Below the pieces are notes generated by a model, which saw only the letters and a list, made by a program, of their open reading frames with translations, ran no database searches and was not told where the DNA came from. Positions 1-64,000 of a stretch of DNA of 64,000 bases are shown here, in pieces (within the stretch, counting starts at the first letter, position 1; the number at the start of each line of letters is the position of its first letter). A program made the translations under genes and the position numbers. The stretch is taken from positions 3,906,001-3,970,000 of the forward strand of contig NZ_JARUBP010000001.1 in the NCBI RefSeq assembly GCF_029626225.1, written 5' to 3'. Origin of the DNA: Asanoa sp. WMMD1127 (GTDB lineage: Bacteria; Actinomycetota; Actinomycetes; Mycobacteriales; Micromonosporaceae).

Positions 1-1
1 C

Positions 2-1468
2 AAGAGCGGCAGCTTCAGGTGGCTCGCCGGTGACCACCACATCCACACGCTCTACAGCAGCGACGGGCTGTACCGGGTCGTCGACCAGGTCCAGCACGGC
101 CGGGCGTACGGCCTGGACTGGATGGTCATCACCGACCACGGCAGCGCGGCGCACGCCAAGATCGGCGTCGAGAAGGTCAACCCCGACATCCGCAACGCGC
201 GCGAGGCGTTCAAGGACACCCTGGTCTTCCAGGGTCTGGAGTGGAACATCCCGGCGGCCGAGCACGGCACCGTGTTCGTGCACCCGGGCCGCAACGAGGT
301 CTCGGTCCTCAAGGAGTTCGAGAACTCGTTCGACTCGAGCGTCAAGGGCGCCGGCGACTCGACGCCGGCCAACGAGGCGCTGGCGATCTCGGGCCTCAAC
401 TTCCTCGAGGACGCCGTGCGGCGGGGCAAGGTCGAGCACGCGCTGTTCCTGGCGAACCACCCGGCCCGCAACGGCATCGACTCGCCCCACGAGGTCCGCG
501 GCTGGCGCGACGCCGCCCCCGGCATCGCGATCGGCTGGGAGGGCGCGCCCGGTCACCAGGCGGCCGGCCTGTCCAAGGCGAACGGCGGCCCCGGCAGCGC
601 CCGCGGCTTCTACGGCAACAGCCCGTCGGCCAACTCGTTCCCGTACCCGCTGGAGAGCTACCGCACCTGGGGTGGCTTCGACTGGTTCACCGCGACCGTC
701 GGTGGCCTCTGGGACAGCCTGCTCGCCGAGGGCAAGCCGTGGTGGATCACCGCGAACTCGGACGCGCACACCATCTTCCTGGAGACCGCGGTCCGGGGCA
801 GCACCGACTTCAACGCACTCGGCCACTACTTCGACCCGGTGCACGGCGGCACGATCAACACCACCAACGGTGACTTCTGGCCGGGCTACTACAGCAAGAC
901 CCACGTCGGCGCGACGACCGACAGCTACAAGGCCGTGATGGACGGCCTGCGGCTCGGCCGGGTCTGGGTCGACCACGGTGGCCTGCTGGCCGGGCTCGAC
1001 ATGCGGGTCCGCAAGGCCGGCGACCGGTCGCGCGACGGCGGCACGCCCCTGGGCGGGACCGTCTCCGTCAAGCGGGGCACCGCGCTCGAGCTGGTCATCT
1101 CGATCGACCTGGCGGTGCTGCCGAACTTCGCGGAGTTCGTGCCGAAGCTGGCCCGCGTCGACGTGATCCGGGGCAAGGTGACCGGCCGCGTCCAGGACAG
1201 GGACACCTTCACCACCCCGAACACCCGCGTCGAGAAGTCCTTCGAGGTCGGCGCGGGCCAGAAGAAGGTCTCCTTCACGTACGCCCTCGGGCGCGCCGAC
1301 AGCTCTTACTACGTGCGGGTCCGGGGCACCGACGGCAACCGCGTCGCGCCGGGTTACCTCGGCACGTCGGTCGACCCGCACGGCCCGGCCATCGACGTGG
1401 TCGGCGACGCGGACCCGTGGGCCGACCTGTGGTTCTACACCAACCCCATCTTCGTCGAGACCCACTGA
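2..1468 (+). CDS. PHP-domain metal-dependent hydrolase (5' end outside window)
   Basis: The reading frame is open from base 2, so the start lies upstream. The visible 488 residues begin with a typical PHP metal-binding stretch, DHHIHTLYSSDG, followed by a second motif VITDHG and later LANHP and NSDAH. These are the histidines and aspartates that bind the metal cluster in PHP phosphoesterases. The middle and C-terminal parts (GWEGAPGHQAAG, and a beta-rich end with VRVRGTDGN) resemble secreted or periplasmic PHP proteins rather than histidinol phosphatase or polymerase PHP domains. The substrate is unknown. It ends one base before the next start, so the two genes are probably co-transcribed. 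The family call is firm; the exact role is not. Confidence 0.8.
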   Translation, partial: KSGSFRWLAGDHHIHTLYSSDGLYRVVDQVQHGRAYGLDWMVITDHGSAAHAKIGVEKVNPDIRNAREAFKDTLVFQGLEWNIPAAEHGTVFVHPGRNEVSVLKEFENSFDSSVKGAGDSTPANEALAISGLNFLEDAVRRGKVEHALFLANHPARNGIDSPHEVRGWRDAAPGIAIGWEGAPGHQAAGLSKANGGPGSARGFYGNSPSANSFPYPLESYRTWGGFDWFTATVGGLWDSLLAEGKPWWITANSDAHTIFLETAVRGSTDFNALGHYFDPVHGGTINTTNGDFWPGYYSKTHVGATTDSYKAVMDGLRLGRVWVDHGGLLAGLDMRVRKAGDRSRDGGTPLGGTVSVKRGTALELVISIDLAVLPNFAEFVPKLARVDVIRGKVTGRVQDRDTFTTPNTRVEKSFEVGAGQKKVSFTYALGRADSSYYVRVRGTDGNRVAPGYLGTSVDPHGPAIDVVGDADPWADLWFYTNPIFVETH

Positions 1469-1469
1469 C

Positions 1470-1976
1470 ATGATCCACGTCGGATTCGACCGTGGCGACA
1501 GCGACGTGCGGGCGGCGGAGCACTGGCTCGTCGAGCTGATCGGCGACCAACGGGACCGCGTCGTCGCCTGCACCCACCTGTTGCGCGTGCCGAGGCCGCA
1601 CGTGGCGTTCAGCATCGCGCTGCCGTCGGGGGTCGAGGTGGACCTGCCACCCGTTCCCGGCGGCCTCGCCGACGCGGCGGCCCTGGCCCGGGAGGAGCAC
1701 CTCTCGGGGCAGGGCGGCCGCGCCTTCGCCTACCCGGGCCGCGACGCCTGCGTCGGCGTGCTGAGCGTCGCGGAGCTGGTGGACCGCAGCGCGATCGAGC
1801 GGGTCACCGTCATGGGCGGCGCGCCCGCGACGCCGGACACGCTGGTCGAGACCCGGGACCATGTCCGTCCCCTGTGGATGGCGGGCCGGCTCACCCTGGT
1901 CACCCTGCCGCACGTCGGCGGCCGGATCGCGCCGTTCGAGATGCCGGCGGAGATCCCCTGCTGCGCCCTGCACTAG
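1470..1976 (+). CDS. hypothetical protein, 168 aa
   Basis: This is a 168-residue protein with actinobacterial codon use and no signal peptide or membrane segment. I recognise no family. The N-terminal half is acidic, with several D/E-V/L segments, and the C-terminus ends in an ECC-like pair of cysteines (PAEIPCCALH). The start ATG follows the PHP gene by a single base and the stop lies 10 bases before the alpha/beta hydrolase start, so it sits in a tight three-gene run. It could be an accessory protein of the PHP hydrolase, but nothing in the sequence shows this. Confidence 0.6.
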   Translation: MIHVGFDRGDSDVRAAEHWLVELIGDQRDRVVACTHLLRVPRPHVAFSIALPSGVEVDLPPVPGGLADAAALAREEHLSGQGGRAFAYPGRDACVGVLSVAELVDRSAIERVTVMGGAPATPDTLVETRDHVRPLWMAGRLTLVTLPHVGGRIAPFEMPAEIPCCALH

Positions 1977-1986
1977 GGTGGCGAGG

Positions 1987-2700
1987 ATGGCGGAGTTCGT
2001 ACTCGTCCCCGGCGCGCGGCTCGGGGCCTGGGCGTGGGCCGACGTGGTGCCGCAGCTGCGCGCGGCCGGCCACGGCGCCCACCCGTTGACGCTGTCCGGC
2101 CTCGCCGAGAAGCGGGGCGTGCCGGCCGGCCAGCAGACCCACGTGCGGGACATCATCGACGAGGTCGAGCGCCAGGACCTGCGCGACGTCGTCCTGGTGG
2201 GACACAGCTACTCGGGCATCCCGGTCGGGCAGGCCGCCGAGCGGATCGGTGACCGGCTGGCCCGCGTGGTCTTCCTCGATTCCAGCGTTCCGGTCGACGG
2301 CGAGGCGTTCGTCTCGGCCTGGCCGGACGACGGCGCGGCGATGGCGGCACTGTTCGCCGCGAACGGCGGGTTCTGGCCGGTCCCGCCCGCGACCCACTTC
2401 GCCGGTCACGGTCTCACCGACGAGCAGATCGCCCGGATCGTCGCGGGCGCGACGCCGCACCCGGGCGCCACCCTGACCGAGCCCGCCAGCCTGGCCGGGT
2501 CACTCGGCGAGCTGCCGGCGACCTACGTCCACTGCCTGCTCCCGGGCGACGAGCTCGACGACGACGTGCGCGAGCTGCTGACCAGCGAGCGCTGGCGGCT
2601 GGTCACGATGGAGACCGGTCACTGGCCGATGTTCTCCCAGCCCCGCGAGCTGGCGGGGATCCTGCTCGACGCGGCGGAGCGGCATCCACTGATCGGTTGA
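1987..2700 (+). CDS. alpha/beta hydrolase, 237 aa
   Basis: The start ATG at 1987 is chosen because it follows a GGCGAGG ribosome-binding site and because the protein then opens directly with the first beta strand and oxyanion region (MAEFVLVPGARLGAWAWADVV). The nucleophile elbow GHSYSG is around residues 75-80. A late acid (DELDDDVRELL) and histidine (ETGHWPMFSQP) complete the expected Ser-Asp-His triad. At 237 residues it matches the small EstC/salicylate-esterase-like hydrolases of actinobacteria. It is probably a cytoplasmic esterase; the substrate is unknown. Confidence 0.8.
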   Translation: MAEFVLVPGARLGAWAWADVVPQLRAAGHGAHPLTLSGLAEKRGVPAGQQTHVRDIIDEVERQDLRDVVLVGHSYSGIPVGQAAERIGDRLARVVFLDSSVPVDGEAFVSAWPDDGAAMAALFAANGGFWPVPPATHFAGHGLTDEQIARIVAGATPHPGATLTEPASLAGSLGELPATYVHCLLPGDELDDDVRELLTSERWRLVTMETGHWPMFSQPRELAGILLDAAERHPLIG

Positions 2701-2781
2701 CCCGGCGAATCCACCGCCGCCGCCCGCCGGATCGCCGGCTGGTCGGTGCCCGCGCGGCCCCGGTCCCGGGACCGTTGAGGC

Positions 2782-3525
2782 ATGACAACGGTCATCGAAG
2801 TGCACGAGCTGCACAAGAGGTACGGCGCGAAGGTCGCCGTCGACGAGGTGTCGTTCCAGGTCGAGGAAGGCGAGATCTTCGGCATCCTGGGCTCGAACGG
2901 CGCGGGCAAGACCACGACCGTCGAGTGCGTCGAAGGGCTGCGCCGCGCCGACCGCGGCACGATCCGCGTGCTCGGGCTCGACCCGGTGCGCGACCGGGCC
3001 GAGCTGACCCAGCAGCTCGGCGTCCAGTTGCAGGACGCCCACCTGCCCGACAAGCTGCGGGTCGGCGAGGCGCTCGACCTCTACCGGTCGTTCTACCGGC
3101 GACCGGCCGACCCGGCCGCGCTGATGGCGGCGCTGGGGCTCGACAGCATCCGCAACACCCGCTTCAGCAAGCTCTCGGGCGGCCAGCAGCAGCGGCTGTC
3201 CATCGCCCTCGCGCTGATCGGCAACCCGCGGGTCGCGGTGCTCGACGAGCTGACCACGGGCCTCGACCCCCGCGCCCGGCGGGAGACCTGGCGGCTCATC
3301 GAGGACGTCCGGGCCAGCGGGGTCACGATCCTGCTGGTCACCCACTTCATGGACGAGGCCGAGCGCCTCTGCGACCGGGTCGCGGTGATCGAGGCCGGCC
3401 GCGTGCGGGCCGTCGACACCCCGGCCGCACTGATCAAGCGAGCGGCCGCCGACCTCGGTGTCGAGCGGGCCACGTTGGAAGACGCCTTCGTCGCACTCAC
3501 CGGGGAGCAGACCGATGTCCACTGA
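2782..3525 (+). CDS. ABC-2 exporter ATP-binding protein, 247 aa
   Basis: This is the nucleotide-binding subunit of an ABC-2 type exporter. It has a Walker A (GSNGAGKTTT, about residues 37-46), a Q-loop (GVQLQD), a signature (LSGGQQQR, about 131-138), a Walker B with its own variant (VAVLDELTTGLD, where DE provides the catalytic acid) and an H-loop (LLVTHFMDEAE). Its stop overlaps the permease start, so both are translated together. The histidine kinase and response regulator directly downstream suggest that this transporter is controlled by, or signals to, that pair, as is common for drug or peptide exporters. The substrate cannot be read from the sequence. Confidence 0.92.
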   Translation: MTTVIEVHELHKRYGAKVAVDEVSFQVEEGEIFGILGSNGAGKTTTVECVEGLRRADRGTIRVLGLDPVRDRAELTQQLGVQLQDAHLPDKLRVGEALDLYRSFYRRPADPAALMAALGLDSIRNTRFSKLSGGQQQRLSIALALIGNPRVAVLDELTTGLDPRARRETWRLIEDVRASGVTILLVTHFMDEAERLCDRVAVIEAGRVRAVDTPAALIKRAAADLGVERATLEDAFVALTGEQTDVH

Positions 3526-4261
3526 CGCCCTGCGCCGGCTCACGGCCGCCGAGTTCATCCTGTTTCTGCGGGACAAGGTCGGGCCGATCTTCGGCCTGCT
3601 CTTCCCGACCGCGCTGCTGTGCGTCTTCGGCAACATCAACTTCTTCACCGACCCGAAGAACGGCATCGACGGGCAGCCGCTGCTCTACACGTACACGCCG
3701 ATCCTGGTGGGCTTCGTGATCGCGATGCTCGCGATCAACACGCTGCCGCCGACCCTGGCGACCTACCGGGAGCAGGGGGTGCTGCGCCGGCTGCGGACCA
3801 CCCCGGTCGGCCCGGCCCGGGTTTTGGCCGCGCAGTTCGTGATCTGCCTGGCGACGGCGCTGGTCTCGGTCGTCCTGTTGCTCGCGGTGGCGCGGCTGGC
3901 GTTCGACGTGCCCCTGCCCCGGCAGCCCGTGGCGTTCGCGTTGAGCGCCGTGCTCGCCGCCCTCGCGCTGATCGGCATCGCGGTGCTGGTCGCCGCCGTG
4001 ACGCCGACCGGCAAGGCGGCCAACGCGATCGGGTCGGTGCTGTTCTACGTGATGATGTTCTTCGCCGGCCTGTGGCTGCCGATCGAGGCGATGCCACCGG
4101 TGCTGCGGCACGTGAGCGAGGCCACACCGCTGGGCGCGGCCGTCCAGGCGCTGAGCGACGCCACCGCCGGCGACTGGCCACCGGCGTGGCGGCTGCTCCT
4201 GCTCGGCGGCTACGTCGTCGTGACCGCGCTGCTCGGCGTCCGTCTCTTCCGGTGGGAGTAG
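3515..4261 (+). CDS. ABC-2 type transporter permease, 248 aa
   Basis: The permease starts at ATG 3515, inside the last codons of the ATPase gene. It has about six hydrophobic segments: FGLLFPTALLCVFGNI, ILVGFVIAMLAINTL, a cluster around residues 105-160, VLFYVMMFFAGLWLPIEAMPP, and a final helix LLLGGYVVVTALLGVRLF. The last-but-one cytoplasmic/periplasmic turn (ATPLGAAVQALSDATAG) is typical of the ABC2_membrane family used in DrrB-like exporters. It should form the membrane channel with the preceding ATPase. A longer upstream start is possible in frame but would lie entirely within the ATPase gene. Confidence 0.9.
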   Translation: MSTDALRRLTAAEFILFLRDKVGPIFGLLFPTALLCVFGNINFFTDPKNGIDGQPLLYTYTPILVGFVIAMLAINTLPPTLATYREQGVLRRLRTTPVGPARVLAAQFVICLATALVSVVLLLAVARLAFDVPLPRQPVAFALSAVLAALALIGIAVLVAAVTPTGKAANAIGSVLFYVMMFFAGLWLPIEAMPPVLRHVSEATPLGAAVQALSDATAGDWPPAWRLLLLGGYVVVTALLGVRLFRWE

Positions 4262-4270
4262 GTTCCAACC

Positions 4271-5518
4271 ATGCGGAACGCGATGCCGCTGGAGAACATC
4301 ACCCCCAACGAGGCCCGGTGGTTCCGGTACGCCAACCTCGCGCCGTACGGGCTGCTGGTGATCCTGGCCGCCGTCAGCCCGTCGCTGACCGACTCGCCAG
4401 CTGAGACGCTGCTGGTCCTCGGGCTCTGCCTGCTCGCGGCGGTCTGGGTCCTGTGCCTCTACACGCTGCGGCCGGCCGCCCGGGTGCGGCCGGTGCCGAT
4501 GGTGGTGTTCTTCCTCGGGTTCCTGGCCATCCTGCTGGCGCTGGTGGTGATCGCGCCCTGGTTCGGGTTCCTGACGCCGGCGGGCTACTACTTCGCGTTC
4601 GGCGTGCTGCCGTGGCCGTGGCGGATCCCCGGAGTGGCCGCGGTCGCCGTGGCGGCGGGCACCGCGCAGGCGTCCGGCATCTCGATCGACGGCCCGTCCG
4701 GAATCGCCTGGCACGTCGCGATCATCCTGGTCAACGCGGCCCCGATGTGCGCCTTCGCCTACGTCGATTGGCACAGCGACGTGGAGCGGGTCGAACGCCG
4801 GCGGGCCATGGCCGACCTGAGCGAGGCGAACCGGCGCCTGGAGGCCACCCTGGCCGAGAACGCCGGCCTGCACGAGCGGTTGCTGGCGCAGGCCCGCGAG
4901 ACCGCTGTCCACGACGAGCGGCAGCGGATGGCGGGGGAGATCCACGACACCCTGGCGCAAGGGCTGACCGGCATCGTCACCCAGCTCCAGGCGGCCGAGC
5001 AGGCGGCCGGCGAGCCCGACCGGTGGCGGCGGCACCTGTCGGCCGCCACCGACCTGGCCCGCGAGAGCCTGCGGGAGGCCCGGCGCTCCGTGCACGCCCT
5101 GCGGCCGGAGCCGTTGCGGGGCGCCCGGCTGGCCGAGGCGCTGGCCGGGGTCGCCGACCAGTGGTCGGTGCGGCACGGCATCCCGGTCGAGGTGACCACG
5201 ACCGGCACGCAGCGGCCGATGCCGCCCGACGTCGAGCTCGCCCTGCTGCGGACGGCCCAGGAGGCGCTGGCCAACGTGGCCGCGCACGCCGGCGCCGGGC
5301 GGGTCGGCCTGACGTTGTCCTATCTGGACGGTGAGGTCGCGTTGGACGTGCGCGACGACGGGTGCGGCTTCGATCCGGCCGGTCCGCCCGCGTCGGCGAA
5401 GGGCGGCGGCTACGGGCTCGTCGCCATGCGGCAGCGGATCGAAGGCGTGTCCGGCACGCTCCAGGTCGAGTCGGAGCCGCGGGTCGGCACGGCGATCTCA
5501 GCGGCGGTGCCGGCATGA
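4271..5518 (+). CDS. sensor histidine kinase, NarL/DesK type, 415 aa
   Basis: The N-terminal third has about five membrane helices with hardly any extracellular loops (YANLAPYGLLVILAAV, LLVLGLCLLAAVWVLCLYTL, MVVFFLGFLAILLALVVIAPW). A coiled-coil linker follows. The HisKA_3 dimerisation box has the phosphorylated histidine at about residue 225 (MAGEIHDTLAQGLTG). The C-terminal HATPase domain ends with DVRDDGCGF and GGGYGLVAMRQRIEG. This intramembrane-sensing architecture is known from kinases that detect membrane-active compounds. The stop TGA overlaps the ATG of the response regulator, so the two form a translationally coupled pair. Confidence 0.92.
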   Translation: MRNAMPLENITPNEARWFRYANLAPYGLLVILAAVSPSLTDSPAETLLVLGLCLLAAVWVLCLYTLRPAARVRPVPMVVFFLGFLAILLALVVIAPWFGFLTPAGYYFAFGVLPWPWRIPGVAAVAVAAGTAQASGISIDGPSGIAWHVAIILVNAAPMCAFAYVDWHSDVERVERRRAMADLSEANRRLEATLAENAGLHERLLAQARETAVHDERQRMAGEIHDTLAQGLTGIVTQLQAAEQAAGEPDRWRRHLSAATDLARESLREARRSVHALRPEPLRGARLAEALAGVADQWSVRHGIPVEVTTTGTQRPMPPDVELALLRTAQEALANVAAHAGAGRVGLTLSYLDGEVALDVRDDGCGFDPAGPPASAKGGGYGLVAMRQRIEGVSGTLQVESEPRVGTAISAAVPA

Positions 5519-6144
5519 TCACGCTGTTGGTGGTCGACGACCACCCGGTCGTCCGCAACGGGCTGACCGGCATGTTCGCCAGCGATCCCGACTTCGACGT
5601 GGTTGGCGAGGCCGGCGACGGCGCCGAGGCGGTGCGGCTGGCCCGGGCGCTGCGGCCCGACGTGATCCTGATGGACCTGCGCATGCCCGGGACGGACGGG
5701 GTCACCGCGATCGGCGACCTGGCCCGGCTAGGCGTCGAGAGCCGCGTGCTGGTGCTGACGACCTACGACACCGACAGCTACGTGGTGCCGGCGATCGAGG
5801 CCGGGGCGACCGGCTACCTGCTCAAGGACGCGCCCCGCGACGAGCTGCTGCGGGCCGTGCGGGCGGCGGCCCGCGGCGAGTCGGTGCTGGCGCCCGCCGT
5901 GGCCGGACGGCTGATGAACCGCGTCCGGGCGCCGGGCGCCGGGCCGCTGAGCCAGCGCGAGCTGCAGGTGCTGGAGCTGGTGGCCGGCGGCCGCACCAAC
6001 CGCGAGGCGGCCGCGGCGCTGTTCATCAGCGAGGCGACCGTCAAGACCCACCTGCTCAACATCTATGCCAAGCTCGGCGTCGCCGACCGTGCGGCGGCCG
6101 TCGCCGAGGCCTTCCACCGGGGCCTGTTGACGCCCAAGGGTTAG
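5515..6144 (+). CDS. LuxR/NarL-family response regulator, 209 aa
   Basis: This is the receiver plus DNA-binding partner of the upstream kinase; ATG 5515 overlaps the kinase stop. The receiver has the acidic pair (VVDDHPVV), the phospho-accepting aspartate at about residue 54 (ILMDLRMPG), threonine (VLTTYDTD) and lysine (YLLKDAP). The LuxR-type helix-turn-helix lies at about 145-205 (LSQRELQVLELVAGGRTNREAAAALFISEATVKTHL). The likely targets are the ABC exporter genes upstream. Its stop codon TAG is formed across the left boundary of a palindromic mobile element, described separately. Confidence 0.93.
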   Translation: MITLLVVDDHPVVRNGLTGMFASDPDFDVVGEAGDGAEAVRLARALRPDVILMDLRMPGTDGVTAIGDLARLGVESRVLVLTTYDTDSYVVPAIEAGATGYLLKDAPRDELLRAVRAAARGESVLAPAVAGRLMNRVRAPGAGPLSQRELQVLELVAGGRTNREAAAALFISEATVKTHLLNIYAKLGVADRAAAVAEAFHRGLLTPKG

Positions 6145-6307
6145 GGCCTATCCGGTGGATCATGCCGGCGCTCCGGCGGGCCCAGACGACGACCGACCGC
6201 ACGTGGGGAGGGGTCGGATACAACACCGGTATCCGACCCCTCCCCACGCACGCCCGGACGCCGCCTGGACCTCGCCGGAGCACCACCCTGATCCACCGGA
6301 TAGGCCC
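6144..6307. mobile_element. MITE-like palindromic element with TA target duplication
   Basis: This 164-bp element has perfect 19-bp terminal inverted repeats (GGGCCTATCCGGTGGATCA at 6144-6162 and its complement at 6289-6307), flanked on both sides by TA (6142-6143 and 6308-6309). Nearly the whole element is one imperfect palindrome: an inner perfect 19-bp stem (6203-6221 with 6229-6247) closes a 7-base loop. It contains no gene. Size, terminal repeats and TA duplication fit a miniature element mobilised in trans by an IS630- or IS5/IS427-like transposase. The insertion lies in the stop codon of the response regulator, and TAG is kept because the element begins with G. Confidence 0.8.
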
Positions 6308-6312
6308 TAGTC

Positions 6313-6346
6313 GCGCCGCCGCCCCCTGGGGGAGAGGCGGCGGCGC
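6313..6346. terminator. G+C-rich terminator-like hairpin between convergent genes
   Basis: A perfect 11-bp stem (6313-6323 with 6336-6346, GCGCCGCCGCC) encloses a 12-base loop. It lies in the 302-base gap between the response regulator and the leftward DsrE gene, right after the MITE. There is no U tract, as is usual for actinobacterial hairpin terminators. It probably was the original terminator of the regulator operon before the element inserted. I see nothing else in the remaining gap (6347-6446). Confidence 0.5.
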
Positions 6347-6446
6347 ACGCCGGGTGCTGTGCCGTTCGTGGTGACCCCGGCGGCGGCCGCTCGGCTTTGC
6401 GGAGAGAAGCGACCGCCGATGGGTACGCACGGCCGCCGCTCCTGGT

Positions 6447-6812
6447 TCAGTAGCTGAAGGTGGTCGCTCCTTCGTCGCCGATCCACTGCCACATCGGCAC
6501 CGTGCCACCGAGCTCGGCGTTGTCGACCAGGTCGCCCTTGTCGAGCTTGCGCGAGTCGAAGCAGATCGGGCAGACGAGCAGCTTGCCGCCCGCGGCGGCA
6601 TAGCGCTTGACCAGGTCGGCCAGCGGCGGGCAACCCTCGCAGGCGACACCGGTGGCGACCCCGTTGATGGCCAGTCGGGTGGCCTCCTTGGTCAGGAACA
6701 TCAGTGTCGGCCGGCCCTGCTCCGCGGCCCCGACCGCGACCAGGAAGGCGACGGTGACCTTCTCCGGGTCTTCCAGGCCGGTGATCAGACTGACGACGGC
6801 TTTTCCAGGCAT
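6447..6812 (-). CDS. DsrE-family protein, 121 aa
   Basis: This small cytoplasmic protein has the DsrE/DsrF-like alpha-beta fold: VVSLITGLEDPEKVTVAFLVAVGAAEQG, then TLMFLTKEATRL. It carries two cysteine sites, ACEGCPPL (about residues 62-66) and LVCPICFDSR. The second is the position where DsrE-like proteins handle sulfur or redox chemistry. The ATG is preceded by a strong purine-rich site (GAGGGGGAGA). It lies 36 bases downstream of the large LuxR/ATPase regulator on the same strand and may be co-transcribed with it. A role in thiol/persulfide handling is inference from the family. Confidence 0.8.
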   Translation of the reverse strand: MPGKAVVSLITGLEDPEKVTVAFLVAVGAAEQGRPTLMFLTKEATRLAINGVATGVACEGCPPLADLVKRYAAAGGKLLVCPICFDSRKLDKGDLVDNAELGGTVPMWQWIGDEGATTFSY

Positions 6813-6848
6813 GATTCTCCCCCTCGGGTTTGGCTCCTGGCTTACACG

Positions 6849-9440
6849 CTAGGAAGCCGAGCCGTTCGCGGAATGGGGAGAAATCCCTAACTTGTGTGCG
6901 CGGGCCGCCGCCTGCGCCCGGCTGCGCACACCCAGCCGCGCGAGCACCGCCGACACGTGATGGTCCACCGTCTTCGGGGCGAGCCGCAAGCGGCTGGCGA
7001 TGTCGGCGTTCGACAAGCCGTCGGCGAGGAGCCCGAGCACCTCGGCCTGCCGGGTGGTGAGCCCGGCCGGATGCCGGGCCGTCGTCGCCCGCGGCCCCCG
7101 CGGCACGGCGGCCATGCCCCGGCGGCGCAGGTCGCCCCGCAACCACGTGGCCGCCTGGGTGGCGCCGAGCGCGTCGAGGCCACGCAGCGCCTCGCTGGCG
7201 GCCGCCCGGTCGCCGAGCGCCAGGGCCTCCCAGCGCAGGAACCGGCCACCGCGCCGGTCCCACTCCGCGGCCGCCGCGGGCCAGTCGCCGGCGATCATCG
7301 CGCGGTACGGGGCCAGCGCGTCCACGGGCGCACGGTCGCCGCCGCCGGCCTGCCAGAACCGGAACGCCAGCTCGCCGCTGTGCGGGCCGGCGTGCTCGCG
7401 GGTGGCCCGGTCGAGGGCGTGCGACAGCTCGGCGGCGGCCCGCTCGGGTTCGCCGTACCAGCGGAAATGCTCGGCCCGCGCGCTCTTGGCCGGGCCGACC
7501 CACTGCATCTCGCGCGACGGGCGGGCGTGCTCGTCGGCCTCGTCGAGGTGTTGGCGGGCCAGGGCGCGCTCGCCGCGGGCGCCGTGGATCCGGCCGAGCA
7601 CGACCAGCGCCGGCACGCGGCCGATGCCACCCTGCGCCGGGAGCCGCAACGACTCGTCGGCGTCGGCGAGCGCGCCGGCCCAATCGCCGGCCTGGAACCT
7701 GACCGTGGCGCGGGCGCCGAGCAGGCACTGGAGATAGCCGGCGAGGTCGTGCTCCCGGGCGTCGGCCACGGCCCGGTCGAGCGCCGGCGCCGCGTCCGTG
7801 AACCGCGCCTGCTCGGCCAGGACGCCGGCGATGTTGAGCAGCGCCCGGGTCGCCTGGACGGCGTAGCCGCCCGCGACGGCGGCGGCGTGCGCGGCCTCGA
7901 GCTCGGCTCGCCCGCCCGGCCGGTCGAGCTGCATCGCCGAGGTGCCGACGTTGATCGCGGCGTGCACTGCCGTCTCGCGGTCGCCGAACCGCTCGGCCAG
8001 CGCCCGCGCCCGGTCGCCCAGGTCGATCGCCTCGTCGAAGGCGTAGTCGAACATCCGCAGGCCCGACTGGTTGCTGTAGGCCATGGCCAGCTCCTGACCC
8101 GGCGGCAACGCCTCGAGCACCGCCACCGCGCGGTCCGCCGCGGTGCGGGCCTCCGCGCCTTCGCCGGACCACCAGGCGATGCGGGAGAGCCACCGCCAGG
8201 CCGCGCCGATCGGTTCGGGGTCGCCCAACCGCTCGCGGATCGCGATCGCGGCGCGCTGCGGCGCCAGCCCGTCGGCCGCGGCGCCGGCCAGGTAGGCCGC
8301 GATCGCGAACCGCTCCAGCAGACCGGCCCGCTCGGCCGGCGGCAGGCGGTCGGCGTGCGCCACGGCCGCCCGGTAGTGCTCGGCCGCCTCCCGCCGAGCG
8401 CCCTGCCGGGCGGCCTCGGCCGCCGCGACCTGTCCCCAGTGGAGGGTGGCGGCGGCGTCGCCGGCGGCGCGGGCGTGGTGCGCCACCCGGCCCGGGTCGA
8501 CGCCGTCCGCCGCGGCCAGCGTCTCCAGCGCCAGGGTGTGCAGGGCGGCCCGCCGCCGCGGGGCCAGCGCCTCCTCGACGGCCGTGCGCAGCAGCTCGTG
8601 GCGGTAGGCGACGCCGTCGCCGGCGGGCACCAGCACGCCGCCGGCCACGCAGCGGTCGACCTGGTCGTCACGGCCGACGAGCAGCGCCTTGTCGGCCCGG
8701 GTGGGCACCACGGCGACGAGCTCGGCCAGGTCGCGGGCCGCCGCCGGCAGCGCGCGGATCCGGTCGAGGATCAGGCCGCGTACGGTCTCCGGGGCCCCGT
8801 CGCCAGCCGTGCCGAGCAGTTCGGTGAGCAGCAGCGGGTTGCCGCCGGTGAGCGCGAGCACCGTCTCGGCGTCCCGTCCGGCCCGGGCGGCCTCGGTGGC
8901 GACGCGGGCCGCCGACAGCGGGGTCAGGGTGATCCGCGTGCCGCGCAGGGCGGCCAGCACGCGGTGCAGCGGGTGGGCCGCGCCGACCTCGTCGTCGCGA
9001 TAGGTGACGACCAGCAGCGCGTTGCGCCGGCCGATCCGGCGGCCGAGCAACACGAGCAGGTCGAGGGTGGCCTCGTCGGCCCAGTGGGCGTCCTCGACGA
9101 CCAGGATCGGGCGCACCGCCGGGTGGTCGAGGTCGTCCAACAGCGCCGCGAGGATCTCCTCCGGTGTCGCGCCTGCCGCGAGCCGGTCGGCGAGCGGGCC
9201 ACCGCCGCGCTGGCGGGCGATGTCGTGCACGGGACCGAGCGCCCGCGGGGTGACCAGCGGGTCGCACCATCCCCAGTGGAACCGGGCCCGGCCGCCGGCC
9301 CGCCGGGCGAACTCGGTCACCAGCGCGGACTTGCCGACGCCGGCCTCACCGGCGACCAGCGCGACCCGCCCACCGGCCGCGCTGGCCCGCAGCAGCTCGT
9401 CGAGCACGCCCAGCGGGGCCGCTCGCTCCCACAGCTCCAC
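6849..9440 (-). CDS. LAL-type LuxR regulator with AAA ATPase, about 863 aa
   Basis: This is a large ATP-dependent regulator of the LAL/MalT class. The N-terminus has a Walker A (GEAGVGKSALVTEF, about residues 30-40), a Walker B-like segment (ILVVEDAHWADEATLDLLVLLG) and the AAA sensor region. The long middle (about 300-750) is alanine/leucine/arginine-rich and TPR-like. The C-terminal LuxR helix-turn-helix reads LTTRQAEVLGLLADGLSNADIASRLRLAPKTVDHHV. I place the start at GTG 9440 (VELWERAAPLGVL), where homology begins; GTG 9473 is an alternative. The frame stays open further upstream but there it runs antisense to the neighbouring gene's end. The effector is unknown. Confidence 0.85.
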   Translation of the reverse strand: MELWERAAPLGVLDELLRASAAGGRVALVAGEAGVGKSALVTEFARRAGGRARFHWGWCDPLVTPRALGPVHDIARQRGGGPLADRLAAGATPEEILAALLDDLDHPAVRPILVVEDAHWADEATLDLLVLLGRRIGRRNALLVVTYRDDEVGAAHPLHRVLAALRGTRITLTPLSAARVATEAARAGRDAETVLALTGGNPLLLTELLGTAGDGAPETVRGLILDRIRALPAAARDLAELVAVVPTRADKALLVGRDDQVDRCVAGGVLVPAGDGVAYRHELLRTAVEEALAPRRRAALHTLALETLAAADGVDPGRVAHHARAAGDAAATLHWGQVAAAEAARQGARREAAEHYRAAVAHADRLPPAERAGLLERFAIAAYLAGAAADGLAPQRAAIAIRERLGDPEPIGAAWRWLSRIAWWSGEGAEARTAADRAVAVLEALPPGQELAMAYSNQSGLRMFDYAFDEAIDLGDRARALAERFGDRETAVHAAINVGTSAMQLDRPGGRAELEAAHAAAVAGGYAVQATRALLNIAGVLAEQARFTDAAPALDRAVADAREHDLAGYLQCLLGARATVRFQAGDWAGALADADESLRLPAQGGIGRVPALVVLGRIHGARGERALARQHLDEADEHARPSREMQWVGPAKSARAEHFRWYGEPERAAAELSHALDRATREHAGPHSGELAFRFWQAGGGDRAPVDALAPYRAMIAGDWPAAAAEWDRRGGRFLRWEALALGDRAAASEALRGLDALGATQAATWLRGDLRRRGMAAVPRGPRATTARHPAGLTTRQAEVLGLLADGLSNADIASRLRLAPKTVDHHVSAVLARLGVRSRAQAAARAHKLGISPHSANGSAS

Positions 9441-9637
9441 AGGCCGATGGTCCCACCCCGTGGCACCGCGCACCCATGGCCGAACGGCTCGACGAACGCG
9501 GGCCGGGCGCTGGGCGCGGCGGTCATTCCCCGGCTGGGCCGGGATCCGGTGCCGCCGGGGTGGTGTTCGTGCCGATCGCGCCCCCAGCCGTCGCGCCGGG
9601 TCTTCGCGCTGTGGCGGGCGCCACGGCGGCGCGGCCG

Positions 9638-10147
9638 TCAGTCGTCGCGGTCGTCGACGCGCTGCAACAGGCCGTGGGTGAACCAGAGCCGGTGGCGGTC
9701 GGTCTCGACGAGCCAGCGGGCGGGGACCTCGGGGTCGACCTGGCGGGCGTCGGGCCAGCGGGCGAGGGTGTCGGCGACGACGCATGACCAGGGTGCGGGC
9801 GTCTCGGGCAGCGGCGGGGTCGGCGTGTCCGGCCCGCGGGCCAGGGTGCCGTCGATGACGACGTTGGCCGCGCCGACGATCGCCTGCCAGCGGAGGTCGG
9901 GCCAGAGGGGGAGGCGCCAGTGGCAGACGGTCGCCGTGACGTCGCCGAGGCGTACGGCCTCGAGGTGGTCCTCCGGGCCTAGCACCGCGTGCAGCAGGTC
10001 CAGGCCGCGCGGGGCGCGCGGCGAGTGGAGCATGGTCTGCCACCGGTTGAAGGCGGCGAGGTAGTCGGCCTTCGTGGCGCCGAGCCGGGTGTACGCGTTC
10101 CTGACCAGCTCCGGTTGGTAGTCGGCCATGCGCCGCAGCAGGGTCAT
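9638..10147 (-). CDS. hypothetical protein, 169 aa
   Basis: I do not recognise this family. It is a soluble protein rich in tryptophan, with a helical N-terminus (MTLLRRMADYQPELVRNAYTRLGATKADYLAAFNRWQTML) and a C-terminus ending RLWFTHGLLQRVDDRDD. ATG 10147 is preferred because CCGGGAG lies 7 bases upstream; a GTG 30 bases further upstream is possible. It sits between the glyoxalase-like gene (stop 40 bases upstream) and the LAL regulator (about 200 bases downstream), all leftward. The 200-base gap after it (9441-9637) shows no gene. Confidence 0.6.
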   Translation of the reverse strand: MTLLRRMADYQPELVRNAYTRLGATKADYLAAFNRWQTMLHSPRAPRGLDLLHAVLGPEDHLEAVRLGDVTATVCHWRLPLWPDLRWQAIVGAANVVIDGTLARGPDTPTPPLPETPAPWSCVVADTLARWPDARQVDPEVPARWLVETDRHRLWFTHGLLQRVDDRDD

Positions 10148-10187
10148 GGTGAACTCCCGGCGCGCGAACCCGTACACCCGGTCGAGG

Positions 10188-10526
10188 CTATTCGCTCAGG
10201 CAGAAGGGGTGACCCTCCGGGTCGGTGAGGACGACCCAGGTGTCGCCGGGCTGGCGGTCGGGCCTGGTGGCGCCGGCGGCGATGGCGCGGTCGACCGCCT
10301 GGCCGAGGTTGTCGACGGACAGGTCGAGGTGCACGTGCGTGCCCGGCGCCGGCCAGCTCGGGCCGCGGTAGTCGGCGACCCGCTGGAAGCCGAGCTTGAT
10401 CGGGCCCTCGCCGAACACGTGGAAGTCGTCGTCCTGGTGGGTGGCCGGCCAACCGGTCAGCTCGGCGTAGAAGGCGGCCAGCTTGGCCGGGTCGGCGCTG
10501 TCGAAAACGATCGTGGAGATGTCCAT
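10188..10526 (-). CDS. glyoxalase/VOC-superfamily protein, 112 aa
   Basis: A single-domain vicinal-oxygen-chelate protein with the paired beta-alpha-beta-beta-beta modules: DISTIVFDSADPAKLAAFYAELTGWPA in the first half and THVHLDLSVDNLGQAVDRAIAAGAT then GDTWVVLTDPEGHPFCL in the second. The second-module histidines and the E of DPEGHPFC are the usual ligand positions. Such small VOC proteins act as dimers in lyase, resistance or unknown roles; nothing here fixes the substrate. It is divergent from the AraC regulator at 10601 with 74 bases between them, so that regulator may control it. Confidence 0.85.
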   Translation of the reverse strand: MDISTIVFDSADPAKLAAFYAELTGWPATHQDDDFHVFGEGPIKLGFQRVADYRGPSWPAPGTHVHLDLSVDNLGQAVDRAIAAGATRPDRQPGDTWVVLTDPEGHPFCLSE

Positions 10527-10600
10527 GGCTCTCAGCGTCGCGGCTTCGTGGTGCGGGCGGCTTGAAGATTCTTGTCGTACGTGGGTCGTAGCGTGCTCGC

Positions 10601-11404
10601 ATGCAATCCGGGCGGCGGCTCGCGGCGGGGTCGGGGTTCACGATCACGTCGATGACCTGCACCGACGACCACACCCGCTGGTCGCCGGTCGAGTCCCGCA
10701 CCGGGCACGCGGTCGTGCTCCCGGTGCGTGGGCGGTTCCGCCGCATGGTCGACGGGGTGGGCGTCGACCTCGACCGCACGGTGGGCTATGTCGCGGTGCC
10801 CTTCGCCGAGGAGCGCTTCGCCCACCCGGTCGGGGGCGACCTCTGCACCGCGGTGGCGGTGTCGGCCTCGCTGTGGCGTTCGGTCGCCGGCGATCGTCGC
10901 CCTCGGGCCGCTGTCTACGTCGACGGCCCGTTGGAGCTGGCGCACCGGCGTCTCCTGCGGGCGACGGCGTCTCCTGATCGGGACTACCGGTTGGTCGAGG
11001 AGTTGGTGGCGGTCCTGGGCCGGGTGGCTCGGCAGGTCTCCACCGCGCCGGTGCCGGCCGGGGTCGGGGCCTCGGCGGCCGATCGGGTGCTCGTCGCTCG
11101 GGCTCGTGGCCTGCTCGCCGGTGACGACCCGTCGGCTCGGGGGCTGATCCCGTTGGCTGCCGGCCTGGGGGTTTCGCCTTATCGGCTGAGCCGGGCGTTC
11201 TCGCGGGAGATGGGGGTGTCGTTGACGCACTACCGCAACCGGCTGCGGGTGGGGCGGGCACTCGACCGGCTGTCCGCCGGCGAGGCCGACGGGGCCCGGC
11301 TGGCGGCGGAGCTGGGCTTCGCCGACCAGGCCCATCTGTGCCGCACCGTCCGCACCCACCTGGGCCACACCCCCACGGAGGTGCGGATGCTACTGAGCGG
11401 ATAG
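10601..11404 (+). CDS. AraC-family transcriptional regulator, 267 aa
   Basis: The N-terminal half (about 1-140) is a cupin-like sensing domain with CTDDHTRWSP, HAVVLPVRGRFRR and VDLDRTVGYVAVP. The C-terminal half (about 160-265) holds two helix-turn-helix motifs: LIPLAAGLGVSPYRLSRAFSREMGVSLTHYRNRLRV and DGARLAAELGFADQAHLCRTVRTHLGHTP, the canonical AraC/XylS pattern. TAGCGT at 10589-10594 is placed exactly for a leaderless transcript starting at the ATG. The gene's last 15 bases overlap the convergent DUF624 gene. The likely target is the divergent VOC gene. Confidence 0.88.
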   Translation: MQSGRRLAAGSGFTITSMTCTDDHTRWSPVESRTGHAVVLPVRGRFRRMVDGVGVDLDRTVGYVAVPFAEERFAHPVGGDLCTAVAVSASLWRSVAGDRRPRAAVYVDGPLELAHRRLLRATASPDRDYRLVEELVAVLGRVARQVSTAPVPAGVGASAADRVLVARARGLLAGDDPSARGLIPLAAGLGVSPYRLSRAFSREMGVSLTHYRNRLRVGRALDRLSAGEADGARLAAELGFADQAHLCRTVRTHLGHTPTEVRMLLSG

Positions 11405-12115
11405 CGGCGAAGCCGCCGGCGCCAGGCGGCGGGTCACGACGTGGAGGGCGTGGATGGCGTAGCCGACCAGGCAGGCGGCCAGGATCGGATGCACCAGCAC
11501 GGCCAGCAGCGCGGCGAGGGCGACGACGCCCGTCGCGCCGGCGACCGCCGCGGGCCGCGCGGCCGCGGCCTCCCGCAACGCGCCCCGCCACCCGACGACC
11601 GCACCCGACGCGGCGCCGCCGGCGGCCGCGCCAAATCCCGCGCCGGCGGCCGCGCCAAATCCCGCGCCGGCGCCCGCGGCGGCGCTGACGCGGTCGCCGG
11701 TCGCCGGCGCGCGTCCGCCGATTGCGGTGGCGGCGAGGTTGCGGCCGAGGGCGACCAACGCGAGCGCCGCATACCCCGCACCCAAGCCGGCGATCACGGC
11801 GGTCACCCCCAACAGCACCGCCCCGCCCGGCACCGCGCCGCCGGACAGGGCGGCGACGTCGACGGCGATCAGCCACACCCCACCCGCGACCACCGCGGTG
11901 GCCAGGGCCCCGGGAAGCAGGGCGCGGCGGAAGACCCGCGCCGCCGCGCGGATGCCCGGCCAGCGGTCGTGCACGAGGAAGTGGTGCATGGCGTAGCTGG
12001 CCGTGGCGAGCGCCGCCCCCGCCGTCAGCACGGCCAGCGACGCCACCACCGTCAGGAGGCCGAGGACCGCTACATCGGTGGCGACGCGTACGGTGTCGCG
12101 CCAGTCGGGCTTCAT
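11390..12115 (-). CDS. DUF624/YesL-like membrane protein, 241 aa
   Basis: This integral membrane protein has about five hydrophobic segments: VAVLGLLTVVASLAVLTAGAALATASYAM, LATAVVAGGVWLIAVDVAAL, VLLGVTAVIAGLGAGYAAL, and two at the end. The N-terminal half, with FLVHDRWPGIRAAARVFRRALLPG, matches the YesL/DUF624 family, which in Bacillus lies with sugar ABC importers and rhamnogalacturonan genes. Here it is the last gene of the importer operon, 4 bases overlapping the second permease. Its middle contains a duplicated segment (GAGFGAAA twice) caused by a 24-bp tandem DNA repeat. Its function is unproven; an accessory role in uptake or envelope is inferred. Confidence 0.75.
   Translation of the reverse strand: MKPDWRDTVRVATDVAVLGLLTVVASLAVLTAGAALATASYAMHHFLVHDRWPGIRAAARVFRRALLPGALATAVVAGGVWLIAVDVAALSGGAVPGGAVLLGVTAVIAGLGAGYAALALVALGRNLAATAIGGRAPATGDRVSAAAGAGAGFGAAAGAGFGAAAGGAASGAVVGWRGALREAAAARPAAVAGATGVVALAALLAVLVHPILAACLVGYAIHALHVVTRRLAPAASPLSAQ
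11617..11664. repeat. 24-bp tandem repeat inside the DUF624 gene
   Basis: Two perfect copies of a 24-bp unit (11617-11640 and 11641-11664) are followed by a third copy of only 8 matching bases. The unit keeps the reading frame and adds one GAGFGAAA to the protein, in a flexible loop between membrane segments. It looks like a recent slippage product. Confidence 0.8.
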
Positions 12116-12957
12116 CCCTTCAGGCCGCTCGTGTTGATGCCTTCGACCAGCAGGCGTTGGAAGGCCACGAAGAACAGGAAGACGGGCACCAGCGACAGCA
12201 GCGACATCGCGAACATCGGGCCGACCGCGCTCTCGCTCGTGGAGTCGATGAACAGGGTCAGCGCCACCGGGACGGTGTAGTCGCCCAGGTCCGACAGGAA
12301 CACCAGCTGGCGGAAGAAGTCGTTCCAGGTCCAGATGAACGAGAAGATCGCCGTGGTGACCAGGGCGGGCCGGCTCAGCGGCACGATCACGTGGGTGAAG
12401 ACCGTGTAGGGCGACGCTCCGTCGATCTTCGCGGCCTCGTCGAGCTCGTAGGGGATGCCGCGCATGAACTGGACCATGAGGAAGACGAAGAACGCCTCGG
12501 TGGCCAGGAACTGGGGGACCAGCAGCGGCAGGTACGGCCACGGTCCGCCGACCCAGTCGAGCTGCTTGAACAGCACGTACTGCGGGATGATCAAGACATG
12601 CCCGGGCAGCAGCAGCGTCCCGATCATGATGGCGAACCAGAACTTGCGCAGCCGGAAGCGCAGGCGGGCGAACGCGTAGGCGGCGACCAGGCAGGAGACC
12701 GCGTTGCCGACCACGGTCAGCAGCGCCACCATCGCGCTGTTGGCGAAGAAGCGGCCGAAGCTCACGTCGAAGTTCTGCCAGCCGTCGCGGAAGTTCCCGG
12801 GCGTGAACACGTCCGGCCACAGCCCGATGTTGGTCGCGATCTCCTCGCGCGACTTGACCGACGTGCCGATCATCCACAGCAGCGGATACAGCACCACCGT
12901 GAGGATCACGATCAGGATCACCAACCGCACGACGGTACGGCTGCCCGTGCGCGTCAC
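12112..12957 (-). CDS. carbohydrate ABC transporter permease (MalG type), 281 aa
   Basis: The second permease of the importer. It has six membrane helices starting with LVILIVILTVVLYPLLWMIGTSVKS, a substrate-path segment FARLRFRLRKFWFAIMIGTLLLP, and the EAA loop ELDEAAKIDGASPYTVFTHVIVPLSRPALVTT, which docks to the ATPase. The C-terminus RLLVEGINTSGLKG is typical of MalG-like subunits. GTG 12957 is used because it overlaps the stop of the first permease by four bases. No ATP-binding subunit is encoded in this operon, so a shared MsiK-like ATPase elsewhere in the genome is expected. The context suggests uronate oligomers as substrate. Confidence 0.93.
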   Translation of the reverse strand: MTRTGSRTVVRLVILIVILTVVLYPLLWMIGTSVKSREEIATNIGLWPDVFTPGNFRDGWQNFDVSFGRFFANSAMVALLTVVGNAVSCLVAAYAFARLRFRLRKFWFAIMIGTLLLPGHVLIIPQYVLFKQLDWVGGPWPYLPLLVPQFLATEAFFVFLMVQFMRGIPYELDEAAKIDGASPYTVFTHVIVPLSRPALVTTAIFSFIWTWNDFFRQLVFLSDLGDYTVPVALTLFIDSTSESAVGPMFAMSLLSLVPVFLFFVAFQRLLVEGINTSGLKG

Positions 12958-13937
12958 CGGTCCTCCCCGTCCGCGTAGTGGACCCAGAACCGGCCCGTGG
13001 TGAACAGCACCACCGTGATCAGCGCGATCGCCACCAGGAACACCCACGCCAGTGCCGACGCGTAGCCCATCCGCAGCTCGGTGAAGCCCTTGATGTAGAG
13101 GTTGAGTGTGTACATCAGCGTCGAGTCGACCGGCCCGCCGGTCCCGTTGCTGAGCACGAAGGCGGCCGTGAAGCCCTGGAAGCCGTTGATCGTCTCCAGC
13201 ACCAGGTTGAAGAAGATGACCGGCGACAGCATCGGCAGGGTGACCGCCCGGAACTGCCGCCACGCGTTGGCGCCGTCGACCGACGCCGCCTCGTAGAGCT
13301 CGACCGGGATCTGCTTCAGCCCGGCCAGGAAGATCACCATCGGGGCGCCGAACTGCCAGATCGCCAGCGCCATCAGGGTTTCGAGCGCGAAGCGCGGGTC
13401 GTTGACCCACGGGGCGCCCTCGATGCCGAACAGGCCGAGCAGCGAGTTGAACGCGCCGTCGCGGTTGAACATGTTGACCCAGACGATGGCGAGCGCGACG
13501 CTGCCGCCGAGCAGCGACGGCAGGTAGAACAGCCCGCGGAACAGGCCGACACCGCGGAACGCCCGGTTGAGCAGCAGCGCGACGCCGAGCGCGGCGGCCA
13601 GCTTCAACGGCACGGCGACCACCGCGAAGGTGATCGTCACCCGCACCGCGTGCCAGAACGACGGGTCGGCCGTGAACATCGTGCGGTAGTTGTCGAAGCC
13701 CACCCACTCGACCGCGGAGAAGTCCGAGAGCGCGTCGTAGTTGGTGAAGGAGAGATAGAGGGACAGCAGCATCGGGACGGCGGTGATGCCCATCAACCCG
13801 AGCAGCCACGGCGACAGGAAGACGTAGCCGGCGAGGTTCTCCCGGCGGCGCGGGCCACCCCGGCCCCGCCGACTGGCGGGACCGGGGGAGGCGGGGCCGG
13901 TGGGCAGGGCCGCCGGCGGCGCGGTGCTGATGGCCAA
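12954..13937 (-). CDS. carbohydrate ABC transporter permease (MalF type), 327 aa
   Basis: The first permease. A basic, proline-rich cytoplasmic tail of about 35 residues precedes the first helix (LAGYVFLSPWLLGLMGITAVPMLLSLYLSFTNYD). Further helices lie around 105-125, 140-160, 190-215, 240-260 and 290-310. The EAA loop reads ELYEAASVDGANAWRQFRAVTLPML. It sits between the binding protein (3 bases upstream) and the MalG-type permease (4-base overlap), so the importer subunits are made in equal amounts. The substrate is inferred from the neighbouring pectin and uronate genes. Confidence 0.93.
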   Translation of the reverse strand: MAISTAPPAALPTGPASPGPASRRGRGGPRRRENLAGYVFLSPWLLGLMGITAVPMLLSLYLSFTNYDALSDFSAVEWVGFDNYRTMFTADPSFWHAVRVTITFAVVAVPLKLAAALGVALLLNRAFRGVGLFRGLFYLPSLLGGSVALAIVWVNMFNRDGAFNSLLGLFGIEGAPWVNDPRFALETLMALAIWQFGAPMVIFLAGLKQIPVELYEAASVDGANAWRQFRAVTLPMLSPVIFFNLVLETINGFQGFTAAFVLSNGTGGPVDSTLMYTLNLYIKGFTELRMGYASALAWVFLVAIALITVVLFTTGRFWVHYADGEDR

Positions 13938-13940
13938 GGG

Positions 13941-15296
13941 TCAGGCCTGTCCGATCGCGGCCTTGCAGGCGGCGATGTATGCCGCGGCGGCCTGTTCCGG
14001 ACTCTGGCGACCGAACTGCACCTCTTCGGCGGCCTTGATGAGCTCGGAGCGCACCTTGCTGTGCCCCTTGAGCGGCACCTGCGGCGACGCGCCGAACTTC
14101 GCGCCGAGCTCGGTCTGCACGGCGATGGACTGCTTCATGTTGGCGTCCGTCACGGTCTCCGACACCGCCTTGCGAATGTCCAGGTTGGACGGCAGGCCGC
14201 GGTCGGTGCCGAGCACCTGGGCCGCCTCGGGGTCGTTGGACAGGAAGTTGATGACGTCGACCGCGATGTCCTTGTGCTCGCTGCCGCGGAACACCGAGAA
14301 GTACATGGACGCCCGGGCCCACTGCGCGCTCGGGTCACCGGGGTAGGCGACCACGCCCAGCTCGTCCTTGGTGTTCTTCTTCAGCTCCGGCATCTGGTTG
14401 GCCCACACCCACGAGGTGCCGGCCTTGCCGGTGACCACCAGCTGCTTGCTGATGTCGGTGACGTTGCCCTCGTGGATGACGTCGGGCGTCGGGGTCGCGC
14501 CCCGGTCCCGCGCGCCCTTCCAGAGGGTGAACCAGCCGGCCACGTCCTGCTCGGTGAACCCGAGCTGCTTGTCCTTGTAGAGGTCCTTGCCCTGCTGGCG
14601 CAGCCACACCCAGAACGCCTTGTAGTCGGCGCTCGGGTCCTGGGTGCCGGGCACCTTGGCGACCTTCGACACGTTCTCGGCCCAGGCGATGTGGTCCTCC
14701 CAGCTCTGGCCCGTCGTCGGCGGCTGCAGCTTGTGCTTGTCGAGCAGCGTCTTGTTGTAGACCAGGCCCTGCGTGTTCTCGCCGAACGCGACGCCGGCCA
14801 GCTTGCCGTCGACGACGCCGTACTGCCATAGGCTTTCCGGGAACTTCGACAGGTCGAGCTTGCCACCGTCCTTGTAGGACGTGAGGTCGAGCGTGACGTT
14901 GCGGGACGCGTACTCCGTGAGGTAGTTGTCGTCGATCTGGAAGAGGTCCGGCGCGTCGCCGCCGGCGGTCAGGGTGGCCAGCTTGTCGAAGTAGCCCTGG
15001 TTGGCCTGCCACGTCTTCTTGAACGTCACGTTGGGGTGCTTCTTGGTGTAGAGCGCCAGCGCGTCCTCGGTCAGCTTCGCGCGGCCCTCGGCGCCCCACC
15101 AGAAGATGGAGAGCTCGATCGGCTTGTTGGGATCGTCGGCGGCGCCGCCGTCGTCACCGCACGCGGCGGCGGTCAGCGCGAGGGGGATGGCGACGAGCGC
15201 GGCCAGCAGGCGTCGCCGCAGGCCAGGCCCGGAAAAGGCGGTACGGTGGTGGCGCGTGGCCGGCTCGACCGCACGCGGGGATGGTGCGCGGTGCAT
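13941..15296 (-). CDS. sugar-binding lipoprotein of ABC importer, 451 aa
   Basis: This is an extracytoplasmic solute-binding protein (cluster B/SBP_bac_1 type). It has a long N-terminal signal with a lipobox LTAAAC, whose cysteine is about residue 46, followed by GDDGGAADDPNKPIELSIFWWGAEGRAKL. Tryptophan-rich binding segments (WQANQGYFDKLATLTAGGDAPDLFQIDDNYLTEYA, WVWANQMPEL) and C-terminal helices fit oligosaccharide binders. It lies 6 bases after the LacI regulator gene and directly before both permeases. The gene context points to oligogalacturonides or unsaturated uronates; binding tests are needed to know. Confidence 0.92.
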   Translation of the reverse strand: MHRAPSPRAVEPATRHHRTAFSGPGLRRRLLAALVAIPLALTAAACGDDGGAADDPNKPIELSIFWWGAEGRAKLTEDALALYTKKHPNVTFKKTWQANQGYFDKLATLTAGGDAPDLFQIDDNYLTEYASRNVTLDLTSYKDGGKLDLSKFPESLWQYGVVDGKLAGVAFGENTQGLVYNKTLLDKHKLQPPTTGQSWEDHIAWAENVSKVAKVPGTQDPSADYKAFWVWLRQQGKDLYKDKQLGFTEQDVAGWFTLWKGARDRGATPTPDVIHEGNVTDISKQLVVTGKAGTSWVWANQMPELKKNTKDELGVVAYPGDPSAQWARASMYFSVFRGSEHKDIAVDVINFLSNDPEAAQVLGTDRGLPSNLDIRKAVSETVTDANMKQSIAVQTELGAKFGASPQVPLKGHSKVRSELIKAAEEVQFGRQSPEQAAAAYIAACKAAIGQA

Positions 15297-15302
15297 GTGC
15301 GC

Positions 15303-16355
15303 TCACTCCTTGGCGTAGGAGGCGACATCTCCGGGGGCGGCGGCGACCACGCCGCCCGGGTCCGCATGGCTGTGCGGACCCGGGCCCGGCCCCGTCGAGT
15401 CGCGGATGACCAGTTCGGTCTGCAGGGTTACCTGTGCGGTGGTGCGGCGGTCGTCGCCGTGCGCGAGGAGCATGTCGACGGCCGCCCGTCCGGCGGCGGC
15501 GGTTGGAGTCGCCACCGTCGTCAGCTTGGGCCGGGTGAGGCGGCTCAGCGAGATGTCGTCGATGCCCACCACGCTGATGTCTTCCGGGACCCGGCGGCCC
15601 TGGATCGAGAGGCCTTCGATGAGGCCGATGGCCATGAGGTCGTTGTAGGCGAGGACGGCCGTGACGCCGGAGCGCGCGATCTGCTCGGCGACGGCCATGC
15701 CGCCGTCTTCGGTCGGCAGGTTGGGGCCGAAGACGGTCAGGTCGGCGTCGCCGGCCCGCGCCGCCGACATGGCCGACCGGCGGATCTCCCGGCTGGTCCA
15801 CGAGCCGCGGGGGCCGGCGACCAGGGCGATCCGCCGGTGGCCGAGCCGGCCGAGGTGGTCGATGGCGAGCCGGGCGCCCTGCGCCACGTCCATCACCACG
15901 GTCGGCAGGCCGGTGAGCTGGCGGTTGACCACCACCAGCGGCACCTCGCGGCTGAGCTGCTCGATCAGGCTGTTGCTCATCCGCGGGCTGCACAGCAGCA
16001 CCCCGTCGACCTGCTTGGCCAGGGCGCGGACCAGCCCTTCCTCGACGCTCGCGTCCTCATTGGTGTCGGTCACGAAGATGTGGTAGTCCCGTTGCCGGGC
16101 CTGGCTTTCCGCGGCTTTGATCAGCGGCGGGAAGAACGGGTTGGCGATGTCGGCCACGATCAGGCCGATGTTGTGCGTGCGCCCGGTGATCAGCGCCCGG
16201 GCCGCCCGGTTGGGTCGGTAGCCGAGGTGCTCGGCGCAGGCCAGCACGCGGCTGCGGGTCTCCGGGTTGACCAGGTGCGGCGCCGAGAACGTGCGCGAGA
16301 CCGTGGAGATGTGCACCCCGGACTCGCGCGCGACGTCGCGGATGGTGGCTGGCAC
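15303..16355 (-). CDS. LacI-family transcriptional regulator, 350 aa
   Basis: It has an N-terminal LacI helix-turn-helix with hinge (MPATIRDVARESGVHISTVSRTFSAPHLVNPETRSRVLACAEHLGYRPN), then a periplasmic-binding-protein-like sensor domain from about residue 62 (NIGLIVADIANPFFPPLI, VLLCSPRMSN, VSVVGIDD-type strand DISVVGIDDISLSRLTRPKLTTV). The C-terminus has an extra tail rich in G, P and H. It is the first gene of the importer operon, so it is probably autoregulated, and it is divergent from the catabolic operon at 16580. Two LacI-type palindromes lie between the two (16407 and 16545). The inducer is probably a uronate intermediate. Confidence 0.93.
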   Translation of the reverse strand: MPATIRDVARESGVHISTVSRTFSAPHLVNPETRSRVLACAEHLGYRPNRAARALITGRTHNIGLIVADIANPFFPPLIKAAESQARQRDYHIFVTDTNEDASVEEGLVRALAKQVDGVLLCSPRMSNSLIEQLSREVPLVVVNRQLTGLPTVVMDVAQGARLAIDHLGRLGHRRIALVAGPRGSWTSREIRRSAMSAARAGDADLTVFGPNLPTEDGGMAVAEQIARSGVTAVLAYNDLMAIGLIEGLSIQGRRVPEDISVVGIDDISLSRLTRPKLTTVATPTAAAGRAAVDMLLAHGDDRRTTAQVTLQTELVIRDSTGPGPGPHSHADPGGVVAAAPGDVASYAKE

Positions 16356-16406
16356 GCGGAAACCCCTCCCGAGGTGTGGTGGCGGTCACTCAAGTGCGCC
16401 AATTAA

Positions 16407-16420
16407 TGCAAACGGTTGCG
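16407..16420. promoter_or_regulatory. LacI-type operator, importer side
   Basis: TGCAAACGGTTGCG is an imperfect palindrome centred on CG, the typical half-site pattern of LacI/GntR-like regulators. It lies about 50 bases upstream of the leftward lacI-SBP operon start and matches the perfect site at 16545 in 11 or more of 14 positions. The divergent LacI protein is the obvious candidate to bind it. Confidence 0.6.
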
Positions 16421-16544
16421 TGACTGTCAACGGTCTCTTGTTGCGACTCGGTTGCGGGCGCGATCCCGGCGGGCACTTAGGACTGGCATAGCCGGGTATA
16501 ACGGACAAGACATTGACGGGTACGACGGCTGCGTGGTTAGTTTC

Positions 16545-16560
16545 CTGCAAACGTTTGCAG
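16545..16560. promoter_or_regulatory. LacI-type operator, catabolic side (perfect palindrome)
   Basis: CTGCAAACGTTTGCAG is a perfect 16-bp palindrome lying 19 bases upstream of the ATG at 16580, close to where transcription of the uxaC operon should start. Repression by the divergent LacI regulator would block this operon. A TATAAC at 16497-16502 is a possible -10 element upstream of it, without a good -35. Confidence 0.7.
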
Positions 16561-16579
16561 ATCGCGAAGGGAATCGTCG

Positions 16580-17899
16580 ATGCCTGACGGGCGACGTCGC
16601 TACGCCTTGGTCGGCGCCGGGGCGCGGGCCGGGATGTTCCTGCGCGCGCTGGCCGTCGACCACGCCGACCGGGCCGTCGTCACCGCCCTCGCCGACGTCA
16701 ACCACACGCGGATGGCCGCGCACAACCGCTGGCTGGAGGAGCTCGGCGCGGCACCGGTCAACACCTACGCCGCCGCCGAGTTCGCCGCGATGCTGACCAG
16801 AGAGCGGGTCGACGAGGTGCTGGTCACCAGCGTCGACGCGACCCACGCCGACTACATCGTGGCGGCCCTGCGGGCCGGCTGCGACGTGGTCACCGAAAAG
16901 CCGATGACCACCGACGTCGACGGCTGCCGGCGCATCCTGGCCGCGGTCGAGGAGACCGGCCGGCGGGTGCGGGTGGCCTTCAACTACCGCTACAACCCGT
17001 TGCACGAGGCGCTGCGCGAGCTGCTGGCCGGCGGCGAGATCGGCGAGATCGGCTCCGTCCACTTCGAGTGGTTGCTCGACGTGCGGCACGGCGCCGACTA
17101 CTTCCGCCGCTGGCACCGTGCCGCGGCCAACTCCGGCGGGCTGCTCGTGCACAAGTCCGGCCACCACTTCGACCTCGTCAACTGGTGGCTCGACGCGACG
17201 CCGGCCACCGTCTTCGCGCAGGGCCGGCGGTTCTTCTACGGCCCGGAGGGGCGCCGGCACGGCTACGCGCGCGACTACGCCCGCGGGCACGGCGCGCCCG
17301 AGGCCAAGACCGACCCGTTCGCGCTGCACCTCGCCGACAACCCGCAGCTGCGCGCCCTCTATCTCGACGCCGAGGACGAGGACGGCTACCTGCGCGACCA
17401 GAACGTGTTCGCGCCCGGCGTCACCATCGACGACGACCTCGCCGTGCTGGTGCGCTACTCGACCGGCGCCACCATGACCTACCACCTCACCGCGTACGCG
17501 CCGTGGGAGGGTTATCGCGTCATGGTCAACGGCAGCCGGGGCCGCCTGGAGCTCGAGGTCGTCGAGAGCGACCACGTCAGCCCGGCCGGCGCCAGTGAGG
17601 TCAAGGGCGCCGCCGTGCACGGCGAGGTCGCCGCGGCCGAACGCGGCCGGGCCCGGCTGACCGTCCATCCGTTCTGGGCGCCGCCCCGCGAGGTGCCGGT
17701 TCCCGGTTACCGCCGGGGCGGCCACGGTGGCGCCGACGCCCGGATGACCGCCGTCCTCTTCGGCGGCGCCACGGACCCGATGGACCGCTCGGCCACGGCC
17801 CGCGACGGCGCGCTGGCGCTGCTCACCGGGTTGGCCGCCAACCGTTCGATGGCGACCGGCGCTCCGGTGGCCGCCGCCGACCTGCTCGATCCGACCTGA
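16580..17899 (+). CDS. Gfo/Idh/MocA-family oxidoreductase, 439 aa
   Basis: This is an NAD(P)-dependent sugar or sugar-acid dehydrogenase. The N-terminal Rossmann fold starts RRYALVGAGARAGMFLRAL, and the conserved EKPMTTDV (about residues 113-120) supplies the lysine typical of the family. The C-terminal beta-sheet domain includes HKSGHHFDLVNWWLDATP, whose aspartate and histidine are the usual catalytic residues. At 439 residues it is longer than simple family members because of an insert around 215-280 (RRHGYARDYARGHGAPEAKT and an acidic loop). It is the first gene of the uronate operon, controlled by the palindrome 19 bases upstream. The substrate is unknown. Confidence 0.88.
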   Translation: MPDGRRRYALVGAGARAGMFLRALAVDHADRAVVTALADVNHTRMAAHNRWLEELGAAPVNTYAAAEFAAMLTRERVDEVLVTSVDATHADYIVAALRAGCDVVTEKPMTTDVDGCRRILAAVEETGRRVRVAFNYRYNPLHEALRELLAGGEIGEIGSVHFEWLLDVRHGADYFRRWHRAAANSGGLLVHKSGHHFDLVNWWLDATPATVFAQGRRFFYGPEGRRHGYARDYARGHGAPEAKTDPFALHLADNPQLRALYLDAEDEDGYLRDQNVFAPGVTIDDDLAVLVRYSTGATMTYHLTAYAPWEGYRVMVNGSRGRLELEVVESDHVSPAGASEVKGAAVHGEVAAAERGRARLTVHPFWAPPREVPVPGYRRGGHGGADARMTAVLFGGATDPMDRSATARDGALALLTGLAANRSMATGAPVAAADLLDPT

Positions 17900-17913
17900 C
17901 CGCGAGGGAGTGC

Positions 17914-19320
17914 ATGTCCGACCTGCTTTTTCCGGCCGAGCCGGGTCAGCGCGCGATCGCCCGCGAGCTCTACGAACTCGCGCGCGACCAGCCGCTGATC
18001 TCGCCGCACGGCCATGTCGACCCCGCCGTCCTGGCCGACGACGAGCCGTTCCCCGACCCGGCCCGGCTGCTCATCGTGCCGGACCACTACCTGACCCGGA
18101 TGCTGCTCAGCCAGGGCATCCCGCCGGCCCGGCTCGGCGTGCCGACCCGCGACGGCGAGCCCACCGAGACCGACGGCCGTGCCATCTGGCGGCTGTTCGC
18201 CGCCCACTGGCACCTGTTCCGCGGCACCCCGTCGCGGCTCTGGCTCGAGCGCACGTTCGAGACCGTCTTCGGCGTCACCACCCGCCTCACGCCGGAGACC
18301 GCCGACGAGGTCTACGACGCGATCGCCGCGCGCCTCACCGAGTCGGCCTTCCGGCCCCGCGCGCTGTTCGAGCGCTTCAACATCGAGGTGCTGGCCACCA
18401 CCGAGTCGCCGCTGGACGACCTGGCCGCGCACGCCAAGCTGGCGGCCGACGGCTGGGGCGGCCGGGTGATCACCACGTTCCGCCCCGACGACGTGGTCGA
18501 CATGGAGTTCGAGGGCTGGGCCCAGCGGGTGGCCCGGCTCGGCGAGGTGGCCGGCGAGGACACCGCCACCTACAAGGGCTACCTGGCCGCCCTGCGGTCG
18601 CGCCGGGAGGCGTTCATCGCGGCCGGTGCGACGTCCAGCGACCACGGCCACCCGACCGCCCGTACCCTCGACCTGGCCCCCGCCGAGGCGGCCCGGCTGT
18701 TCGCCCGCGGCCTGCGCGGCGAGGCGGACGCGGCCGACGCGGAGGCCTTCCGCGCGCACATGCTCGTCGAGTTCGCCCGGATGTCCATCGAGGACGGTCT
18801 GGTGCTGCAGCTGCACCCCGGCGCGGTGCGCAACCACAACCGGTGGCTGCACGGGGCGCACGGCCGCGACGTGGGCGGCGACATCCCGCAGGCGACCGAA
18901 TACCTGCACGCGCTCACCCCGCTGCTCGACGCCTACGGCAACGACCCCCGGCTGCGCGTGGTGGTCTACACGCTCGACGAGTACACGTTCACCCGGGAGC
19001 TCGCCCCGATCGCCGGTGGCTATGCCGCGATCTATCTCGGCGCGCCCTGGTGGTTCCTCGACTCGCCCGAGGTGCTGCGCCGGTTCCGCGAGGCGGTCAC
19101 CGAGAGCGCCGGCTTCTACAACACGGCCGGCTTCGTCGACGACACCCGCGCGTTCTGCTCGATCCCGGTGCGCCACGACGTGGCCCGCCGGGTCGACGCC
19201 GGCTTCCTGGCGCGGCTGGTGGCCGAGCACCGGCTGCCGTTCGACGAGGCCGCGGAAACCATCGTCGACCTCGCGTACCGGCTGCCCAAGCGGGTATTCC
19301 GGCTGGGAGATGAGCAGTGA
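17914..19320 (+). CDS. uxaC: uronate (glucuronate/galacturonate) isomerase UxaC, 468 aa
   Basis: It converts D-galacturonate to D-tagaturonate or D-glucuronate to D-fructuronate, the first cytoplasmic step after pectin breakdown. The length (468) and the N-terminal PLISPHGHVDPAVLADDEPFPDPARLL match actinobacterial UxaC; the HGH motif binds the metal. Also typical are LARTFETVFGVT-like WLERTFETVFGVTTRLTP, LATTESPLDDL, and the C-terminal APWWFLDSPEVLRRFREAVTESAGFYNTAGFVDDTRAFCSI. It starts 14 bases after the dehydrogenase and overlaps the dehydratase gene by four bases (GTGA). The identification is firm; which hexuronate is preferred is not visible. Confidence 0.96.
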   Translation: MSDLLFPAEPGQRAIARELYELARDQPLISPHGHVDPAVLADDEPFPDPARLLIVPDHYLTRMLLSQGIPPARLGVPTRDGEPTETDGRAIWRLFAAHWHLFRGTPSRLWLERTFETVFGVTTRLTPETADEVYDAIAARLTESAFRPRALFERFNIEVLATTESPLDDLAAHAKLAADGWGGRVITTFRPDDVVDMEFEGWAQRVARLGEVAGEDTATYKGYLAALRSRREAFIAAGATSSDHGHPTARTLDLAPAEAARLFARGLRGEADAADAEAFRAHMLVEFARMSIEDGLVLQLHPGAVRNHNRWLHGAHGRDVGGDIPQATEYLHALTPLLDAYGNDPRLRVVVYTLDEYTFTRELAPIAGGYAAIYLGAPWWFLDSPEVLRRFREAVTESAGFYNTAGFVDDTRAFCSIPVRHDVARRVDAGFLARLVAEHRLPFDEAAETIVDLAYRLPKRVFRLGDEQ

Positions 19321-20603
19321 CCACGATCCGCGCCGTGGAGGTGCACGACGTCCGGTTCCCGACCGCGGCCGCCGGCGACGGCTCCGACGCCATCAACCGG
19401 GGCGACTACTCGGCGACCTATGTGGAGCTGAGCACCGACGGCCCGCTGGTCGGCGCCGGCTTCACGTTCACCAACGGCCGGGGCAACGAGCTGACCTGCG
19501 CCGCCGTCCGGGCGCTGGCCCACCACGTGGTCGGCCGGGACCTGGCCGGGATCGCCGCCGAGCCGGTCGCGTTCTGGCGCTCGCTCACCGCCGACCCACA
19601 GCTGCGCTGGCTCGGCCCGGAGAAGGGCGTCATCCACATGGCGACCGGCGCGCTGGTCAACGCCGTCTGGGACCTGCGGGCCAAGGCCGCCGGGATGCCG
19701 CTCTGGCAGCTGCTGGCCGAGCTGCCGACCGAGGAGCTGGTCGCCAACGTCGACTTCCACCACATCACCGACGCGCTCACCCCCGACGACGCGGCGGCCA
19801 TCCTCGACAAGGGTCGCCACGGGTACGCCGAGCGGCTGGCCCAGGTGCGGCGGGACGGCTTCCCGTCGTACACCACGTCGGTCGGCTGGCTGGGCTATCC
19901 CGACGAGAAGGTCCGCGAGCTGACCCGGGCCGCGTACGCCGAGGGTTGGCGGGCCATGAAGATGAAGGTCGGCGGCGACCTCGACGACGACGTGCGGCGG
20001 GCCCGGATCATCCGTGCCGAGATCGGCCCCGACGCGCTGCTGATGATGGACGCCAACCAGGTGTGGGACGTCGACGAGGCGATCGCGGCGATGGCCCGGC
20101 TGGCCGAGGTAGACCCCTACTGGATCGAGGAGCCGACGCACGCCGACGACGTGCTCGGCCACGCCCGCATCCAGCGTGCGGTGGCCCCGATCCGGGTCGC
20201 CACCGGCGAGGTCGCGGCCAACCGGGTGATCTTCAAGCAGCTGCTCCAGGCCGAGGCGATCGGGGTCATGCAGATCGACGCGTGCCGGGTCGGCGGGGTC
20301 AACGAGGTGCTCGCCGAGCTGCTGCTGGCGGCGAAGTTCGGCGTGCCGGTCTGCCCGCACGCCGGCGGCGTCGGCCTCTGCGAGCTGGTGCAGCACCTCG
20401 CGTTCTTCGACTACCTGCGGGTCGGCGGCTCGCTCGACGGAAGGATGGTGGAGTACGTGGACCACCTGCACGAGCACTTCGTCGACCCGGTGCGCACCCG
20501 GGGCGGCCGCTACCTCCTGCCGACCGAGCCCGGCTACAGCGCCACGATGAAACCCGAGTCGGTCGCCGAGTTCTCGTTCCCCGACGGGCCGGTGTGGCGA
20601 TGA
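19317..20603 (+). CDS. enolase-superfamily sugar-acid dehydratase (L-fuconate dehydratase-like), 428 aa
   Basis: It belongs to the mandelate-racemase/enolase superfamily, in the L-fuconate dehydratase branch: GSDAINRGDYSATYVELSTDG, GPEKGVIHMATGALVNAVWDLRAKAAG and YVDHLHEHFVDPVRTRGGRYL are near-diagnostic. The K-x-K base (MKMKVGG), the metal ligands in LLMMDANQVWDVD and DPYWIEEP, and the acidic partner/histidine pair (QIDACRVGG, CPHAGG) are present. The motif ATGEHxxNR, as I recall it from the family, is ATGEVAANR here, so one histidine is missing. In this uronate operon it may dehydrate altronate or mannonate to 2-keto-3-deoxygluconate instead of L-fuconate. GTG 19317 overlaps the uxaC stop. 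Confidence 0.88.
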   Translation: MTTIRAVEVHDVRFPTAAAGDGSDAINRGDYSATYVELSTDGPLVGAGFTFTNGRGNELTCAAVRALAHHVVGRDLAGIAAEPVAFWRSLTADPQLRWLGPEKGVIHMATGALVNAVWDLRAKAAGMPLWQLLAELPTEELVANVDFHHITDALTPDDAAAILDKGRHGYAERLAQVRRDGFPSYTTSVGWLGYPDEKVRELTRAAYAEGWRAMKMKVGGDLDDDVRRARIIRAEIGPDALLMMDANQVWDVDEAIAAMARLAEVDPYWIEEPTHADDVLGHARIQRAVAPIRVATGEVAANRVIFKQLLQAEAIGVMQIDACRVGGVNEVLAELLLAAKFGVPVCPHAGGVGLCELVQHLAFFDYLRVGGSLDGRMVEYVDHLHEHFVDPVRTRGGRYLLPTEPGYSATMKPESVAEFSFPDGPVWR

Positions 20604-22066
20604 ACCCGCTGCTCGGTCTCGGCTCGCTGCGCCGGCTGCCGGTCGAGAGCCGGCCGCTGGTGCGGCCCGGCACGGTGCCCGCCGGCATCGTGCACATCGG
20701 ACTCGGCGCGTTCCACCGGGCACACCAGGCGCTCTACACCGAGGAGGCGCTCGCGGCCGCCGGCGGCGACTGGGGGATCGTCGGCGTCGCGCCCCGCTCG
20801 ACGGCGGTGGTCGCCGCGCTCGAGGCGCAGGACCTGCTCTACAGCGTCAGCGAGGTGTCCGCGGAGGGCACCCGGGCCCGGGTCGTCGGGGCGTTCGCGG
20901 GCGCCCGGGCCGCGTCCGCCGACCCGGACTCCGTCGTGGCCCTCCTCGCCGACCCGGCGATCCGGGTGGTGACGCTGTGCATGACGGAGAAGGCCTACCG
21001 GCTCGACCCGGCGACCGGCCGGCTGCTCGACGACCCGGCGCTGGACGCGGACCTGCGCGGTGACCGGCCGCCGACCACGGTGCCGGGGCTGCTCTTCCGC
21101 GGCCTGGTCGCCCGGTCCCGCACCGACGCCGGCCCGATCGCGATCGTGAGCTGCGACAACTTCTCCGCCAACGGACGCCGCACGGGCGGCATGCTCGAGG
21201 CGGCGTACGCCCGCGCCGGGCACGACGACTCCTGGCTGCGCGCCAACGTGCGCTGCCCCGGCACGATGGTCGACCGGATCGTGCCGGCCTCGACCGACGC
21301 GAGCCGGGCCGCCGCCGCCGCGCTGCTGGGCGTGCGGGACGAGGTCGCGGTCTACGGCGAGCCCTACCGGCAGTGGGTGATCGAGGACGACTTCCCGGCC
21401 GGGCGGCCCGCCTGGGAGACCGCCGGCGCGGTGCTGACCGACGACGCCGGGCCGTGGGAGCGGCTCAAGCTGCGCTCGCTCAACGGGGTGCACTCGGCCA
21501 TGGCCTACCTGGGCGCGCTCGCCGGGTGCGAGACGATCGCCGACGCCTACCGGATGGCCGGTCTCGCCGACGCGATGCGGCGGTTCGTGGCCGAGGACGT
21601 GGCGCCGAGCTTCACCCCGCCGGACGGCGTCTCGGTGGTGGAATACGGGGAGTCGGCGCTGGAGCGGTTCGCCAACCCGGCCATCGTCCACCGGACCACC
21701 CAGGTCGCCATGGACGGCTCGCAGAAGCTGCCCCAGCGGGTGCTGGAGACGATCCGCGACCGCCGGGCGGCGGGCGGGGTCCCGCGCTACGGCGCCCTGG
21801 TCGTCGCGGCCTGGATGCGGTACGCCCGCGGCGTCGCCGACGACGGCCGGTCGCTGACCCTCGACGACCCGCTGGCCGACCGGATCCGCGCGGCCGTGGC
21901 CGACGCCCCCGCAAGCCCGGAGGGCCTCGCCGACGCGCTGTTCGGGCTGACCGCGGTGTTCCCCGCCGACCTGGCGGCCGACGAGACCGTGCGCGGTCTC
22001 GTCGTCGAGTGGCTGACCGAGCTCGACAAGCACGGCGTGGAGTCCACACTGGCCGGTGTGCGATGA
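20600..22066 (+). CDS. mannitol dehydrogenase-family hexuronate reductase (fructuronate/tagaturonate), 488 aa
   Basis: A long-chain polyol/uronate dehydrogenase. The N-terminal NAD-binding segment is GIVHIGLGAFHRAHQALYTEEAL (about residues 29-52). The middle has VVTLCMTEKAYRLD and SCDNFSANGRRTGG. The C-terminal domain shows the catalytic lysine motif KLRSLNGVHSAMAYLGALAGCETI. ATG 20600 overlaps the dehydratase stop. It is flanked by uxaC and a sugar-acid dehydratase, so it most likely reduces D-fructuronate or D-tagaturonate to mannonate or altronate (UxuB/UxaB role) rather than acting on mannitol. That assignment comes from context. Confidence 0.88.
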   Translation: MNPLLGLGSLRRLPVESRPLVRPGTVPAGIVHIGLGAFHRAHQALYTEEALAAAGGDWGIVGVAPRSTAVVAALEAQDLLYSVSEVSAEGTRARVVGAFAGARAASADPDSVVALLADPAIRVVTLCMTEKAYRLDPATGRLLDDPALDADLRGDRPPTTVPGLLFRGLVARSRTDAGPIAIVSCDNFSANGRRTGGMLEAAYARAGHDDSWLRANVRCPGTMVDRIVPASTDASRAAAAALLGVRDEVAVYGEPYRQWVIEDDFPAGRPAWETAGAVLTDDAGPWERLKLRSLNGVHSAMAYLGALAGCETIADAYRMAGLADAMRRFVAEDVAPSFTPPDGVSVVEYGESALERFANPAIVHRTTQVAMDGSQKLPQRVLETIRDRRAAGGVPRYGALVVAAWMRYARGVADDGRSLTLDDPLADRIRAAVADAPASPEGLADALFGLTAVFPADLAADETVRGLVVEWLTELDKHGVESTLAGVR

Positions 22067-23298
22067 CCACGGGGGCGCGGGTCGCGCTGATCGGCGCCAA
22101 CGGCCACGGCCGCTGGCACCGGCGGCGGCTCGCGCCCCGGCACGAGGCGGGCGAGATCGTGTTCGCCGGCATCGCCGAGCCCAACCCGGTCGACCCGGAC
22201 GCGCCGGTGCCCGCGGACACGCCCGTCTTCGGCGATCATCGTGAGCTGCTCGCGAACGCCCGGCCCGACGTGGTGGTGATCTGCACGCCGCCGGGCAGCC
22301 ACCTGCCCATCGCGCTGGACGCCCTGGCCGCCGGGTGCGACGTGCTGCTGGAGAAGCCGCCGGTGCTGTCGCTGGCCGACCACGAGCGGCTGGCGGCGGC
22401 CCTGGCCGAGACCGGCCTGGCCTGCCAGGTGGGCTTCCAGGCGCTCGGGTCGGCCGCGTTGGACGAGCTGCGCGCGTCCGTCGCGGGGGGCGCGCTGGGC
22501 CGGCTCACCGGCGTCGCCGCGGTGGCGTCGTGGCAGCGCGACGACGCCTACTACGCCCGCTCGCCGTGGGCGGGCCGCCGGGCCGTGGACGGCGCCCTGA
22601 CCAACCCGCTCGGCCACGCCGTCATGCAGGCCCTCGCCATCGCCGATCCCTTGCTCTGCAGCCATATACGCATCACCGGTAGCGGGCCGACAGGTGATGC
22701 GTATATGGCTGCAGAGCAAGGGGCGGCGACCCTGCCGAGTCGGATCGAGGTCGAGCGGTACCGGACCCGGCCGATCGAGAGTGACGACACCGCCGTGCTG
22801 CGGCTGACCGTCCCGGGCGGGCCACCGGTCGTCGTCGCCGTCACGCTGGCCGGCGAGGAGTTCATCCCCGGTGAGGTGGTCGTCACCGGGGAGCGGGGGA
22901 GCGCCACCTTGGAATACCCGACCGACCGCCTGCGGCTGCCCGGCGAACCCGGCCTGCGCGAGGTGCCCGGCCGGGTCGACCTGCTCGACAACCTGCTCGC
23001 ACACCGGGCCGACCGGGCGGGCGTCCCGTTGCGGGCGCCACTGGCCGCCACCGTGGGCTTCACGGCGGTGGTCGACGCCCTCGGTGACGCGCCGCCGCCG
23101 GTGGCGCTCGACGCCGGTGTCGTCAGCGACATCGGCGCCGGGCCGGCCCGGATCCGCTCCATCGGCGGGATCAACGACGTGCTCCGCCGGGCCGCGAACG
23201 GGCTCGCGCTGCCGTCCGAGCTCGGCGTGCCGTGGGCCCACCCACCGCACACGGAAACGGTTCTGCAAACCACGGGGTCAACCGCCCACCTGAAATAG
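22063..23298 (+). CDS. Gfo/Idh/MocA-family oxidoreductase carrying an in-frame palindromic insert, 411 aa
   Basis: It is an NAD(P)-dependent oxidoreductase. The Rossmann start reads RVALIGANGHGRWHRRRL, the family lysine motif is LLEKPPVLSL (about 102-111), and the C-terminal domain has TNPLGHAVMQALAIAD and VERYRTRPIESDDTAVLRL. Codons 196-220 are entirely made of a 75-bp palindrome encoding PLLCSHIRIT-GSGPT-GDAYMAAEQG, in a place where a helix should run into a beta strand. The reading frame is intact before and after, but the insert could disturb folding. ATG 22063 overlaps the reductase stop. A hairpin terminator follows, so this is the last gene of the operon. Confidence 0.85.
   Translation: MTTGARVALIGANGHGRWHRRRLAPRHEAGEIVFAGIAEPNPVDPDAPVPADTPVFGDHRELLANARPDVVVICTPPGSHLPIALDALAAGCDVLLEKPPVLSLADHERLAAALAETGLACQVGFQALGSAALDELRASVAGGALGRLTGVAAVASWQRDDAYYARSPWAGRRAVDGALTNPLGHAVMQALAIADPLLCSHIRITGSGPTGDAYMAAEQGAATLPSRIEVERYRTRPIESDDTAVLRLTVPGGPPVVVAVTLAGEEFIPGEVVVTGERGSATLEYPTDRLRLPGEPGLREVPGRVDLLDNLLAHRADRAGVPLRAPLAATVGFTAVVDALGDAPPPVALDAGVVSDIGAGPARIRSIGGINDVLRRAANGLALPSELGVPWAHPPHTETVLQTTGSTAHLK
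22648..22722. repeat. perfect palindromic element inserted in frame in a coding sequence
   Basis: Two perfect 30-nt inverted arms (22648-22677 and 22693-22722) are separated by a 15-nt loop. The arms contain an A+T-richer core (CCATATACGCATCAC) unlike the surrounding gene. The element is 75 bp, a multiple of three, and begins exactly on a codon boundary, so the gene stays open. No clear target duplication is visible. It resembles in concept the in-frame palindromic elements known from Rickettsia. In RNA it would form a 30-bp hairpin. Confidence 0.85.
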
Positions 23299-23299
23299 G

Positions 23300-23345
23300 G
23301 CCAATAGGCGCCTACCCGACCGTTTCGACGGTCGGGCCCATTGGC
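23300..23345 (+). terminator. two-tier hairpin terminator of the uronate operon
   Basis: A 9-bp stem (23315-23323 with 23328-23336) is closed by a TTCG tetraloop. Around it, GCCAAT (23300-23305) can pair with ATTGGC (23340-23345). It starts two bases after the stop of the preceding gene and lies upstream of the pectate lyase promoter. There is no strong U tract. Confidence 0.7.
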
Positions 23346-23386
23346 ATTGCCGCAATTCTCTGCAACATACCTGCACATCGACAGCA

Positions 23387-23416
23387 TTGACACTCATAAA
23401 GACCGATACCTATGTT
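23387..23416 (+). promoter_or_regulatory. sigma70-type promoter of the pectate lyase cluster
   Basis: A perfect -35 box TTGACA (23387-23392) is followed after 18 bases by TATGTT (23411-23416). It lies about 40 bases upstream of ATG 23454, in a locally A+T-rich stretch. A start near 23423 would leave a 30-base leader with ACGGAGTG as ribosome-binding site. Confidence 0.65.
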
Positions 23417-23453
23417 TCAGAATAGGTTTCCAGGTTGCGAACGGAGTGTCTCA

Positions 23454-24764
23454 ATGCGATTTCGCAGTCTCGCCGCCAGCGTGGCCGGCGTGCTGGTCGT
23501 GGCCTTCGCGGCGCCTGCCGCAGCCGCCCCGACCTCTATGATCGACCGCTTGGCCAGGCAGATCCTGCCGGCCGGCGACGGTTGGGCGGCGGACGGGGCC
23601 GGCACGACCGGTGGCGCCGCGGCCACCCCGGAGAATGTCTTCCACGTGACCGACCGCGACGAGCTCGCGGCCGCGGTCGCCGGCCCCGATCCCGCGATCG
23701 TCGTCGTCCACGGCACCATTCTCGGCAATGCCGACCCGTCCGGAGCGCCATTGTCGTGCGCGCAGTTCGCCGATCCGGCGTACTCGTTGGACGCCTTTCT
23801 CGCCGCCTACGACCCGGCGGTGTGGGGCCGCGTCGCGCCGAGCGGACCGCTGGAGGAGGCCCGGGTGCGCTCGGCCGCCAACCAGAGCGCGCGGGTGCGG
23901 GTCAACGTCGGCTCCAACAAGACCATCATCGGTGCCGGCGCCGCCCGGCTGAACGGTGTCTTCCTGCGCCTCGACGGCAGCGCCAACGTGATCATCCGGA
24001 ACATCACCCACGAGGACACCCGCGACTGCTTCCCGGTCTGGTCGCCGACCGACGGCGAGGCCGGCAACTGGAACGCGGCGTACGACAACGTCTGGATCCG
24101 CAACTCGCAGCACGTCTGGATCGACCACAACACGTTCACCGACGCCGACAACCCCGACTCCGCCCAGCCGCTCCACTTCGGACGGCCCTACCAGGTGCAC
24201 GACGGGCAGGTCGACATCACCAACGGCAGCAACTACGTGACGGTGTCCTGGAACCGGTTCACCAACCACGACAAGACGATGCTGATCGGCTCGACCAACA
24301 CGCCCGGCGCCGACGTCGGCGCCCTCAAGGTGACCCTGCACCACAACGAGTTCGACGGCAGCGTGCAGCGCGCGCCTCGGGTCCGGTTCGGCCAGGTCGA
24401 CGTCTACAACAACCTCTACCGCGTGCCCGTCGCCGAGCCCTACGAGTACAGCTGGGGCGTCGGCGTCCAGTCGGCCATCTACGCCGAGAACAACTACGTC
24501 GCGCTCGGTGCTGGCGTCGCAACGGACGCGTTCGTCTACGACTGGGGCGGCACGGCGCTCACCGAGGTCGGCACCTGGGTCCGCTCGGGCTGGTCACTGC
24601 CGCGGCCGGCCAGCCTGCTCGCCGCCTACAACGCCACGCACGACCCCGACCTCAGCCCCGACGCCGGCTGGACGCCCAGCCTGCGCGCGGGTCCCGTCCT
24701 GCCCGCGCCGGCAGCCGCGCTCGTGGTCGAGCTGTGCGCGGGCGCCCGCCGCCTACCGACCTAG
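23454..24764 (+). CDS. secreted pectate lyase, PL1 family, 436 aa (lyase A)
   Basis: It cleaves polygalacturonate by beta-elimination outside the cell. A Sec signal peptide (MRFRSLAASVAGVLVVAFAAPAAAA) is followed directly by the PL1 beta-helix: GTTGGAAATPENVFHVTDRDELAAAV, NKTIIGAGAA, NVIIRNITHEDTRDCFPVW, HVWIDHNTFTDADN, YVTVSWNRFTNHDKTMLIG, VTLHHNEFDG and the catalytic-arginine segment QRAPRVRFGQVDVYNN. There is no carbohydrate-binding module. Of the eight lyases here it is the most divergent and closest in layout to classical plant-pathogen pectate lyases. ATG 23454 has ACGGAGTG upstream; an earlier in-frame ATG at 23412 would spoil the signal peptide. Lyase B follows after 10 bases. Confidence 0.95.
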   Translation: MRFRSLAASVAGVLVVAFAAPAAAAPTSMIDRLARQILPAGDGWAADGAGTTGGAAATPENVFHVTDRDELAAAVAGPDPAIVVVHGTILGNADPSGAPLSCAQFADPAYSLDAFLAAYDPAVWGRVAPSGPLEEARVRSAANQSARVRVNVGSNKTIIGAGAARLNGVFLRLDGSANVIIRNITHEDTRDCFPVWSPTDGEAGNWNAAYDNVWIRNSQHVWIDHNTFTDADNPDSAQPLHFGRPYQVHDGQVDITNGSNYVTVSWNRFTNHDKTMLIGSTNTPGADVGALKVTLHHNEFDGSVQRAPRVRFGQVDVYNNLYRVPVAEPYEYSWGVGVQSAIYAENNYVALGAGVATDAFVYDWGGTALTEVGTWVRSGWSLPRPASLLAAYNATHDPDLSPDAGWTPSLRAGPVLPAPAAALVVELCAGARRLPT

Positions 24765-24774
24765 GAGAGCCTCG

Positions 24775-26331
24775 ATGAGAAGACGTCTGGCCGCCGTCGC
24801 GGCGGCCGCTGCCCTCGCCCTGCCGCTGAGCGTGGTCGGGATGAACATGGCGTTCGCCGCGCCGGTGTTCGCCGACAGCTTCGACGACGGCAACGCCAAC
24901 GGCTGGTCGCGGTCGGGCGGGAGCTGGTCGGTGGTGAGCGGGGCCTTCCGGCAGTCGAGCACCGGCGCCAACGCCCGCGCCCTGGCCGGCACCACGTCGT
25001 GGACCGACTACACCGTCACCGCTCGGGTCACGCCGATCGCGTTCGGCTCCACCGCCCGCACGGTCGGGGTGGCGGCCCGGGTGCAGACGTCGAGCAACTA
25101 CTACGCCCTGGTGCTCACCGGCGGCGGATCCGTGCAGCTGCAACGGGTCTCGGGCGGCACGGCGACGGCCCTGGCCACCGGGGTCGTCGGGGTGACGCCG
25201 GGCACCGCCTACGGCCTGAGCCTGCGGGTCGCCGGCGGTCAGCTCTCCGGCGCGGTCAACGGCGTGACGCTGGTGCGGGCGACCGACAGCACCTTCGCCT
25301 CGGGGCGGATCGGCCTGGTGGCGTCCTACGCCAGCGCCGCCTTCGACGACGTGGCCGTCGAGACCGGCGCCGGGCCCGACCCGACCACGCCGCCGCCGAC
25401 CGACCCGCCGCCCACCGGCACCTGCCGGGTCAGCGGCACGCCGAGCGGCTTCGCCACCGTCGACGGCACGACCACCGGCGGCGCCGGCGGCCCGACGGTC
25501 GCCGTGGACACCGCCGCCGAGTTGCTCACCGCGATCGCCCGGACCGGCCCCGTCACGATCTGCGTGCACGGCACGATCGCCCTGCCGGCCGGGATGCACG
25601 ACGTGGCCAGCGACAAGTCCATCGTCGGCGTCGGCGGCACGGCCGGCATCACCGGCGGCGGCTTCAACATCGGCGGCCCGGTCTCCGGTGCCACCACGCC
25701 GCCGGCCGACGCCGTGCACAACGTGATCATCCAGAACCTGTCGTTCCGCAACGCCAGCGACGACTCCATCAACGTGCAGATGTTCGCCCACCACGTGTGG
25801 ATCGACCACAACGACCTGGCGCAGGGCTACGACGGTCTGATCGACATCAAGCGCGGATCGTCCTATGTGACCGTGTCGTGGAACCACACCCACCACCACA
25901 CCAAGAACATGCTGCTGGGCCACGACGACAGCAACGGCGCGCAGGACGTCGGCCGGCTCAAGGTGAGCTACCACCACAACTGGTTCGACGCGACGCCGCA
26001 GCGCAACCCACGGGTCCGGTTCGGCGAGCCGGTGCACGTCTACAACAACTACTTCTTCTACAACACCGACACCGGGGTGGCGTGCCAGGCCGACGCCGGC
26101 TGTGTGGTGGAGGGCAACTACTTCGAGAACGTCGAGGAGCCGGTGACCAACACGTACGCCGGCCCGCGTGGCCGCTGCGTCGCCCGGCTCAACGTGTTCG
26201 CCGGTGAGTCCGGCGCGCCGGAATGCTCGGGCACCGTGCAGGAGCCCAGCGCGTACTACGCGTACACCCTCGACGACGCTTCGGCGGTCAAAGCGCTCGT
26301 GACCGCCGGCGCCGGGGTCGGCAAGGTCTGA
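24775..26331 (+). CDS. secreted two-domain pectate lyase, 518 aa (lyase B)
   Basis: After the signal peptide (ending near ...VGMNMAFAA, about residue 29) comes a beta-sandwich module (about 30-200) beginning FADSFDDGNANGWSRSGGSWSVVSGAFRQSS and ending FDDVAVETG. It resembles LamG/DUF1080-like sugar-binding folds. A short Thr/Pro linker (TTPPPTDPPPTG) leads to the PL1 domain (about 220-518): GTTTGGAGGPTVAVDTAAELL, HHVWIDHNDLAQGYDGLIDIKRGSSYVTVSWNH, YHHNWFDATPQRNPRVRFGEPVHVYNN. Extra cysteines (TCRVSGT, TICVHGT, VACQADAGCVVEG) may form disulfides. SD AGGAGAG. It is co-transcribed with lyase A. Confidence 0.93.
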   Translation: MRRRLAAVAAAAALALPLSVVGMNMAFAAPVFADSFDDGNANGWSRSGGSWSVVSGAFRQSSTGANARALAGTTSWTDYTVTARVTPIAFGSTARTVGVAARVQTSSNYYALVLTGGGSVQLQRVSGGTATALATGVVGVTPGTAYGLSLRVAGGQLSGAVNGVTLVRATDSTFASGRIGLVASYASAAFDDVAVETGAGPDPTTPPPTDPPPTGTCRVSGTPSGFATVDGTTTGGAGGPTVAVDTAAELLTAIARTGPVTICVHGTIALPAGMHDVASDKSIVGVGGTAGITGGGFNIGGPVSGATTPPADAVHNVIIQNLSFRNASDDSINVQMFAHHVWIDHNDLAQGYDGLIDIKRGSSYVTVSWNHTHHHTKNMLLGHDDSNGAQDVGRLKVSYHHNWFDATPQRNPRVRFGEPVHVYNNYFFYNTDTGVACQADAGCVVEGNYFENVEEPVTNTYAGPRGRCVARLNVFAGESGAPECSGTVQEPSAYYAYTLDDASAVKALVTAGAGVGKV

Positions 26332-26341
26332 CCCCGGCGAA

Positions 26342-26474
26342 GGTGCCGGCGGGTCAGTGGCGACCGGAAGGCGTCACGAGGCGGCAGCCTCGAGACGGCT
26401 GAGGACCACCGGAGACCCGGCCCGCCGGCACCGCGCAATCAGGTACGGAAGGCGTTCTCAGCCCGGGCCTTCCG
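26342..26474 (+). promoter_or_regulatory. structured leader RNA candidate upstream of lyase C
   Basis: The gap holds a long nested structure. An outer perfect 12-bp stem (26342-26353 with 26421-26432) encloses GTGG/CCAC (26357-26360 with 26406-26409) and an inner hairpin CGAGGC-GGCA-GCCTCG (26377-26392). A second hairpin follows: CGGAAGGC (26446-26453) with GCCTTCCG (26467-26474). The same CGGAAGGCGT occurs inside the first structure at 26365-26374, so GCCTTCCG could pair with either copy. Such exclusive pairing is what attenuators and riboswitches use. A strong AAGGAGG and GTG start follow. I could not match it to a known riboswitch class; plain terminator use is the alternative. Confidence 0.45.
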
Positions 26475-26514
26475 CACCCTCAGAGATCGACAACTATCGA
26501 TCAAGGAGGAATCC

Positions 26515-28131
26515 GTGTCACCCACGTCAAGACGCCGCGGTTTGCTGGCGGCTCTCGGGGCCGGAGTCGCCGCCGCGGCGCTGGTCCTCGGCATGACCAC
26601 CGGCGCCAGCGCCGCCACCCTGCTCTCCGACGACTTCGAGGACGGCAACTCGGCCGGGTGGACCACCAACGGGGGCAGCTGGTCGGTGGCCACCGACGGC
26701 TCCCGCGTGCTCCGCCAGAGCAGCACCAGCAGCGACGCCCGCGCCATCGCGGGCACCGCGAGCTGGACAGACTATTCCGTGCAGGCGCGGGTGAAGCCCA
26801 TCGCCTTCAACGGCAGCAACCGGTTCGTCGCGGTGCTGGCCCGGGTGCAGAGCAGCACGAGCTACTACTACCTGGCCCTGCGCTCCAACAACACCGTCGA
26901 GCTCAAGCGGCTGGTCGGCGGCTCGTCGACCACACTGGACACCGCCTCCGTCGGCGTGAGCGCGGGCACCTTCCACACGCTGCGGCTCGAGGTGGCGGGG
27001 TCGCGGCTGCGCGGCTACGTCAACGGCACGCTGCTCACCGAGGCCACCGACACGCGGTGGGCCAGCGGGCGGGTCGGCGTGGCCACCTTCTACACCACGG
27101 CCAGCTTCGACGACGTGCTCGTGTCGACCGTCGGCAGCGGCGAACCAACGGGAGAGCCGACCGGCGAGCCCACGGGTGAGCCCACCGGTGAGCCGACGAC
27201 CGGGCCCACCAACCCGCCGCAGCCGAACGTGGCCGACGGCTGGGCCTCGGTGAACGCCTGGGGCCAGAACGGCACCAGCGGCGGCGCCGGCGGTCCCACC
27301 GTGACGGTGACCACCGCCTCCGCCTTCCTGTCGGCGATCGCGCAGGCCGGCCCGCGCGTCATCCAGGTGCAGGGCATGCTCACGCTGCCCGGGCCCATGC
27401 ACGACGTCACCTCCGACAAGACGATCGTCGGGCTCGGCTCGGGCTCCGGCCTGACCGGCGGCGGGCTCAACATCGGCCTGCCGATCGACGACGACGTCAC
27501 CGCGCCGCCGGCCAACGCCGTGCACAACGTCATCGTCCGCAACCTGAACTTCCGCGGCTGGCCGGACGACGCCATCAACGTGCAGATGTTCAGCCACCAC
27601 GTCTGGATCGACCACAACACGTGGACGACCGGGTCCGACGGCGGCGTCGACGTCAAGCGGGGCTCGTCGTACGTGACGATCTCCTACAACCACGCCGACG
27701 GCACTGACAAGAACATGCTGCTCGGCCACGACGACGAGAACGCCGCCCAGGACACCGGCCGGTTGAAGGTCTCCTACCACCACAACTGGTTCGACGCGAC
27801 CAACCAGCGCAACCCGCGCGTCCGGTTCGGCGACCAGGTGCACGTCTACAACAACCACTACAACGACACGGGCAACTACGGCGTCGCGTCGACCGAGAAC
27901 GCCGGCGTCATCGTCGAGGGCAACTCCTTCGTCAACGTCGACGACCCGTTCCACCTCGGTGAGGCGTCGTCGGGACCGGGCCGGATCGTGGCCCGCGCCA
28001 ACTGCTTCACCAACTCCGGCACCGGCGAGGCGGGCGGCAGTGTCTCGGCGGTCCCGTACGCGTACACCCTGCTGCCCTGTGCCCAGGTGCAGTCCACCGT
28101 GACCGCGCAGGCCGGCGCGGGTCGGATCTGA
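26515..28131 (+). CDS. secreted two-domain pectate lyase, 538 aa (lyase C)
   Basis: GTG 26515 follows a near-perfect AAGGAGG site. A signal peptide (RRRGLLAALGAGVAAAALVLGMTTGASAA) precedes the N-terminal beta-sandwich module (LLSDDFEDGNSAGWTTNGGSWSV to SFDDVLVSTVG, about 35-205). The linker has five exact GEPT repeats. The PL1 domain (about 240-538) shows TSGGAGGPTVTVTTASAFLSAI, VHNVIVRNLNFRGWPDDAINVQMFSHHVWIDHNTW, DKNMLLGHDDENAAQD, and the catalytic QRNPRVRFGDQVHVYNN. It and lyase D form a pair (11 bases apart). The leader upstream suggests its own regulation. Confidence 0.93.
   Translation: MSPTSRRRGLLAALGAGVAAAALVLGMTTGASAATLLSDDFEDGNSAGWTTNGGSWSVATDGSRVLRQSSTSSDARAIAGTASWTDYSVQARVKPIAFNGSNRFVAVLARVQSSTSYYYLALRSNNTVELKRLVGGSSTTLDTASVGVSAGTFHTLRLEVAGSRLRGYVNGTLLTEATDTRWASGRVGVATFYTTASFDDVLVSTVGSGEPTGEPTGEPTGEPTGEPTTGPTNPPQPNVADGWASVNAWGQNGTSGGAGGPTVTVTTASAFLSAIAQAGPRVIQVQGMLTLPGPMHDVTSDKTIVGLGSGSGLTGGGLNIGLPIDDDVTAPPANAVHNVIVRNLNFRGWPDDAINVQMFSHHVWIDHNTWTTGSDGGVDVKRGSSYVTISYNHADGTDKNMLLGHDDENAAQDTGRLKVSYHHNWFDATNQRNPRVRFGDQVHVYNNHYNDTGNYGVASTENAGVIVEGNSFVNVDDPFHLGEASSGPGRIVARANCFTNSGTGEAGGSVSAVPYAYTLLPCAQVQSTVTAQAGAGRI
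27139..27198 (+). repeat. five GEPT repeats in the linker of lyase C
   Basis: Five consecutive 12-bp units encode GEPT between the sandwich module and the catalytic domain. The codons for the same residues vary between units, so the repeat is selected at protein level or is not very recent. It acts as a flexible extracellular linker. Confidence 0.85.
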
Positions 28132-28142
28132 GGAGACAGCTG

Positions 28143-29693
28143 ATGACGAGAACGGCACGCCGCGGGCTGCTCGCGGTGACAGCGGCGGCCCTGGCCGCCA
28201 TCGTGGTCGCGTTCGGCCTGGGCGGCGTGGCCCAGGCGGCGACCCTCTTCTCCGACGACTTCAACGACGGCAACGCCAGCGGCTGGTCGAAGTCCGGCGG
28301 CGACTGGTCGGTGGTCAGTGACGGCACACCGGCGTTCACGCAGTCCAAGACGGACAGCGAGCTCGCCCGCGAGTTCGCCGGGCAGACGAGCTGGACCGCC
28401 TACTCGGTGCAGGCCCGGGTCAAGCCGTTGGCCTTCAACGGCAGCAACCGGCTCGTCGCGCTGGCGGCCCGGTCGTCGTCCGCCACGAAGATGTACCGGC
28501 TGGCGCTCACCAACGCCAACCGGGCCGAGCTGCAGGCGGTCGACGGCTCCGCGGTCACCGTGATCGGCTCGGCGGCGCTGACGGTGTCGACCGGCACCTG
28601 GTACACGCTGCGGATCGACGCCAACGGCAGCACGATCTCGGGCTTCGTCAACGGCAACCGGATCGCGTCGGGTAGCAACAGCGCGCACAGCGCCGGCCGC
28701 ATCGGCCTGGTGACCGTGTTCGCCTCGGCCCGGTTCGACGACGTGGTGGTCAGCTCCGAAGGCTCGACCAACCCGACCGACCCGCCGACCGGCAACCCGA
28801 CCACGCCGCCACCGACCGGTGGCCCCACCACGCCGCCGCAGACCGGCCTGGTCGGCTGGGCGACGCAGAACGGCGGCACCACCGGCGGCGGCAGCGCTTC
28901 GGCCACCACGGTCACCAGCGCGGCGGCCCTGACCAGCGCGGTCGGGGCGAGCGGGGCCGCGGTGATCCGGGTCAGCGGCACGATCTCGTGCTCCGGCATG
29001 ATCCGGGTGCGGTCCAACAAGACCATCCTCGGCAACTCCGGCGCGACGATCTCCGGCTGCGGCTTCACCGTCAACGGCGACCGCAACGTCATCATCCGCA
29101 ACCTGTCGTTCCGCGGCTGGGCCGACGACGCGATCAACGTGGAGCAGTCGGCGACCAACATCTGGGTCGACCACAACAGCTTCACCGACGGGTACGACGG
29201 CGCGGTCGACATCAAGCGCGGCTCCGACTTCGTCACCGTCTCGTGGAACCGCGTCTTCGGCCACGACAAGTCGATGCTGCTCGGCCACTCCGACGACAAC
29301 GCGTCGCAGGACGTCGGGCACCTGCGGGTGACCTATCACCACAACTGGTTCGACGGCTCGGGCACGCGCCACCCGCGCGTGCGCTTCGGCAACCCGGTGC
29401 ACGTCTACAACAACTACTACTACAACAACGAGTACGGCGTCGCGTCCACGATGGACGCCGGCGTGCTGGTCGAGGGCAACTACTTCGAGGGCGTCGACGA
29501 GCCGACCCTGGTCGGTTACGCGGACTCCGACCCCGGCGACCTCGTGCAGCGCAACAACGTCTTCGTCGGCTCCGGCGCACCGCAGAGCGCGGGCAGCACG
29601 GGCGGCATCCCGTACTCGTACCAGCTCGACAACCCCAACAACGTCAAGTCCATCGTCACGAGCGGGGCCGGCGCGGGCCGGATCAACCCCTGA
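28143..29693 (+). CDS. secreted two-domain pectate lyase, 516 aa (lyase D)
   Basis: ATG 28143 has AGGAGACAG upstream, 11 bases after lyase C. It has a signal peptide (GLLAVTAAALAAIVVAFGLGGVAQAA), the beta-sandwich module (LFSDDFNDGNASGWSKSGGDWSV to FDDVVVSSEG), and a Thr/Pro linker (NPTDPPTGNPTTPPPTGGPTTPP). The PL1 domain has CSGMIRVRSNKTILGNSGATISGCGF, IWVDHNSFTDGYDGAVDIKRGSDFVTVSWNRVFGHDKSMLLGHSDD and GTRHPRVRFGNPVHVYNN. Its catalytic domain is strikingly close to that of lyase H at 52 kb, while their binding modules are unrelated. A strong hairpin terminator follows. Confidence 0.94.
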   Translation: MTRTARRGLLAVTAAALAAIVVAFGLGGVAQAATLFSDDFNDGNASGWSKSGGDWSVVSDGTPAFTQSKTDSELAREFAGQTSWTAYSVQARVKPLAFNGSNRLVALAARSSSATKMYRLALTNANRAELQAVDGSAVTVIGSAALTVSTGTWYTLRIDANGSTISGFVNGNRIASGSNSAHSAGRIGLVTVFASARFDDVVVSSEGSTNPTDPPTGNPTTPPPTGGPTTPPQTGLVGWATQNGGTTGGGSASATTVTSAAALTSAVGASGAAVIRVSGTISCSGMIRVRSNKTILGNSGATISGCGFTVNGDRNVIIRNLSFRGWADDAINVEQSATNIWVDHNSFTDGYDGAVDIKRGSDFVTVSWNRVFGHDKSMLLGHSDDNASQDVGHLRVTYHHNWFDGSGTRHPRVRFGNPVHVYNNYYYNNEYGVASTMDAGVLVEGNYFEGVDEPTLVGYADSDPGDLVQRNNVFVGSGAPQSAGSTGGIPYSYQLDNPNNVKSIVTSGAGAGRINP

Positions 29694-29697
29694 CCGT

Positions 29698-29732
29698 GGT
29701 GGCGGGGCGGCCCTCGCGGCCGCCCCGCCACC
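29698..29732 (+). terminator. 15-bp stem terminator after lyase D
   Basis: A perfect 15-bp G+C stem (29698-29712 with 29718-29732) with the 5-base loop CTCGC starts four bases after the stop of lyase D. It lacks a U tract. It separates lyases C-D from E-F-G, so the latter may need their own promoter or read-through. Confidence 0.75.
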
Positions 29733-29752
29733 CGCCACCGTCTGGAGGACGC

Positions 29753-30763
29753 ATGCGCACACCCATCCGGCTCGCGGCGGCCGCCGGCGCCGCGCTGCTC
29801 GTGGCCACCACCCTGACGCCGACCGCGGCGGCGGCCACCGGGCCGGTCGGCTTCGCCGCGGTCGCCGGCTACGGCCAGGCGACCACCACCGGCGGCGCGG
29901 GCGGTCCCGTGGTGACGGTCTCCACCACCGCCGCCTTCCTCGACCACATCGCCCGGCCCGGCCCGTACGTCATCCAGGTGTCGGGCTCCATCACGCTGCC
30001 GACCGGCCGGACCGACGGCATGCACAACGTCACCTCCGACAAGACGATCGTCGGCCTGGGCGCGACCGGGCGGTTGGTCGGCGGCGGCCTCACCATCGGC
30101 CTGCCGGTCGACGACGACGTCACCGCGCCACCGGCCGACGCCGTGCACAACGTGATCATCCGGAACCTGTCCATCACCGGCGCGACCGACGACCTGATCA
30201 ACGTGCAGATGTTCAGCCACCACATCTGGATCGACCACAACGACCTGTCCAACGGCGACGACGGCGCGGTCGACATCAAACGCGGCTCCGACCTCGTCAC
30301 CGTGTCCTGGAACAGGTTCCACGACCACGACAAGACCACCCTGCTCGGCCACGACGACGACAACGCGGCCCAGGACACCGGCCGGCTGCGGACGACCTAC
30401 CACCACAACTATTTCGACGGGTCCGACCAGCGCAACCCGCGCGTGCGGTTCGCGCCGCTGGTGCACGTGTTCAACAACTACTACCGCGACAACAGCTACG
30501 GGGTCGCCTCGACGAACAACTCCGGGCTGTACGTGGAGGGCAACTACTTCTACAGCGTCAACAACCCCGGACGGGTCGACTTCAGCGGGCCGTTGGGCCG
30601 CCTGGTCGAGCGCGACAACATCCTCGTCGACTGCAACCACGCGATCGAGACGCGCGGCACGGTCACCGACCCGCGCTCGGTCTATCCCTACACGGCGGAC
30701 GCCGCGGCGGCCGTGCCCACGATCGTGCCGGCCGGCGCCGGCGTCGGAAAGGTGAGTGGCTGA
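29753..30763 (+). CDS. secreted single-domain pectate lyase, 336 aa (lyase E)
   Basis: ATG 29753 follows TGGAGGAC. The signal peptide (MRTPIRLAAAAGAALLVATTLTPTAAAA) leads straight into the PL1 domain with no binding module: GQATTTGGAGGPVVTVSTTAAFLDHI, TIVGLGATGRLVGGGLTIGLP, NVQMFSHHIWIDHNDLSNGDDGAVDIKRGSDLVTVSWNRF, DKTTLLGHDDDNAAQD, YHHNYFDGSDQRNPRVRFAPLVHVFNN. It closely resembles the catalytic half of lyase C, so it probably arose by duplication and loss of the N-terminal module, or represents the ancestral form. Its stop overlaps the start of lyase F by one base. Confidence 0.94.
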   Translation: MRTPIRLAAAAGAALLVATTLTPTAAAATGPVGFAAVAGYGQATTTGGAGGPVVTVSTTAAFLDHIARPGPYVIQVSGSITLPTGRTDGMHNVTSDKTIVGLGATGRLVGGGLTIGLPVDDDVTAPPADAVHNVIIRNLSITGATDDLINVQMFSHHIWIDHNDLSNGDDGAVDIKRGSDLVTVSWNRFHDHDKTTLLGHDDDNAAQDTGRLRTTYHHNYFDGSDQRNPRVRFAPLVHVFNNYYRDNSYGVASTNNSGLYVEGNYFYSVNNPGRVDFSGPLGRLVERDNILVDCNHAIETRGTVTDPRSVYPYTADAAAAVPTIVPAGAGVGKVSG

Positions 30764-32319
30764 TGAGACGAGCCGTCATCGCCGCGCTCGGCGCGGCCGC
30801 GCTGGTCGGTGTGCTGCTGTCGTCGGCCGCGCAGGCGGCGACGCTGTTCGGCGACGACTTCGCCGACGGCAACGCGTCGGGCTGGTCGACCTCCGGCGGA
30901 TCCTGGTCGGTGGCCGGCGGCGCCTACCGGCAGTCGAGCACCGGCGCGGACGCCAAGGCGCAGGCGGGCTCCACGACGTGGGCCGACTATGCCGTGCGGG
31001 CCACGGTGACCCCGGTCGCGTTCGGCTCCTCGGCACGATCGGTCGGGGTCGTGGCGCGGGCCCAGAACACCACCACGTTCTACTCGCTCGTGCTGGTCGG
31101 CGCGGGGCGGGTCGAGCTGCGCCGGGTGTCCGGCGGTAGCGTCACCGTGCTGTCGTCGGCGGCGACCGGGGTGACGCCCGGCACCGCCTACCAGTTGACG
31201 CTCACCGTGGCCGGGTCCGCGCTGCGCGGCGCGGTCGGGGGGCAGGAGCTGGTGGCCGCCACGGACAGCACGTTCGGACGCGGCCGGATCGGGCTGGTCG
31301 CCTCCTATGCGGGCGCGGTCTTCGACGACGTGTCGGTGTTCACGGGCGCCGGGCCGGACCCGACGCCGACCGCCACGCCGACCGCCACGCCGACCGGCGG
31401 CCCGACGACGCCACCGCCGCCGCCGCCGCTGCCCGGCCGGCCCGACGGCTTCGCCAGCGTCGCAGGGCTCGGACTGTCCGGCACGACCGGCGGGGCGGGC
31501 GGTCCGACGGTCACGGTGACGACGGCCGCGGCGCTCGCCGAATTTGCCGGCGCGCCGACTCCGTACACCATCATGGTTTCCGGTCGGATCGCCATTGACG
31601 ACATGGTGACCGTGGTGGCCAACAAGAGCATCATCGGCGTGGGCAGCACTGCCGAGATCACCGGTGGGGGTCTGCAGCTCGGCACGACCACGCGGCCCGG
31701 CAACAACGTGATCATCCGGAACATCCGGTTCAGCGACGCCTCGGACGACTCGATCAGCGTCACCAACGCCGCACACCACGTCTGGATCGACCACAACGAG
31801 TTCCTGCCGGGCTTCGACGGCTCGGTGGACGTCAAGCGGCAGTCGACGTTCGTGACGGTGTCGTGGAACCGGTTCACGGGCACCGACAAGTCGATGCTGC
31901 TCGGCCACTCCGACTCGTACCCGGCGGATGTCGGCTATCTCAAGGTGACCTATCACCACAACCTTTTCGACGGCGCCAACCAGCGGCATCCACGGGCGCG
32001 CTTCGGCGAGCCGGTGCACGTCTACAACAACTACTACCGCGACATCGGCCTGTACGGCGTCGCGTCCACCGAGAACGCCGGTCTCGTGGTGGAGGGCAAC
32101 TACTTCGAGAACGTGGCCTTCCCGTGCCACTCCGTCAGTGGCTACGCCGACAGCGGTCCGGGCCGGCTGGTGCAGCGCGGCAACGCGTTCGTCAACTCCG
32201 GCGTGTGCGAGGCCGGGGGAGCGGTGCAGGAGCCGTCCGCCTACTACTCCTACACGCTGAGCCCCGCCTCGTCCGTCCCGTCCGCGGTGACGGCCGGCGC
32301 GGGCGTGGGGAGGTTGTGA
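30763..32319 (+). CDS. secreted two-domain pectate lyase, 518 aa (lyase F)
   Basis: The ATG uses the last base of the stop of lyase E. The layout is signal peptide (MRRAVIAALGAAALVGVLLSSAAQAA), beta-sandwich module (LFGDDFADGNASGWSTSGGSWSV to FDDVSVFTG), linker (TPTATPTATPTGGPTTPPPPPPLPG), then PL1 domain: GLSGTTGGAGGPTVTVTTAAALAEF, HHVWIDHNEFLPGFDGSVDVKRQSTFVTVSWNRFTGTDKSMLLGHSDS, YHHNLFDGANQRHPRARFGEPVHVYNN. Here the usual PRVR catalytic motif reads PRAR; the arginines are kept. Two cysteines (FPCHSV and SGVCEAG) could pair. The N-terminal module is closest to that of lyase B. Confidence 0.93.
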   Translation: MRRAVIAALGAAALVGVLLSSAAQAATLFGDDFADGNASGWSTSGGSWSVAGGAYRQSSTGADAKAQAGSTTWADYAVRATVTPVAFGSSARSVGVVARAQNTTTFYSLVLVGAGRVELRRVSGGSVTVLSSAATGVTPGTAYQLTLTVAGSALRGAVGGQELVAATDSTFGRGRIGLVASYAGAVFDDVSVFTGAGPDPTPTATPTATPTGGPTTPPPPPPLPGRPDGFASVAGLGLSGTTGGAGGPTVTVTTAAALAEFAGAPTPYTIMVSGRIAIDDMVTVVANKSIIGVGSTAEITGGGLQLGTTTRPGNNVIIRNIRFSDASDDSISVTNAAHHVWIDHNEFLPGFDGSVDVKRQSTFVTVSWNRFTGTDKSMLLGHSDSYPADVGYLKVTYHHNLFDGANQRHPRARFGEPVHVYNNYYRDIGLYGVASTENAGLVVEGNYFENVAFPCHSVSGYADSGPGRLVQRGNAFVNSGVCEAGGAVQEPSAYYSYTLSPASSVPSAVTAGAGVGRL

Positions 32320-33833
32320 TGCGCGTCCGTGCGGCGCTGACCGCGCTGGTGACCGTCGTCGCGGGTGTCGTGCTGGTCGCCGGCTCGGCCAGTGCGGCGC
32401 CGCTGCTGAGCGACGACTTCGCCGACGGCGACGCGGCCGGCTGGTCCACCTCGGGCGGTTCCTGGTCGGTGTCCGGCGGCGCCTACCGCCAGTCCGGGCT
32501 CAGCAGCGACGCGCGGGCCCGGGTCGGTTCGGCGGCGTGGACGGACTACACCGTGCGGGCGCGGGTGACGCCGGCCGCCTTCAACGGCGCCAACCGGTTC
32601 GTGGCCGTGGTCGCCCGGGCGCAGTCCGCGACCAGCTACTACTACGTGGCGCTGCGGTCCACCAACGCGGTGGAGCTCAAGCGGTTGGTGAACGGGACGG
32701 CCACGACGCTCGACACAGCCCCGTTGACCGTCACCGTCGGGCAGTCCTATGTGGTCACTTTGACCGTCGCCGGCTCGCGCCTGTCGGCCGCGGTGGACGG
32801 CGCCGAGCTCGTCTCCGCCTCCGACACCCGCTTCACCGCCGGCCAGGCCGGGGTGGCCACCTACTACGCGGGCGCGGCCTTCGACGACGTCGTAGTGGAA
32901 ACGGTCGGCTCCGCACCGCCCACCCCGACGGTGCCGCCTACGGAGCCGCCACCGGCGGGTGCGGCGGACGGGTTCGCCTCGGTTGCGGCGTTGGGCCTTT
33001 CCGGGACGACCGGTGGGGCGGGCGGGCCGACGGTCACGGTCGACACGACCGCCGAGCTGCTCGACGCGATCGACACGACCGGGCCCATGACGATCCAGGT
33101 CTCCGGGCGCATCACGATCAGCAGCAAGCAGGGGGTGCGGCCGAACAAGACGATCGTCGGCATCGGGGCGGCGCCGACCATCGCGGGCGGTGGTTTCGAC
33201 TTCTACCGCTCGTCCAACGTGATCGTCCGCAACCTGACGTTCGTCGGCGCCGAGGACGACGCCGTCAACGTCGGCCAGGAGTCGCACCACATCTGGATCG
33301 ACCACAACACGTTCGTCGCGCCGGTCGACGGGTCGATCGACATCGTCCGGGGCGCCGACTACGTGACGGTGTCGTGGAACCACTTCGCCGCCACCGACAA
33401 GAGCATGCTGGTCAGCCACTCGGACGGCGCCGCGTCCAGCGACGTCGGCCACCTGCGGGTGACCATCCACCACAACTTCTTCGACCGTTCCCGGCAGCGC
33501 CACCCGCGGGTCCGGTTCGGGGAGCCGGTGCACGTCTACAACAACTACTTCCTCGACAACGAGCTCTACGGCGTGGCGTCGACGATGAACGGCGGCGTGC
33601 TCGTCGAGGGCAACTATTTCTCCGGCGTGCCGTTCCCGTGCTTCTCGGCCGGCGGCTACGCCGACAGTGGGCCGGGGCGGCTCGTCCAGCGGGCCAACGT
33701 GTTCGTCGACTCCGGGCCGTGCGAGGTGGCCGGAACCGTGGTCGAGCCGCGCACCTACTATCCATACACCTTGGACAGTGCTGCCACCGTACCGGCCCGG
33801 GTCACCGCGGGGGCCGGCGCGGGCAAGCTGTAG
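32319..33833 (+). CDS. secreted two-domain pectate lyase, 504 aa (lyase G)
   Basis: ATG 32319 overlaps the stop of lyase F. A signal peptide (RAALTALVTVVAGVVLVAGSASAA) is followed by the beta-sandwich module (LLSDDFADGDAAGWSTSGGSWSV to FDDVVVETVG, nearest to lyase C's module), a short linker (TPTVPPTEPPPAG) and the PL1 domain: ISSKQGVRPNKTIVGIGAAPTIAGGGF, HHIWIDHNTFVAPVDGSIDIVRGADYVTVSWNHFAATDKSMLVSHSDG, HHNFFDRSRQRHPRVRFGEPVHVYNN. The cysteine pair FPCFSA/GPCEVAG matches lyase F. Its last 32 bases overlap the convergent DUF6807 gene. Confidence 0.93.
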   Translation: MRVRAALTALVTVVAGVVLVAGSASAAPLLSDDFADGDAAGWSTSGGSWSVSGGAYRQSGLSSDARARVGSAAWTDYTVRARVTPAAFNGANRFVAVVARAQSATSYYYVALRSTNAVELKRLVNGTATTLDTAPLTVTVGQSYVVTLTVAGSRLSAAVDGAELVSASDTRFTAGQAGVATYYAGAAFDDVVVETVGSAPPTPTVPPTEPPPAGAADGFASVAALGLSGTTGGAGGPTVTVDTTAELLDAIDTTGPMTIQVSGRITISSKQGVRPNKTIVGIGAAPTIAGGGFDFYRSSNVIVRNLTFVGAEDDAVNVGQESHHIWIDHNTFVAPVDGSIDIVRGADYVTVSWNHFAATDKSMLVSHSDGAASSDVGHLRVTIHHNFFDRSRQRHPRVRFGEPVHVYNNYFLDNELYGVASTMNGGVLVEGNYFSGVPFPCFSAGGYADSGPGRLVQRANVFVDSGPCEVAGTVVEPRTYYPYTLDSAATVPARVTAGAGAGKL

Positions 33834-34614
33834 CCACCTGCTCGGCGGTGAGGGCACCGTCGGCGACGAGCACCGTGAGGCGCCGGGCGACCGGCGCCTC
33901 CGGCGTGACCGGCAGCGGGCGCGCGAACGCCAGCGCGGCGCAGACACCCGGATAGATGCCGGTCCGCACGAACCACCGGTCGTCGCCGGCCAGACCCTGG
34001 AACACGAGGGTGTAGGGCCCCGGCCCGGTCAGCGCCAGCCACTCCGCCGTGCTGCCGTTGACGTGCTCCTCGCCCGCCGCGTCGGCGGTGAACACCCGGG
34101 TCTCGCCCGGCGCCGCCCGCCAGAAGAAGCCGCCGTAGCCGGCGCCGTCGGGTCGCCCGTTGGTGGCCGGGCTGCCCAACTCGATCGGCCGCCGCGCGGC
34201 CAGCGTGAAGTCGACCGACAGCACCCAGCCGAGATCGGCCGGCGTCGCGCGCAGCTGCCGCTCCTCGGTCAGCAGCACGGCGCCGTCCTTGTCGCGCCAC
34301 TCCATGGTGTGGCGCAGGCCCTCGTCGGCGGGGAGCCAGCCGGTGTGGACGATCGCCCCGTGGTCGTCGAGCCAGGTGTAGCCACGGTCGCGGACGTAGG
34401 TGCGGCCGCCCCACAGGTTGGCGCCGGCCACGTCCTGCAGCGCGACCGAGACGCCGAGGTGCCAGACGTGGTCGTCGGGCGCGAAGTCGGTGACCGGCGT
34501 GCCGCCCAGCGTCCGCACGGGATGCAGGTAGGGCCGCGGGCCCTGGATCCGGTCGACCTTCGGGTCGACCACATAGGACGCGACCGGCACGCCGCCGACG
34601 GTCAGCTCGGTCAC
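33802..34614 (-). CDS. DUF6807 (PmoA-like) protein, 270 aa
   Basis: A soluble beta-rich protein of the family annotated PmoA-like/DUF6807, here in a sugar catabolic operon. Recognisable segments are YVVDPKVDRIQGPRPYLHPVRTLGGTPVTDFAPDDHVWHLGVSVALQDVAGANLWGG, then GLRHTMEWRD and GYGGFFWRAAPGE. The conserved histidines in RPYLHPV and DHVWHLG may form an active site. GTG 34614 overlaps the isomerase stop. It ends inside the convergent lyase G gene. The biochemical role of this family is not established; the methane-oxygenase name is misleading. Confidence 0.8.
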   Translation of the reverse strand: MTELTVGGVPVASYVVDPKVDRIQGPRPYLHPVRTLGGTPVTDFAPDDHVWHLGVSVALQDVAGANLWGGRTYVRDRGYTWLDDHGAIVHTGWLPADEGLRHTMEWRDKDGAVLLTEERQLRATPADLGWVLSVDFTLAARRPIELGSPATNGRPDGAGYGGFFWRAAPGETRVFTADAAGEEHVNGSTAEWLALTGPGPYTLVFQGLAGDDRWFVRTGIYPGVCAALAFARPLPVTPEAPVARRLTVLVADGALTAEQVATACPRRPPR

Positions 34615-35420
34615 CCCTCCACCGTCTCCCGGTAGCCGCGCAGCGCCGCGTCGAGCACCTCGTCGCCGGGCCGGGCCCACACCTCGGCGGAGAACACCTC
34701 GACCTCGACCGGGCCGGTCCAGCCGGCGGCGTCGACCGCGCGGCGGAACCGGCGGTTGTCGACGCAGCCGTCGCCGGGCAGGCCGCGGCCGAGCAGCACG
34801 CCGGCCGGCAGCGGCGTCACCCAGTCGGCGACCTGGAAGCAGGCGATCCGGCGCTGGCGGCCGGCCCGCTCGATCTGGGCCCAGACCTGGTCGTCCCACC
34901 ACAGGTGGTAGGTGTCGACCACGACACCGACCGCGTCGACCGGATGCGGCGCGGCCAGGTCGAGGGCCTGGCCGAGGGTGGAGACCACACAGCGGTCGGC
35001 GGCGAACATCGGGTGCAACGGCTCGATCGCCAGGCGTACGCCGGCCGCCAGCGCGTGCGGAACCAGCTGGCCGATCGCGTCGCCGACGTGGGCGCGGGCG
35101 CCGTCCAGGTCGCGGCTGCCCTCGGGGAGGCCGCCGGAGACCAGCACCAGCACCGGCGCGCCGAGCGTCGCCGCCTCGTCGATCGCCCGGCGGTTGTCGT
35201 CGAGCCAGCCCGGGTCGGCGAAGAAACCACCCCGGCACAGCGAGGTGACGGACAGGCCCGCGTCGCGTACGAGAGCCGCGGTCTTCTCCAGGCCGAACGC
35301 GGCCGTCTCCTCGCGCCACAGGCCGACGCCGCGCACGCCGGCCCGCACACAACCGGCCACCAGGTCGGGCAGCGGCCAGTGCTTCGTGGTGGCCGAGTTG
35401 AGGGCGAACCGCTCGCTCAC
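34611..35420 (-). CDS. sugar phosphate isomerase/epimerase (TIM-barrel), 269 aa
   Basis: It is an AP-endonuclease-like TIM barrel (AP_endonuc_2 family). RFALNSATTKHWPLPDLVAGCVRAGVRGVGLWREE opens the barrel. The metal-binding acids and histidines appear in LAIEPLHPMFAADRCVV, VVVDTYHLWWDDQVW, CFQVADW and VEVEVFSAEVW. Family members isomerise or epimerise sugars and, in some C-glycoside pathways, cleave C-C bonds. It overlaps its neighbours on both sides by four bases, so the four-gene operon is tightly coupled. The substrate is unknown; it is likely a keto-sugar made by the Gfo/Idh/MocA enzyme of the operon. Confidence 0.85.
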   Translation of the reverse strand: MSERFALNSATTKHWPLPDLVAGCVRAGVRGVGLWREETAAFGLEKTAALVRDAGLSVTSLCRGGFFADPGWLDDNRRAIDEAATLGAPVLVLVSGGLPEGSRDLDGARAHVGDAIGQLVPHALAAGVRLAIEPLHPMFAADRCVVSTLGQALDLAAPHPVDAVGVVVDTYHLWWDDQVWAQIERAGRQRRIACFQVADWVTPLPAGVLLGRGLPGDGCVDNRRFRRAVDAAGWTGPVEVEVFSAEVWARPGDEVLDAALRGYRETVEG

Positions 35421-36544
35421 GGCCGCACCCCCACGGTGGTGGCCCAGGCCCGGGCGCGACCGGCGGCGAGGTCGGCGTCGGGCAGCACGCCGGCGGCGTC
35501 GGCCAGCCGGATCAGCGTGGCCAGGTGGCCGGGGGAGCGGCCGCTCTGCAGCCCGCCGACCATCGTGAAGTGGCTCTGATGGCCCGAGAGCCAGGCCAGG
35601 AACACGATGCCGGTCTTGTAGTAGAAGGTGGGCGCGCCGAAGACGTGGCGGGCCAGCGGCACGGTCGGCCCGAAGATGTCGTCGTAGCCGGCTTCGTCGC
35701 CAGCGTCGAGGGCCTGCAGCGCCGCCGCCGCCGGGGCCGCTATCGCGGCGAAGATACCCAGCAGCGCGTCGGAGTAGCCGTCGCCGTCGCCCTTGATGAG
35801 CGCGGGGTAGTGGAAGTCGTCACCGGTGTAGAGCCGCACCCCGGCGGGCAGCCGGCGCCGCAGGTCGACCTCGAACGCCTCGTCGAGCAGCGACACCTTG
35901 ATGCCGTCGACCTTGGCCGCGTGCGCGCCGATCAGCTCGAGCACCGTGGCGACCGGGTCGGCGCCCCAGTAGCCGGCCAGCGCCGGGTCGAACATCTCGC
36001 CCAGCCAGTGCAGCACCACCGGCCCGGCCGCCTGGCGCAGCAGCTCCGCGTAGACGTCGAGGTAGTCGTCGGCGTGCCGGGCGGTGGCGGCGAGGTGGCG
36101 GCTGCACATCAGCACCGGCGTCGCGCCGGCCGCCTCGACGTCGGCGAGCTGCTCGGCGTAGGCCTTGCGGACCTCGTCGAGGGTCGTCGGGCCGGGCGGC
36201 AGCTGGTCCGTTGCGACGCCCGCGACGATCGGCCCGGTCGCCGCGGCGGTGGAGCGGCGGATCAGCTCGCGGGTCGCCGCGTAGTCGAGGCCCATGCCGC
36301 GCTGCGCGGTGTCCATCGCCTCCGCCACCCCGAAGCCGTGCGACCAGAGGTGGTGGCGGAAGGCGAGCGTGGCGTCCCAGTCGAGGGCGGCCTTCGTGCC
36401 CGGTGTGTTGTCGGCCCGTGGGTCGGCGACCACGTGCGCCGCCGCGTAGGCCACCCGGCTCGTGAACGGCGCCCCCGGCGTCGCCCAGGCCGCGCCGGCG
36501 CCGGTGAAGGTGAACGGGCCGTCGGGCAGGACCACGGTGGTCAT
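35417..36544 (-). CDS. DUF993 protein, aldolase-like TIM barrel, 375 aa
   Basis: It belongs to the DUF993 family, distantly related to dihydrodipicolinate synthase. FTSRVAYAAAHVVADPRADN opens the protein. KVDGIKVSLLDEAF provides the lysine expected for a Schiff base, and RLYTGDDFHYPALIKGDGDGYSDALLGIFAAIAAPAAAALQALDAGDE follows the DapA pattern of a bound pyruvate or keto acid. GTFYYKTGIVFLAWLSGHQSHFTMVGGLQSGR-type end. It starts at ATG 36544 over the dehydrogenase stop. Its reaction is unknown; a retro-aldol cleavage of a modified sugar is a reasonable guess. Confidence 0.82.
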   Translation of the reverse strand: MTTVVLPDGPFTFTGAGAAWATPGAPFTSRVAYAAAHVVADPRADNTPGTKAALDWDATLAFRHHLWSHGFGVAEAMDTAQRGMGLDYAATRELIRRSTAAATGPIVAGVATDQLPPGPTTLDEVRKAYAEQLADVEAAGATPVLMCSRHLAATARHADDYLDVYAELLRQAAGPVVLHWLGEMFDPALAGYWGADPVATVLELIGAHAAKVDGIKVSLLDEAFEVDLRRRLPAGVRLYTGDDFHYPALIKGDGDGYSDALLGIFAAIAAPAAAALQALDAGDEAGYDDIFGPTVPLARHVFGAPTFYYKTGIVFLAWLSGHQSHFTMVGGLQSGRSPGHLATLIRLADAAGVLPDADLAAGRARAWATTVGVRP

Positions 36545-37692
36545 GCGGTCAGCTCCGGGATCTCCATCCGCCGGCCCTCGCGCGCCGACCGGGCGCCCAG
36601 CTCGGCCAGCTGCACGCCCCGGGCGCCGGCCCACAGATCCCAGGCGTACGGGGCGTCCTCGGCCACGTGGCGCAGGAACAGCTCCCACTGCTCCTGGAAG
36701 CCGTTGCGGAACTCCTCGTTGTCGGGGACGACCTGCCACTGGTCGCGGAACCGTTCGGTGACCGGGAGATCGGGGTTCCAGACGGGCTTGGGCGTGGTCG
36801 AGCGGTGCTGCACCCGGCACTCGCGCAGGCCGGCCACCGCGCTGCCCTCGGTGCCGTCGACCTGGAACTCGACCAGCTCGTCACGGTAGACCCGGACGGC
36901 CCACGAGGAGTTGACCTGCGCGACGATGCCGCCCTCGATCTCGAAGATGCCGTAGGCCGCGTCGTCGGCGGTCGCCTCGTAGGGCTGGCCCGCCTCGTCC
37001 CACCGCTGGGGGATGTGCGTGGTGATGTGGGCGGTGACCGCGCGGACCGGACCGAAGATCTGCTCGAGCACGTAGTGCCAGTGCGGGAACATGTCGACGA
37101 CGATGCCGCCGCCGTCGGCCGACCGGTAGTTCCACGATGGACGTTGCGCCGGCTGCCAGTCGCCCTCGAACACCCAGTAGCCGAACTCGCCGCGCACGCT
37201 CAACACCCGGCCGAAGAAGCCGCCCTTGACGAGACGGTCGAGCTTGCGCAGGCCCGGCAGAAAGAGCTTGTCCTGCACGACGCCGTGCTTGACGCCGGCG
37301 GCGTCGGCCAGCCGGGCGAGCTCGACCGCGCCGGCCAGGTCGCCGGCGGTCGGCTTCTCGGTGTAGACGTGCTTGCCCGCCGCCACCGCCGCGCGGATCG
37401 CCTTCTCGCGGGCGTTGGTCACCTGGGCGTCGAAGTAGATCTCGACGTCGGGGCGGGCCAGCGCGGCGCCCAGGTCGGTGGTCCACTCGGTGAGGCCGTG
37501 CCGCTGGGCGATCGCGCGGAGCTTGCCGTCGTCGCGGCCGACCAGCACGGGCTCGGGCCACAGCCGCGTCCCGTCGCGCAACGGCAGGCCGCCGGCCTCG
37601 CGGATCGCGAGCAGCGAGCGCACCAGATGCTGCCGGTAGCCCATCCGCCCCGTCACCCCGTTGAGGACGATGCCGACTGGTCTGCGATCCAC
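36541..37692 (-). CDS. Gfo/Idh/MocA-family oxidoreductase, 383 aa
   Basis: It is the first gene of the leftward operon. The Rossmann segment is PVGIVLNGVTGRMGYRQHLVRSLLAI, an unusual variant with an insertion after the glycine motif. The family lysine is in HVYTEKPTAGDL, and the C-terminal domain contains DGGGIVVDMFPHWHYVLEQIFGPV with the usual D/H catalytic pair. GTG 37692 is preferred over TTG 37698 because GGGAGG lies six bases upstream. The promoter and LacI operator are at 37706-37754. It probably oxidises a sugar or glycoside that the DUF993 and TIM-barrel enzymes then process. Confidence 0.88.
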   Translation of the reverse strand: MDRRPVGIVLNGVTGRMGYRQHLVRSLLAIREAGGLPLRDGTRLWPEPVLVGRDDGKLRAIAQRHGLTEWTTDLGAALARPDVEIYFDAQVTNAREKAIRAAVAAGKHVYTEKPTAGDLAGAVELARLADAAGVKHGVVQDKLFLPGLRKLDRLVKGGFFGRVLSVRGEFGYWVFEGDWQPAQRPSWNYRSADGGGIVVDMFPHWHYVLEQIFGPVRAVTAHITTHIPQRWDEAGQPYEATADDAAYGIFEIEGGIVAQVNSSWAVRVYRDELVEFQVDGTEGSAVAGLRECRVQHRSTTPKPVWNPDLPVTERFRDQWQVVPDNEEFRNGFQEQWELFLRHVAEDAPYAWDLWAGARGVQLAELGARSAREGRRMEIPELTA

Positions 37693-37705
37693 GAGCAACC
37701 TCCCG

Positions 37706-37754
37706 AGGTAAGCGCTTTCCCGAGCAACGTATCGATGTCGATGGGCCTAGGCAA
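37706..37754 (-). promoter_or_regulatory. promoter with overlapping LacI operator for the four-gene operon
   Basis: On the minus strand, TTGCCT (37754-37749) and TACGTT (37731-37726) are separated by 17 bases. Directly downstream lies a near-palindromic operator, GGGAAAGCGCTTACCT (37721-37706), which would cover the transcription start. The same arrangement, -10 TACGTT followed by an AAAGCGCTT palindrome, occurs at 53495-53545. The divergent LacI regulator at 37778 is the likely repressor. Confidence 0.7.
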
Positions 37755-37765
37755 GGGCTTTCCCG

Positions 37766-37771
37766 TATGAT
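37766..37771 (+). promoter_or_regulatory. -10 box giving a leaderless lacI transcript
   Basis: TATGAT lies at positions -12 to -7 relative to the G of the GTG start at 37778. This is the spacing for transcription beginning exactly at the start codon, and no ribosome-binding site is visible before the GTG. The -35 is weak. Confidence 0.6.
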
Positions 37772-37777
37772 CTCGGC

Positions 37778-38809
37778 GTGGCCACGCTGGACGACGTCGC
37801 GCGCCGGGCGGGCGTCTCGACGGCGACCGCCTCGCGCATCATCAACGGCAGCAGCAAGCCGGTCAGCGCGGCCCTGCGCGACCGGGTCGAGGCGGCCGTG
37901 GCCGATCTGCACTACGTGCCCAACGCGCACGCCCGCCAGCTCGCCCGCTCCGAGCGCACGGCCGTCGGCGTCGTCGTCCACGACGTCTCCGACCCCTACT
38001 TCGCCGAGATCACCCGCGGCCTGCAACGCGTCGCCACCACCGACGGCCGGCTGGTGATCATCTGCAACACCTACCGCGACCCGGCCCGCGAGCTCGACTA
38101 CGTCGAGCTGCTCCGGGCCCACCAGGTGGCGGCGATGGTGCTGGCCGGTTCGGGCTACCACGACGCCGGGTTCGCCCGGGCGCTGCGCGGCAAGCTGCGG
38201 GCCTACGAGCTGTCCGGCGGGCGGGTCGCGGTGATCGGCCGGCACGACCGGGCCGGTGACGCCGTCGTCCCCGACAACGAGGCCGGCGGCTTCCTGGCCG
38301 GCGAGCACCTCTACGCGCTCGGCCATCGCGACATCGGCGTCATCGCCGGCCCGCGCAACCTGACCACCACCACGGACCGGCTGACCGGCCTCCGCCGGGC
38401 CGCCCGCGCGCACGGCCGACCCGCCCCGAAGGTCTGCTACGCCGACTTCGACCGCGACAGCGGCGCCGCGGCCACCGCCGACCTGCTCGCCGCCCATCCG
38501 CGGATCACCGCGATCGCGGCGCTCAACGACTCGATGGCCGTCGGTGCGCTGGCCCACCTGCGGGGGGCCGGGCGGCGGGCCAGCGTGATCGGCTTCGACG
38601 ACATGCCGATCGCCCGCGACGTCACGCCGGCCCTGACCACCATCCGGCTGCCGCTGGCCGACATGGGCGCCCTGGCCATGTCGCTGGCGCTGTCGGCGCC
38701 GTCGCCGAGCCCGCGGGTCGAGCGGGTGCCGGCCGAGCTGGTCGAGCGGGAGAGCACCGGCCCGCCGGACGTTTCCGCGACCGGCGCGCCGGGCACCATC
38801 GGTCGATGA
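37778..38809 (+). CDS. LacI-family transcriptional regulator, 343 aa
   Basis: The helix-turn-helix and hinge are at the N-terminus (MATLDDVARRAGVSTATASRIINGSSKPVSAALRDRVEAAVADLHYVPN). The sensor domain follows from about residue 60: VGVVVHDVSDPYFAEITRGL, VAMVLAGSGYHD, VIGRHDRAGDAVVPDNEAGGFLAGEHLYALGHRDIGVIAGP and VIGFDDMPIARDVTPALTTIRLPLADMG. It is divergent from the four-gene operon and probably binds the AAAGCGCTT palindrome there and at 53.5 kb. The GTG start is probably leaderless. Its stop overlaps the next gene by four bases. Confidence 0.93.
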   Translation: MATLDDVARRAGVSTATASRIINGSSKPVSAALRDRVEAAVADLHYVPNAHARQLARSERTAVGVVVHDVSDPYFAEITRGLQRVATTDGRLVIICNTYRDPARELDYVELLRAHQVAAMVLAGSGYHDAGFARALRGKLRAYELSGGRVAVIGRHDRAGDAVVPDNEAGGFLAGEHLYALGHRDIGVIAGPRNLTTTTDRLTGLRRAARAHGRPAPKVCYADFDRDSGAAATADLLAAHPRITAIAALNDSMAVGALAHLRGAGRRASVIGFDDMPIARDVTPALTTIRLPLADMGALAMSLALSAPSPSPRVERVPAELVERESTGPPDVSATGAPGTIGR

Positions 38810-39516
38810 GCCGCCGACGTGCCCTCGTCCTGCTGACGGTCCTGACCGTGGCCGGGTGCTCCAGCGCCGGCACCGGCAACCCGCCGACCAGCCCGCCGCC
38901 ACCCACGAGCCCGGCCGCTCCGACGAGCGCTCAGGCGTCGCCGGGCGTACCCACCACGATCCCGGTCCGGGCCTTCTTCGCCGTGCCCGAGCCGATGCGG
39001 GCCGGTGAGGTGCGCGGCCACGCGGAGGTCGAGGAGGCGCTGCCGCGGCTGTGCGGCGACGAGTTCGCCAGCGCGGGGGAGACCGCGGCCGGCGCGGCGG
39101 TGCGGTCGACCTACCGCCGGCGCGAGGATCCGGCCGAAGGCATCCCGCACGGCGTGCTGTTCCAGACGATCCGGACCTACCCCGGCGACGGCGCGGCGTC
39201 GTTCCTGACCCGGCTGCGTGCGGACCTGACGTCGTGCAAGACGTTCCGGCGGGACGACGTCGACTTCCGGGTCCGCACCGCGCCCATGCCGGGCGTCGGC
39301 GACGAGGCGCTCTGGATCGACCTCATCCAGCCGCAGACCGACCTGCCCGGCAACCCGATCGGCGGCGACCAGGTCAACCGCGTCGTGGTGCTGCGGGTCG
39401 GCGACACGGTGAGCGTCCTGCGGGACACCGAGTACGAACGCTCCAGCAGCATCCCGGCCGTCGTCGACGAGTTCGCCCGGGGCGTCGTCACGGCCATCGA
39501 GGACTGGCGCCGCTGA
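38806..39516 (+). CDS. putative lipoprotein, 236 aa
   Basis: It has a short lipoprotein signal, RRALVLLTVLTVAGCSS, with the lipidated cysteine at residue 18, then a Pro/Ser/Thr-rich spacer (NPPTSPPPPTSPAAPTSAQASP). The globular part (about 60-236) looks like the sensor-type lipoproteins of actinobacteria: PEPMRAGEVRGHAEVEEALPRLCGDEFAS, GVLFQTIRTYPGDGAASFLTRLRADLTSCKTF, VGDEALWIDLIQ, NRVVVLRVGDTVSVL. This resembles PknH-sensor-like domains, but I am unsure. Despite the four-base overlap with lacI, there is no visible functional link to sugar use. Confidence 0.75.
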   Translation: MSRRRALVLLTVLTVAGCSSAGTGNPPTSPPPPTSPAAPTSAQASPGVPTTIPVRAFFAVPEPMRAGEVRGHAEVEEALPRLCGDEFASAGETAAGAAVRSTYRRREDPAEGIPHGVLFQTIRTYPGDGAASFLTRLRADLTSCKTFRRDDVDFRVRTAPMPGVGDEALWIDLIQPQTDLPGNPIGGDQVNRVVVLRVGDTVSVLRDTEYERSSSIPAVVDEFARGVVTAIEDWRR

Positions 39517-39529
39517 CTACGATGCGCGC

Positions 39530-40276
39530 GTGTCGCTGCCGCTCCTTCTCGTCGCCGCCGCCCTGACCGGCGCGGCCTGGGGCACCCTCCTACCGGGCCT
39601 GATCTCCCGGTACGCGGTCGCCTGGCCGGAGGACGCGGAGCACCCCCCACCCTGGCGGCGCACCTGCCCGCACTGCGGCGCGGACCGGCCGAGGTGGTGG
39701 CGGGCATCGGGTCGGTGCCCGACGTGCGGCCGCGCGCCGAGGCCCGGCCGCCTGCTCCTGGCGCCAGTCACCGCCGCGACCCTGGCGCTGCTGGCCTGGG
39801 CCGTCGGGCCGACGGCCGAACTGCCGGCCTTTCTCCTCCTCGGCGCCCTGGCGGTCCCGCTGGCCGCCGTCGACCTGCGGGTGTTGCGGCTACCCGACCC
39901 GTTGGTCGGCGCGCTCGGGGGTGGCGGGCTGGCGCTGCTCGGTCTCGCGGCGGTCGTCGAGGGCACCGCGGGCGCCCTGCTGCGCGCGCTGGCCGCCGCC
40001 ACGGCCTGCGGCGCGCTCTACGCGTTGCTGGCGATCGTCCTGCGCGGCCAACTCGGCTTCGGCGACGTCAAGCTGGGCGCGGCCCTCGGCCTCTATCTGG
40101 GGTGGTTCGGCTGGTCAGCGGTGGTCGCCGGCGTCGTCCTGGCCCCGGTCGTGAACCTGCCGCTGGTGCTCGGCCTGCTGGCCACGGGCCGCACCGATCG
40201 CCGCGCGTCGGCACCATTCGGCCCGGCGATGCTAGCCGCCGCACTGGTGGCCGTCACCTTCGTCGCCCAAACGTAG
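39530..40276 (+). CDS. prepilin peptidase (A24 family), 248 aa
   Basis: It should process the Flp prepilin encoded 170 bases downstream. The N-terminal helix is followed by a zinc-type four-cysteine cytoplasmic loop (CPHCGADRPRW and CPTCGR, about residues 45-65). The two catalytic aspartates of aspartic prepilin peptidases are visible in LAAVDLRVLRLPDPLVG and in FGDVKLGAALGLYLG. At least six membrane helices follow. The cysteine loop usually marks bifunctional PilD-type enzymes with N-methylation; whether methylation occurs here is unclear. GTG 39530 is the start that gives the complete first helix. Confidence 0.9.
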   Translation: MSLPLLLVAAALTGAAWGTLLPGLISRYAVAWPEDAEHPPPWRRTCPHCGADRPRWWRASGRCPTCGRAPRPGRLLLAPVTAATLALLAWAVGPTAELPAFLLLGALAVPLAAVDLRVLRLPDPLVGALGGGGLALLGLAAVVEGTAGALLRALAAATACGALYALLAIVLRGQLGFGDVKLGAALGLYLGWFGWSAVVAGVVLAPVVNLPLVLGLLATGRTDRRASAPFGPAMLAAALVAVTFVAQT

Positions 40277-40445
40277 CCGACCGGTCACTCTTGCCCTCCG
40301 TCAAACGTGTCGTGGTCGTGTGGCCACTTCTAGCGATCATCCAGTCGGGATATCGACCAGCGACGGACTGACAGAGATCTCTTCCCGAAACAGACTCATG
40401 TGCGTTCCCGGCCATGTCCCGACACTCACAATGGAGTCTTTTCCG

Positions 40446-40643
40446 ATGATCGAACTGATCAAGCGGTTCGCCATGCAGCGCGATCGTGACCGCGGCGCCA
40501 CCGCGACCGAGTACGCGCTGGTTCTGGGGTTCATCGTCGCGGCGCTCATCGTCGTCCTCGCCGTCTTCGGCCCGTCGATCGCCCGCACCTTCGACAAGGC
40601 GTGCGACAAGGTCGCTCCCACGGACACGTGTCGCGAAGGGTAG
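40446..40643 (+). CDS. flp: Flp-type pilin, 65 aa
   Basis: This is the major pilus subunit precursor. A short basic leader (MIELIKRFAMQRDRDRG) ends at a glycine; cleavage there exposes ATATEYALVLGFIVAALIVVLAVFG, with the glutamate-tyrosine pair typical of Flp pilins (glutamate at +5). The C-terminus has two cysteines (KACDKVAPTDTCREG) that may form a disulfide loop on the pilus surface. ATG 40446 has GGAG ten bases upstream. It is the first structural gene of the Tad locus. The 169 bases upstream hold no gene; the promoter is not clear. Confidence 0.92.
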   Translation: MIELIKRFAMQRDRDRGATATEYALVLGFIVAALIVVLAVFGPSIARTFDKACDKVAPTDTCREG

Positions 40644-41074
40644 TCCGCGCAGGTGAGGCCCCGGCCGGCCGTCGTCGGTCGGGCCTCGCCAGGCGGCGGC
40701 GTGATCGAGGAGCGGCGGCCGTCGAGGCGGCCCTCGTCTTCCCGATCCTGCTACTGCTGATCTTCGGGATCATCGATTTCGGACGGATGCTCAACGCCCA
40801 GATGAATGCCACGGAAGCGGCGCAGCAAGGCGCCCGGATAGCGTCGTTCGGCGAGCGCCCCGACACCCGGATTCGCGAGATCGCCGGCACCGAGGCCCGT
40901 ATCGCGGCCGAGGTCTGCGCGCTCTCCGCGACCGGCTCGACCGATGCCGACGTGACCGTCACGTACCCCTTCGAGTTCGTCACCCCGGTGGGTGCCTTCG
41001 TGTCCCTGCTGGGCGGCGGCGGGCTCGGCGGCACCGTCGAGCTGACCGGCCACGGAGTCATGCCGTGCTCCTGA
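40628..41074 (+). CDS. TadE-like pseudopilin, about 148 aa
   Basis: It is a minor pilin of the TadE class. After a long arginine-rich leader comes the single N-terminal helix DRGAAAVEAALVFPILLLLIFGIIDFGRMLNAQ, with glutamate at the pilin position, followed by NATEAAQQGARIASFG and a secreted domain with two cysteines (VCAL and VMPCS). The start is uncertain: GTG 40628 overlaps the flp end by 16 bases, and GTG 40601 lies further inside flp. Either way it is translationally coupled to flp, and it overlaps the next gene by ten bases. Confidence 0.85.
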   Translation: MSRRVVRAGEAPAGRRRSGLARRRRDRGAAAVEAALVFPILLLLIFGIIDFGRMLNAQMNATEAAQQGARIASFGERPDTRIREIAGTEARIAAEVCALSATGSTDADVTVTYPFEFVTPVGAFVSLLGGGGLGGTVELTGHGVMPCS

Positions 41075-42126
41075 ACCGCCTCCGCCATCTGGATCGCCGA
41101 GGCGACCGGGGGGCCGTTGGCGCCGTCGTGGCGGTGTTCTTCGGCTTCGGCGTCGCGCTCGGCGTCTGCGCGCTCGTCCTCGACATAGGGCTCATCGCGG
41201 TGGCGCGTAAACAACTCCAGACCGGCGCCGACGCCGCCGCCGTCGAGGTGGCCCGGACCTGCGCGACCAGCGCCGCCGCTTGCGGTGGCGCGGACAGTGG
41301 CGACACCGCCATCGCGTACGCACAGGAGAACGTCCCCGACGGCGCGGCGACGGCGGTGGTCTGCGGCCGTGGGGAGGGCCTGGCCGAATGCCCGCCTCCG
41401 GCCGGCGCCGGCGCCTGTGCCCAGCCGGCGCCCGAGACCGGCGCCTACGCCGAGGTGCACACCAGCATCCTGCGGGCCGACGGCTCGACGCTGCTGCCGC
41501 CCGTCTTCGCGCAGGCGGTCGTCGACGGCTTCGACGGCGCGGCGGTGACGGCGTGTGCCCGGGTCACCTGGGGGTCACCCGCTGCCGCCCGCGCGCTCGC
41601 GCTGACCGTCTCGACGTGTGACTGGCAACGGATGACCGACGGCGGGGCGCTGCCCAGCGCGGAGCAGGCCATCCCGCTGTTCGCCGACACCGATCCCGCC
41701 GCCTGCGGCCGGGCGGGTGCCGGGGCCGGCGACCCGGGCGGTTTCCGGTGGGTGGCCGGCGCCGACGCGACCTGCCGCACGGCGACGTCGGCCGGCGCGC
41801 AGTTGCGGGTGACGGATCCGACCGAGCGGCCGACGGCCTGCCTCCCGGCACTCGAATCGCTGGTCGGCGAGCCCGGCCGGCCGGTGGCGGTGCCGATCTT
41901 CTCGGCGGTCAGTGCCGCCGGCGACTACACCGTCCGCGGCATCGCGGCGTTCGTCGTGACCGGCTGGCAGCTGCCCGACTCGGCGGTCCCGTCGCCACGC
42001 ATCACGACGTGCGACGACGGCGTGGACTTCTGCGTATTCGGCTTCTTCACCCGGGCGCTGGTGCCCGGCGGAGGCACGGTCGGCGGGCCGGACCTCGGCG
42101 CACAGATCACCGCACTCATCGGCTGA
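41065..42126 (+). CDS. TadE/TadG-like pilus assembly protein, 353 aa
   Basis: It has one N-terminal membrane helix (GAVGAVVAVFFGFGVALGVCALVLDIGLIAVARKQLQTGADAAAVEVARTC), the signature of TadG/Tad-like proteins. A large secreted part follows with at least a dozen cysteines (CATSAAACGG, VVCGRGEGLAECPPP, ACAQPA, CDWQRM, ACGRAG, TCRTATSA, TTCDDGVDFCVFG), suggesting a disulfide-stabilised domain. It lacks a recognisable VWA motif. GTG 41065 overlaps the TadE gene by ten bases. It is probably involved in pilus assembly or anchoring. Confidence 0.83.
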   Translation: MLLNRLRHLDRRGDRGAVGAVVAVFFGFGVALGVCALVLDIGLIAVARKQLQTGADAAAVEVARTCATSAAACGGADSGDTAIAYAQENVPDGAATAVVCGRGEGLAECPPPAGAGACAQPAPETGAYAEVHTSILRADGSTLLPPVFAQAVVDGFDGAAVTACARVTWGSPAAARALALTVSTCDWQRMTDGGALPSAEQAIPLFADTDPAACGRAGAGAGDPGGFRWVAGADATCRTATSAGAQLRVTDPTERPTACLPALESLVGEPGRPVAVPIFSAVSAAGDYTVRGIAAFVVTGWQLPDSAVPSPRITTCDDGVDFCVFGFFTRALVPGGGTVGGPDLGAQITALIG

Positions 42127-42150
42127 CCGCGACAAGGGGATAGACCACAG

Positions 42151-42942
42151 ATGAACCGACGCATCATCGCGGTGCTCGCCGCCGTCGTCCTGGCGGCGGT
42201 CGGGGCCGGCGCCGTCCTGCTCTACGTGCGGTCGGCCGACAACCGGGCCGTCGCGGGCAAGCAGGCGCGCACCGTGCTGGTCGCCGAGAAGCTGATCCCG
42301 GCGGGCACCAACGGACGTGCGCTGCGGGACGGTGGCTACCTCCGCCAGACTCGGATGCCGGCCGAGACGGTACCGGACGACACGCTGGCCACGGTCGAGG
42401 GTGACCTCGACGCGCTGGTCACCACGGCCGCCGTGCAGCGGGGACAGCTGCTGATGCGCACGATGTTCGGCACCGCGGTCAACCGCTCCGGCCTGGCGAT
42501 CCCTGACGGCAAACTGGCGATCTCCGCGAAGGTCAAGTCGGCGGTGTTCGGCCCCGGCGCCGTGCGGGCCGGCACCCGCGTCGCGATCTTCTACACCTAC
42601 ACGCCGGTCGCCGTGGGCAAGCTCGACGAGGTGTCCGGCAGCGGCCTGGAGCGCGGTCGCGACGTCAACAACGTCACCCGCCTGCTGATGACCGACATCG
42701 AGGTGATCTCGGTGGGCGCCGCCGCCGGCGAGGGCGACGGTGAGGTGGCGCGGCCGGCCACCGCCACCACCGGCGGGGGCGACGTGGCGATCACGTTCGC
42801 GCTCGACCAGCGGCAGGCGGAGATCCTGGCGCACGCGACCGCGCTGGGCGGTCTCCTCAACGTGGGCCTGCTGGGCGACTCGTCCGACGTCCGCCCGGAC
42901 CGCGGCGTCGACAACGGATCCCTCTTCGGGAAGGCGGGATGA
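42151..42942 (+). CDS. cpaB: CpaB/RcpC-like pilus assembly protein with SAF domain, 263 aa
   Basis: An N-terminal signal anchor (IIAVLAAVVLAAVGAGAVLLYVRSAD) is followed by an SAF domain (about 40-120: RTVLVAEKLIPAGTNGRAL, TTAAVQRGQLLMRTMFG) and a C-terminal RcpC-like domain (LAISAKVKSAVFGPGAVRAGTRVAIFYTY, LLMTDIEVISVG, VAITFALDQRQAEILAHATALGGLLNVGLLG). In Tad systems this protein supports pilus assembly at the envelope. ATG 42151 lies 25 bases after the previous gene with AAGGGGA upstream. Confidence 0.9.
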   Translation: MNRRIIAVLAAVVLAAVGAGAVLLYVRSADNRAVAGKQARTVLVAEKLIPAGTNGRALRDGGYLRQTRMPAETVPDDTLATVEGDLDALVTTAAVQRGQLLMRTMFGTAVNRSGLAIPDGKLAISAKVKSAVFGPGAVRAGTRVAIFYTYTPVAVGKLDEVSGSGLERGRDVNNVTRLLMTDIEVISVGAAAGEGDGEVARPATATTGGGDVAITFALDQRQAEILAHATALGGLLNVGLLGDSSDVRPDRGVDNGSLFGKAG

Positions 42943-42943
42943 G

Positions 42944-44119
42944 ATGACCATCCTCTTCGAGCCGAACCGGCAGTGGTCGGCGCATCTGGCCGCATTGCTG
43001 GGCGGGAACGTGCACGCCGTCGGGCAGCTCGCGGATCTGCAGCGGCTGCTGGTCGACCTGCCCGCCGAGCCCTTGGTCGTCTTCGGCCCGAGCGCGCCCA
43101 CCTCGGTCGCGCTGGAAGTCGCGGCGCAGCAACGGCTGCAGCGACCCGCCCTCGGGGTGGTCCTGCTCCGCGAACGGCTGGACATGGAGACGATGACGCA
43201 GGCGCTCCGCGCCGGCGTGCGGGAGGCGGTCGACGCGCACGACGCCACCGCCGTGCGGACGGCCTGCAGCCGGTCGCTGGAGGTGTCCCGGCAGCTGACC
43301 GGAGCGGTCGCACCGGTGGCGGCCCCACCGGCCGAAGCCAAGATCGTCACGGTCTTCTCGGCCAAGGGTGGCTGTGGCAAGTCGACGCTGGCCACCAACC
43401 TCGCCGTCTGCCTCGCCGACGGCGGCCGGCGGCGGGTCTGCCTGGTCGATCTGGACCTCGCGTTCGGCGACGTCGGGATCATGCTTCAGCTCTCGCCCGA
43501 CCGCGGGATCGCGGACCTGGTCGCCTCACGGGACCGGGTCGACCCCGGCCTGGTCCGGGCACTGCTGACGTCGTACGCCCCGGGTGTCGACGTGCTGCTC
43601 GCTCCCGTCGGTCCGACCGAGGCCGAACGGATCGACCGCGACCTGGTCGTCTCGGTGCTGGCCGCGGTCCGCACGATGGCCGACTACGTCGTCATCGACA
43701 CGCCCGCCCACTTCACCGAAGGTGTCCTGGCCGCGCTGGACGTGACCGACGTGCACGTCCTGGTGGCGACGCCAGACGTGCCGGCGCTGAAGAACCTGCG
43801 GATCGCCATGGACATGCTCGACCTGCTCGGCCTCGGCCAGGACAACCGCCTGGTCGTGCTCAACCGCAGCGACGCGAAGGTCGGCCTCTCCGGCGCCGAC
43901 ATCGAACGCGTGCTGCAGAGCCGCATCAACGGCCACATCCCGTCGAGCCGCGACGTGCCCATCGCGATTAACCGCGGTCGGCCGATCGTCGTCGAGAAGC
44001 CGACGCATCCCGTCAGCAAGGCGATCCGGGACCTGGCGAACGGTGCGATCGCCCAGCAGGCCGCGGGCCGCGGCGGTCGGTGGCAGCGGGCGCGGGCCGG
44101 CCGGGCGGGTGGGCGATGA
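42944..44119 (+). CDS. cpaE: CpaE/TadZ-like pilus localisation ATPase, 391 aa
   Basis: The N-terminal part (about 1-110) resembles a receiver fold without the phospho-acceptor chemistry. The C-terminal part is a MinD/ParA-type ATPase with a deviant Walker A (SAKGGCGKSTLATNLAV, about residues 140-156), a switch I/II aspartate stretch (CLVDLDLAFGDVGIMLQLSP) and DYVVIDTPAHFTEGVLAALDVTD. TadZ proteins place the secretion machine at a cell site. It overlaps the cpaF start by four bases (ATGA). The C-terminal tail is arginine/glycine-rich. Confidence 0.9.
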   Translation: MTILFEPNRQWSAHLAALLGGNVHAVGQLADLQRLLVDLPAEPLVVFGPSAPTSVALEVAAQQRLQRPALGVVLLRERLDMETMTQALRAGVREAVDAHDATAVRTACSRSLEVSRQLTGAVAPVAAPPAEAKIVTVFSAKGGCGKSTLATNLAVCLADGGRRRVCLVDLDLAFGDVGIMLQLSPDRGIADLVASRDRVDPGLVRALLTSYAPGVDVLLAPVGPTEAERIDRDLVVSVLAAVRTMADYVVIDTPAHFTEGVLAALDVTDVHVLVATPDVPALKNLRIAMDMLDLLGLGQDNRLVVLNRSDAKVGLSGADIERVLQSRINGHIPSSRDVPIAINRGRPIVVEKPTHPVSKAIRDLANGAIAQQAAGRGGRWQRARAGRAGGR

Positions 44120-45465
44120 GCCTGACCGACCGGCTCACCCAGCGGCACCACGCCGGCGGCGACAGCGGCACCTGGCCGATCCGCAACGGCGCGGGTTCCG
44201 CGGCCGCTCTGCGGGTGCGCGTGCACCGCGAGCTGCTGTCGATCCTCGGTCCCCAGCTCTACGACCAGCGCACCGGCGACCAGGCGCTCGAGCAGAAGGT
44301 CCGGGAGACCATCAACGACGTGCTGGCCCGGGACGACTCGCCGCTGGCGGTGGCCGACCCAGCCCGCGTCGCCGCCGAGCTGATCGACGAGATCCTGGGT
44401 CACGGCCCGGTCGAGCCGCTGCTGCGCGACCCCGACATCACCGAGATCATGGTCAACGGGCCGAACCGCATCTTCGTGGAGCGGTTCGGTCAGATCCACC
44501 AGGTCGACGCCGCGTTCGTCGACGAGGACCACCTGCGCCGGGTCATCGACCGGATCGTGTGGCGGGTCGGGCGGCGCGTCGACGAGGCCAGCCCGATGGT
44601 GGATGCCCGCCTGCCCGACGGCAGCCGGGTCAACGTCGTGCTCCCGCCGATCGCGCTGGACGGCTCCATGCTGACCATCCGCAAGTTCGCGCGCGAGGCG
44701 TTCACGGTCGACGATCTGATCAGCTTCGGCACGCTGACCCAGGAGGTCGCCCAGCTGCTGTACGCGTGCGTACGCGGCCGCCTGGATGTGGTGATCAGTG
44801 GCGGCACCGGCTCGGGCAAGACGACGACACTCAACGTGCTGTCCGGGTTCATCCCGGCCAACGAGCGGATCGTCACCATCGAGGACGCCGCCGAGCTGCA
44901 GCTCCGCCAGGACCACGTGCTGCGGCTCGAGGCCCGCCCGCCCAACATCGAGGGCCGCGGTGAGATCAAGATTCGGGACCTGGTCCGCAACGCGCTGCGG
45001 ATGCGCCCGGACCGGATCGTGGTCGGCGAGGTCCGTGACGGCGCCGCGCTCGACATGTTGCAGGCGATGAACACCGGCCACAATGGATCGTTGACGACGG
45101 TGCACGCCAACGCGCCGCGGGACTCGCTCGCCCGGCTCGAGACCATGGCCATGATGGCGGGCCTCGAGCTGCCGGTGCGGGCCATCCGCGAACAGCTCGC
45201 CTCGGCGATCGACGTGATCATCCACCAGGACCGCATGCGCGACGGCGCACGACGCGTCACGCACATCTCCGAAGTGGTCGGCATGGAGGGCGACGTCGTC
45301 ACGCTGCAGGACCTGTTCGTCTTCGACCATCGGGCCGGCTTCGACGAGCACGGCCGGCACCGGGGCACGCTGCGCTGGACGGGCCTGCGGCCGCGGTTCC
45401 TCGACACGCTGGCCGACAGCGGCATCCCGGTGCCGGCCAGCGTCTTCGAGGGCGCGCCGTGGTGA
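44116..45465 (+). CDS. cpaF: CpaF/TadA secretion ATPase, 449 aa
   Basis: This is the hexameric motor ATPase of the Tad pilus. Recognisable are HGPVEPLLRDPDITEIMVNGPNRIFVERFG, MLTIRKFAREAFTVDDLI, the Walker A GGTGSGKTTTLN (about residues 229-240), the Asp box ERIVTIEDAAELQL, the Walker B region MRPDRIVVGEVRDGAALDMLQAMNTGHNGSLTTVHANAPRD and the His box. ATG 44116 overlaps cpaE. The length and order of motifs match typical CpaF. Confidence 0.96.
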   Translation: MSLTDRLTQRHHAGGDSGTWPIRNGAGSAAALRVRVHRELLSILGPQLYDQRTGDQALEQKVRETINDVLARDDSPLAVADPARVAAELIDEILGHGPVEPLLRDPDITEIMVNGPNRIFVERFGQIHQVDAAFVDEDHLRRVIDRIVWRVGRRVDEASPMVDARLPDGSRVNVVLPPIALDGSMLTIRKFAREAFTVDDLISFGTLTQEVAQLLYACVRGRLDVVISGGTGSGKTTTLNVLSGFIPANERIVTIEDAAELQLRQDHVLRLEARPPNIEGRGEIKIRDLVRNALRMRPDRIVVGEVRDGAALDMLQAMNTGHNGSLTTVHANAPRDSLARLETMAMMAGLELPVRAIREQLASAIDVIIHQDRMRDGARRVTHISEVVGMEGDVVTLQDLFVFDHRAGFDEHGRHRGTLRWTGLRPRFLDTLADSGIPVPASVFEGAPW

Positions 45466-47297
45466 CCCGGCGGCTGGTGGCGGTGGTCACCGGCGCCCTC
45501 GCGGCGGTGCTGCTGGCCGCGTCGCCGGCGCATGCGGACAGCACACTCGCGGTGTCGGTGGCCGACGTGCGCCCTGGCCAGGTCCGGTTGGTGGCGGCGC
45601 TGCCGGGCGGCGTCAATGGCCGGATCCCGCCCGTGACCGTCTCCGTCGACGGCCATGCGCTCCCCGCCGCCGTCCAGTCCGGCGCCGTGCCCGGCGCGCC
45701 GGTACCCGTGCGCTCCCTGACCGTCGTGGTCGAACCCGGCCTCGATTCGAGCACCGACGCATTGGTCGCGCTGGCCGGGGCCGTGCCGGCGGACGTCGCG
45801 CTCGGCCTGGTCGTCGCGGCCGACCCGCCCGTGGTCGCCGTGCGGCCCACGCGGGATCGGGCCGCGTTCCGGACCGGGGTCTCCGACCTGCCCGCGGGCG
45901 CCGACGCCGACCTGGGGGCCGCGTTGCGCGTCGCCGGGACCCTGGGCCCGGCCGGCGGCGAGCGCCGGCTGTTGCTGCTCGCTGCCCCACCGAGCGACGG
46001 CGGGTCCGGAAACGCCCCGCCGCCGACGGGCCACCGGGTCGACGTGGTCACCGTGGGCCCGCTGGGCGACCTGCGACAGCTGGCCGTCACCAGCGGGGGC
46101 AGCTCGCGGGCGGCCACGGCGGACACGCTGGCGAGCGCCGTCCGTGCCACCGCCGCGCTGCCCGCGCTGTCCACCATCTCCGTGGCAGTGCCCGTCGAGC
46201 TCGGCGGCGCCGCGGCGACGGTGCGCGTCAGTGCGGGATCGGGCGCCAACCGGGCGACTGCCGACGTGGACGTGCGGTTCGCCGAACCGCCGGCGGACCC
46301 GGCGGCGGCCGGTGGCGGCCCAGGATCGTTCCTGGCCGGCATGGGACCCGGCACGCTGGGCGGGCTGATCTTCGGCGCCCTGCTGGTGGCGATCCTGCTC
46401 GTCGTGTTCGGAGCCGGCGGCACCACTCGGCAGCGTCGCCTCGACCAGGTTCAGCGCTTCCGAACGGCTGGCCGGGGTGGACCCGGCGGCGCGCCGGTCC
46501 CGCCCGGCGCGGGCATCGCCGGCACCGTGTCGAACCTGGCCCGGGCGGCGGGCGACGACCAGCGGGTGGCGAAGCGGCTCGACGACGCGGGCATCGCGTT
46601 GCGACCCGGCCAGTGGCGGAAGATCCAGATCGTCGCCGTCGTGGTCGGCGCTGCCGTGCTGGGCCTGCTGCTCGGTCTGCTGGGGATCCTCCTCGGCGCC
46701 CTGCTCGGTCTCCTGCTGTCGATGGCCTATCCCCGGTTGCTGGAGCGCCGCCGCAAGCAGGCGTTCGCCGACCAGCTGCCGGACGCGCTGGCGCTGATCG
46801 TCGGGTCGCTGCGGTCGGGCTTCTCGCTGTCACAGGCGCTGGACGGCGTCGTGCGGGATGCCCCGCCCGGTCCGCTCGCCGTGGAGCTCGGCCGGGCGAT
46901 GTCCGAGGTGCGGCTCGGCGCCGACCTGGCGGACGCGCTGGAGCGGGCCGCCGTGCGGGCCGACAGTCAGGACCTGGCCTGGGCCGTTATCGCGATCCGG
47001 ATCCAGCACGAGACCGGTGGCAACCTTGCGGAGACACTGGAGACCACTGTGGACACGATCCGCGAACGGGCCCGGCTCCACCGCCACGTACGCGCGCTCT
47101 CGGCCGAAGGCCGGCTCTCCGCGTACCTCCTGATCGCTTTGCCGATCGTGATCGCCGGGTGGATGCTGCTGGTCAGTCACGACTACGTCAGCGTGCTCTG
47201 GACCACCACCGTGGGCCTGGTCATGCTCGTCGGCGCGGTCGTGCTGATGACGCTCGGCGCGTTCTGGCTGTCCCGCTGGCTGAAGGTCGAGGTCTGA
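45462..47297 (+). CDS. tadB: TadB-like T2SF protein fused to an N-terminal secreted VWA-like domain, 611 aa
   Basis: The N-terminus has a Sec signal peptide (RRLVAVVTGALAAVLLAASPAHAD) and about 270 residues outside the membrane with a VWA-like order of strands (SLTVVVEPGLDSSTDALVALAGAVPADVALGLVVAADPPVVAVRPTRDRAAF, then GGERRLLLLAAPPSD). A helix (GTLGGLIFGALLVAILLVVFGAG) crosses the membrane. The C-terminal TadB core has paired helices and the T2SF domain (LPDALALIVGSLRSGFSLSQALDGVV, TGGNLAETLETTVDTIRERA). The classic metal site DxSxS is only partly kept (EPGLDSSTD). GTG 45462 overlaps the cpaF stop; GTG 45459 is possible. Confidence 0.88.
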   Translation: MTRRLVAVVTGALAAVLLAASPAHADSTLAVSVADVRPGQVRLVAALPGGVNGRIPPVTVSVDGHALPAAVQSGAVPGAPVPVRSLTVVVEPGLDSSTDALVALAGAVPADVALGLVVAADPPVVAVRPTRDRAAFRTGVSDLPAGADADLGAALRVAGTLGPAGGERRLLLLAAPPSDGGSGNAPPPTGHRVDVVTVGPLGDLRQLAVTSGGSSRAATADTLASAVRATAALPALSTISVAVPVELGGAAATVRVSAGSGANRATADVDVRFAEPPADPAAAGGGPGSFLAGMGPGTLGGLIFGALLVAILLVVFGAGGTTRQRRLDQVQRFRTAGRGGPGGAPVPPGAGIAGTVSNLARAAGDDQRVAKRLDDAGIALRPGQWRKIQIVAVVVGAAVLGLLLGLLGILLGALLGLLLSMAYPRLLERRRKQAFADQLPDALALIVGSLRSGFSLSQALDGVVRDAPPGPLAVELGRAMSEVRLGADLADALERAAVRADSQDLAWAVIAIRIQHETGGNLAETLETTVDTIRERARLHRHVRALSAEGRLSAYLLIALPIVIAGWMLLVSHDYVSVLWTTTVGLVMLVGAVVLMTLGAFWLSRWLKVEV

Positions 47298-47299
47298 GC

Positions 47300-48199
47300 A
47301 TGCTGCTGCTGGTAGGGGTGGTCGCGATCGCCGCCGCGATCGCGGTCGTCGGCGTCACGTTGACCGCCGGCAACCCGCACGAGGCGGTCACCCGAACCAT
47401 CGACACGGCCGACCGCGGCTACCGGGTCGCCGGGGTCGAGGCGGTCAACCCCGCCGCCGGCGTGTCGCTCCCGCCCGCCGCGTACGCCCTCGGGCAGGCG
47501 CTGGGTCGCGGTGGTGTGTCGGCCTGGCTGGCGCGGCGGTTGGACCAGGCCGGCAATCCCGCGTGGCTCAGCGTGCCCAAGGTGATCGCCTACCAAGGCC
47601 TGCTGGTGGTCGTCGGCGCGGCGGTGGCGTTCGCGCTCGCGGTGCTGTTCGCGACGCCGCTGACCTGGCCCGTGTGGGCGCTGGTCGGGGCTGCCGCCGG
47701 TTACGCCGCCCCCGCGCTGCTCGTGCTCCATCTCGCTCAGGAGCGGCAGGAGCTGCTCCGGCGTACGCTGCCCGATGTGCTGGACACCCTCGTGGTGACG
47801 GTCGAGGCCGGGCTGGGTTTCGAGGCGGCGCTCGCGCAGGTGGTGCGCAACGGGCGCGGGCCGATGGTCGGTGAGTTCGCCCGGGTGCTGCACGAGATGC
47901 AGATCGGCCGGTCGCGGGTCGACGCGTTGCGGGAGATGGCGGCGCGCACCAACGTGACCGAGTTGCGGGCCTTCGCGTCCGCGGTCGTGCAGGCCACCAC
48001 GCTGGGCATCCCGATGGGCAAGGTGCTGCGGCAGCAGTCGGCCGAGATGCGGGTGCGGCGCCGGCAGCGGGCGGAGGAGCTGGCGCAGAAGGTGCCGGTG
48101 AAGATCCTCTTTCCGATGATCTTCTGTATCTTCCCGGCGCTGTTCGTGGTCGTCATCGGACCGGCCGCCATCAAGATCCTGCAGGCGTTCGGTGGCTGA
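47300..48199 (+). CDS. tadC: TadC-like T2SF inner-membrane protein, 299 aa
   Basis: The second platform protein of the Tad machine. A first helix (LLLVGVVAIAAAIAVVGVTLTAG) is followed by a cytoplasmic region, two helices (VIAYQGLLVVVGAAVAFALAVLFATPLTWPVWALVGAAAGY), the T2SF domain (LPDVLDTLVVTVEAGLGFEAALAQVVRNGRGPMVGEFARVLHEMQIGRSRVDALREMAARTNVTELRAFASAVVQATTLGIPMGKVLRQQSAEMR) and a last helix ILFPMIFCIFPALFVVVIGPAAIKIL. ATG 47300 starts three bases after tadB. Its stop is one base from the end of the convergent response regulator. Confidence 0.93.
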   Translation: MLLLVGVVAIAAAIAVVGVTLTAGNPHEAVTRTIDTADRGYRVAGVEAVNPAAGVSLPPAAYALGQALGRGGVSAWLARRLDQAGNPAWLSVPKVIAYQGLLVVVGAAVAFALAVLFATPLTWPVWALVGAAAGYAAPALLVLHLAQERQELLRRTLPDVLDTLVVTVEAGLGFEAALAQVVRNGRGPMVGEFARVLHEMQIGRSRVDALREMAARTNVTELRAFASAVVQATTLGIPMGKVLRQQSAEMRVRRRQRAEELAQKVPVKILFPMIFCIFPALFVVVIGPAAIKILQAFGG

Positions 48200-48200
48200 G

Positions 48201-48767
48201 TCAGCCCGCCTGGGGCAGGTCGCCGCCGCCCGCGAGCTTCGCGCGGATGCGGGCCACGTGGGTGCGCACCGTGGACTCGTTCAGGCCCAGCCGGCGGGCC
48301 ACCTCGGCCTGGCCGAGGCCGGTGCGCACCAGGTCGTGGACCTCCTGCTCGCGCGGGCTCAGGGCGACCGACCGGGTGCGGCGCAGCGCCGCGTTCAGCG
48401 TCTCCGCCGAGTAGCTCACGCCGCCGGACAGGCAGGTCCGGATCGCGGCCGCCACCTCGACGACCCCGGCGTCGCGCGGGACGTACGCGGCCACGCCCGC
48501 CGCCAGCGCCCGCTCCAGGAGGCGGCGGGTGGCCGCGCCGACCACCAGGACGGGAACGCTCAGGCGCTGGGCCAGCGCGATGCCGTCGCCGTCTGGCAGG
48601 CGCAGGTCGACGGTGACCACGTCGGGGGCGAGGGTCTCGACGACCCGCAGGGCCTCGACCGCGGACGCGGTGCGGCCGGTGAGCTCGGTGTTGGGCAGGG
48701 TGGCGACCGCGCGGCTGATGGCGAGGTGAGTGGTCGCGTTGGCGTGGATGGCGAAAAGGGTCGCCAT
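48201..48767 (-). CDS. atypical LuxR-type response regulator, 188 aa
   Basis: The C-terminal LuxR helix-turn-helix is clear (LSPREQEVHDLVRTGLGQAEVARRLGLNESTVRTHVARIRAKL, about 130-180). The receiver keeps the phosphorylatable aspartate (VVTVDLRLPDGDG) but lacks the acidic pair after strand 1 (TLFAIHANATTH), and the conserved lysine is arginine (VPRDAG). It may therefore work without phosphorylation. There is no kinase next to it. It is divergent from the kinase-LuxR fusion at 48949 and convergent with the Tad locus, so it may regulate the pilus genes or that fusion. Confidence 0.87.
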   Translation of the reverse strand: MATLFAIHANATTHLAISRAVATLPNTELTGRTASAVEALRVVETLAPDVVTVDLRLPDGDGIALAQRLSVPVLVVGAATRRLLERALAAGVAAYVPRDAGVVEVAAAIRTCLSGGVSYSAETLNAALRRTRSVALSPREQEVHDLVRTGLGQAEVARRLGLNESTVRTHVARIRAKLAGGGDLPQAG

Positions 48768-48857
48768 TGCACCACTCCGATCCGGTCGAATCCTTCCTGG
48801 GCCCCGTGTGAAGTCCTGTCGACGGTACTTGACATGCCTATGGATGGGCCTAGCGGA

Positions 48858-48876
48858 CGATTAGGCGTCGATTAGG
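48858..48876. repeat. paired CGATTAGG direct repeat between divergent regulators
   Basis: CGATTAGG occurs at 48858-48865 and again at 48869-48876, exactly 11 bp apart, one helical turn. It lies in the 181-base region between the leftward response regulator and the rightward kinase fusion, about 75 bases before the kinase start. A TTGACA at 48829-48834 is a possible -35 for the kinase gene. The repeat looks like a binding site for a dimeric regulator. Confidence 0.45.
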
Positions 48877-48948
48877 TCTTCCTTAAATCGCCAGTGGCGA
48901 TCTATTTCGGACAACAGGTCGACGCAGCCGGGAGGAGGCCTCGGAATC

Positions 48949-51084
48949 GTGGACGACGAGACGATCGGCGCGCGCTACCGGCTGATCCGCCGGCTCGGCG
49001 CCGGCGGCATGGGGGTCGTCTGGCAGGCGTACGACCGGGTGCTCGACCGCGACGTCGCGATCAAGCTGCTGGCGGCCCAGTTCGCCCGCGACCCGGAGTT
49101 CCGCCGCCGCATCCTCGCCGAGGCGCGGGCCGCCGCGCGGCTGAGCCATCCGCACATCGCCAGCGTCTACGACTACGGCGAGACGGCGGACGGCGGCGAG
49201 CCCCGGCCCTACGTGGTGATGGAGCTGCTGCACGGCCGCTCCCTGGAACAGCGGCTCAAGCGGGGCGCGGTGCCGGTCGAGCCGGCGCTGCGGATCTGCG
49301 CCGAGGTCGCGTCGGCGCTGGCCGCGGCCCATGCCCGGGACGTGGTGCACCGTGACGTCAAGCCGGGCAACGTGATGCTCGCCTCCGGCGGCGCCAAGGT
49401 GGTCGACTTCGGACTCGCGGCCGTGGCCGGCAAGCGCGACGCGATGGAGGGCGAGCTCGTGCTGGGCACGCCGGCCTACCTGGCGCCGGAGCGGCTCGAC
49501 GGGCGCCCGGTGGTCGCCGCCACCGACGTCTACGCGCTCGCGCTGCTGCTCTACCGCCTGCTCGCGGGGCGAATGCCGTGGACCGCCGAGACCAGCACGC
49601 AGATGCTCGAGGCGCACATCTATCTCGAGCCGGCGCCGTTGCCCAAGCTGCCCGGTGTGCCGCCGGTCGTCCGCGACCTGCTCCACCGCTGCCTCAACAA
49701 GGAGCCGGACGCCCGCCCCGTCAGCAGTGAGGTGACCGTGACGCTGGCCCGCGCCGCCGGAGTGCGGGTCCCGCTGGAGGGACTCGAAGACGTCGACCCG
49801 GACGACGGCGACGACATCGACGACTCGCCGGGGAGCGGCAGCCTCGGTTCGCGTACGACCGCGGACCGGCCCCGGATCGTCGGCGGGCCGCCCCGGACCG
49901 GCCGGGAGCCGTTCGCCGCGCGGCTGGGCGCCGACCTGGACGTCGCGCTCGACCACGTCAACCTGCGCCGCCAGGCCAGCGAGATGCTGCGCGGGACGGT
50001 CGGGTTCGACCTGGCGATCTGGGCGGTGCTCGACCCGTCGACGCTGATGTGGTCGGCCTGCGTGGTCGACGGCGGGCCACACGACCAGGCGCTGGAGCGC
50101 GAGCTGTTCGCCAACGAGTACACACAGGACGATGTGCTCAAGCTCGTCGACCTGGTCGGCGACCAGCGGATCGGCACACTTCACGCGGCCACGCACGGCG
50201 ACCCGACGCTGAGTCCCCGGTTCCGCACCGTGCTGGGCCCGCGCGGCTTCACCGACGAGCTGCGGCAGTCCTTCTACGACGCCGACGGCACCTGGGGCGC
50301 GCTGTTCGCCTACCGGACGGACGGCCGGTTCAGCGCCGACGAGGTGGCCCAGCTCGCGCCGGCCGGCCGGCTGTTCGGGGCGGCCCTGCACAACGCGCTC
50401 GCCCGCGGGCACGCCGCGACGGAGCCGCCACCCGCAACCGCGCCGCCGGCCGAGGCGCCCCGGTCCGGCCGGTTCCGTCTGCCACGTCAACGCCGCAACC
50501 GCGGCCCTGGCCTGGGTGAGCCGCCGGCCGCGGCGCCGGTCGCGCCCGACTCCGAGACCGGCCGTCTGGTGCTATCCCCCGACGGCCGGCTGCTGGACGT
50601 CACGGCCGCCGCGCGCAGCGTCCTCGACGCGGTCGAGCTCGACCGGGTCGGCAACGCCGTCGCCAAGGGCCGCCGGACCGGCCTGGTCGACACGTCGGGC
50701 GGCCTGCGCTACGACGGCCGGTGGCTGGCCTTCCACGCCGTCGACCTGGAGAGCGCGATCGCGGTCAGCGTCGGCCGCATCCGGCCGCACGAGATCGGCG
50801 CCTTCGTCGTGCGGGCCCGCGGCCTCCAGGCGTGGCACGAGAAGATCCTCGGCGCCGTCGCCCGGGGCCGCAACACGCGGCAGATCGCCCGCGAGCTGAG
50901 CCTGTCGGTGTACGCCGTCGAGGACGGCCTGACCGAGCTGCTGACCGCCTTCCGCGCCGGCAGCCGGGCGGAGCTGCTGAGCAGCCTGTTCTTCGACCAC
51001 TACGTGCCGTTCCACGCCTCCGACGTGCTCGTCCGGCGGGGGAATGCGCCCGACGCGGGAGGCGGGCACTCGAAGCTGCCCTGA
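48949..51084 (+). CDS. Ser/Thr protein kinase fused to a LuxR-type regulator, 711 aa
   Basis: Residues 1-270 are a PknB-like kinase: glycine loop RRLGAGGMGVVW, VAIKLL lysine, catalytic HRDVKPGNVML, DFGLAA, and the activation segment GTPAYLAPERLDG. No membrane helix follows, so it is cytoplasmic. An acidic linker (about 275-300) leads to a GAF-like sensor region (LRGTVGFDLAIWAVLDPSTLMWSACVVDGG, ANEYTQDDVLKLVDL, GFTDELRQSFYDADGTWGALFAYR). The end resembles LuxR-type regulators (EKILGAVARGRNTRQIARELSLSVYAVEDGLTELLTAFRAGSRAELLSSLFFDHY), with a weakened recognition helix. GTG 48949 has GGGAGGAGG upstream. The fusion suggests direct control of transcription by phosphorylation. Confidence 0.85.
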   Translation: MDDETIGARYRLIRRLGAGGMGVVWQAYDRVLDRDVAIKLLAAQFARDPEFRRRILAEARAAARLSHPHIASVYDYGETADGGEPRPYVVMELLHGRSLEQRLKRGAVPVEPALRICAEVASALAAAHARDVVHRDVKPGNVMLASGGAKVVDFGLAAVAGKRDAMEGELVLGTPAYLAPERLDGRPVVAATDVYALALLLYRLLAGRMPWTAETSTQMLEAHIYLEPAPLPKLPGVPPVVRDLLHRCLNKEPDARPVSSEVTVTLARAAGVRVPLEGLEDVDPDDGDDIDDSPGSGSLGSRTTADRPRIVGGPPRTGREPFAARLGADLDVALDHVNLRRQASEMLRGTVGFDLAIWAVLDPSTLMWSACVVDGGPHDQALERELFANEYTQDDVLKLVDLVGDQRIGTLHAATHGDPTLSPRFRTVLGPRGFTDELRQSFYDADGTWGALFAYRTDGRFSADEVAQLAPAGRLFGAALHNALARGHAATEPPPATAPPAEAPRSGRFRLPRQRRNRGPGLGEPPAAAPVAPDSETGRLVLSPDGRLLDVTAAARSVLDAVELDRVGNAVAKGRRTGLVDTSGGLRYDGRWLAFHAVDLESAIAVSVGRIRPHEIGAFVVRARGLQAWHEKILGAVARGRNTRQIARELSLSVYAVEDGLTELLTAFRAGSRAELLSSLFFDHYVPFHASDVLVRRGNAPDAGGGHSKLP

Positions 51085-51124
51085 TCCGCCCCCGCCCGCG
51101 TCGATCGGTGCGAGCCTGGAGGGC

Positions 51125-51970
51125 ATGGCAGCACTTTCTTACGAAACCTATGTGGCGCCGGCGAAACCGGTGGTTTCCGATGACGTGCCGGCCGGGGAGA
51201 CCCGTGAGGTGTGGTCTCCGACCAGCGCCACGCTGATCCACGGCGAGCGGGAGGCGGTGCTGGTCGACGCGCTGCTGACCGACGGCGAAGGCGACGACCT
51301 GGCCGACTGGGTCGAGGACGCGGGCCGGGAGCTGACCGCCATCTATGTGACGCACGGGCACGGCGACCACTTCTTCGGCGCGGCGGCCCTGCTCGACCGG
51401 TTCCCCGACGCCCGGCTGGTGGCGACGCCCGAGGTGGTCGACGTGATGACCGAGCAACTGCGGCCGGAGGTCCTGGACGGCTTCTGGCGGGCCCGGTTCC
51501 CCGACCAGATCGGCGATCCGGTGGTGGCCGAGCCGCTCGACGGCGACACGATTCCGCTGGAGGGCGAGGAGCTGCACGCGGTCGCGCTCGGGCACAGCGA
51601 CACCGACCACACGACCGCGCTGCACGCGCCGTCGATCGGGCTGGTGGTGGCCGGCGACAGCGTCTACAACGGCGTGCATCCCTACCTGGCCGAGGCCGGG
51701 CCTGGGGCCGACCGGCTCGGTGGCTGGTTCGGCGCGCTCGACACGGTGGCCGCACTGCGGCCGCGGGTGGTGGTGGCGGGGCACAAGGCGCCCGGCGCGC
51801 CGGACGCACCCGGCGACGTCGACGCCACCCGCGACTACCTGCGGGACTGGGCGGAGGCGGTGCGCCGCACGGGTGACGCCCGGGCCCTTTACGACACGAT
51901 GGTCGAGCGATACCCGGACCGGATCAACCGCGCGGTCCTCTGGCACTCGGCCGAGGCCGCCAAAGCCTGA
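51125..51970 (+). CDS. metallo-beta-lactamase-fold hydrolase, 281 aa
   Basis: The MBL metal motif THGHGDH lies at about residues 76-82 (TAIYVTHGHGDHFFGAAALLDRFP). Further ligands are in VALGHSDTDHTTALHAPSIGLVVAGDSVYNGVHPYLAEAG and VVVAGHKAPGAPDAP. The order and length fit single-domain MBL hydrolases of the glyoxalase II/quorum-quenching-like type with no export signal. ATG 51125 lies in TGGAGGGCATGG. It is not part of an obvious operon; a strong bidirectional terminator follows. The substrate is unknown. Confidence 0.88.
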   Translation: MAALSYETYVAPAKPVVSDDVPAGETREVWSPTSATLIHGEREAVLVDALLTDGEGDDLADWVEDAGRELTAIYVTHGHGDHFFGAAALLDRFPDARLVATPEVVDVMTEQLRPEVLDGFWRARFPDQIGDPVVAEPLDGDTIPLEGEELHAVALGHSDTDHTTALHAPSIGLVVAGDSVYNGVHPYLAEAGPGADRLGGWFGALDTVAALRPRVVVAGHKAPGAPDAPGDVDATRDYLRDWAEAVRRTGDARALYDTMVERYPDRINRAVLWHSAEAAKA

Positions 51971-51973
51971 GGA

Positions 51974-52001
51974 CCGGCGCGGCGGGTGCCCGCCGCGCCG
52001 G
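51974..52001. terminator. bidirectional terminator between MBL hydrolase and lyase H
   Basis: A perfect 13-bp stem (51974-51986 with 51989-52001, CCGGCGCGGCGGG) has only two bases between the arms, so in RNA the top pairs would open to a four- to six-base loop. It lies three bases after the MBL stop and nine bases before the end of the leftward lyase, and can serve both. Confidence 0.75.
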
Positions 52002-52010
52002 CCCGTTCGG

Positions 52011-53432
52011 TCAGACGGAGATCCGGCCCGCGCCGGCTCCCGCCGTGACGCTCGCCTTCACGCCGGAGGCGCTGTCGAGCTGGTACGAGTAGGGAATGCC
52101 GGCGACACTGCCCCCACCGCTCTCCGGGGTGCCGGAGCCGGTGAAGTAGTTGTTGCGCTGGACGATCGCGCCGTCGTCGGAGTCCGCGTAACCGACGAGG
52201 GTCGGCTCGTCGACGCCCTCGAAGTAGTTGCCCTCCACCAGCACGCCGGCGCCCATTGTGGACGCGACGCCGTACTCGTTGTTGTGGTAGTAGTTGTTGT
52301 AGACGTGCACCGGGTTGCCGAACCGGACCCGCGGGTGGCGGGTGCCGGAGCCGTCGAACCAGTTGTGGTGATAGGTCACCCGCAGGTGGCCGCGGTCCTC
52401 GCTCGCGTTGTCGTCGCTGTGCCCGAGCAGCATCGACTTGTCGTGCCCGTAGACGCGGTTCCACGAGACGGTCACGTAGTCGGAGGCGCGTTTGACGTCG
52501 ACCGCGCCGTCGTACCCGTTGGTGAAGCTGTTGTGGTCCACCCAGACGCGGGTCGAGTACTGCACGTTGATCGCGTCGTCGTCCCAGTCGCGGAACGAGA
52601 TGTTGCGGATGATCACGTTGCTGGCGTTGGCGACGTTGAGCCCGCAGCCGTCGATCACCGCGCCGGCGTTGCCGAGGATGGTCTTGTTGGAGCCGACCGA
52701 GATCATGCCGGAGCAGGAGATCGTGCCGGACACCCGGACCACCCGGGCGGTGCTGCCGGAGACCGCGCTGGACAGGGCCGACGAGCTGGTGACCGTGGTC
52801 GCCGCGGCGCTGCCGCCACCGGTGGTGCCACCTCCCTGGGTCGCCCAGCCGACGAGGCCGGTCTGCGGCGGGGTGCCGCCGCCGCCTCCGCCGCCGACCC
52901 GGTTCAGCGACCACTGCTGGTTCCAGCCGCCGAGGTCGGCGTACTGGGAGATGATGCCGCCGTCCGCGGTCGACCACTCCCAGAGGTCGAGCGCCTTGCC
53001 GCTGTGCCGGTTGAGCAGCTTCACGAAGCGGCTGTCGGTGTCGCGCACGGCGAAGTGCTGCCGGGTCGTGCCGTTGTCGGTGTTGGCCACGAGCTGCGCG
53101 CCGTCCTGGGCGTTGGGCAGCTCGAGGACCTTGCCGCTGTGCCGGGAGCGCAGCTTGTAGTAGCCGTTGCCGGCGTCCACGAACTGCCACTGCTGTGCGT
53201 TGTTGTCGGTGCGGGCCCACTGCACGATCGGGGCGCCGTCGGCGGTGTTGAAGTTGTAGAGATCGACGGCTTTGCCGCTGTGCCGGGAGACCAGCACGTA
53301 GTAGGCACCGGTGTCGATGGTCGCCGCGTGCGCGGGCGCGGCCACCACCTGCGTGACCGCGACGGCTGCCAGCAGGCCGAGGGCGGCCGCCAGCAGCGCG
53401 CGTACGCGGCGCGCGGGAGCGGATGGTTGCAT
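52011..53432 (-). CDS. secreted pectate lyase with ricin-type lectin domain, 473 aa (lyase H)
   Basis: A signal peptide (RALLAAALGLLAAVAVTQVVAAPAHAA) is followed by a ricin B-type lectin/CBM13 module (about 36-165) with three homologous repeats: YYVLVSRHSGKAVDLYNFNTADGAPIVQW, YYKLRSRHSGKVLELPNAQDGAQLV, FVKLLNRHSGKALDLWEWSTADGGIISQY. Each carries the QxW-type end (QQWQF, QHFAV, QQWSL). A polyglycine linker leads to the PL1 domain (about 180-473), nearly the same as that of lyase D: CSGMISVGSNKTILGNAGAVI, RVWVDHNSFTNGYDGAVDVKRASDYVTVSWNRVYGHDKSMLLGHSDD, RHPRVRFGNPVHVYNN. A LacI operator lies 63 bases upstream of the start. Confidence 0.95.
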   Translation of the reverse strand: MQPSAPARRVRALLAAALGLLAAVAVTQVVAAPAHAATIDTGAYYVLVSRHSGKAVDLYNFNTADGAPIVQWARTDNNAQQWQFVDAGNGYYKLRSRHSGKVLELPNAQDGAQLVANTDNGTTRQHFAVRDTDSRFVKLLNRHSGKALDLWEWSTADGGIISQYADLGGWNQQWSLNRVGGGGGGGTPPQTGLVGWATQGGGTTGGGSAAATTVTSSSALSSAVSGSTARVVRVSGTISCSGMISVGSNKTILGNAGAVIDGCGLNVANASNVIIRNISFRDWDDDAINVQYSTRVWVDHNSFTNGYDGAVDVKRASDYVTVSWNRVYGHDKSMLLGHSDDNASEDRGHLRVTYHHNWFDGSGTRHPRVRFGNPVHVYNNYYHNNEYGVASTMGAGVLVEGNYFEGVDEPTLVGYADSDDGAIVQRNNYFTGSGTPESGGGSVAGIPYSYQLDSASGVKASVTAGAGAGRISV

Positions 53433-53494
53433 TGTGAAAAGACCTCCATGCCGAGTCGCCGGCGGGGCTGGTCGCCGGCTTGCGTGAGTTGGCC

Positions 53495-53545
53495 AGGAAA
53501 GCGCTTTCCTCGGGCAACGTAGGGCTTTACAACCATGCTCGTCAA
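53495..53545 (-). promoter_or_regulatory. promoter and LacI operator of lyase H
   Basis: On the minus strand, TTGACG (53545-53540) and TACGTT (53521-53516) are 18 bases apart. Directly downstream is the perfect 16-bp palindrome AGGAAAGCGCTTTCCT (53510-53495). The -10 sequence, operator core and the bases between them match the promoter of the four-gene operon at 37.7 kb, in the same orientation to the gene. The regulator at 37778 probably controls both. Confidence 0.75.
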
Positions 53546-53612
53546 TGCTTTGACGCGTGCAGGAAGTTTGCAGCCGTCGTGATCTTCCCTGGTCGGCGCT
53601 ATCGTCAGCGGC

Positions 53613-54161
53613 ATGCGGGTGGTCAGCCGGGAGCGGATCGTCGAGGGCGGCTGCGTGTTCTTCCTGCGGCACGCCACAGTGGACATGGGCGGCCTGGCCG
53701 ACAGCCTGGCGGTCAGCCGGGCGACGCTCTACCGCGTGGTGCACGGCCGCGACCCGCTGCTCGGCGACGTGCTCTGGCGGCTCGGCGAGGCGACGTTGGC
53801 CCGTGCCCGGGCGCGGACGACCAGCCCCGGCATCGAGGGCGTGCTGGAGACCACCCGCCGGTTCGCCGGGCAGCTGCGGCAGGCCGAGCCGTTCCTGGCC
53901 TTTCTGCGGGCCGAGCCGGCGACCGCCGCCCGGGTGCTGTTCACGCCGGCCGGCGGGGTGCACGCCCGCGTCGTCGCCGCGCAGCGGGGCATCCTGGCCG
54001 CCGCGGCCGGTGTCGGCTGGTCGCCGGGCGACCTCGACAGCGCCGCCTACCTCTACGTGCGGATCATCGAGTCGGCCCTTTACGCCGAGCTGCTCGGCGG
54101 CGGCCCCGCCGACCCGGACACCGCCGAGCGGGCCGCGCGCGCCGTGCTGGAGGCATGCTGA
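53613..54161 (+). CDS. TetR-like (QsdR-type) transcriptional regulator, 182 aa
   Basis: The N-terminal helix-turn-helix reads ERIVEGGCVFFLRHATVDMGGLADSLAVSRATLYRVVHGRDPLLGDVLWRLGEATL, the pattern of TetR-like regulators of the QsdR group. The rest is an all-helical ligand domain (FAGQLRQAEPFLAFLRAEPATAARVLFTPAGGVHARVVAAQRGIL, YLYVRIIESALYAELLGGG). It is divergent from lyase H with 180 bases between them, and the next gene in the same direction is a secreted hydrolase. Its target is unknown; both neighbours are candidates. Confidence 0.8.
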   Translation: MRVVSRERIVEGGCVFFLRHATVDMGGLADSLAVSRATLYRVVHGRDPLLGDVLWRLGEATLARARARTTSPGIEGVLETTRRFAGQLRQAEPFLAFLRAEPATAARVLFTPAGGVHARVVAAQRGILAAAAGVGWSPGDLDSAAYLYVRIIESALYAELLGGGPADPDTAERAARAVLEAC

Positions 54162-54226
54162 GACGGCCGTCGCAGCTTGCCCGCCGGCCGTAGCCGCTCG
54201 CATCGACGACCACTTATGGTGCGGCC

Positions 54227-55540
54227 ATGACTCGTCCCTGGCGCCGCGTCGCCCTCGCCACCGCCGCCGGCCTGGTCGGATCCCTGCTCACGGCCGCACC
54301 GGGCCAGGCCGCCGCCGCACCGGGCCAGGCCGCACCGGTCCTCCGCGGTCCGATTCCGGTGGGGGAGACGCACCCCTTCTTCTCGACGCCGTTCGACCTC
54401 GCCCGGCACGGCTACGTGGAGGAGGAGTTCTACCTCGCCGGCGCCGCGGACGGGTGGGACACCGCGGGCAACCAGGTGGCCACCGACGTGCCCTACCAGA
54501 CCCGGCTCGTGGTGCGCCGCCCGGCGAGCCCGCGCGCGTTCAGCGGCACAGCCCTGGTCGAGTGGCAGAACGTGACGGCCGGCTACGACCTCGACGCGCT
54601 GTGGAACCCGGAGGCGACCGTGCGCGCCGGCCACGCCTGGGTCGGCGTCTCCGCCCAGCGGGTCGGCGTCGACCAGCTCCGCGGCTGGAGCCCGGCCCGC
54701 TACGGCGCGCTCGACGTGACCGGAGGCGGGCGGTTCGTGACCGACGAGCTGTCCTACGACATCTTCGCCCAGGCCGGCGCCGCGATCGGCCAGCGCCTGC
54801 GGGCCCGGACGCTGCTCGCCATCGGCGCCTCGCAGTCGGCGTCGCGGATGACCGTCTACTACGACCGGGTGCTGCCCCAGGTGCGGCCGGTCTTCGACGG
54901 CTACGGGTTCATCGTCGGCTCCGCGCCCACCCGGGTCGGCGCCGAGCCGGTCTTCCAGGTGCTGTCCGAGACCGACGTGCGTACGCCCGTCCGCCCGGCC
55001 GACACCGACCGCTTCCGCCGGTGGGAGGTGGCCGGCGGGGCGCACAGCGGCCACAACGGCCAGGTCTACCGGGCCCCGATCCAGGAACGCGACCTCGGCG
55101 CGGCGCCGGTATACACGTGCGCCCAACCGCCGTTCAGCCGGATCCCGGTGCAGCACGTTACCGCCGCGGCGTACGCGCACCTGGAGCGCTGGGTCGAGCG
55201 CGGCACGCCGCCACCGACGGCGCCGCCGATCGAGTTCAACGCCGACGGCACGAAGGCCCGCGACGAGCTGGGCCTGGTCCGGGGCGGCATCCGGCTGTCG
55301 CAGCTGGCGGTCCCGACGGCCCTGAACACCGGCGACAACGCGGGCGAGTCGTTCTGCTTCCTGTTCGGCACGCACCAGCCGTTCGACGAGGCCACATTGG
55401 ACCGTCTTTACAGGACTCACCTGGGTTACGGCGCTCGGGTGGTGGCCGTCGACGCGCGCAACATCGTCGCCGGCTACCTCCAGCCCGCCGACGCGGCACA
55501 GAACCTGCGCGAGGCCCTGCGATCCGACGTCGGCCGCTGA
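54227..55540 (+). CDS. secreted alpha/beta hydrolase-domain protein, 437 aa
   Basis: A signal peptide (RRVALATAAGLVGSLLTAAPGQAA) is followed by a short duplicated segment (AAPGQA twice) and a large domain of the alpha/beta-hydrolase family typical of actinobacteria: YVEEEFYLAGAADGWD, ALVEWQNVTAGYDLDALWNPE, GHAWVGVSAQRVGVDQLRGW, the nucleophile elbow AIGASQSASRM (about residues 200-206), EVAGGAHSGHNGQVYRAP with the probable catalytic histidine, and FLFGTHQPFDEATLDRLYRTHLGY. The substrate is unknown; an extracellular esterase is likely. A bidirectional hairpin follows the stop. Confidence 0.83.
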   Translation: MTRPWRRVALATAAGLVGSLLTAAPGQAAAAPGQAAPVLRGPIPVGETHPFFSTPFDLARHGYVEEEFYLAGAADGWDTAGNQVATDVPYQTRLVVRRPASPRAFSGTALVEWQNVTAGYDLDALWNPEATVRAGHAWVGVSAQRVGVDQLRGWSPARYGALDVTGGGRFVTDELSYDIFAQAGAAIGQRLRARTLLAIGASQSASRMTVYYDRVLPQVRPVFDGYGFIVGSAPTRVGAEPVFQVLSETDVRTPVRPADTDRFRRWEVAGGAHSGHNGQVYRAPIQERDLGAAPVYTCAQPPFSRIPVQHVTAAAYAHLERWVERGTPPPTAPPIEFNADGTKARDELGLVRGGIRLSQLAVPTALNTGDNAGESFCFLFGTHQPFDEATLDRLYRTHLGYGARVVAVDARNIVAGYLQPADAAQNLREALRSDVGR

Positions 55541-55543
55541 AGA

Positions 55544-55573
55544 AGCCGGCGGCGCCGCAGGGCGCCGCCGGCT
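55544..55573. terminator. bidirectional terminator between convergent genes
   Basis: A perfect 13-bp stem (55544-55556 with 55561-55573, AGCCGGCGGCGCC) with the four-base loop GCAG fills the gap between the secreted hydrolase and the leftward ABC permease. The right arm touches the permease stop codon. Confidence 0.75.
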
Positions 55574-56349
55574 CAGGCGTCGCGGCGCCGGAAGAGGGCC
55601 CCGGCGGTGACGACGACCAGGGCGACGAAAACCGCGAACACCCCACCCGACGGCCAGCGGCTGAGCAGGCCCACCTCCGACGCCAGGCCGCCGGACGCCT
55701 CGCCGGCCGCGCTGACCAGTTGGAGGCCCGCGGTGAACGGCAGGAACTTCACCGCCGGCGTCAGCCAGTCGAGCTGCGGCACGTAGGACAGCCGGAAGAC
55801 GAGCTGTTCGACGATCATCGGCGTCACCAGCAGCACCACCAAGGCCCCGGGGACGCCCCGCAGGAGCTGGCCGAGCGCGACCCCCAGCAGCGCCCAGCCG
55901 GCCGCCAGCAACAGGTAGCCCGACACCGTCGGGTCGGTCACGTCCGGCGGCAGGTCCCAGAACGGCAGCGTGGCGGCGATGTTGAGCACCATCGACAGCG
56001 CGGCCGTCAGCACCGCCGTGCCCGCGACCACGATCAGCTTGGCGGTGAACAGGGTGACCCGCTGCGGCACCGACGTCAGCGTCGGCTGGATCGTGCCATA
56101 GCGGTAGTCGTGGCCCGAGGCGAACACCCCCAGCACCGCCAGCAGGACGATCGCCATCGGCACCGGCGCGTGGGCCCCGCCCCCGGTCACCACCGCCACC
56201 ACCACGTCGTGGGCCGGCGTCCCGTGCCGGGTCGCGTAGGCCGCCAGGAACGCGATCGCCGCGTTCACCAGCAGGGCCGAGCCGATCAGCCAGTACGTGG
56301 ACCGCAGCGTACGCAGCCGCACCCACTCGAAGCGCAACGCGTCCGTCAT
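55573..56349 (-). CDS. ABC-2 type transporter permease, 258 aa
   Basis: It has about six hydrophobic segments: STYWLIGSALLVNAAIAFLAAYA, VPMAIVLLAVLGVFASG, LIVVAGTAVLTAALSMVLNIAATL, GYLLLAAGWALLGVALGQLL, GALVVLLVTPMIVEQLVFRL, and SGGVFAVFVALVVVTAGALF. The motif GHDYRYGTIQPTLTSVPQRVTLFTAKLIV is typical of the NosY/BcrB-like ABC2 permeases in actinobacteria. ATG 56349 overlaps the ATPase gene's stop by four bases. It forms an exporter with that ATPase. Confidence 0.9.
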   Translation of the reverse strand: MTDALRFEWVRLRTLRSTYWLIGSALLVNAAIAFLAAYATRHGTPAHDVVVAVVTGGGAHAPVPMAIVLLAVLGVFASGHDYRYGTIQPTLTSVPQRVTLFTAKLIVVAGTAVLTAALSMVLNIAATLPFWDLPPDVTDPTVSGYLLLAAGWALLGVALGQLLRGVPGALVVLLVTPMIVEQLVFRLSYVPQLDWLTPAVKFLPFTAGLQLVSAAGEASGGLASEVGLLSRWPSGGVFAVFVALVVVTAGALFRRRDA

Positions 56350-57266
56350 GCCGCACCGCCCGGCGCCTGCGCGACGTACTCCTCGGCGTCGCCGGTCGCC
56401 GTCATGAACGCCGTCTCCAGCGAGGCGGTCGCCGTGGTCAGCTCGTGTACCCGCACCCCCGCGCCGAACGCGACGTCGCCCACCGCGGCCGCGTCGGCGC
56501 CGTGCACCCGCAGCGCGCCGTCGTCCAGCGGCTCGGCGCTGACCCCGTCGAGATCCCGCAGCGCGGCTGCCAGCACGGAGACCGACGGCGTGCGCACGAG
56601 GACCGTCGACTGCGTGAACTCGCGAACGAACCCCTCGACCCGGCCGTTGTAGATCATCCGACCCCGGCCGACGACGACCAGCTCGTCGGCCATCAGCGAC
56701 ATCTCCGAGAGCAGGTGGCTGGAGACGAGAATGGTCCGGCCCTCGGCGGCCAGCGCCCGCAGCACGTCGCGCAGCCAGTGGATGCCGTGCGGGTCCAGGC
56801 CGTTGGCCGGCTCGTCGAGGATCAGCGTGCCCGGGTCGCCGAGCAGCGCCTGGGCCAGGCCGAGTCGCTGCGCCATGCCGAGCGAGAAGCCCTTCGGCTT
56901 GCGGCGGGCCACGTCGGCGATGCCGACGAACTCGAGCACCTCGTCGACCCGCGCGGCCGGGATCGCGCTGCCGGCGGCCAGCATCCGCAGGTGGTTGCGG
57001 GCGGTGCGGGTCGGGTGGAACGCCTTCGCCTCGAGCACCGCGCCGATCTCGCGCATCGGGTGCCGAATCGTGCTGAACCGGCGCCCGTCGAAGAGGGTCT
57101 GGCCGGTGCCGTGGTCGAGGTCGAGCATCAGCCGCATGGTGGTGGACTTGCCGGCGCCGTTGGGGCCGAGGAAGCCGGTGACCATGCCGGGGCGGACCTC
57201 GAACGTGAGGTCGTCGACGGCGACCTTCGCGCCGTACCGCTTGCCCAAGCGGGTCGCTGAAATCAT
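56346..57266 (-). CDS. ABC exporter ATP-binding protein, 306 aa
   Basis: The Walker A is GPNGAGKSTTMRLMLDLD (about residues 37-45); the Q-loop is AVLEAKAFH; the signature is changed to FSLGMAQRLGLAQALLG; the Walker B is GTLILDEPANGLDP; and the H-loop is LVSSHLLSEM. The last 90 residues (TQSTVLVRTPSVSVLAAAL, GVRVHELTTATASLETAFMTATG) form the C-terminal domain of BcrA-like ATPases for antibiotic or peptide export. It is divergent from the kinase at 57322 with 55 bases between them, and the two-component system there probably regulates it. Confidence 0.92.
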   Translation of the reverse strand: MISATRLGKRYGAKVAVDDLTFEVRPGMVTGFLGPNGAGKSTTMRLMLDLDHGTGQTLFDGRRFSTIRHPMREIGAVLEAKAFHPTRTARNHLRMLAAGSAIPAARVDEVLEFVGIADVARRKPKGFSLGMAQRLGLAQALLGDPGTLILDEPANGLDPHGIHWLRDVLRALAAEGRTILVSSHLLSEMSLMADELVVVGRGRMIYNGRVEGFVREFTQSTVLVRTPSVSVLAAALRDLDGVSAEPLDDGALRVHGADAAAVGDVAFGAGVRVHELTTATASLETAFMTATGDAEEYVAQAPGGAA

Positions 57267-57321
57267 GCCGGCAGGATCGCCCAGGGTTGCTGTGTCCCGG
57301 CTGAGAGTCGAGAGTGGTGGC

Positions 57322-58398
57322 GTGAAACGGGCCCTGGCCGCACTGACCGTCGCCGCGTTCGTCACCCTCCTGGTCGACGTGCTCGCGGCGCACCGGCCCG
57401 CGTACGCCATCTTCCCGGCCGGCGTGTTCGTGCTCGCCGCTACCTTCGGCTTCGCGCTGGTCGAGACCCGGGCCGAGCGCTGGCCGCGGTACGCGTACAT
57501 CGTGCTGCTCTTCCCCCTCGGCGGCACGGTGTTCGCGACCTCCGGCGCGTCTGTCGGCGCCACGCTGATGCTGGTCGTGCTGGTCAGCCAGACCACCCTG
57601 CTGCTGCCGATGCCGGCCGTGGTCGCGGTGGTCGCGCTCGTGCCGTTCTTCCACGCGGGCATGGCGTTCGCCGAGGGCCTGCGCGAGGGCCTCGGGCTGC
57701 TGGCCGCCGCCGTGTTCGCCGCCGTGCTGACCAAGCTGCTGATGCGCGAGCAGTCGGCCAGGGCGCAACTGCGGGAGTACGCGACGCAGGTCGAGCGGCT
57801 CGCCGCGGCGCAGGAGCGCAACCGGGTGGCCCGCGACATCCACGACGGACTCGGGCACGCGTTGACGGTGGTGCAGATGCAGATCAAGGCGGCCCGGGCG
57901 GTGCTGGCCAGCCAGCCGGAGCGGGCCGACGAGGTGCTCGCCAAGGCCCAGGACCAGGCCGAGGAGGCCCTGCGTGAGGTGCGCCGGTCGGTCGGCGCGC
58001 TGCGCGAGCCGCGGCCGGCGGTGCCGCTGCCGGAGGCGCTCAAGGCGCTGGCCGCGGAGACCTCGGCGGCCGGCGTGACGACCGAGCTGAGCGTGACCGG
58101 CACCGTGCGGGCGCTCGGCCCCGAGACGGCGGAGTCGCTGTTCCGGGCGGCCCAGGAAGGCCTGACCAACGTGCGCAAACACGCCGGCGCGAGCCGGGTG
58201 GAGCTGACCCTCGACTACTCGCGGCCGGCGGCGGTGCGCCTCGAGGTGCGCGACGACGGCGCCGGCACGGCGGGGGAGGGCGGCACGGGCTACGGCCTGC
58301 TCGGCGTACGCGAACGCGCCACGCACCTCGGTGGCCGGATGAGCCTGGAGTCGGCGCCGGGCCAGGGCGCCACCCTGCTCGTCGAGGTGCCCGGATGA
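57322..58398 (+). CDS. sensor histidine kinase, NarL/DesK type, 358 aa
   Basis: Five closely spaced membrane helices without a large outer loop (ALAALTVAAFVTLLVDVLAA, IFPAGVFVLAATFGFAL, YIVLLFPLGGTVFA, ATLMLVVLVSQTTLLLPMPAVVAVVALVPF) are followed by a coiled coil and the HisKA_3 box with the histidine at about residue 174 (RVARDIHDGLGHALTVVQMQIKAA). The ATPase domain has FRAAQEGLTNVRKHAG, VRDDGAGTAGEGGTGYGLLGVRER. GTG 57322 follows GAGAGTGG. It overlaps the response regulator by four bases. It is divergent from the ABC exporter, the usual arrangement for a transport-sensing pair. Confidence 0.9.
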   Translation: MKRALAALTVAAFVTLLVDVLAAHRPAYAIFPAGVFVLAATFGFALVETRAERWPRYAYIVLLFPLGGTVFATSGASVGATLMLVVLVSQTTLLLPMPAVVAVVALVPFFHAGMAFAEGLREGLGLLAAAVFAAVLTKLLMREQSARAQLREYATQVERLAAAQERNRVARDIHDGLGHALTVVQMQIKAARAVLASQPERADEVLAKAQDQAEEALREVRRSVGALREPRPAVPLPEALKALAAETSAAGVTTELSVTGTVRALGPETAESLFRAAQEGLTNVRKHAGASRVELTLDYSRPAAVRLEVRDDGAGTAGEGGTGYGLLGVRERATHLGGRMSLESAPGQGATLLVEVPG

Positions 58399-59045
58399 CC
58401 GTGCGCGTGTTGCTCGTCGACGACCAGGCGCTGTTCCGCGAGGCGCTGGCGATGCTGCTCGGCGTGCGGGCCGACGTCGAGGTGGTGGGCGAGGCCGGTG
58501 ACGGCGCGCAGGCGCTGGCCCGGGTCGCCGAGACGGCCCCCGACGTGGTGCTGATGGACCTGCGGATGCCGGTGCTCGACGGGGTGGCGGCCACCCGCCG
58601 GTTGAAGGTCGACCATCCCGGCGTACGGGTGATCGCGCTGACCACGTTCGACGACGACGAGGACGTGTTCGCGGCGCTGCGCGCCGGTGCGGTGGGTTAC
58701 CTGCTCAAGGACGTCTCGTCGGAGCGGCTGGTCGAGGCGGTGCTGGCGGCCGCCCGGGGCGAGTCGGTGCTCCAGCCGTCGGTGGCGGCCAAGGTGGTGG
58801 CCCGGATCGCCACCTTGCCCGTCGACGAACCGAGGCCGCCGCAGCCGCTGGTCGTGCCGCTCTCCGACCGCGAGCTGGACGTGGTCCGGCTGCTGGCGCA
58901 GGGCCGCAGCAACCGCGAGATCGCGGCGGCGCTCTACCTGGCCGAGGGCACGGTCAAGAACCATGTGACCAACGTGCTCGGCAAGCTCGGCGCCCGCGAC
59001 CGCACCCAGGCCGCCCTGCGCGCCCGCGCCCTCGGCCTCCTGTGA
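58395..59045 (+). CDS. LuxR/NarL-family response regulator, 216 aa
   Basis: The receiver is complete: acidic pair VDDQALF, phospho-aspartate at about residue 55 (VVLMDLRMPV), threonine (IALTTFDDD) and lysine (YLLKDVSS). The LuxR helix-turn-helix is at about 150-210 (LSDRELDVVRLLAQGRSNREIAAALYLAEGTVKNHVTNVLGKLGARDRTQAAL). The ATG overlaps the kinase stop. Likely targets are the divergent ABC exporter and perhaps the palindromes just after its own stop codon. Confidence 0.94.
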   Translation: MTVRVLLVDDQALFREALAMLLGVRADVEVVGEAGDGAQALARVAETAPDVVLMDLRMPVLDGVAATRRLKVDHPGVRVIALTTFDDDEDVFAALRAGAVGYLLKDVSSERLVEAVLAAARGESVLQPSVAAKVVARIATLPVDEPRPPQPLVVPLSDRELDVVRLLAQGRSNREIAAALYLAEGTVKNHVTNVLGKLGARDRTQAALRARALGLL

Positions 59046-59050
59046 CCGCC

Positions 59051-59074
59051 GGGGTCATGACCCCGGTCATGACC
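59051..59074. promoter_or_regulatory. two tandem GGTCATGACC palindromes
   Basis: GGTCATGACC occurs at 59053-59062 (within the 14-bp palindrome GGGGTCATGACCCC at 59051-59064) and again at 59065-59074, 12 bp apart. They lie six bases after the response regulator stop and about 80 bases before the start of the small membrane protein. They look like a dimer-binding operator for the latter gene; alternatively they are part of a weak terminator. Confidence 0.5.
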
Positions 59075-59150
59075 TTCGGCACCTGGCACGGCGGCCGGCA
59101 CCCGGGAGCATCGACGTCACCGAACGAGAGCTCACGAGGGGACACCGATC

Positions 59151-59546
59151 ATGACCGCCGCCGCGCAGCCCACCCGCACGGGCCACCTCCGCTTCGCCCT
59201 CCACTACCTCGAGATGGTCGTCTCGATGTTGGTCGGCATGTTCGCGCTCGCGCCGCTGTGGCCGGCCGCGGCCACCGCCCACCCGGCCGCCGACGCGCTG
59301 GTCATGGCCACCAACATGTCGATCGGCATGGCGGTCTGGATGGCGATCCGCCGGCACGCCTGGCCCCGGATCGCCGAGATGGTGGCCGCGATGTACGCGC
59401 CGTTCGTCGTGCTGCTGGTGCCGTACTTCCTCGGCGCGCTGTCGGGGCACGGCCTGATGATGGGCGGCCACGTGCTGATGTTCGTGACAATGCTGGCCGC
59501 GATGATCTGGCGCCGCGGCGACTATTACCACCACGGTCACCACTGA
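59151..59546 (+). CDS. small four-helix membrane protein, 131 aa
   Basis: It has four predicted membrane helices: FALHYLEMVVSMLVGMFALAPLWP, DALVMATNMSIGMAVWMAI, RIAEMVAAMYAPFVVLLVPYFLGAL, and MMGGHVLMFVTMLAAMIW, with a histidine-rich C-terminus (DYYHHGHH). The methionine- and histidine-rich helices are typical of a family found widely in actinobacteria, sometimes mislabelled as FliP; nothing flagellar is present here. The start has GAGGGGACACCGATC upstream. Two palindromes lie in the region upstream. The histidine tail and intramembrane methionines allow a guess of metal binding, but no more. Confidence 0.72.
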   Translation: MTAAAQPTRTGHLRFALHYLEMVVSMLVGMFALAPLWPAAATAHPAADALVMATNMSIGMAVWMAIRRHAWPRIAEMVAAMYAPFVVLLVPYFLGALSGHGLMMGGHVLMFVTMLAAMIWRRGDYYHHGHH

Positions 59547-59557
59547 CGCGAATAAAT

Positions 59558-59597
59558 GAGTCGGCCGGGAGCGAACTCGCTCCGGCCGACTCTTTTT
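59558..59597 (+). terminator. rho-independent terminator with T tract
   Basis: An 11-bp stem (59558-59568 with 59582-59592) with an inner AGCGA/TCGCT pairing is followed by five T residues (59593-59597). It lies 12 bases after the small membrane protein gene and also faces the end of the leftward oxidoreductase. This is the only terminator in the window with a clear T tract. Confidence 0.85.
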
Positions 59598-59632
59598 CCT
59601 TTTGCTTATTTCTTCCTTAAGAATTGCACGGG

Positions 59633-60931
59633 TCAGGCGACTGACGCGAGGCGGCGCGGCGCCGGCTCCGAGATCTCCTGGTGCTGCGGGGTCTCGGTGC
59701 GCATCGGCAGCGGGACCGCCTGCATGGGGGGCAGCGGGGTCGCGATCATCGCGCGGGCCAGCGAGGTGAACGCGTGCGCCGCGTTGACCGAGACGAGGCC
59801 GACCAGCCGGTCGTCGCGGTGGTAGCCGACGACCACGCCGGACCGGGCCTTGTCGCGCCGGTGCCGCTTCAGCTCGCTGATCGAGACCTCGCCGTCGGGC
59901 ACGAGCTCGCCGCAGACCTGGATGCGCAGGCCCCACTGCTCGGTCCAGAAGCGCGGGATGACGGTCACCGGGCCGGCCTCGCCGTCCTCGGCGAGCAGCG
60001 TCCGGGCAGCCCCGCGGCCCTGCTCGAGCGAGCTGATCCAGTGCTCGGCCTTGCGCGGGGTGGGCCCGTAGCGCAGGTTGGGCCAGCTGGCGACGGCGCC
60101 GCAGGCGACAACGTCCTCGAGGCCGATCACCCGCAGGCTCGGGTCGCAGGCGACGCCGTTGGACAGGTCGATACCGGCGTTCTCCAGCCAGCCCGTGTCG
60201 GGCCGGCCGCCGGTGGTCGCGACCACCACGTCGCCGATCAGGTTCTCGCCGTCGTCGAGCTGCACCATCCAGCCGTCGCGGAACCGGTTGGCGGAGGCGA
60301 CCCGGTGCCCGAGCCGGAAGTCGACGCCCTCCTCGCGCATCACGTCGGTGACGTGGCCGCCGATCTCCTCACCGAGGGCGCGGGCCATCACCTGGTGCTT
60401 GGAGTCGATGACGACGCAGTCGCGGGCCATCGAGCGCACGGCCGAGGCGACCTCGGAGCCGGTGATGCCGCCGCCGACGATGATGACCCGCTCCGCGGTG
60501 CGCAGCGCGCGCCGCAGGGCCCAGGCGTGCTCCAGGTTGTGCAGCAGGTGCACACCCGGCTCCGCGGCCCACTTCGGCATGCTGGGCGACGAGCCGGTCG
60601 CGATGACCAGGCCGTCGTACGCGAAGGACTCGCCCGTGTCGGTCTCCACCCGGTGGTTGTCCGGGTCGAGGTCGATCGCCGTGCGGCCGAGGTACCAGGT
60701 CAGGTCCTCGTCGTGGAACGGCATCCGGGTGTCCTGCGGTCGCTTGTGGCCGGTCAGGATGCCCTTGGAGCACGACGGACGGTCGTACGGGCCTTCCTTC
60801 TCCGCGCCGAGCATGGCGATCTCGCCCGGGAACCCTTGGCGCCGCAACTCTTCGGCCGCGGCGACGCCGGCGCGCCCCGTCCCGACGATGAGAATTCGGC
60901 CGTAGTCCGCGCGCCTGATCCGCCGCGTCAT
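59633..60931 (-). CDS. FAD-dependent NAD(P)H oxidoreductase (ferredoxin reductase-like), 432 aa
   Basis: It has two dinucleotide-binding folds: the FAD site ILIVGTGRAGVAAAEELRRQG (about residues 12-32) and the NAD(P)H site VIIVGGGITGSEVASAVRS (about 145-163). GLVIATGSSP and VVVATTGGRPDTGWLENAGI follow the pattern of putidaredoxin/rhodocoxin-type ferredoxin reductases, as does the C-terminus with VPRFWTEQWGLRIQVCGEL-like segment PRFWTEQWGLRIQVCG. ATG 60931 overlaps the stop of the membrane ferredoxin gene by four bases. The two products therefore probably form one electron-transfer chain, NAD(P)H to FAD to ferredoxin. Confidence 0.9.
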   Translation of the reverse strand: MTRRIRRADYGRILIVGTGRAGVAAAEELRRQGFPGEIAMLGAEKEGPYDRPSCSKGILTGHKRPQDTRMPFHDEDLTWYLGRTAIDLDPDNHRVETDTGESFAYDGLVIATGSSPSMPKWAAEPGVHLLHNLEHAWALRRALRTAERVIIVGGGITGSEVASAVRSMARDCVVIDSKHQVMARALGEEIGGHVTDVMREEGVDFRLGHRVASANRFRDGWMVQLDDGENLIGDVVVATTGGRPDTGWLENAGIDLSNGVACDPSLRVIGLEDVVACGAVASWPNLRYGPTPRKAEHWISSLEQGRGAARTLLAEDGEAGPVTVIPRFWTEQWGLRIQVCGELVPDGEVSISELKRHRRDKARSGVVVGYHRDDRLVGLVSVNAAHAFTSLARAMIATPLPPMQAVPLPMRTETPQHQEISEPAPRRLASVA

Positions 60932-61821
60932 CGGTCTCCCCTGCTACGTCGACGTGGACCGGCGCCCGAGCCCGCCGGAATCCTTGTTGGGCCGGTCAAC
61001 GGCTGCTCGGCCGGCTCAGTCCGCTTCTGGGTCACCACCGTGGTCGCGGTCCGGTTGAGCTGGATCGCCCGGGCCGGACACACCTCCACGGCTCTGATCA
61101 CGTCACTTGCCAGGTTGGGCGGCACGGTCGCCTTGTAGGCCAGGCGCCCGTCAGCGCGCAGGGCGAACACCTTGGGCGCCTCGTGCTCGCAGAACCCGAA
61201 CCGCGCGCACCGGTTGCCGTCGACGTTGACCAGCAACTCGTCGCCGACGCCGGCATTGCCGTTGCGCCGGTTGGCGGACTCCTGCCGCCAGTTGAGCCAC
61301 ATGGGCGTCGTCGTCATCCACAACAGCAGCGTGATGACGAAGGAGCCGAGCACCGCGCCCCAGCGGATCCCCGTGGCCATCTCCGAGCCGGACATCAGCA
61401 CGTGCCCGACCAGCAGCATGTAGGCCACGTAGTTGAACGCGTGGAACGCGCGCCACCTGGTGTAGCCGATCTTCTTCTGGATCAGCACCGAGATCGTGCA
61501 CGCCGCGAAGAGCTCCAACGAGATCACGCCGACGCCGATGCCGATCGGGTCGTACGGGTTGGTGAACGGCACCACCACGTCGATCAGCCTGACCGTGCCC
61601 ATCGGGCCGGCGAGCTGGGTGAAGCCGTGCACCACGCCGAGCGTGAGGCCCAGCAGGGCGATGGTCTGGTGGATGCCGTAGACGGTGGCGTGCTTGATCC
61701 GGCTCTGCGCCCAACCGTTGCGGAGCATGAGTCCCCAGAGGACCGCCAGCCAGAGCAGGAAGAGCGACAGGAACCCGACCGCGGCCGCCACGATGTGCAC
61801 GGACTCTTGCGCATTGCGCAC
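60928..61821 (-). CDS. membrane cytochrome/ferric-reductase-like domain fused to a 3Fe-4S ferredoxin, 297 aa
   Basis: Residues 1-205 hold about six membrane helices with paired histidines (RIKHATVYGIHQTIALLGLTLGVVHGFTQLAG, RWRAFHAFNYVAYMLLVGHVLMSG) placed as haem b ligands in ferric-reductase-like proteins. Residues 215-270 are a P450-type ferredoxin: VDGNRCARFGFCEHEAPKVFAL and VIRAVEVCPARAI, i.e. C-x5-C and C-P, which fits a 3Fe-4S cluster. GTG 61821 is used because GGAGG lies seven bases upstream. The arginine/proline-rich tail is unstructured. It probably passes electrons between the cluster and membrane haem; direction and final acceptor are unknown. Confidence 0.85.
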   Translation of the reverse strand: MRNAQESVHIVAAAVGFLSLFLLWLAVLWGLMLRNGWAQSRIKHATVYGIHQTIALLGLTLGVVHGFTQLAGPMGTVRLIDVVVPFTNPYDPIGIGVGVISLELFAACTISVLIQKKIGYTRWRAFHAFNYVAYMLLVGHVLMSGSEMATGIRWGAVLGSFVITLLLWMTTTPMWLNWRQESANRRNGNAGVGDELLVNVDGNRCARFGFCEHEAPKVFALRADGRLAYKATVPPNLASDVIRAVEVCPARAIQLNRTATTVVTQKRTEPAEQPLTGPTRIPAGSGAGPRRRSRGDR

Positions 61822-61864
61822 GGTGGATCCTCCGTTGTTCGCGACGGGAAGTGGGGACAACGCA

Positions 61865-61892
61865 AGTATGGTGCCGACCGTCGAATTGTCAA
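61865..61892 (-). promoter_or_regulatory. sigma70-type promoter of the ferredoxin/oxidoreductase operon
   Basis: On the minus strand, TTGACA (61892-61887) and CATACT (61870-61865) are 16 bases apart, about 45 bases upstream of the GTG at 61821. The surrounding region (61822-62097) between the divergent genes is A+T-richer than the genes; TTGACA at 62029-62034 is a possible -35 for the rightward DUF4142 gene but has no good -10. Confidence 0.65.
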
Positions 61893-62097
61893 TCTGGTGT
61901 CGTCGCCCGTTTCGGGGGTAGTTTTCCGTGGCCAACACGCTGCGAAACGAGTGCCGGACAGTCGGTTCGCGAACTATAAATTTCGTTTAGGCGCGGCCTA
62001 GGGGTTCCTTCACTTAAGCCTTCTCTAATTGACAGGTGTTTATCGTCATCCTTCGTGTCGAGGCGCGGCTGCGGCCGCCGACGTCGAGGGAGTGAAG

Positions 62098-63027
62098 GTG
62101 GAAGTCCGCCAGCTGGTCGGGTTGGGTGCGCGAGCGGTCGCTCTGGCGTCGTTGGTCGTGCTGGTGCCGGCGACCGCCGCGTTGGCGATCGACCGGCAAC
62201 AGGCCGCGGCCCCGGCGGCGATGAGCCACCCGGGTCACGTCGCGGGCATGAACCACGCCGCGCACCAGGCGGCGATGGCCCAGGCCACCTGGGACCTCAA
62301 GCACGCCGAGCACATGGCCGCGATGAACGCCCTCGAGCAGGTGCTGAAGACCTCGACGCTGCTCGCTCCACCGGAACAGCCGCTCCCGGTCCCGGTGCCG
62401 CCGGACGTCGCGGTCTCCGAGAACGGCAAGTACGGGCCGCTCGGCCCCGCCGACATCGACCTGGTGGTCAAGGTCCGGCTGGCCGGCCTCTGGGAGCAGC
62501 CCGCCGGCGACATGGCGGTGAAGAAGGGCCAGAGCCCGCGGGTCCGTGAGATCGGCAAGATGATCGCCGAGCAGCACGCGGTGCTCGACCAGCTCGACCG
62601 CAACGCCGCCGCCAAACTGGGCATCGCCCTGCCGAACGAGCCGAACAACGACCAGAAGTTCTGGCTCCAGGAGATGGCGGACGCCGAGGGCGCCGAGTTC
62701 GACTCCGTTTTCGTCGACCGCCTCCGGGCCGCACACGGCAAGGTCTTCTCCGTCATCGCCGACGTGCGGTCCGGAACCCGCAACGACGTCGTCCGCGAGC
62801 TGGCCCAACAGTCGAACCAGTTCGTCGCGACCCACCTGACGCTGCTGGAGAGCACGTCCATCGTCGACTGGAAGCACCTGGCTCTGCCGCCGGAGCCCGC
62901 CGACGGCCCCGTTCCCGCCGCCGGCTACATCAAGAGCGGTGTCAGCCCCACAGTCATCTGGCTGGTGTTGGGAGCGGCGCTGGTCGCCGGCACCATCACC
63001 ACGCTTCGCGTAGTCCGTCCCCGATGA
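62098..63027 (+). CDS. DUF4142 envelope protein with C-terminal anchor, 309 aa
   Basis: A signal peptide (ALASLVVLVPATAALAI) is followed by a Met/His-rich stretch (AAMSHPGHVAGMNHAAHQAAMAQATWDLKHAEHMAAM, about 40-75), then the DUF4142 helical bundle, a ferritin-like family: GPADIDLVVKVRLAGLWEQPAGDMAVKKGQSPRVREIGKMIAEQHAVLDQLDRNAAAKLG and DAEGAEFDSVFVDRLRAAHGKVFSVIADVRSGTRNDVVRELAQQSNQFVATHLTLLES. A last helix (TVIWLVLGAALVAGTITTL) anchors it. The GTG at 62098 follows GAGGGAG. The Met/His segment suggests metal binding, which is inference. The low-complexity protein follows after 40 bases. Confidence 0.85.
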   Translation: MEVRQLVGLGARAVALASLVVLVPATAALAIDRQQAAAPAAMSHPGHVAGMNHAAHQAAMAQATWDLKHAEHMAAMNALEQVLKTSTLLAPPEQPLPVPVPPDVAVSENGKYGPLGPADIDLVVKVRLAGLWEQPAGDMAVKKGQSPRVREIGKMIAEQHAVLDQLDRNAAAKLGIALPNEPNNDQKFWLQEMADAEGAEFDSVFVDRLRAAHGKVFSVIADVRSGTRNDVVRELAQQSNQFVATHLTLLESTSIVDWKHLALPPEPADGPVPAAGYIKSGVSPTVIWLVLGAALVAGTITTLRVVRPR

Positions 63028-63067
63028 AAACCGCAACGGTGAGTGTCCACATGGAAGGTGACACGGA

Positions 63068-64000
63068 ATGACCAGAACCAGGCAGCGCCCCCGCAAGAAC
63101 CGGCGGTTCATCGCCGTGTTCGCGACGCTGGCGGTGTTCGCCGGCCTCGTGGCGGTCACCCAGGTCTCGCTGGCCGGTAGCTGGCGGCGCAACAACAACA
63201 GCCTCCCGGTGTGCCCGCCGTCGGCTGCCGCCCCCGCGACCTCGCACGACCACAGCAACGAGCAGGACCCCGACGCGACGCCGCCGGCCGACGCGCCGCC
63301 CGGCGAGGTGGCCGGCGCGGCCGGTGACGGCACCACGGGCGACGCCCCGCCCGCCGACGCCGAGTCGCCGGCCGCGGACGCCCCGGCCGAGGACGCCGAG
63401 GCGGCGGCCACGACGCCGGCCGCGCAGCAGCAGCAGCAGCAGCGACGCCGTGACGGCGACCGGCAGCGGTGCCGGCCGGCCAGCACGCCGACCAGCACGA
63501 CCGGCGGCGGCTCCAACGGTGGCGGCTCCAACGGTGGCGGCTCGAACGGTGGCGGCTCGAACCCGGGCAGCACCAGTGGCCCGACCACCAACCCGACCAG
63601 CACGACCAGCCCCACCTCGGCGCCCCCGCCGCCCACGCTGCCGGAGACGCTCGGCAACACCTGTGAGGGCACGCAGCTCCAGGAGCACGACGGCTTCCAG
63701 AACGGCCCCCGCTGCGTGGGCACGCAGTTCGGTGAGGTCGGCGCCGTCGAGGACAACCCGACGCTGCTGATCAGCCGGGCGCCCGGCCTGGTCCGGGTCA
63801 ACCAGCAGTTCGACATCCAGGTCAGCACCCGCAACCTGGTCCGTGACCGGTTCCTGCCGGCCGCAGCCGGTGGCTACTACAAGGAGAGCTCGCGGCTGAC
63901 CGAGGAAGGCCTGCAGCGCGGTCACTTCCACGTCGCCTGCCGCCTGCTCAGCGGCCGCCAGGCCCAGGACCCCGCGCCGGTGCCGGCCTTCTTCAAGGCG
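63068..64000 (+). CDS. secreted low-complexity protein, 3' end outside window
   Basis: The frame is open from ATG 63068 to the window end (311 codons) and has no stop. A basic N-terminus with one hydrophobic helix (RRFIAVFATLAVFAGLVAVTQVSLAG) makes it secreted or membrane-anchored. A long acidic Ala/Pro/Asp region (about 60-118), six glutamines in a row, four GGGSN repeats and a Thr/Ser/Pro linker follow. A folded domain begins near residue 195 (GNTCEGTQLQEHDGFQNGPRCVGTQFGEVGAVEDNPTLLISRAPGLVRVNQQFDIQVSTRNLVRDRFLPAAAGGYYKES), which I do not recognise. It is probably in an operon with the DUF4142 gene. Confidence 0.75.
   Translation, partial: MTRTRQRPRKNRRFIAVFATLAVFAGLVAVTQVSLAGSWRRNNNSLPVCPPSAAAPATSHDHSNEQDPDATPPADAPPGEVAGAAGDGTTGDAPPADAESPAADAPAEDAEAAATTPAAQQQQQQRRRDGDRQRCRPASTPTSTTGGGSNGGGSNGGGSNGGGSNPGSTSGPTTNPTSTTSPTSAPPPPTLPETLGNTCEGTQLQEHDGFQNGPRCVGTQFGEVGAVEDNPTLLISRAPGLVRVNQQFDIQVSTRNLVRDRFLPAAAGGYYKESSRLTEEGLQRGHFHVACRLLSGRQAQDPAPVPAFFKA
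63425..63562 (+). repeat. polyglutamine tract and GGGSN tandem repeats
   Basis: Six CAG codons (63425-63442) and, further on, four 15-bp units coding GGGSN (63503-63562) lie within the low-complexity secreted protein gene. Both keep the frame and are prone to slippage, so length may vary between strains. Confidence 0.85.

Follow-up and report, generated by a model that had tools for sequence, protein, structure and literature searches.

What keeps short palindromic repeats in bacterial genomes and lets them spread is an open question, and it has been studied largely through REPINs and their RAYT transposase. According to the available text of the sources, REPINs are doublets of REP sequences that form hairpins and their RAYT partner is a Y1 tyrosine transposase (PMC3116915), REPs with GTAG and CGTC tags constitute two superfamilies (PMC3733652), and the palindromic elements of Rickettsia are about 105-150 bp long, with a large share of them located in genes (PMC2229807, PMC10969869).

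The palindrome family of Micromonosporaceae described here resembles REPIN-RAYT systems, as far as the available parts of PMC3116915 describe them, in its inverted conserved ends, variable spacer, hairpin, compensatory stem changes and intergenic bias, in having a partner gene that is mostly present once per genome and has a neighbouring element, and in the clustering of elements. It departs from that system by its TTGCTCTGC ends, by copies that number in the tens, and by a partner that is an XRE helix-turn-helix protein, its C-terminal half unnamed, instead of a Y1 transposase. A search for RAYT (PF01797) gave no match in G000, the genome of the window and one of the six Asanoa species compared (G000-G005), and matches in three of the ten genomes examined, one of them among the six Asanoa; a RAYT-driven REPIN was therefore rejected for G000. 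Like the GTAG- and CGTC-tagged REPs in the available description (PMC3733652), the elements lie mostly between unidirectional or convergent genes and some lie in genes, but their end motifs are different, with neither tag in the copies inspected, which read TTGCTCTGC...GCAGAGCAA, and G000 has no Y1 transposase domain.

The preliminary description of the palindrome had likened it to the elements of Rickettsia. The likeness holds in that both occur between genes and in frame within genes, where they add a recurrent peptide (PMC2229807, PMC10969869, as far as their available text goes), but size differs: the Asanoa elements are mostly 64-69 nt, only a minority are genic, they belong to other bacteria and they have a linked gene, the comparison being one of organization and not of sequence. 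They also resemble the bacterial MITEs NEMIS, ERIC and RUP, which in the available text of PMC2229807 are small, have inverted ends, and are mostly intergenic and sometimes form in-frame fusions; unlike in MITEs, no target duplication was seen, and no cognate insertion sequence is known from a search that covered PF01797.

The window palindrome and its host gene

The window, the 64-kb stretch C1:3906001-3970000 of G000, contains at 22648-22722 an inverted repeat of two perfect 30-nt arms and a 15-nt loop, which together make 75 nt, or 25 codons, open throughout (Table 1). Recomputation confirmed the arms, the loop, the length divisible by three and the left edge on codon 196, whose first base, 22648, lies 585 nt into the host gene. 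The expression "perfect 75-bp palindrome", used at first, is strictly speaking wrong for this structure, an inverted repeat whose arms are separated by a loop, and a second inverted-repeat computation on this copy gave 33-nt arms with 97% complementarity. Judged from the other copies, the conserved element is bounded by TTGC...GCAA and the outer CCC/GGG is a property of the window locus.

Table 1. Positions of the features discussed; plain numbers refer to the window and L numbers to fetched loci.
Feature	Position	Strand	Remarks
Left arm	22648..22677	+	30 nt; outer CCC locus-specific
Loop	22678..22692	+	15 nt, GGTAGCGGGCCGACA; same loop class at the site in G004, enlarged in G003
Right arm	22693..22722	+	30 nt; reverse complement of left arm, no mismatch
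Palindromic element proper, 69-nt variant, TTGCTCTGC...GCAGAGCAA	22651..22719		bounds from comparison with other copies
Host gene, Gfo/Idh/MocA-type oxidoreductase, 411 aa	22063..23298	+	element forms 25 extra residues, codons 196-220; Pfam PF01408, E 1e-18
CACTGATGC...GCATCAGTG palindromes, G509	L507:7530-7710, L512:4325		upstream of gene; dispersed copy
CACTGATGC...GCATCAGTG palindromes, G371	L527:9785-9865, L546:7308		upstream of gene; dispersed copy

The palindrome is far beyond chance: 100 shuffled versions of the window yielded no match to a 27-nt arm pattern, and the z of the RNA fold is -15.6 for 22640-22730. As had been claimed, the arms are richer in A+T than the gene (G+C 0.57 against 0.75), and the minus strand reads, in the same register and inside a minus-strand open reading frame, a nearly identical peptide, PLLCSHIRITCRPATGDAYMAAEQG. 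When up to 3 mismatches to the arm pattern were allowed, the 64-kb window showed no second element. A plasmid or phage origin was rejected, as a 91-nt query had no match in either a plasmid or a phage collection. No known RNA family was recognized in Rfam, whose 8 matches, mostly to microRNA-precursor models, were all under the gathering scores. Downstream of the dehydrogenase gene, at 23412-29693, several adjacent secreted-looking genes were observed, which we take to resemble pectate lyases.

In the orthologous gene an element is present in five of the six Asanoa species (G000, G002, G003, G004 and G005), where it is of different kinds, and absent from G001. The 69-nt loop is common to G000, G004 and, enlarged, G003, whereas a different class of loop, 64-nt, occurs in G002 and, in the reverse orientation, in G005, and the arms differ from species to species; along its whole length, the G005 copy matches five further G005 copies at 95-97% identity. 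Two landmark motifs of the protein are separated by a linker of 14 aa in G001 and, in other genera, of 18-60 aa across 17 homologues (L215-L219 and L221-L232, with four further loci, L220, L233, L235 and L236, left out of this reading), and a palindrome-type peptide is absent from the linker in all 17. The alignment with homologues that had been proposed as a check thus found the 25 residues missing from the G001 orthologue and from the 17 readable homologues; no homologue had the residues without DNA palindromy, and the element proved to have other copies. The insertion site is therefore a linker whose length varies. The distribution at the window site suggests a single old insertion, which would have been rewritten in place later and lost in G001; the alternative would be separate insertions at the same site in different species.

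Copies, placement and changes between species

The window palindrome is one of about two dozen copies of the family in its own genome. Allowing up to 3 mismatches, the arm had 42 matches in G000, 21 per strand, against none for the reversed control, and the palindrome pattern had 23 and 25 matches, one figure per strand. A TTGCTCTG-ended pattern was present in 57 of 200 genomes and 13 of 44 genera of Micromonosporaceae, which are soil bacteria; its reversed control had one or two matches in 14 of the 200 genomes, so genomes with a single match may be due to chance. In a phylum-wide sample 2 of 346 genomes matched, both of them Micromonosporaceae and the sole two of that family listed in the sample. 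Named records with the pattern, among the matches listed, belong to Micromonospora, Asanoa, Catellatospora, Catelliglobosispora and Rhizocola. The idea of a repeat family was therefore borne out, with many copies in the genome itself and in related Micromonosporaceae, both within and between genes, and searches of open-licence papers with a few sets of terms turned up no description of the family.

From the fetched loci 134 elements were collected, 128 of them from Asanoa (26 in G000, 10 in G001, 13 in G002, 47 in G003, 22 in G004 and 10 in G005) and 6 from G026. A strict pattern gave 15, 14, 45, 22 and 13 copies for G001 to G005, and since the counts for G001, G002 and G005 exceed the collected sets, the collection is incomplete for at least these three. 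Nested doubles were observed at L100, L117 (Catellatospora), L148, L168 and L171, where a 19-nt piece of an outer arm is found on one or both sides and it looks as if one palindrome sat within another. The deltaproteobacterial metagenome genome Ga0077539 has several 79-80-nt elements that share the TTGCTCTGCA...TGCAGAGCAA ends and differ in their interiors (L070, L080, L082, L115 and L130, with which L142 and L145 were also grouped).

The usual copy is 64 nt long with a loop of about 10 nt; 64, 65 and 69 nt are the commonest lengths, and the window copy is the 69-nt variant. The ends, TTGCTCTGC...GCAGAGCAA, are constant across the copies inspected, and the rest of the arm varies with pairing kept. 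In 126 distinct elements at least two types of Watson-Crick pair occur at 11 of 22 stem positions and double-change cells number 209 of 2,772, stem positions 2-8 being fixed by the search pattern and thus uninformative on covariation. The two arms of an element match each other better than arms dealt randomly within the genome in G000, G002, G003 and G004, and in G001 and G005 their pairing was not significantly above the genome motif. Read by eye, the inspected flanks showed no T run after the stem and no target duplication, and they usually shared only GCT/AGC, which is a short extension of the palindrome.

By the calls of our own codon-statistics gene caller, 117 of the 128 Asanoa elements are intergenic and 11 lie in genes (12 counting L322, read by hand). 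The earlier view of an element "adapted to live inside proteins" is not supported by these numbers, by the confinement of in-gene copies to few genes, or by the 69-nt variant, which is found between genes too (L354, L370, L371 and the six G026 copies examined); the 69-nt length as a coding adaptation was dropped for the latter reason. Of the intergenic elements, 59 lie in tandem, 43 in convergent and 15 in divergent gaps, against 7, 1 and 7 among the 15 window gaps of at least 90 nt and 80, 10 and 65 among element-free gaps in the fetched loci. Convergent gaps are therefore in excess among the elements, relative to a first background that is small and a second that is biased by the choice of loci. 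Median distances are 90 nt to a gene 3' end and 116 nt to a gene start.

The 11 called in-gene cases comprise the window gene in five species, a second gene twice, a further gene twice and two cases at gene ends. An in-frame 69-nt palindrome was observed in the second gene, which we take to be that of a predicted methyltransferase, at L242:2990-3058 (G000), L372:2089-2157 (G004) and L322:2025-2093 (G003), the last being a third case that the caller overlooked; its peptide resembles that of the window (LLCSHGRITGSDPTGDAPMAAEQ in G000), and in L322 an in-frame GAEQGAPPA-like repeat run follows the end of the right arm. The frame ending GCA GAG CAA is used by 10 of the 11 called copies, and one of the other frames is interrupted by stops in the 69-nt loop. 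The proposal of one special reading frame was judged weak, given the differing L365, the few independent cases and these stops.

To recognize related loci, a match of 250 nt or more in a single flank was accepted, a permissive criterion by which some links may be paralogous. A partner in another species was found for 18 of 26 elements in G000, 8 of 10 in G001, 11 of 13 in G002, 23 of 47 in G003, 13 of 22 in G004, 7 of 10 in G005 and none of 6 in G026. Under a strict orthologue rule, with both flanks and 600 nt, 90 pairs were obtained, whose mean identity over arm positions 10-22 was 0.723. In 10 of 15 species pairs the identity of orthologous arms was within 0.04 of that of all between-species pairs (0.618 against 0.613 for G000-G003). 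It was above the between-species value in four (G001-G002, with one pair; G001-G004, with 0.962 against 0.866 in 5 pairs; G001-G005; and G003-G005) and below it in one, G002-G005. Those four species pairs keep a memory of orthology in their arms, which counts against the explanation that we favor below.

Arms are alike within genomes: their mean identity is 0.825-0.927 in all but G003, where several arm types occur and it is 0.663; the pooled within-genome mean, 0.743, contrasts little with the orthologous 0.723 because the mixed-arm G003 supplies most of the within-genome pairs. In G001-G005, 32 within-genome pairs reach 95-100% identity including the loop, in both orientations, and 31 of them are without flank similarity; no pair within G000 reaches 95%. 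Counted over the 90 strict pairs, loop orientation gave 7 flips, 25 same and 58 undecided. L244, which had been parsed as a double, enters into three of the flips, and these hold when its inner copy is read; those of G005 against G002 at the window site and of L348 against L377 hold as well, although L377 contains another copy that is not inverted, and two more are weak; loop inversion between species holds at three loci. Tandem copies with different arms occur in G003. From these comparisons copies seem rewritten to match each other within each species. Such homogenization of arms per genome and the linked gene described below are larger features, beyond the view of the preliminary description.

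A linked helix-turn-helix gene

Asanoa and Micromonospora have in common a locus in which a gene that we take, from its sequence, to be hemB is combined with a palindrome and with a gene encoding an XRE helix-turn-helix protein of some 160 residues. With presence defined as E 1e-35 or better, a threshold chosen post hoc (the next best genome has 3.5e-24), this partner gene is found in 52 of 200 genomes, G002 having two strong copies. Gene and palindromes are associated: both are present in 43 genomes, palindromes only in 14, the gene only in 9 and neither in 134, with a Fisher p of 1e-22 that ignores shared descent. For the 37 genomes in the genus of G008 the corresponding counts are 26, 7, 1 and 3 (p 0.052), and the mean copy number is 6.0 with the gene against 1.6 without it (p 7e-4). 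G055 (18 copies), G046 (12) and G114 (11) are among the 14 palindrome-bearing genomes without a strong match to the gene.

Inspection of 50 of the 52 gene-bearing genomes (G212 and G218 were left out, and variant ends were counted in L424, L470 and L471) placed a palindrome upstream of the gene in 44 loci, including 7 of the 9 gene-only genomes, with its start 130 to 670 nt before the gene. None was recognized at L413, L414, L433, L459 (contig edge), L466 and L469; a separate scan shows one at L413, which raises the count to 45. Another scan, which covered 72 loci including those 50 and required 13 or more of 22 positions to pair, gave a palindrome in 62 and overlooked some known ones. The upstream copy resembles the arm type of the rest of the genome in G003, G054 and G113, and that of G000 has ATCCATAGACG arms, unlike most G000 copies. 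A shorter, terminator-like and G+C-rich hairpin of GACGGCCCGCC...GGCGGGCCGTC type was observed downstream of the gene in many loci (e.g. L410, L413 and L416).

The C-terminal half of the partner protein is highly conserved (RRxPxHLD...DPxxGEWWxDxYGLxRPPETxYRxR...RSQWEVRV). Searches of Pfam, NCBIfam and PDB sequences gave matches to helix-turn-helix families only, and the defence-system profiles matched by the protein were mostly generic helix-turn-helix or regulator models. In the AlphaFold model the helix-turn-helix part is confident and the C-terminal half has low confidence. Sliding-window partial correlation placed the strongest coevolution with arm type at residues 119-134 and 17-28, not at the recognition helix. 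A protein-DNA specificity code, suggested by a by-eye correlation of helix and arm, was rejected as unsupported, since neither mutual information nor partial correlation favors the recognition helix. Helix divergence in matched pairs with different against same arm types was mixed over four bins (0.26/0.15, 0.41/0.45, 0.58/0.51 and 0.62/0.48).

A profile search of 396 actinobacterial genomes gave matches in 55, mostly to the helix-turn-helix part only, and outside Micromonosporaceae only G509 and G371, of two other families, matched most of the model. In both a palindrome of different sequence, CACTGATGC/GCATCAGTG, lies directly upstream of the homologue, and a 400-kb sample per genome gave one further dispersed palindrome each (Table 1). 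The CACTGATGC motif had 8 matches in G509, where L507:902 is a lone half, and 4 in G371, against 1 and 0 for the reversed control. A second palindrome family with a homologous gene is thus a lead, found post hoc in two genomes.

Explanations for the palindromes

We lean, with some reserve, towards a REPIN-like family of palindromes that is copied and overwritten in trans with a helix-turn-helix partner, and of which the window copy is an old and rewritten member. In its favor are the constant ends and covarying arms, the many copies per genome, arms that agree within a genome and differ between species at related sites, near-identical whole elements at unrelated loci, and the strong association with a gene that has a palindrome before it. 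Against it stand, besides the memory of orthology, the partner's matches to helix-turn-helix families only and the low-confidence model of its C-terminal half, which show no catalytic activity, the coevolution result, the 14 palindrome-bearing genomes without a strong match to the gene, the p of 0.052 within the genus of G008, the lack of target duplication in the inspected flanks, the small pooled contrast, the pairing in G001 and G005, and, in G000, the unlike arms upstream of the gene and the lack of pairs at 95% identity. The copying mechanism is one that we infer: whole elements would be copied in trans, into new places and over old copies, probably via folded single strands or template switching at the constant ends. 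Copying or upkeep would need the helix-turn-helix protein, which would recognize the arms or the ends and could either act via its C-terminal half or bring in a host process, for instance template switching at hairpins. The insertion in the window would predate most splits between Asanoa species and its sequence would since have been rewritten per species with the frame kept; it may have been tolerated because it stands in frame within a linker of variable length. A bolder proposal, which we hold only tentatively and think rather unlikely, is that the partner processes hairpins or copies them as a factor of a novel type, and forms with the palindromes a transposase-free, vertically inherited, self-overwriting system of Actinobacteria.

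The main rival to copying in trans is a regulatory or architectural role, in which the palindromes would be immobile binding sites of the helix-turn-helix protein, serving as operators, in chromosome architecture or, close to the ends of genes, as road-blocks to transcription, and the arms would track its changing specificity by selection. The palindrome upstream of most partner genes fits this role, as do the many sites common to several species and the share of convergent and divergent gaps (43 and 15 of 117, against 1 and 7 of 15 in the window). However, selection on a motif leaves the near-identical loops at unrelated loci, in both orientations, unexplained, in-frame copies would be poor operators, the best correlation with arm type is not with the recognition helix, and the distance from palindrome to gene is very variable, so that we regard fixed binding sites as possible but doubtful. 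The excess of convergent gaps would also suit palindromes that act as RNA, either as two-way transcription terminators or as mRNA-stabilizing hairpins at gene 3' ends, and the very stable fold of the window copy and the shorter median distance to gene 3' ends than to gene starts point the same way. Such a function is nevertheless improbable, considering the lack of a T run after the stem in the inspected flanks, the retention of copies in reading frames of several species and the uniform arms of each genome, which it would leave unexplained.

A shade less probable again are classical MITEs, miniature remnants of an insertion sequence whose transposase would recognize the TTGCTCTGC ends. Terminal inverted repeats, many copies and a mostly intergenic location are in line with them, but no target duplication was seen, PF01797, a profile that covers Y1 transposases only, is absent from five of the six Asanoa genomes including G000, and no gene was called between the two palindromes of L339, the sole pair spaced by ~1 kb. 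A chance palindrome or an assembly artefact is refuted by the many related copies and by the presence of an element in the window gene of five species at one and the same position, and we give it practically no credence.

In antibiotic-producing actinomycetes, these palindromes behave much like REPINs but are linked to another gene; they show signs of concerted evolution at loci that can be traced across species, and they extend in-frame palindromes beyond Rickettsia and Wolbachia. With one gene and tens of sites, the system is compact enough for mobility, homogenization and host function to be directly testable. The copies and the linked gene may together represent a novel system of copying within a genome, and on the bolder proposal above each species would rewrite its whole set of palindromes, even those inside protein genes.
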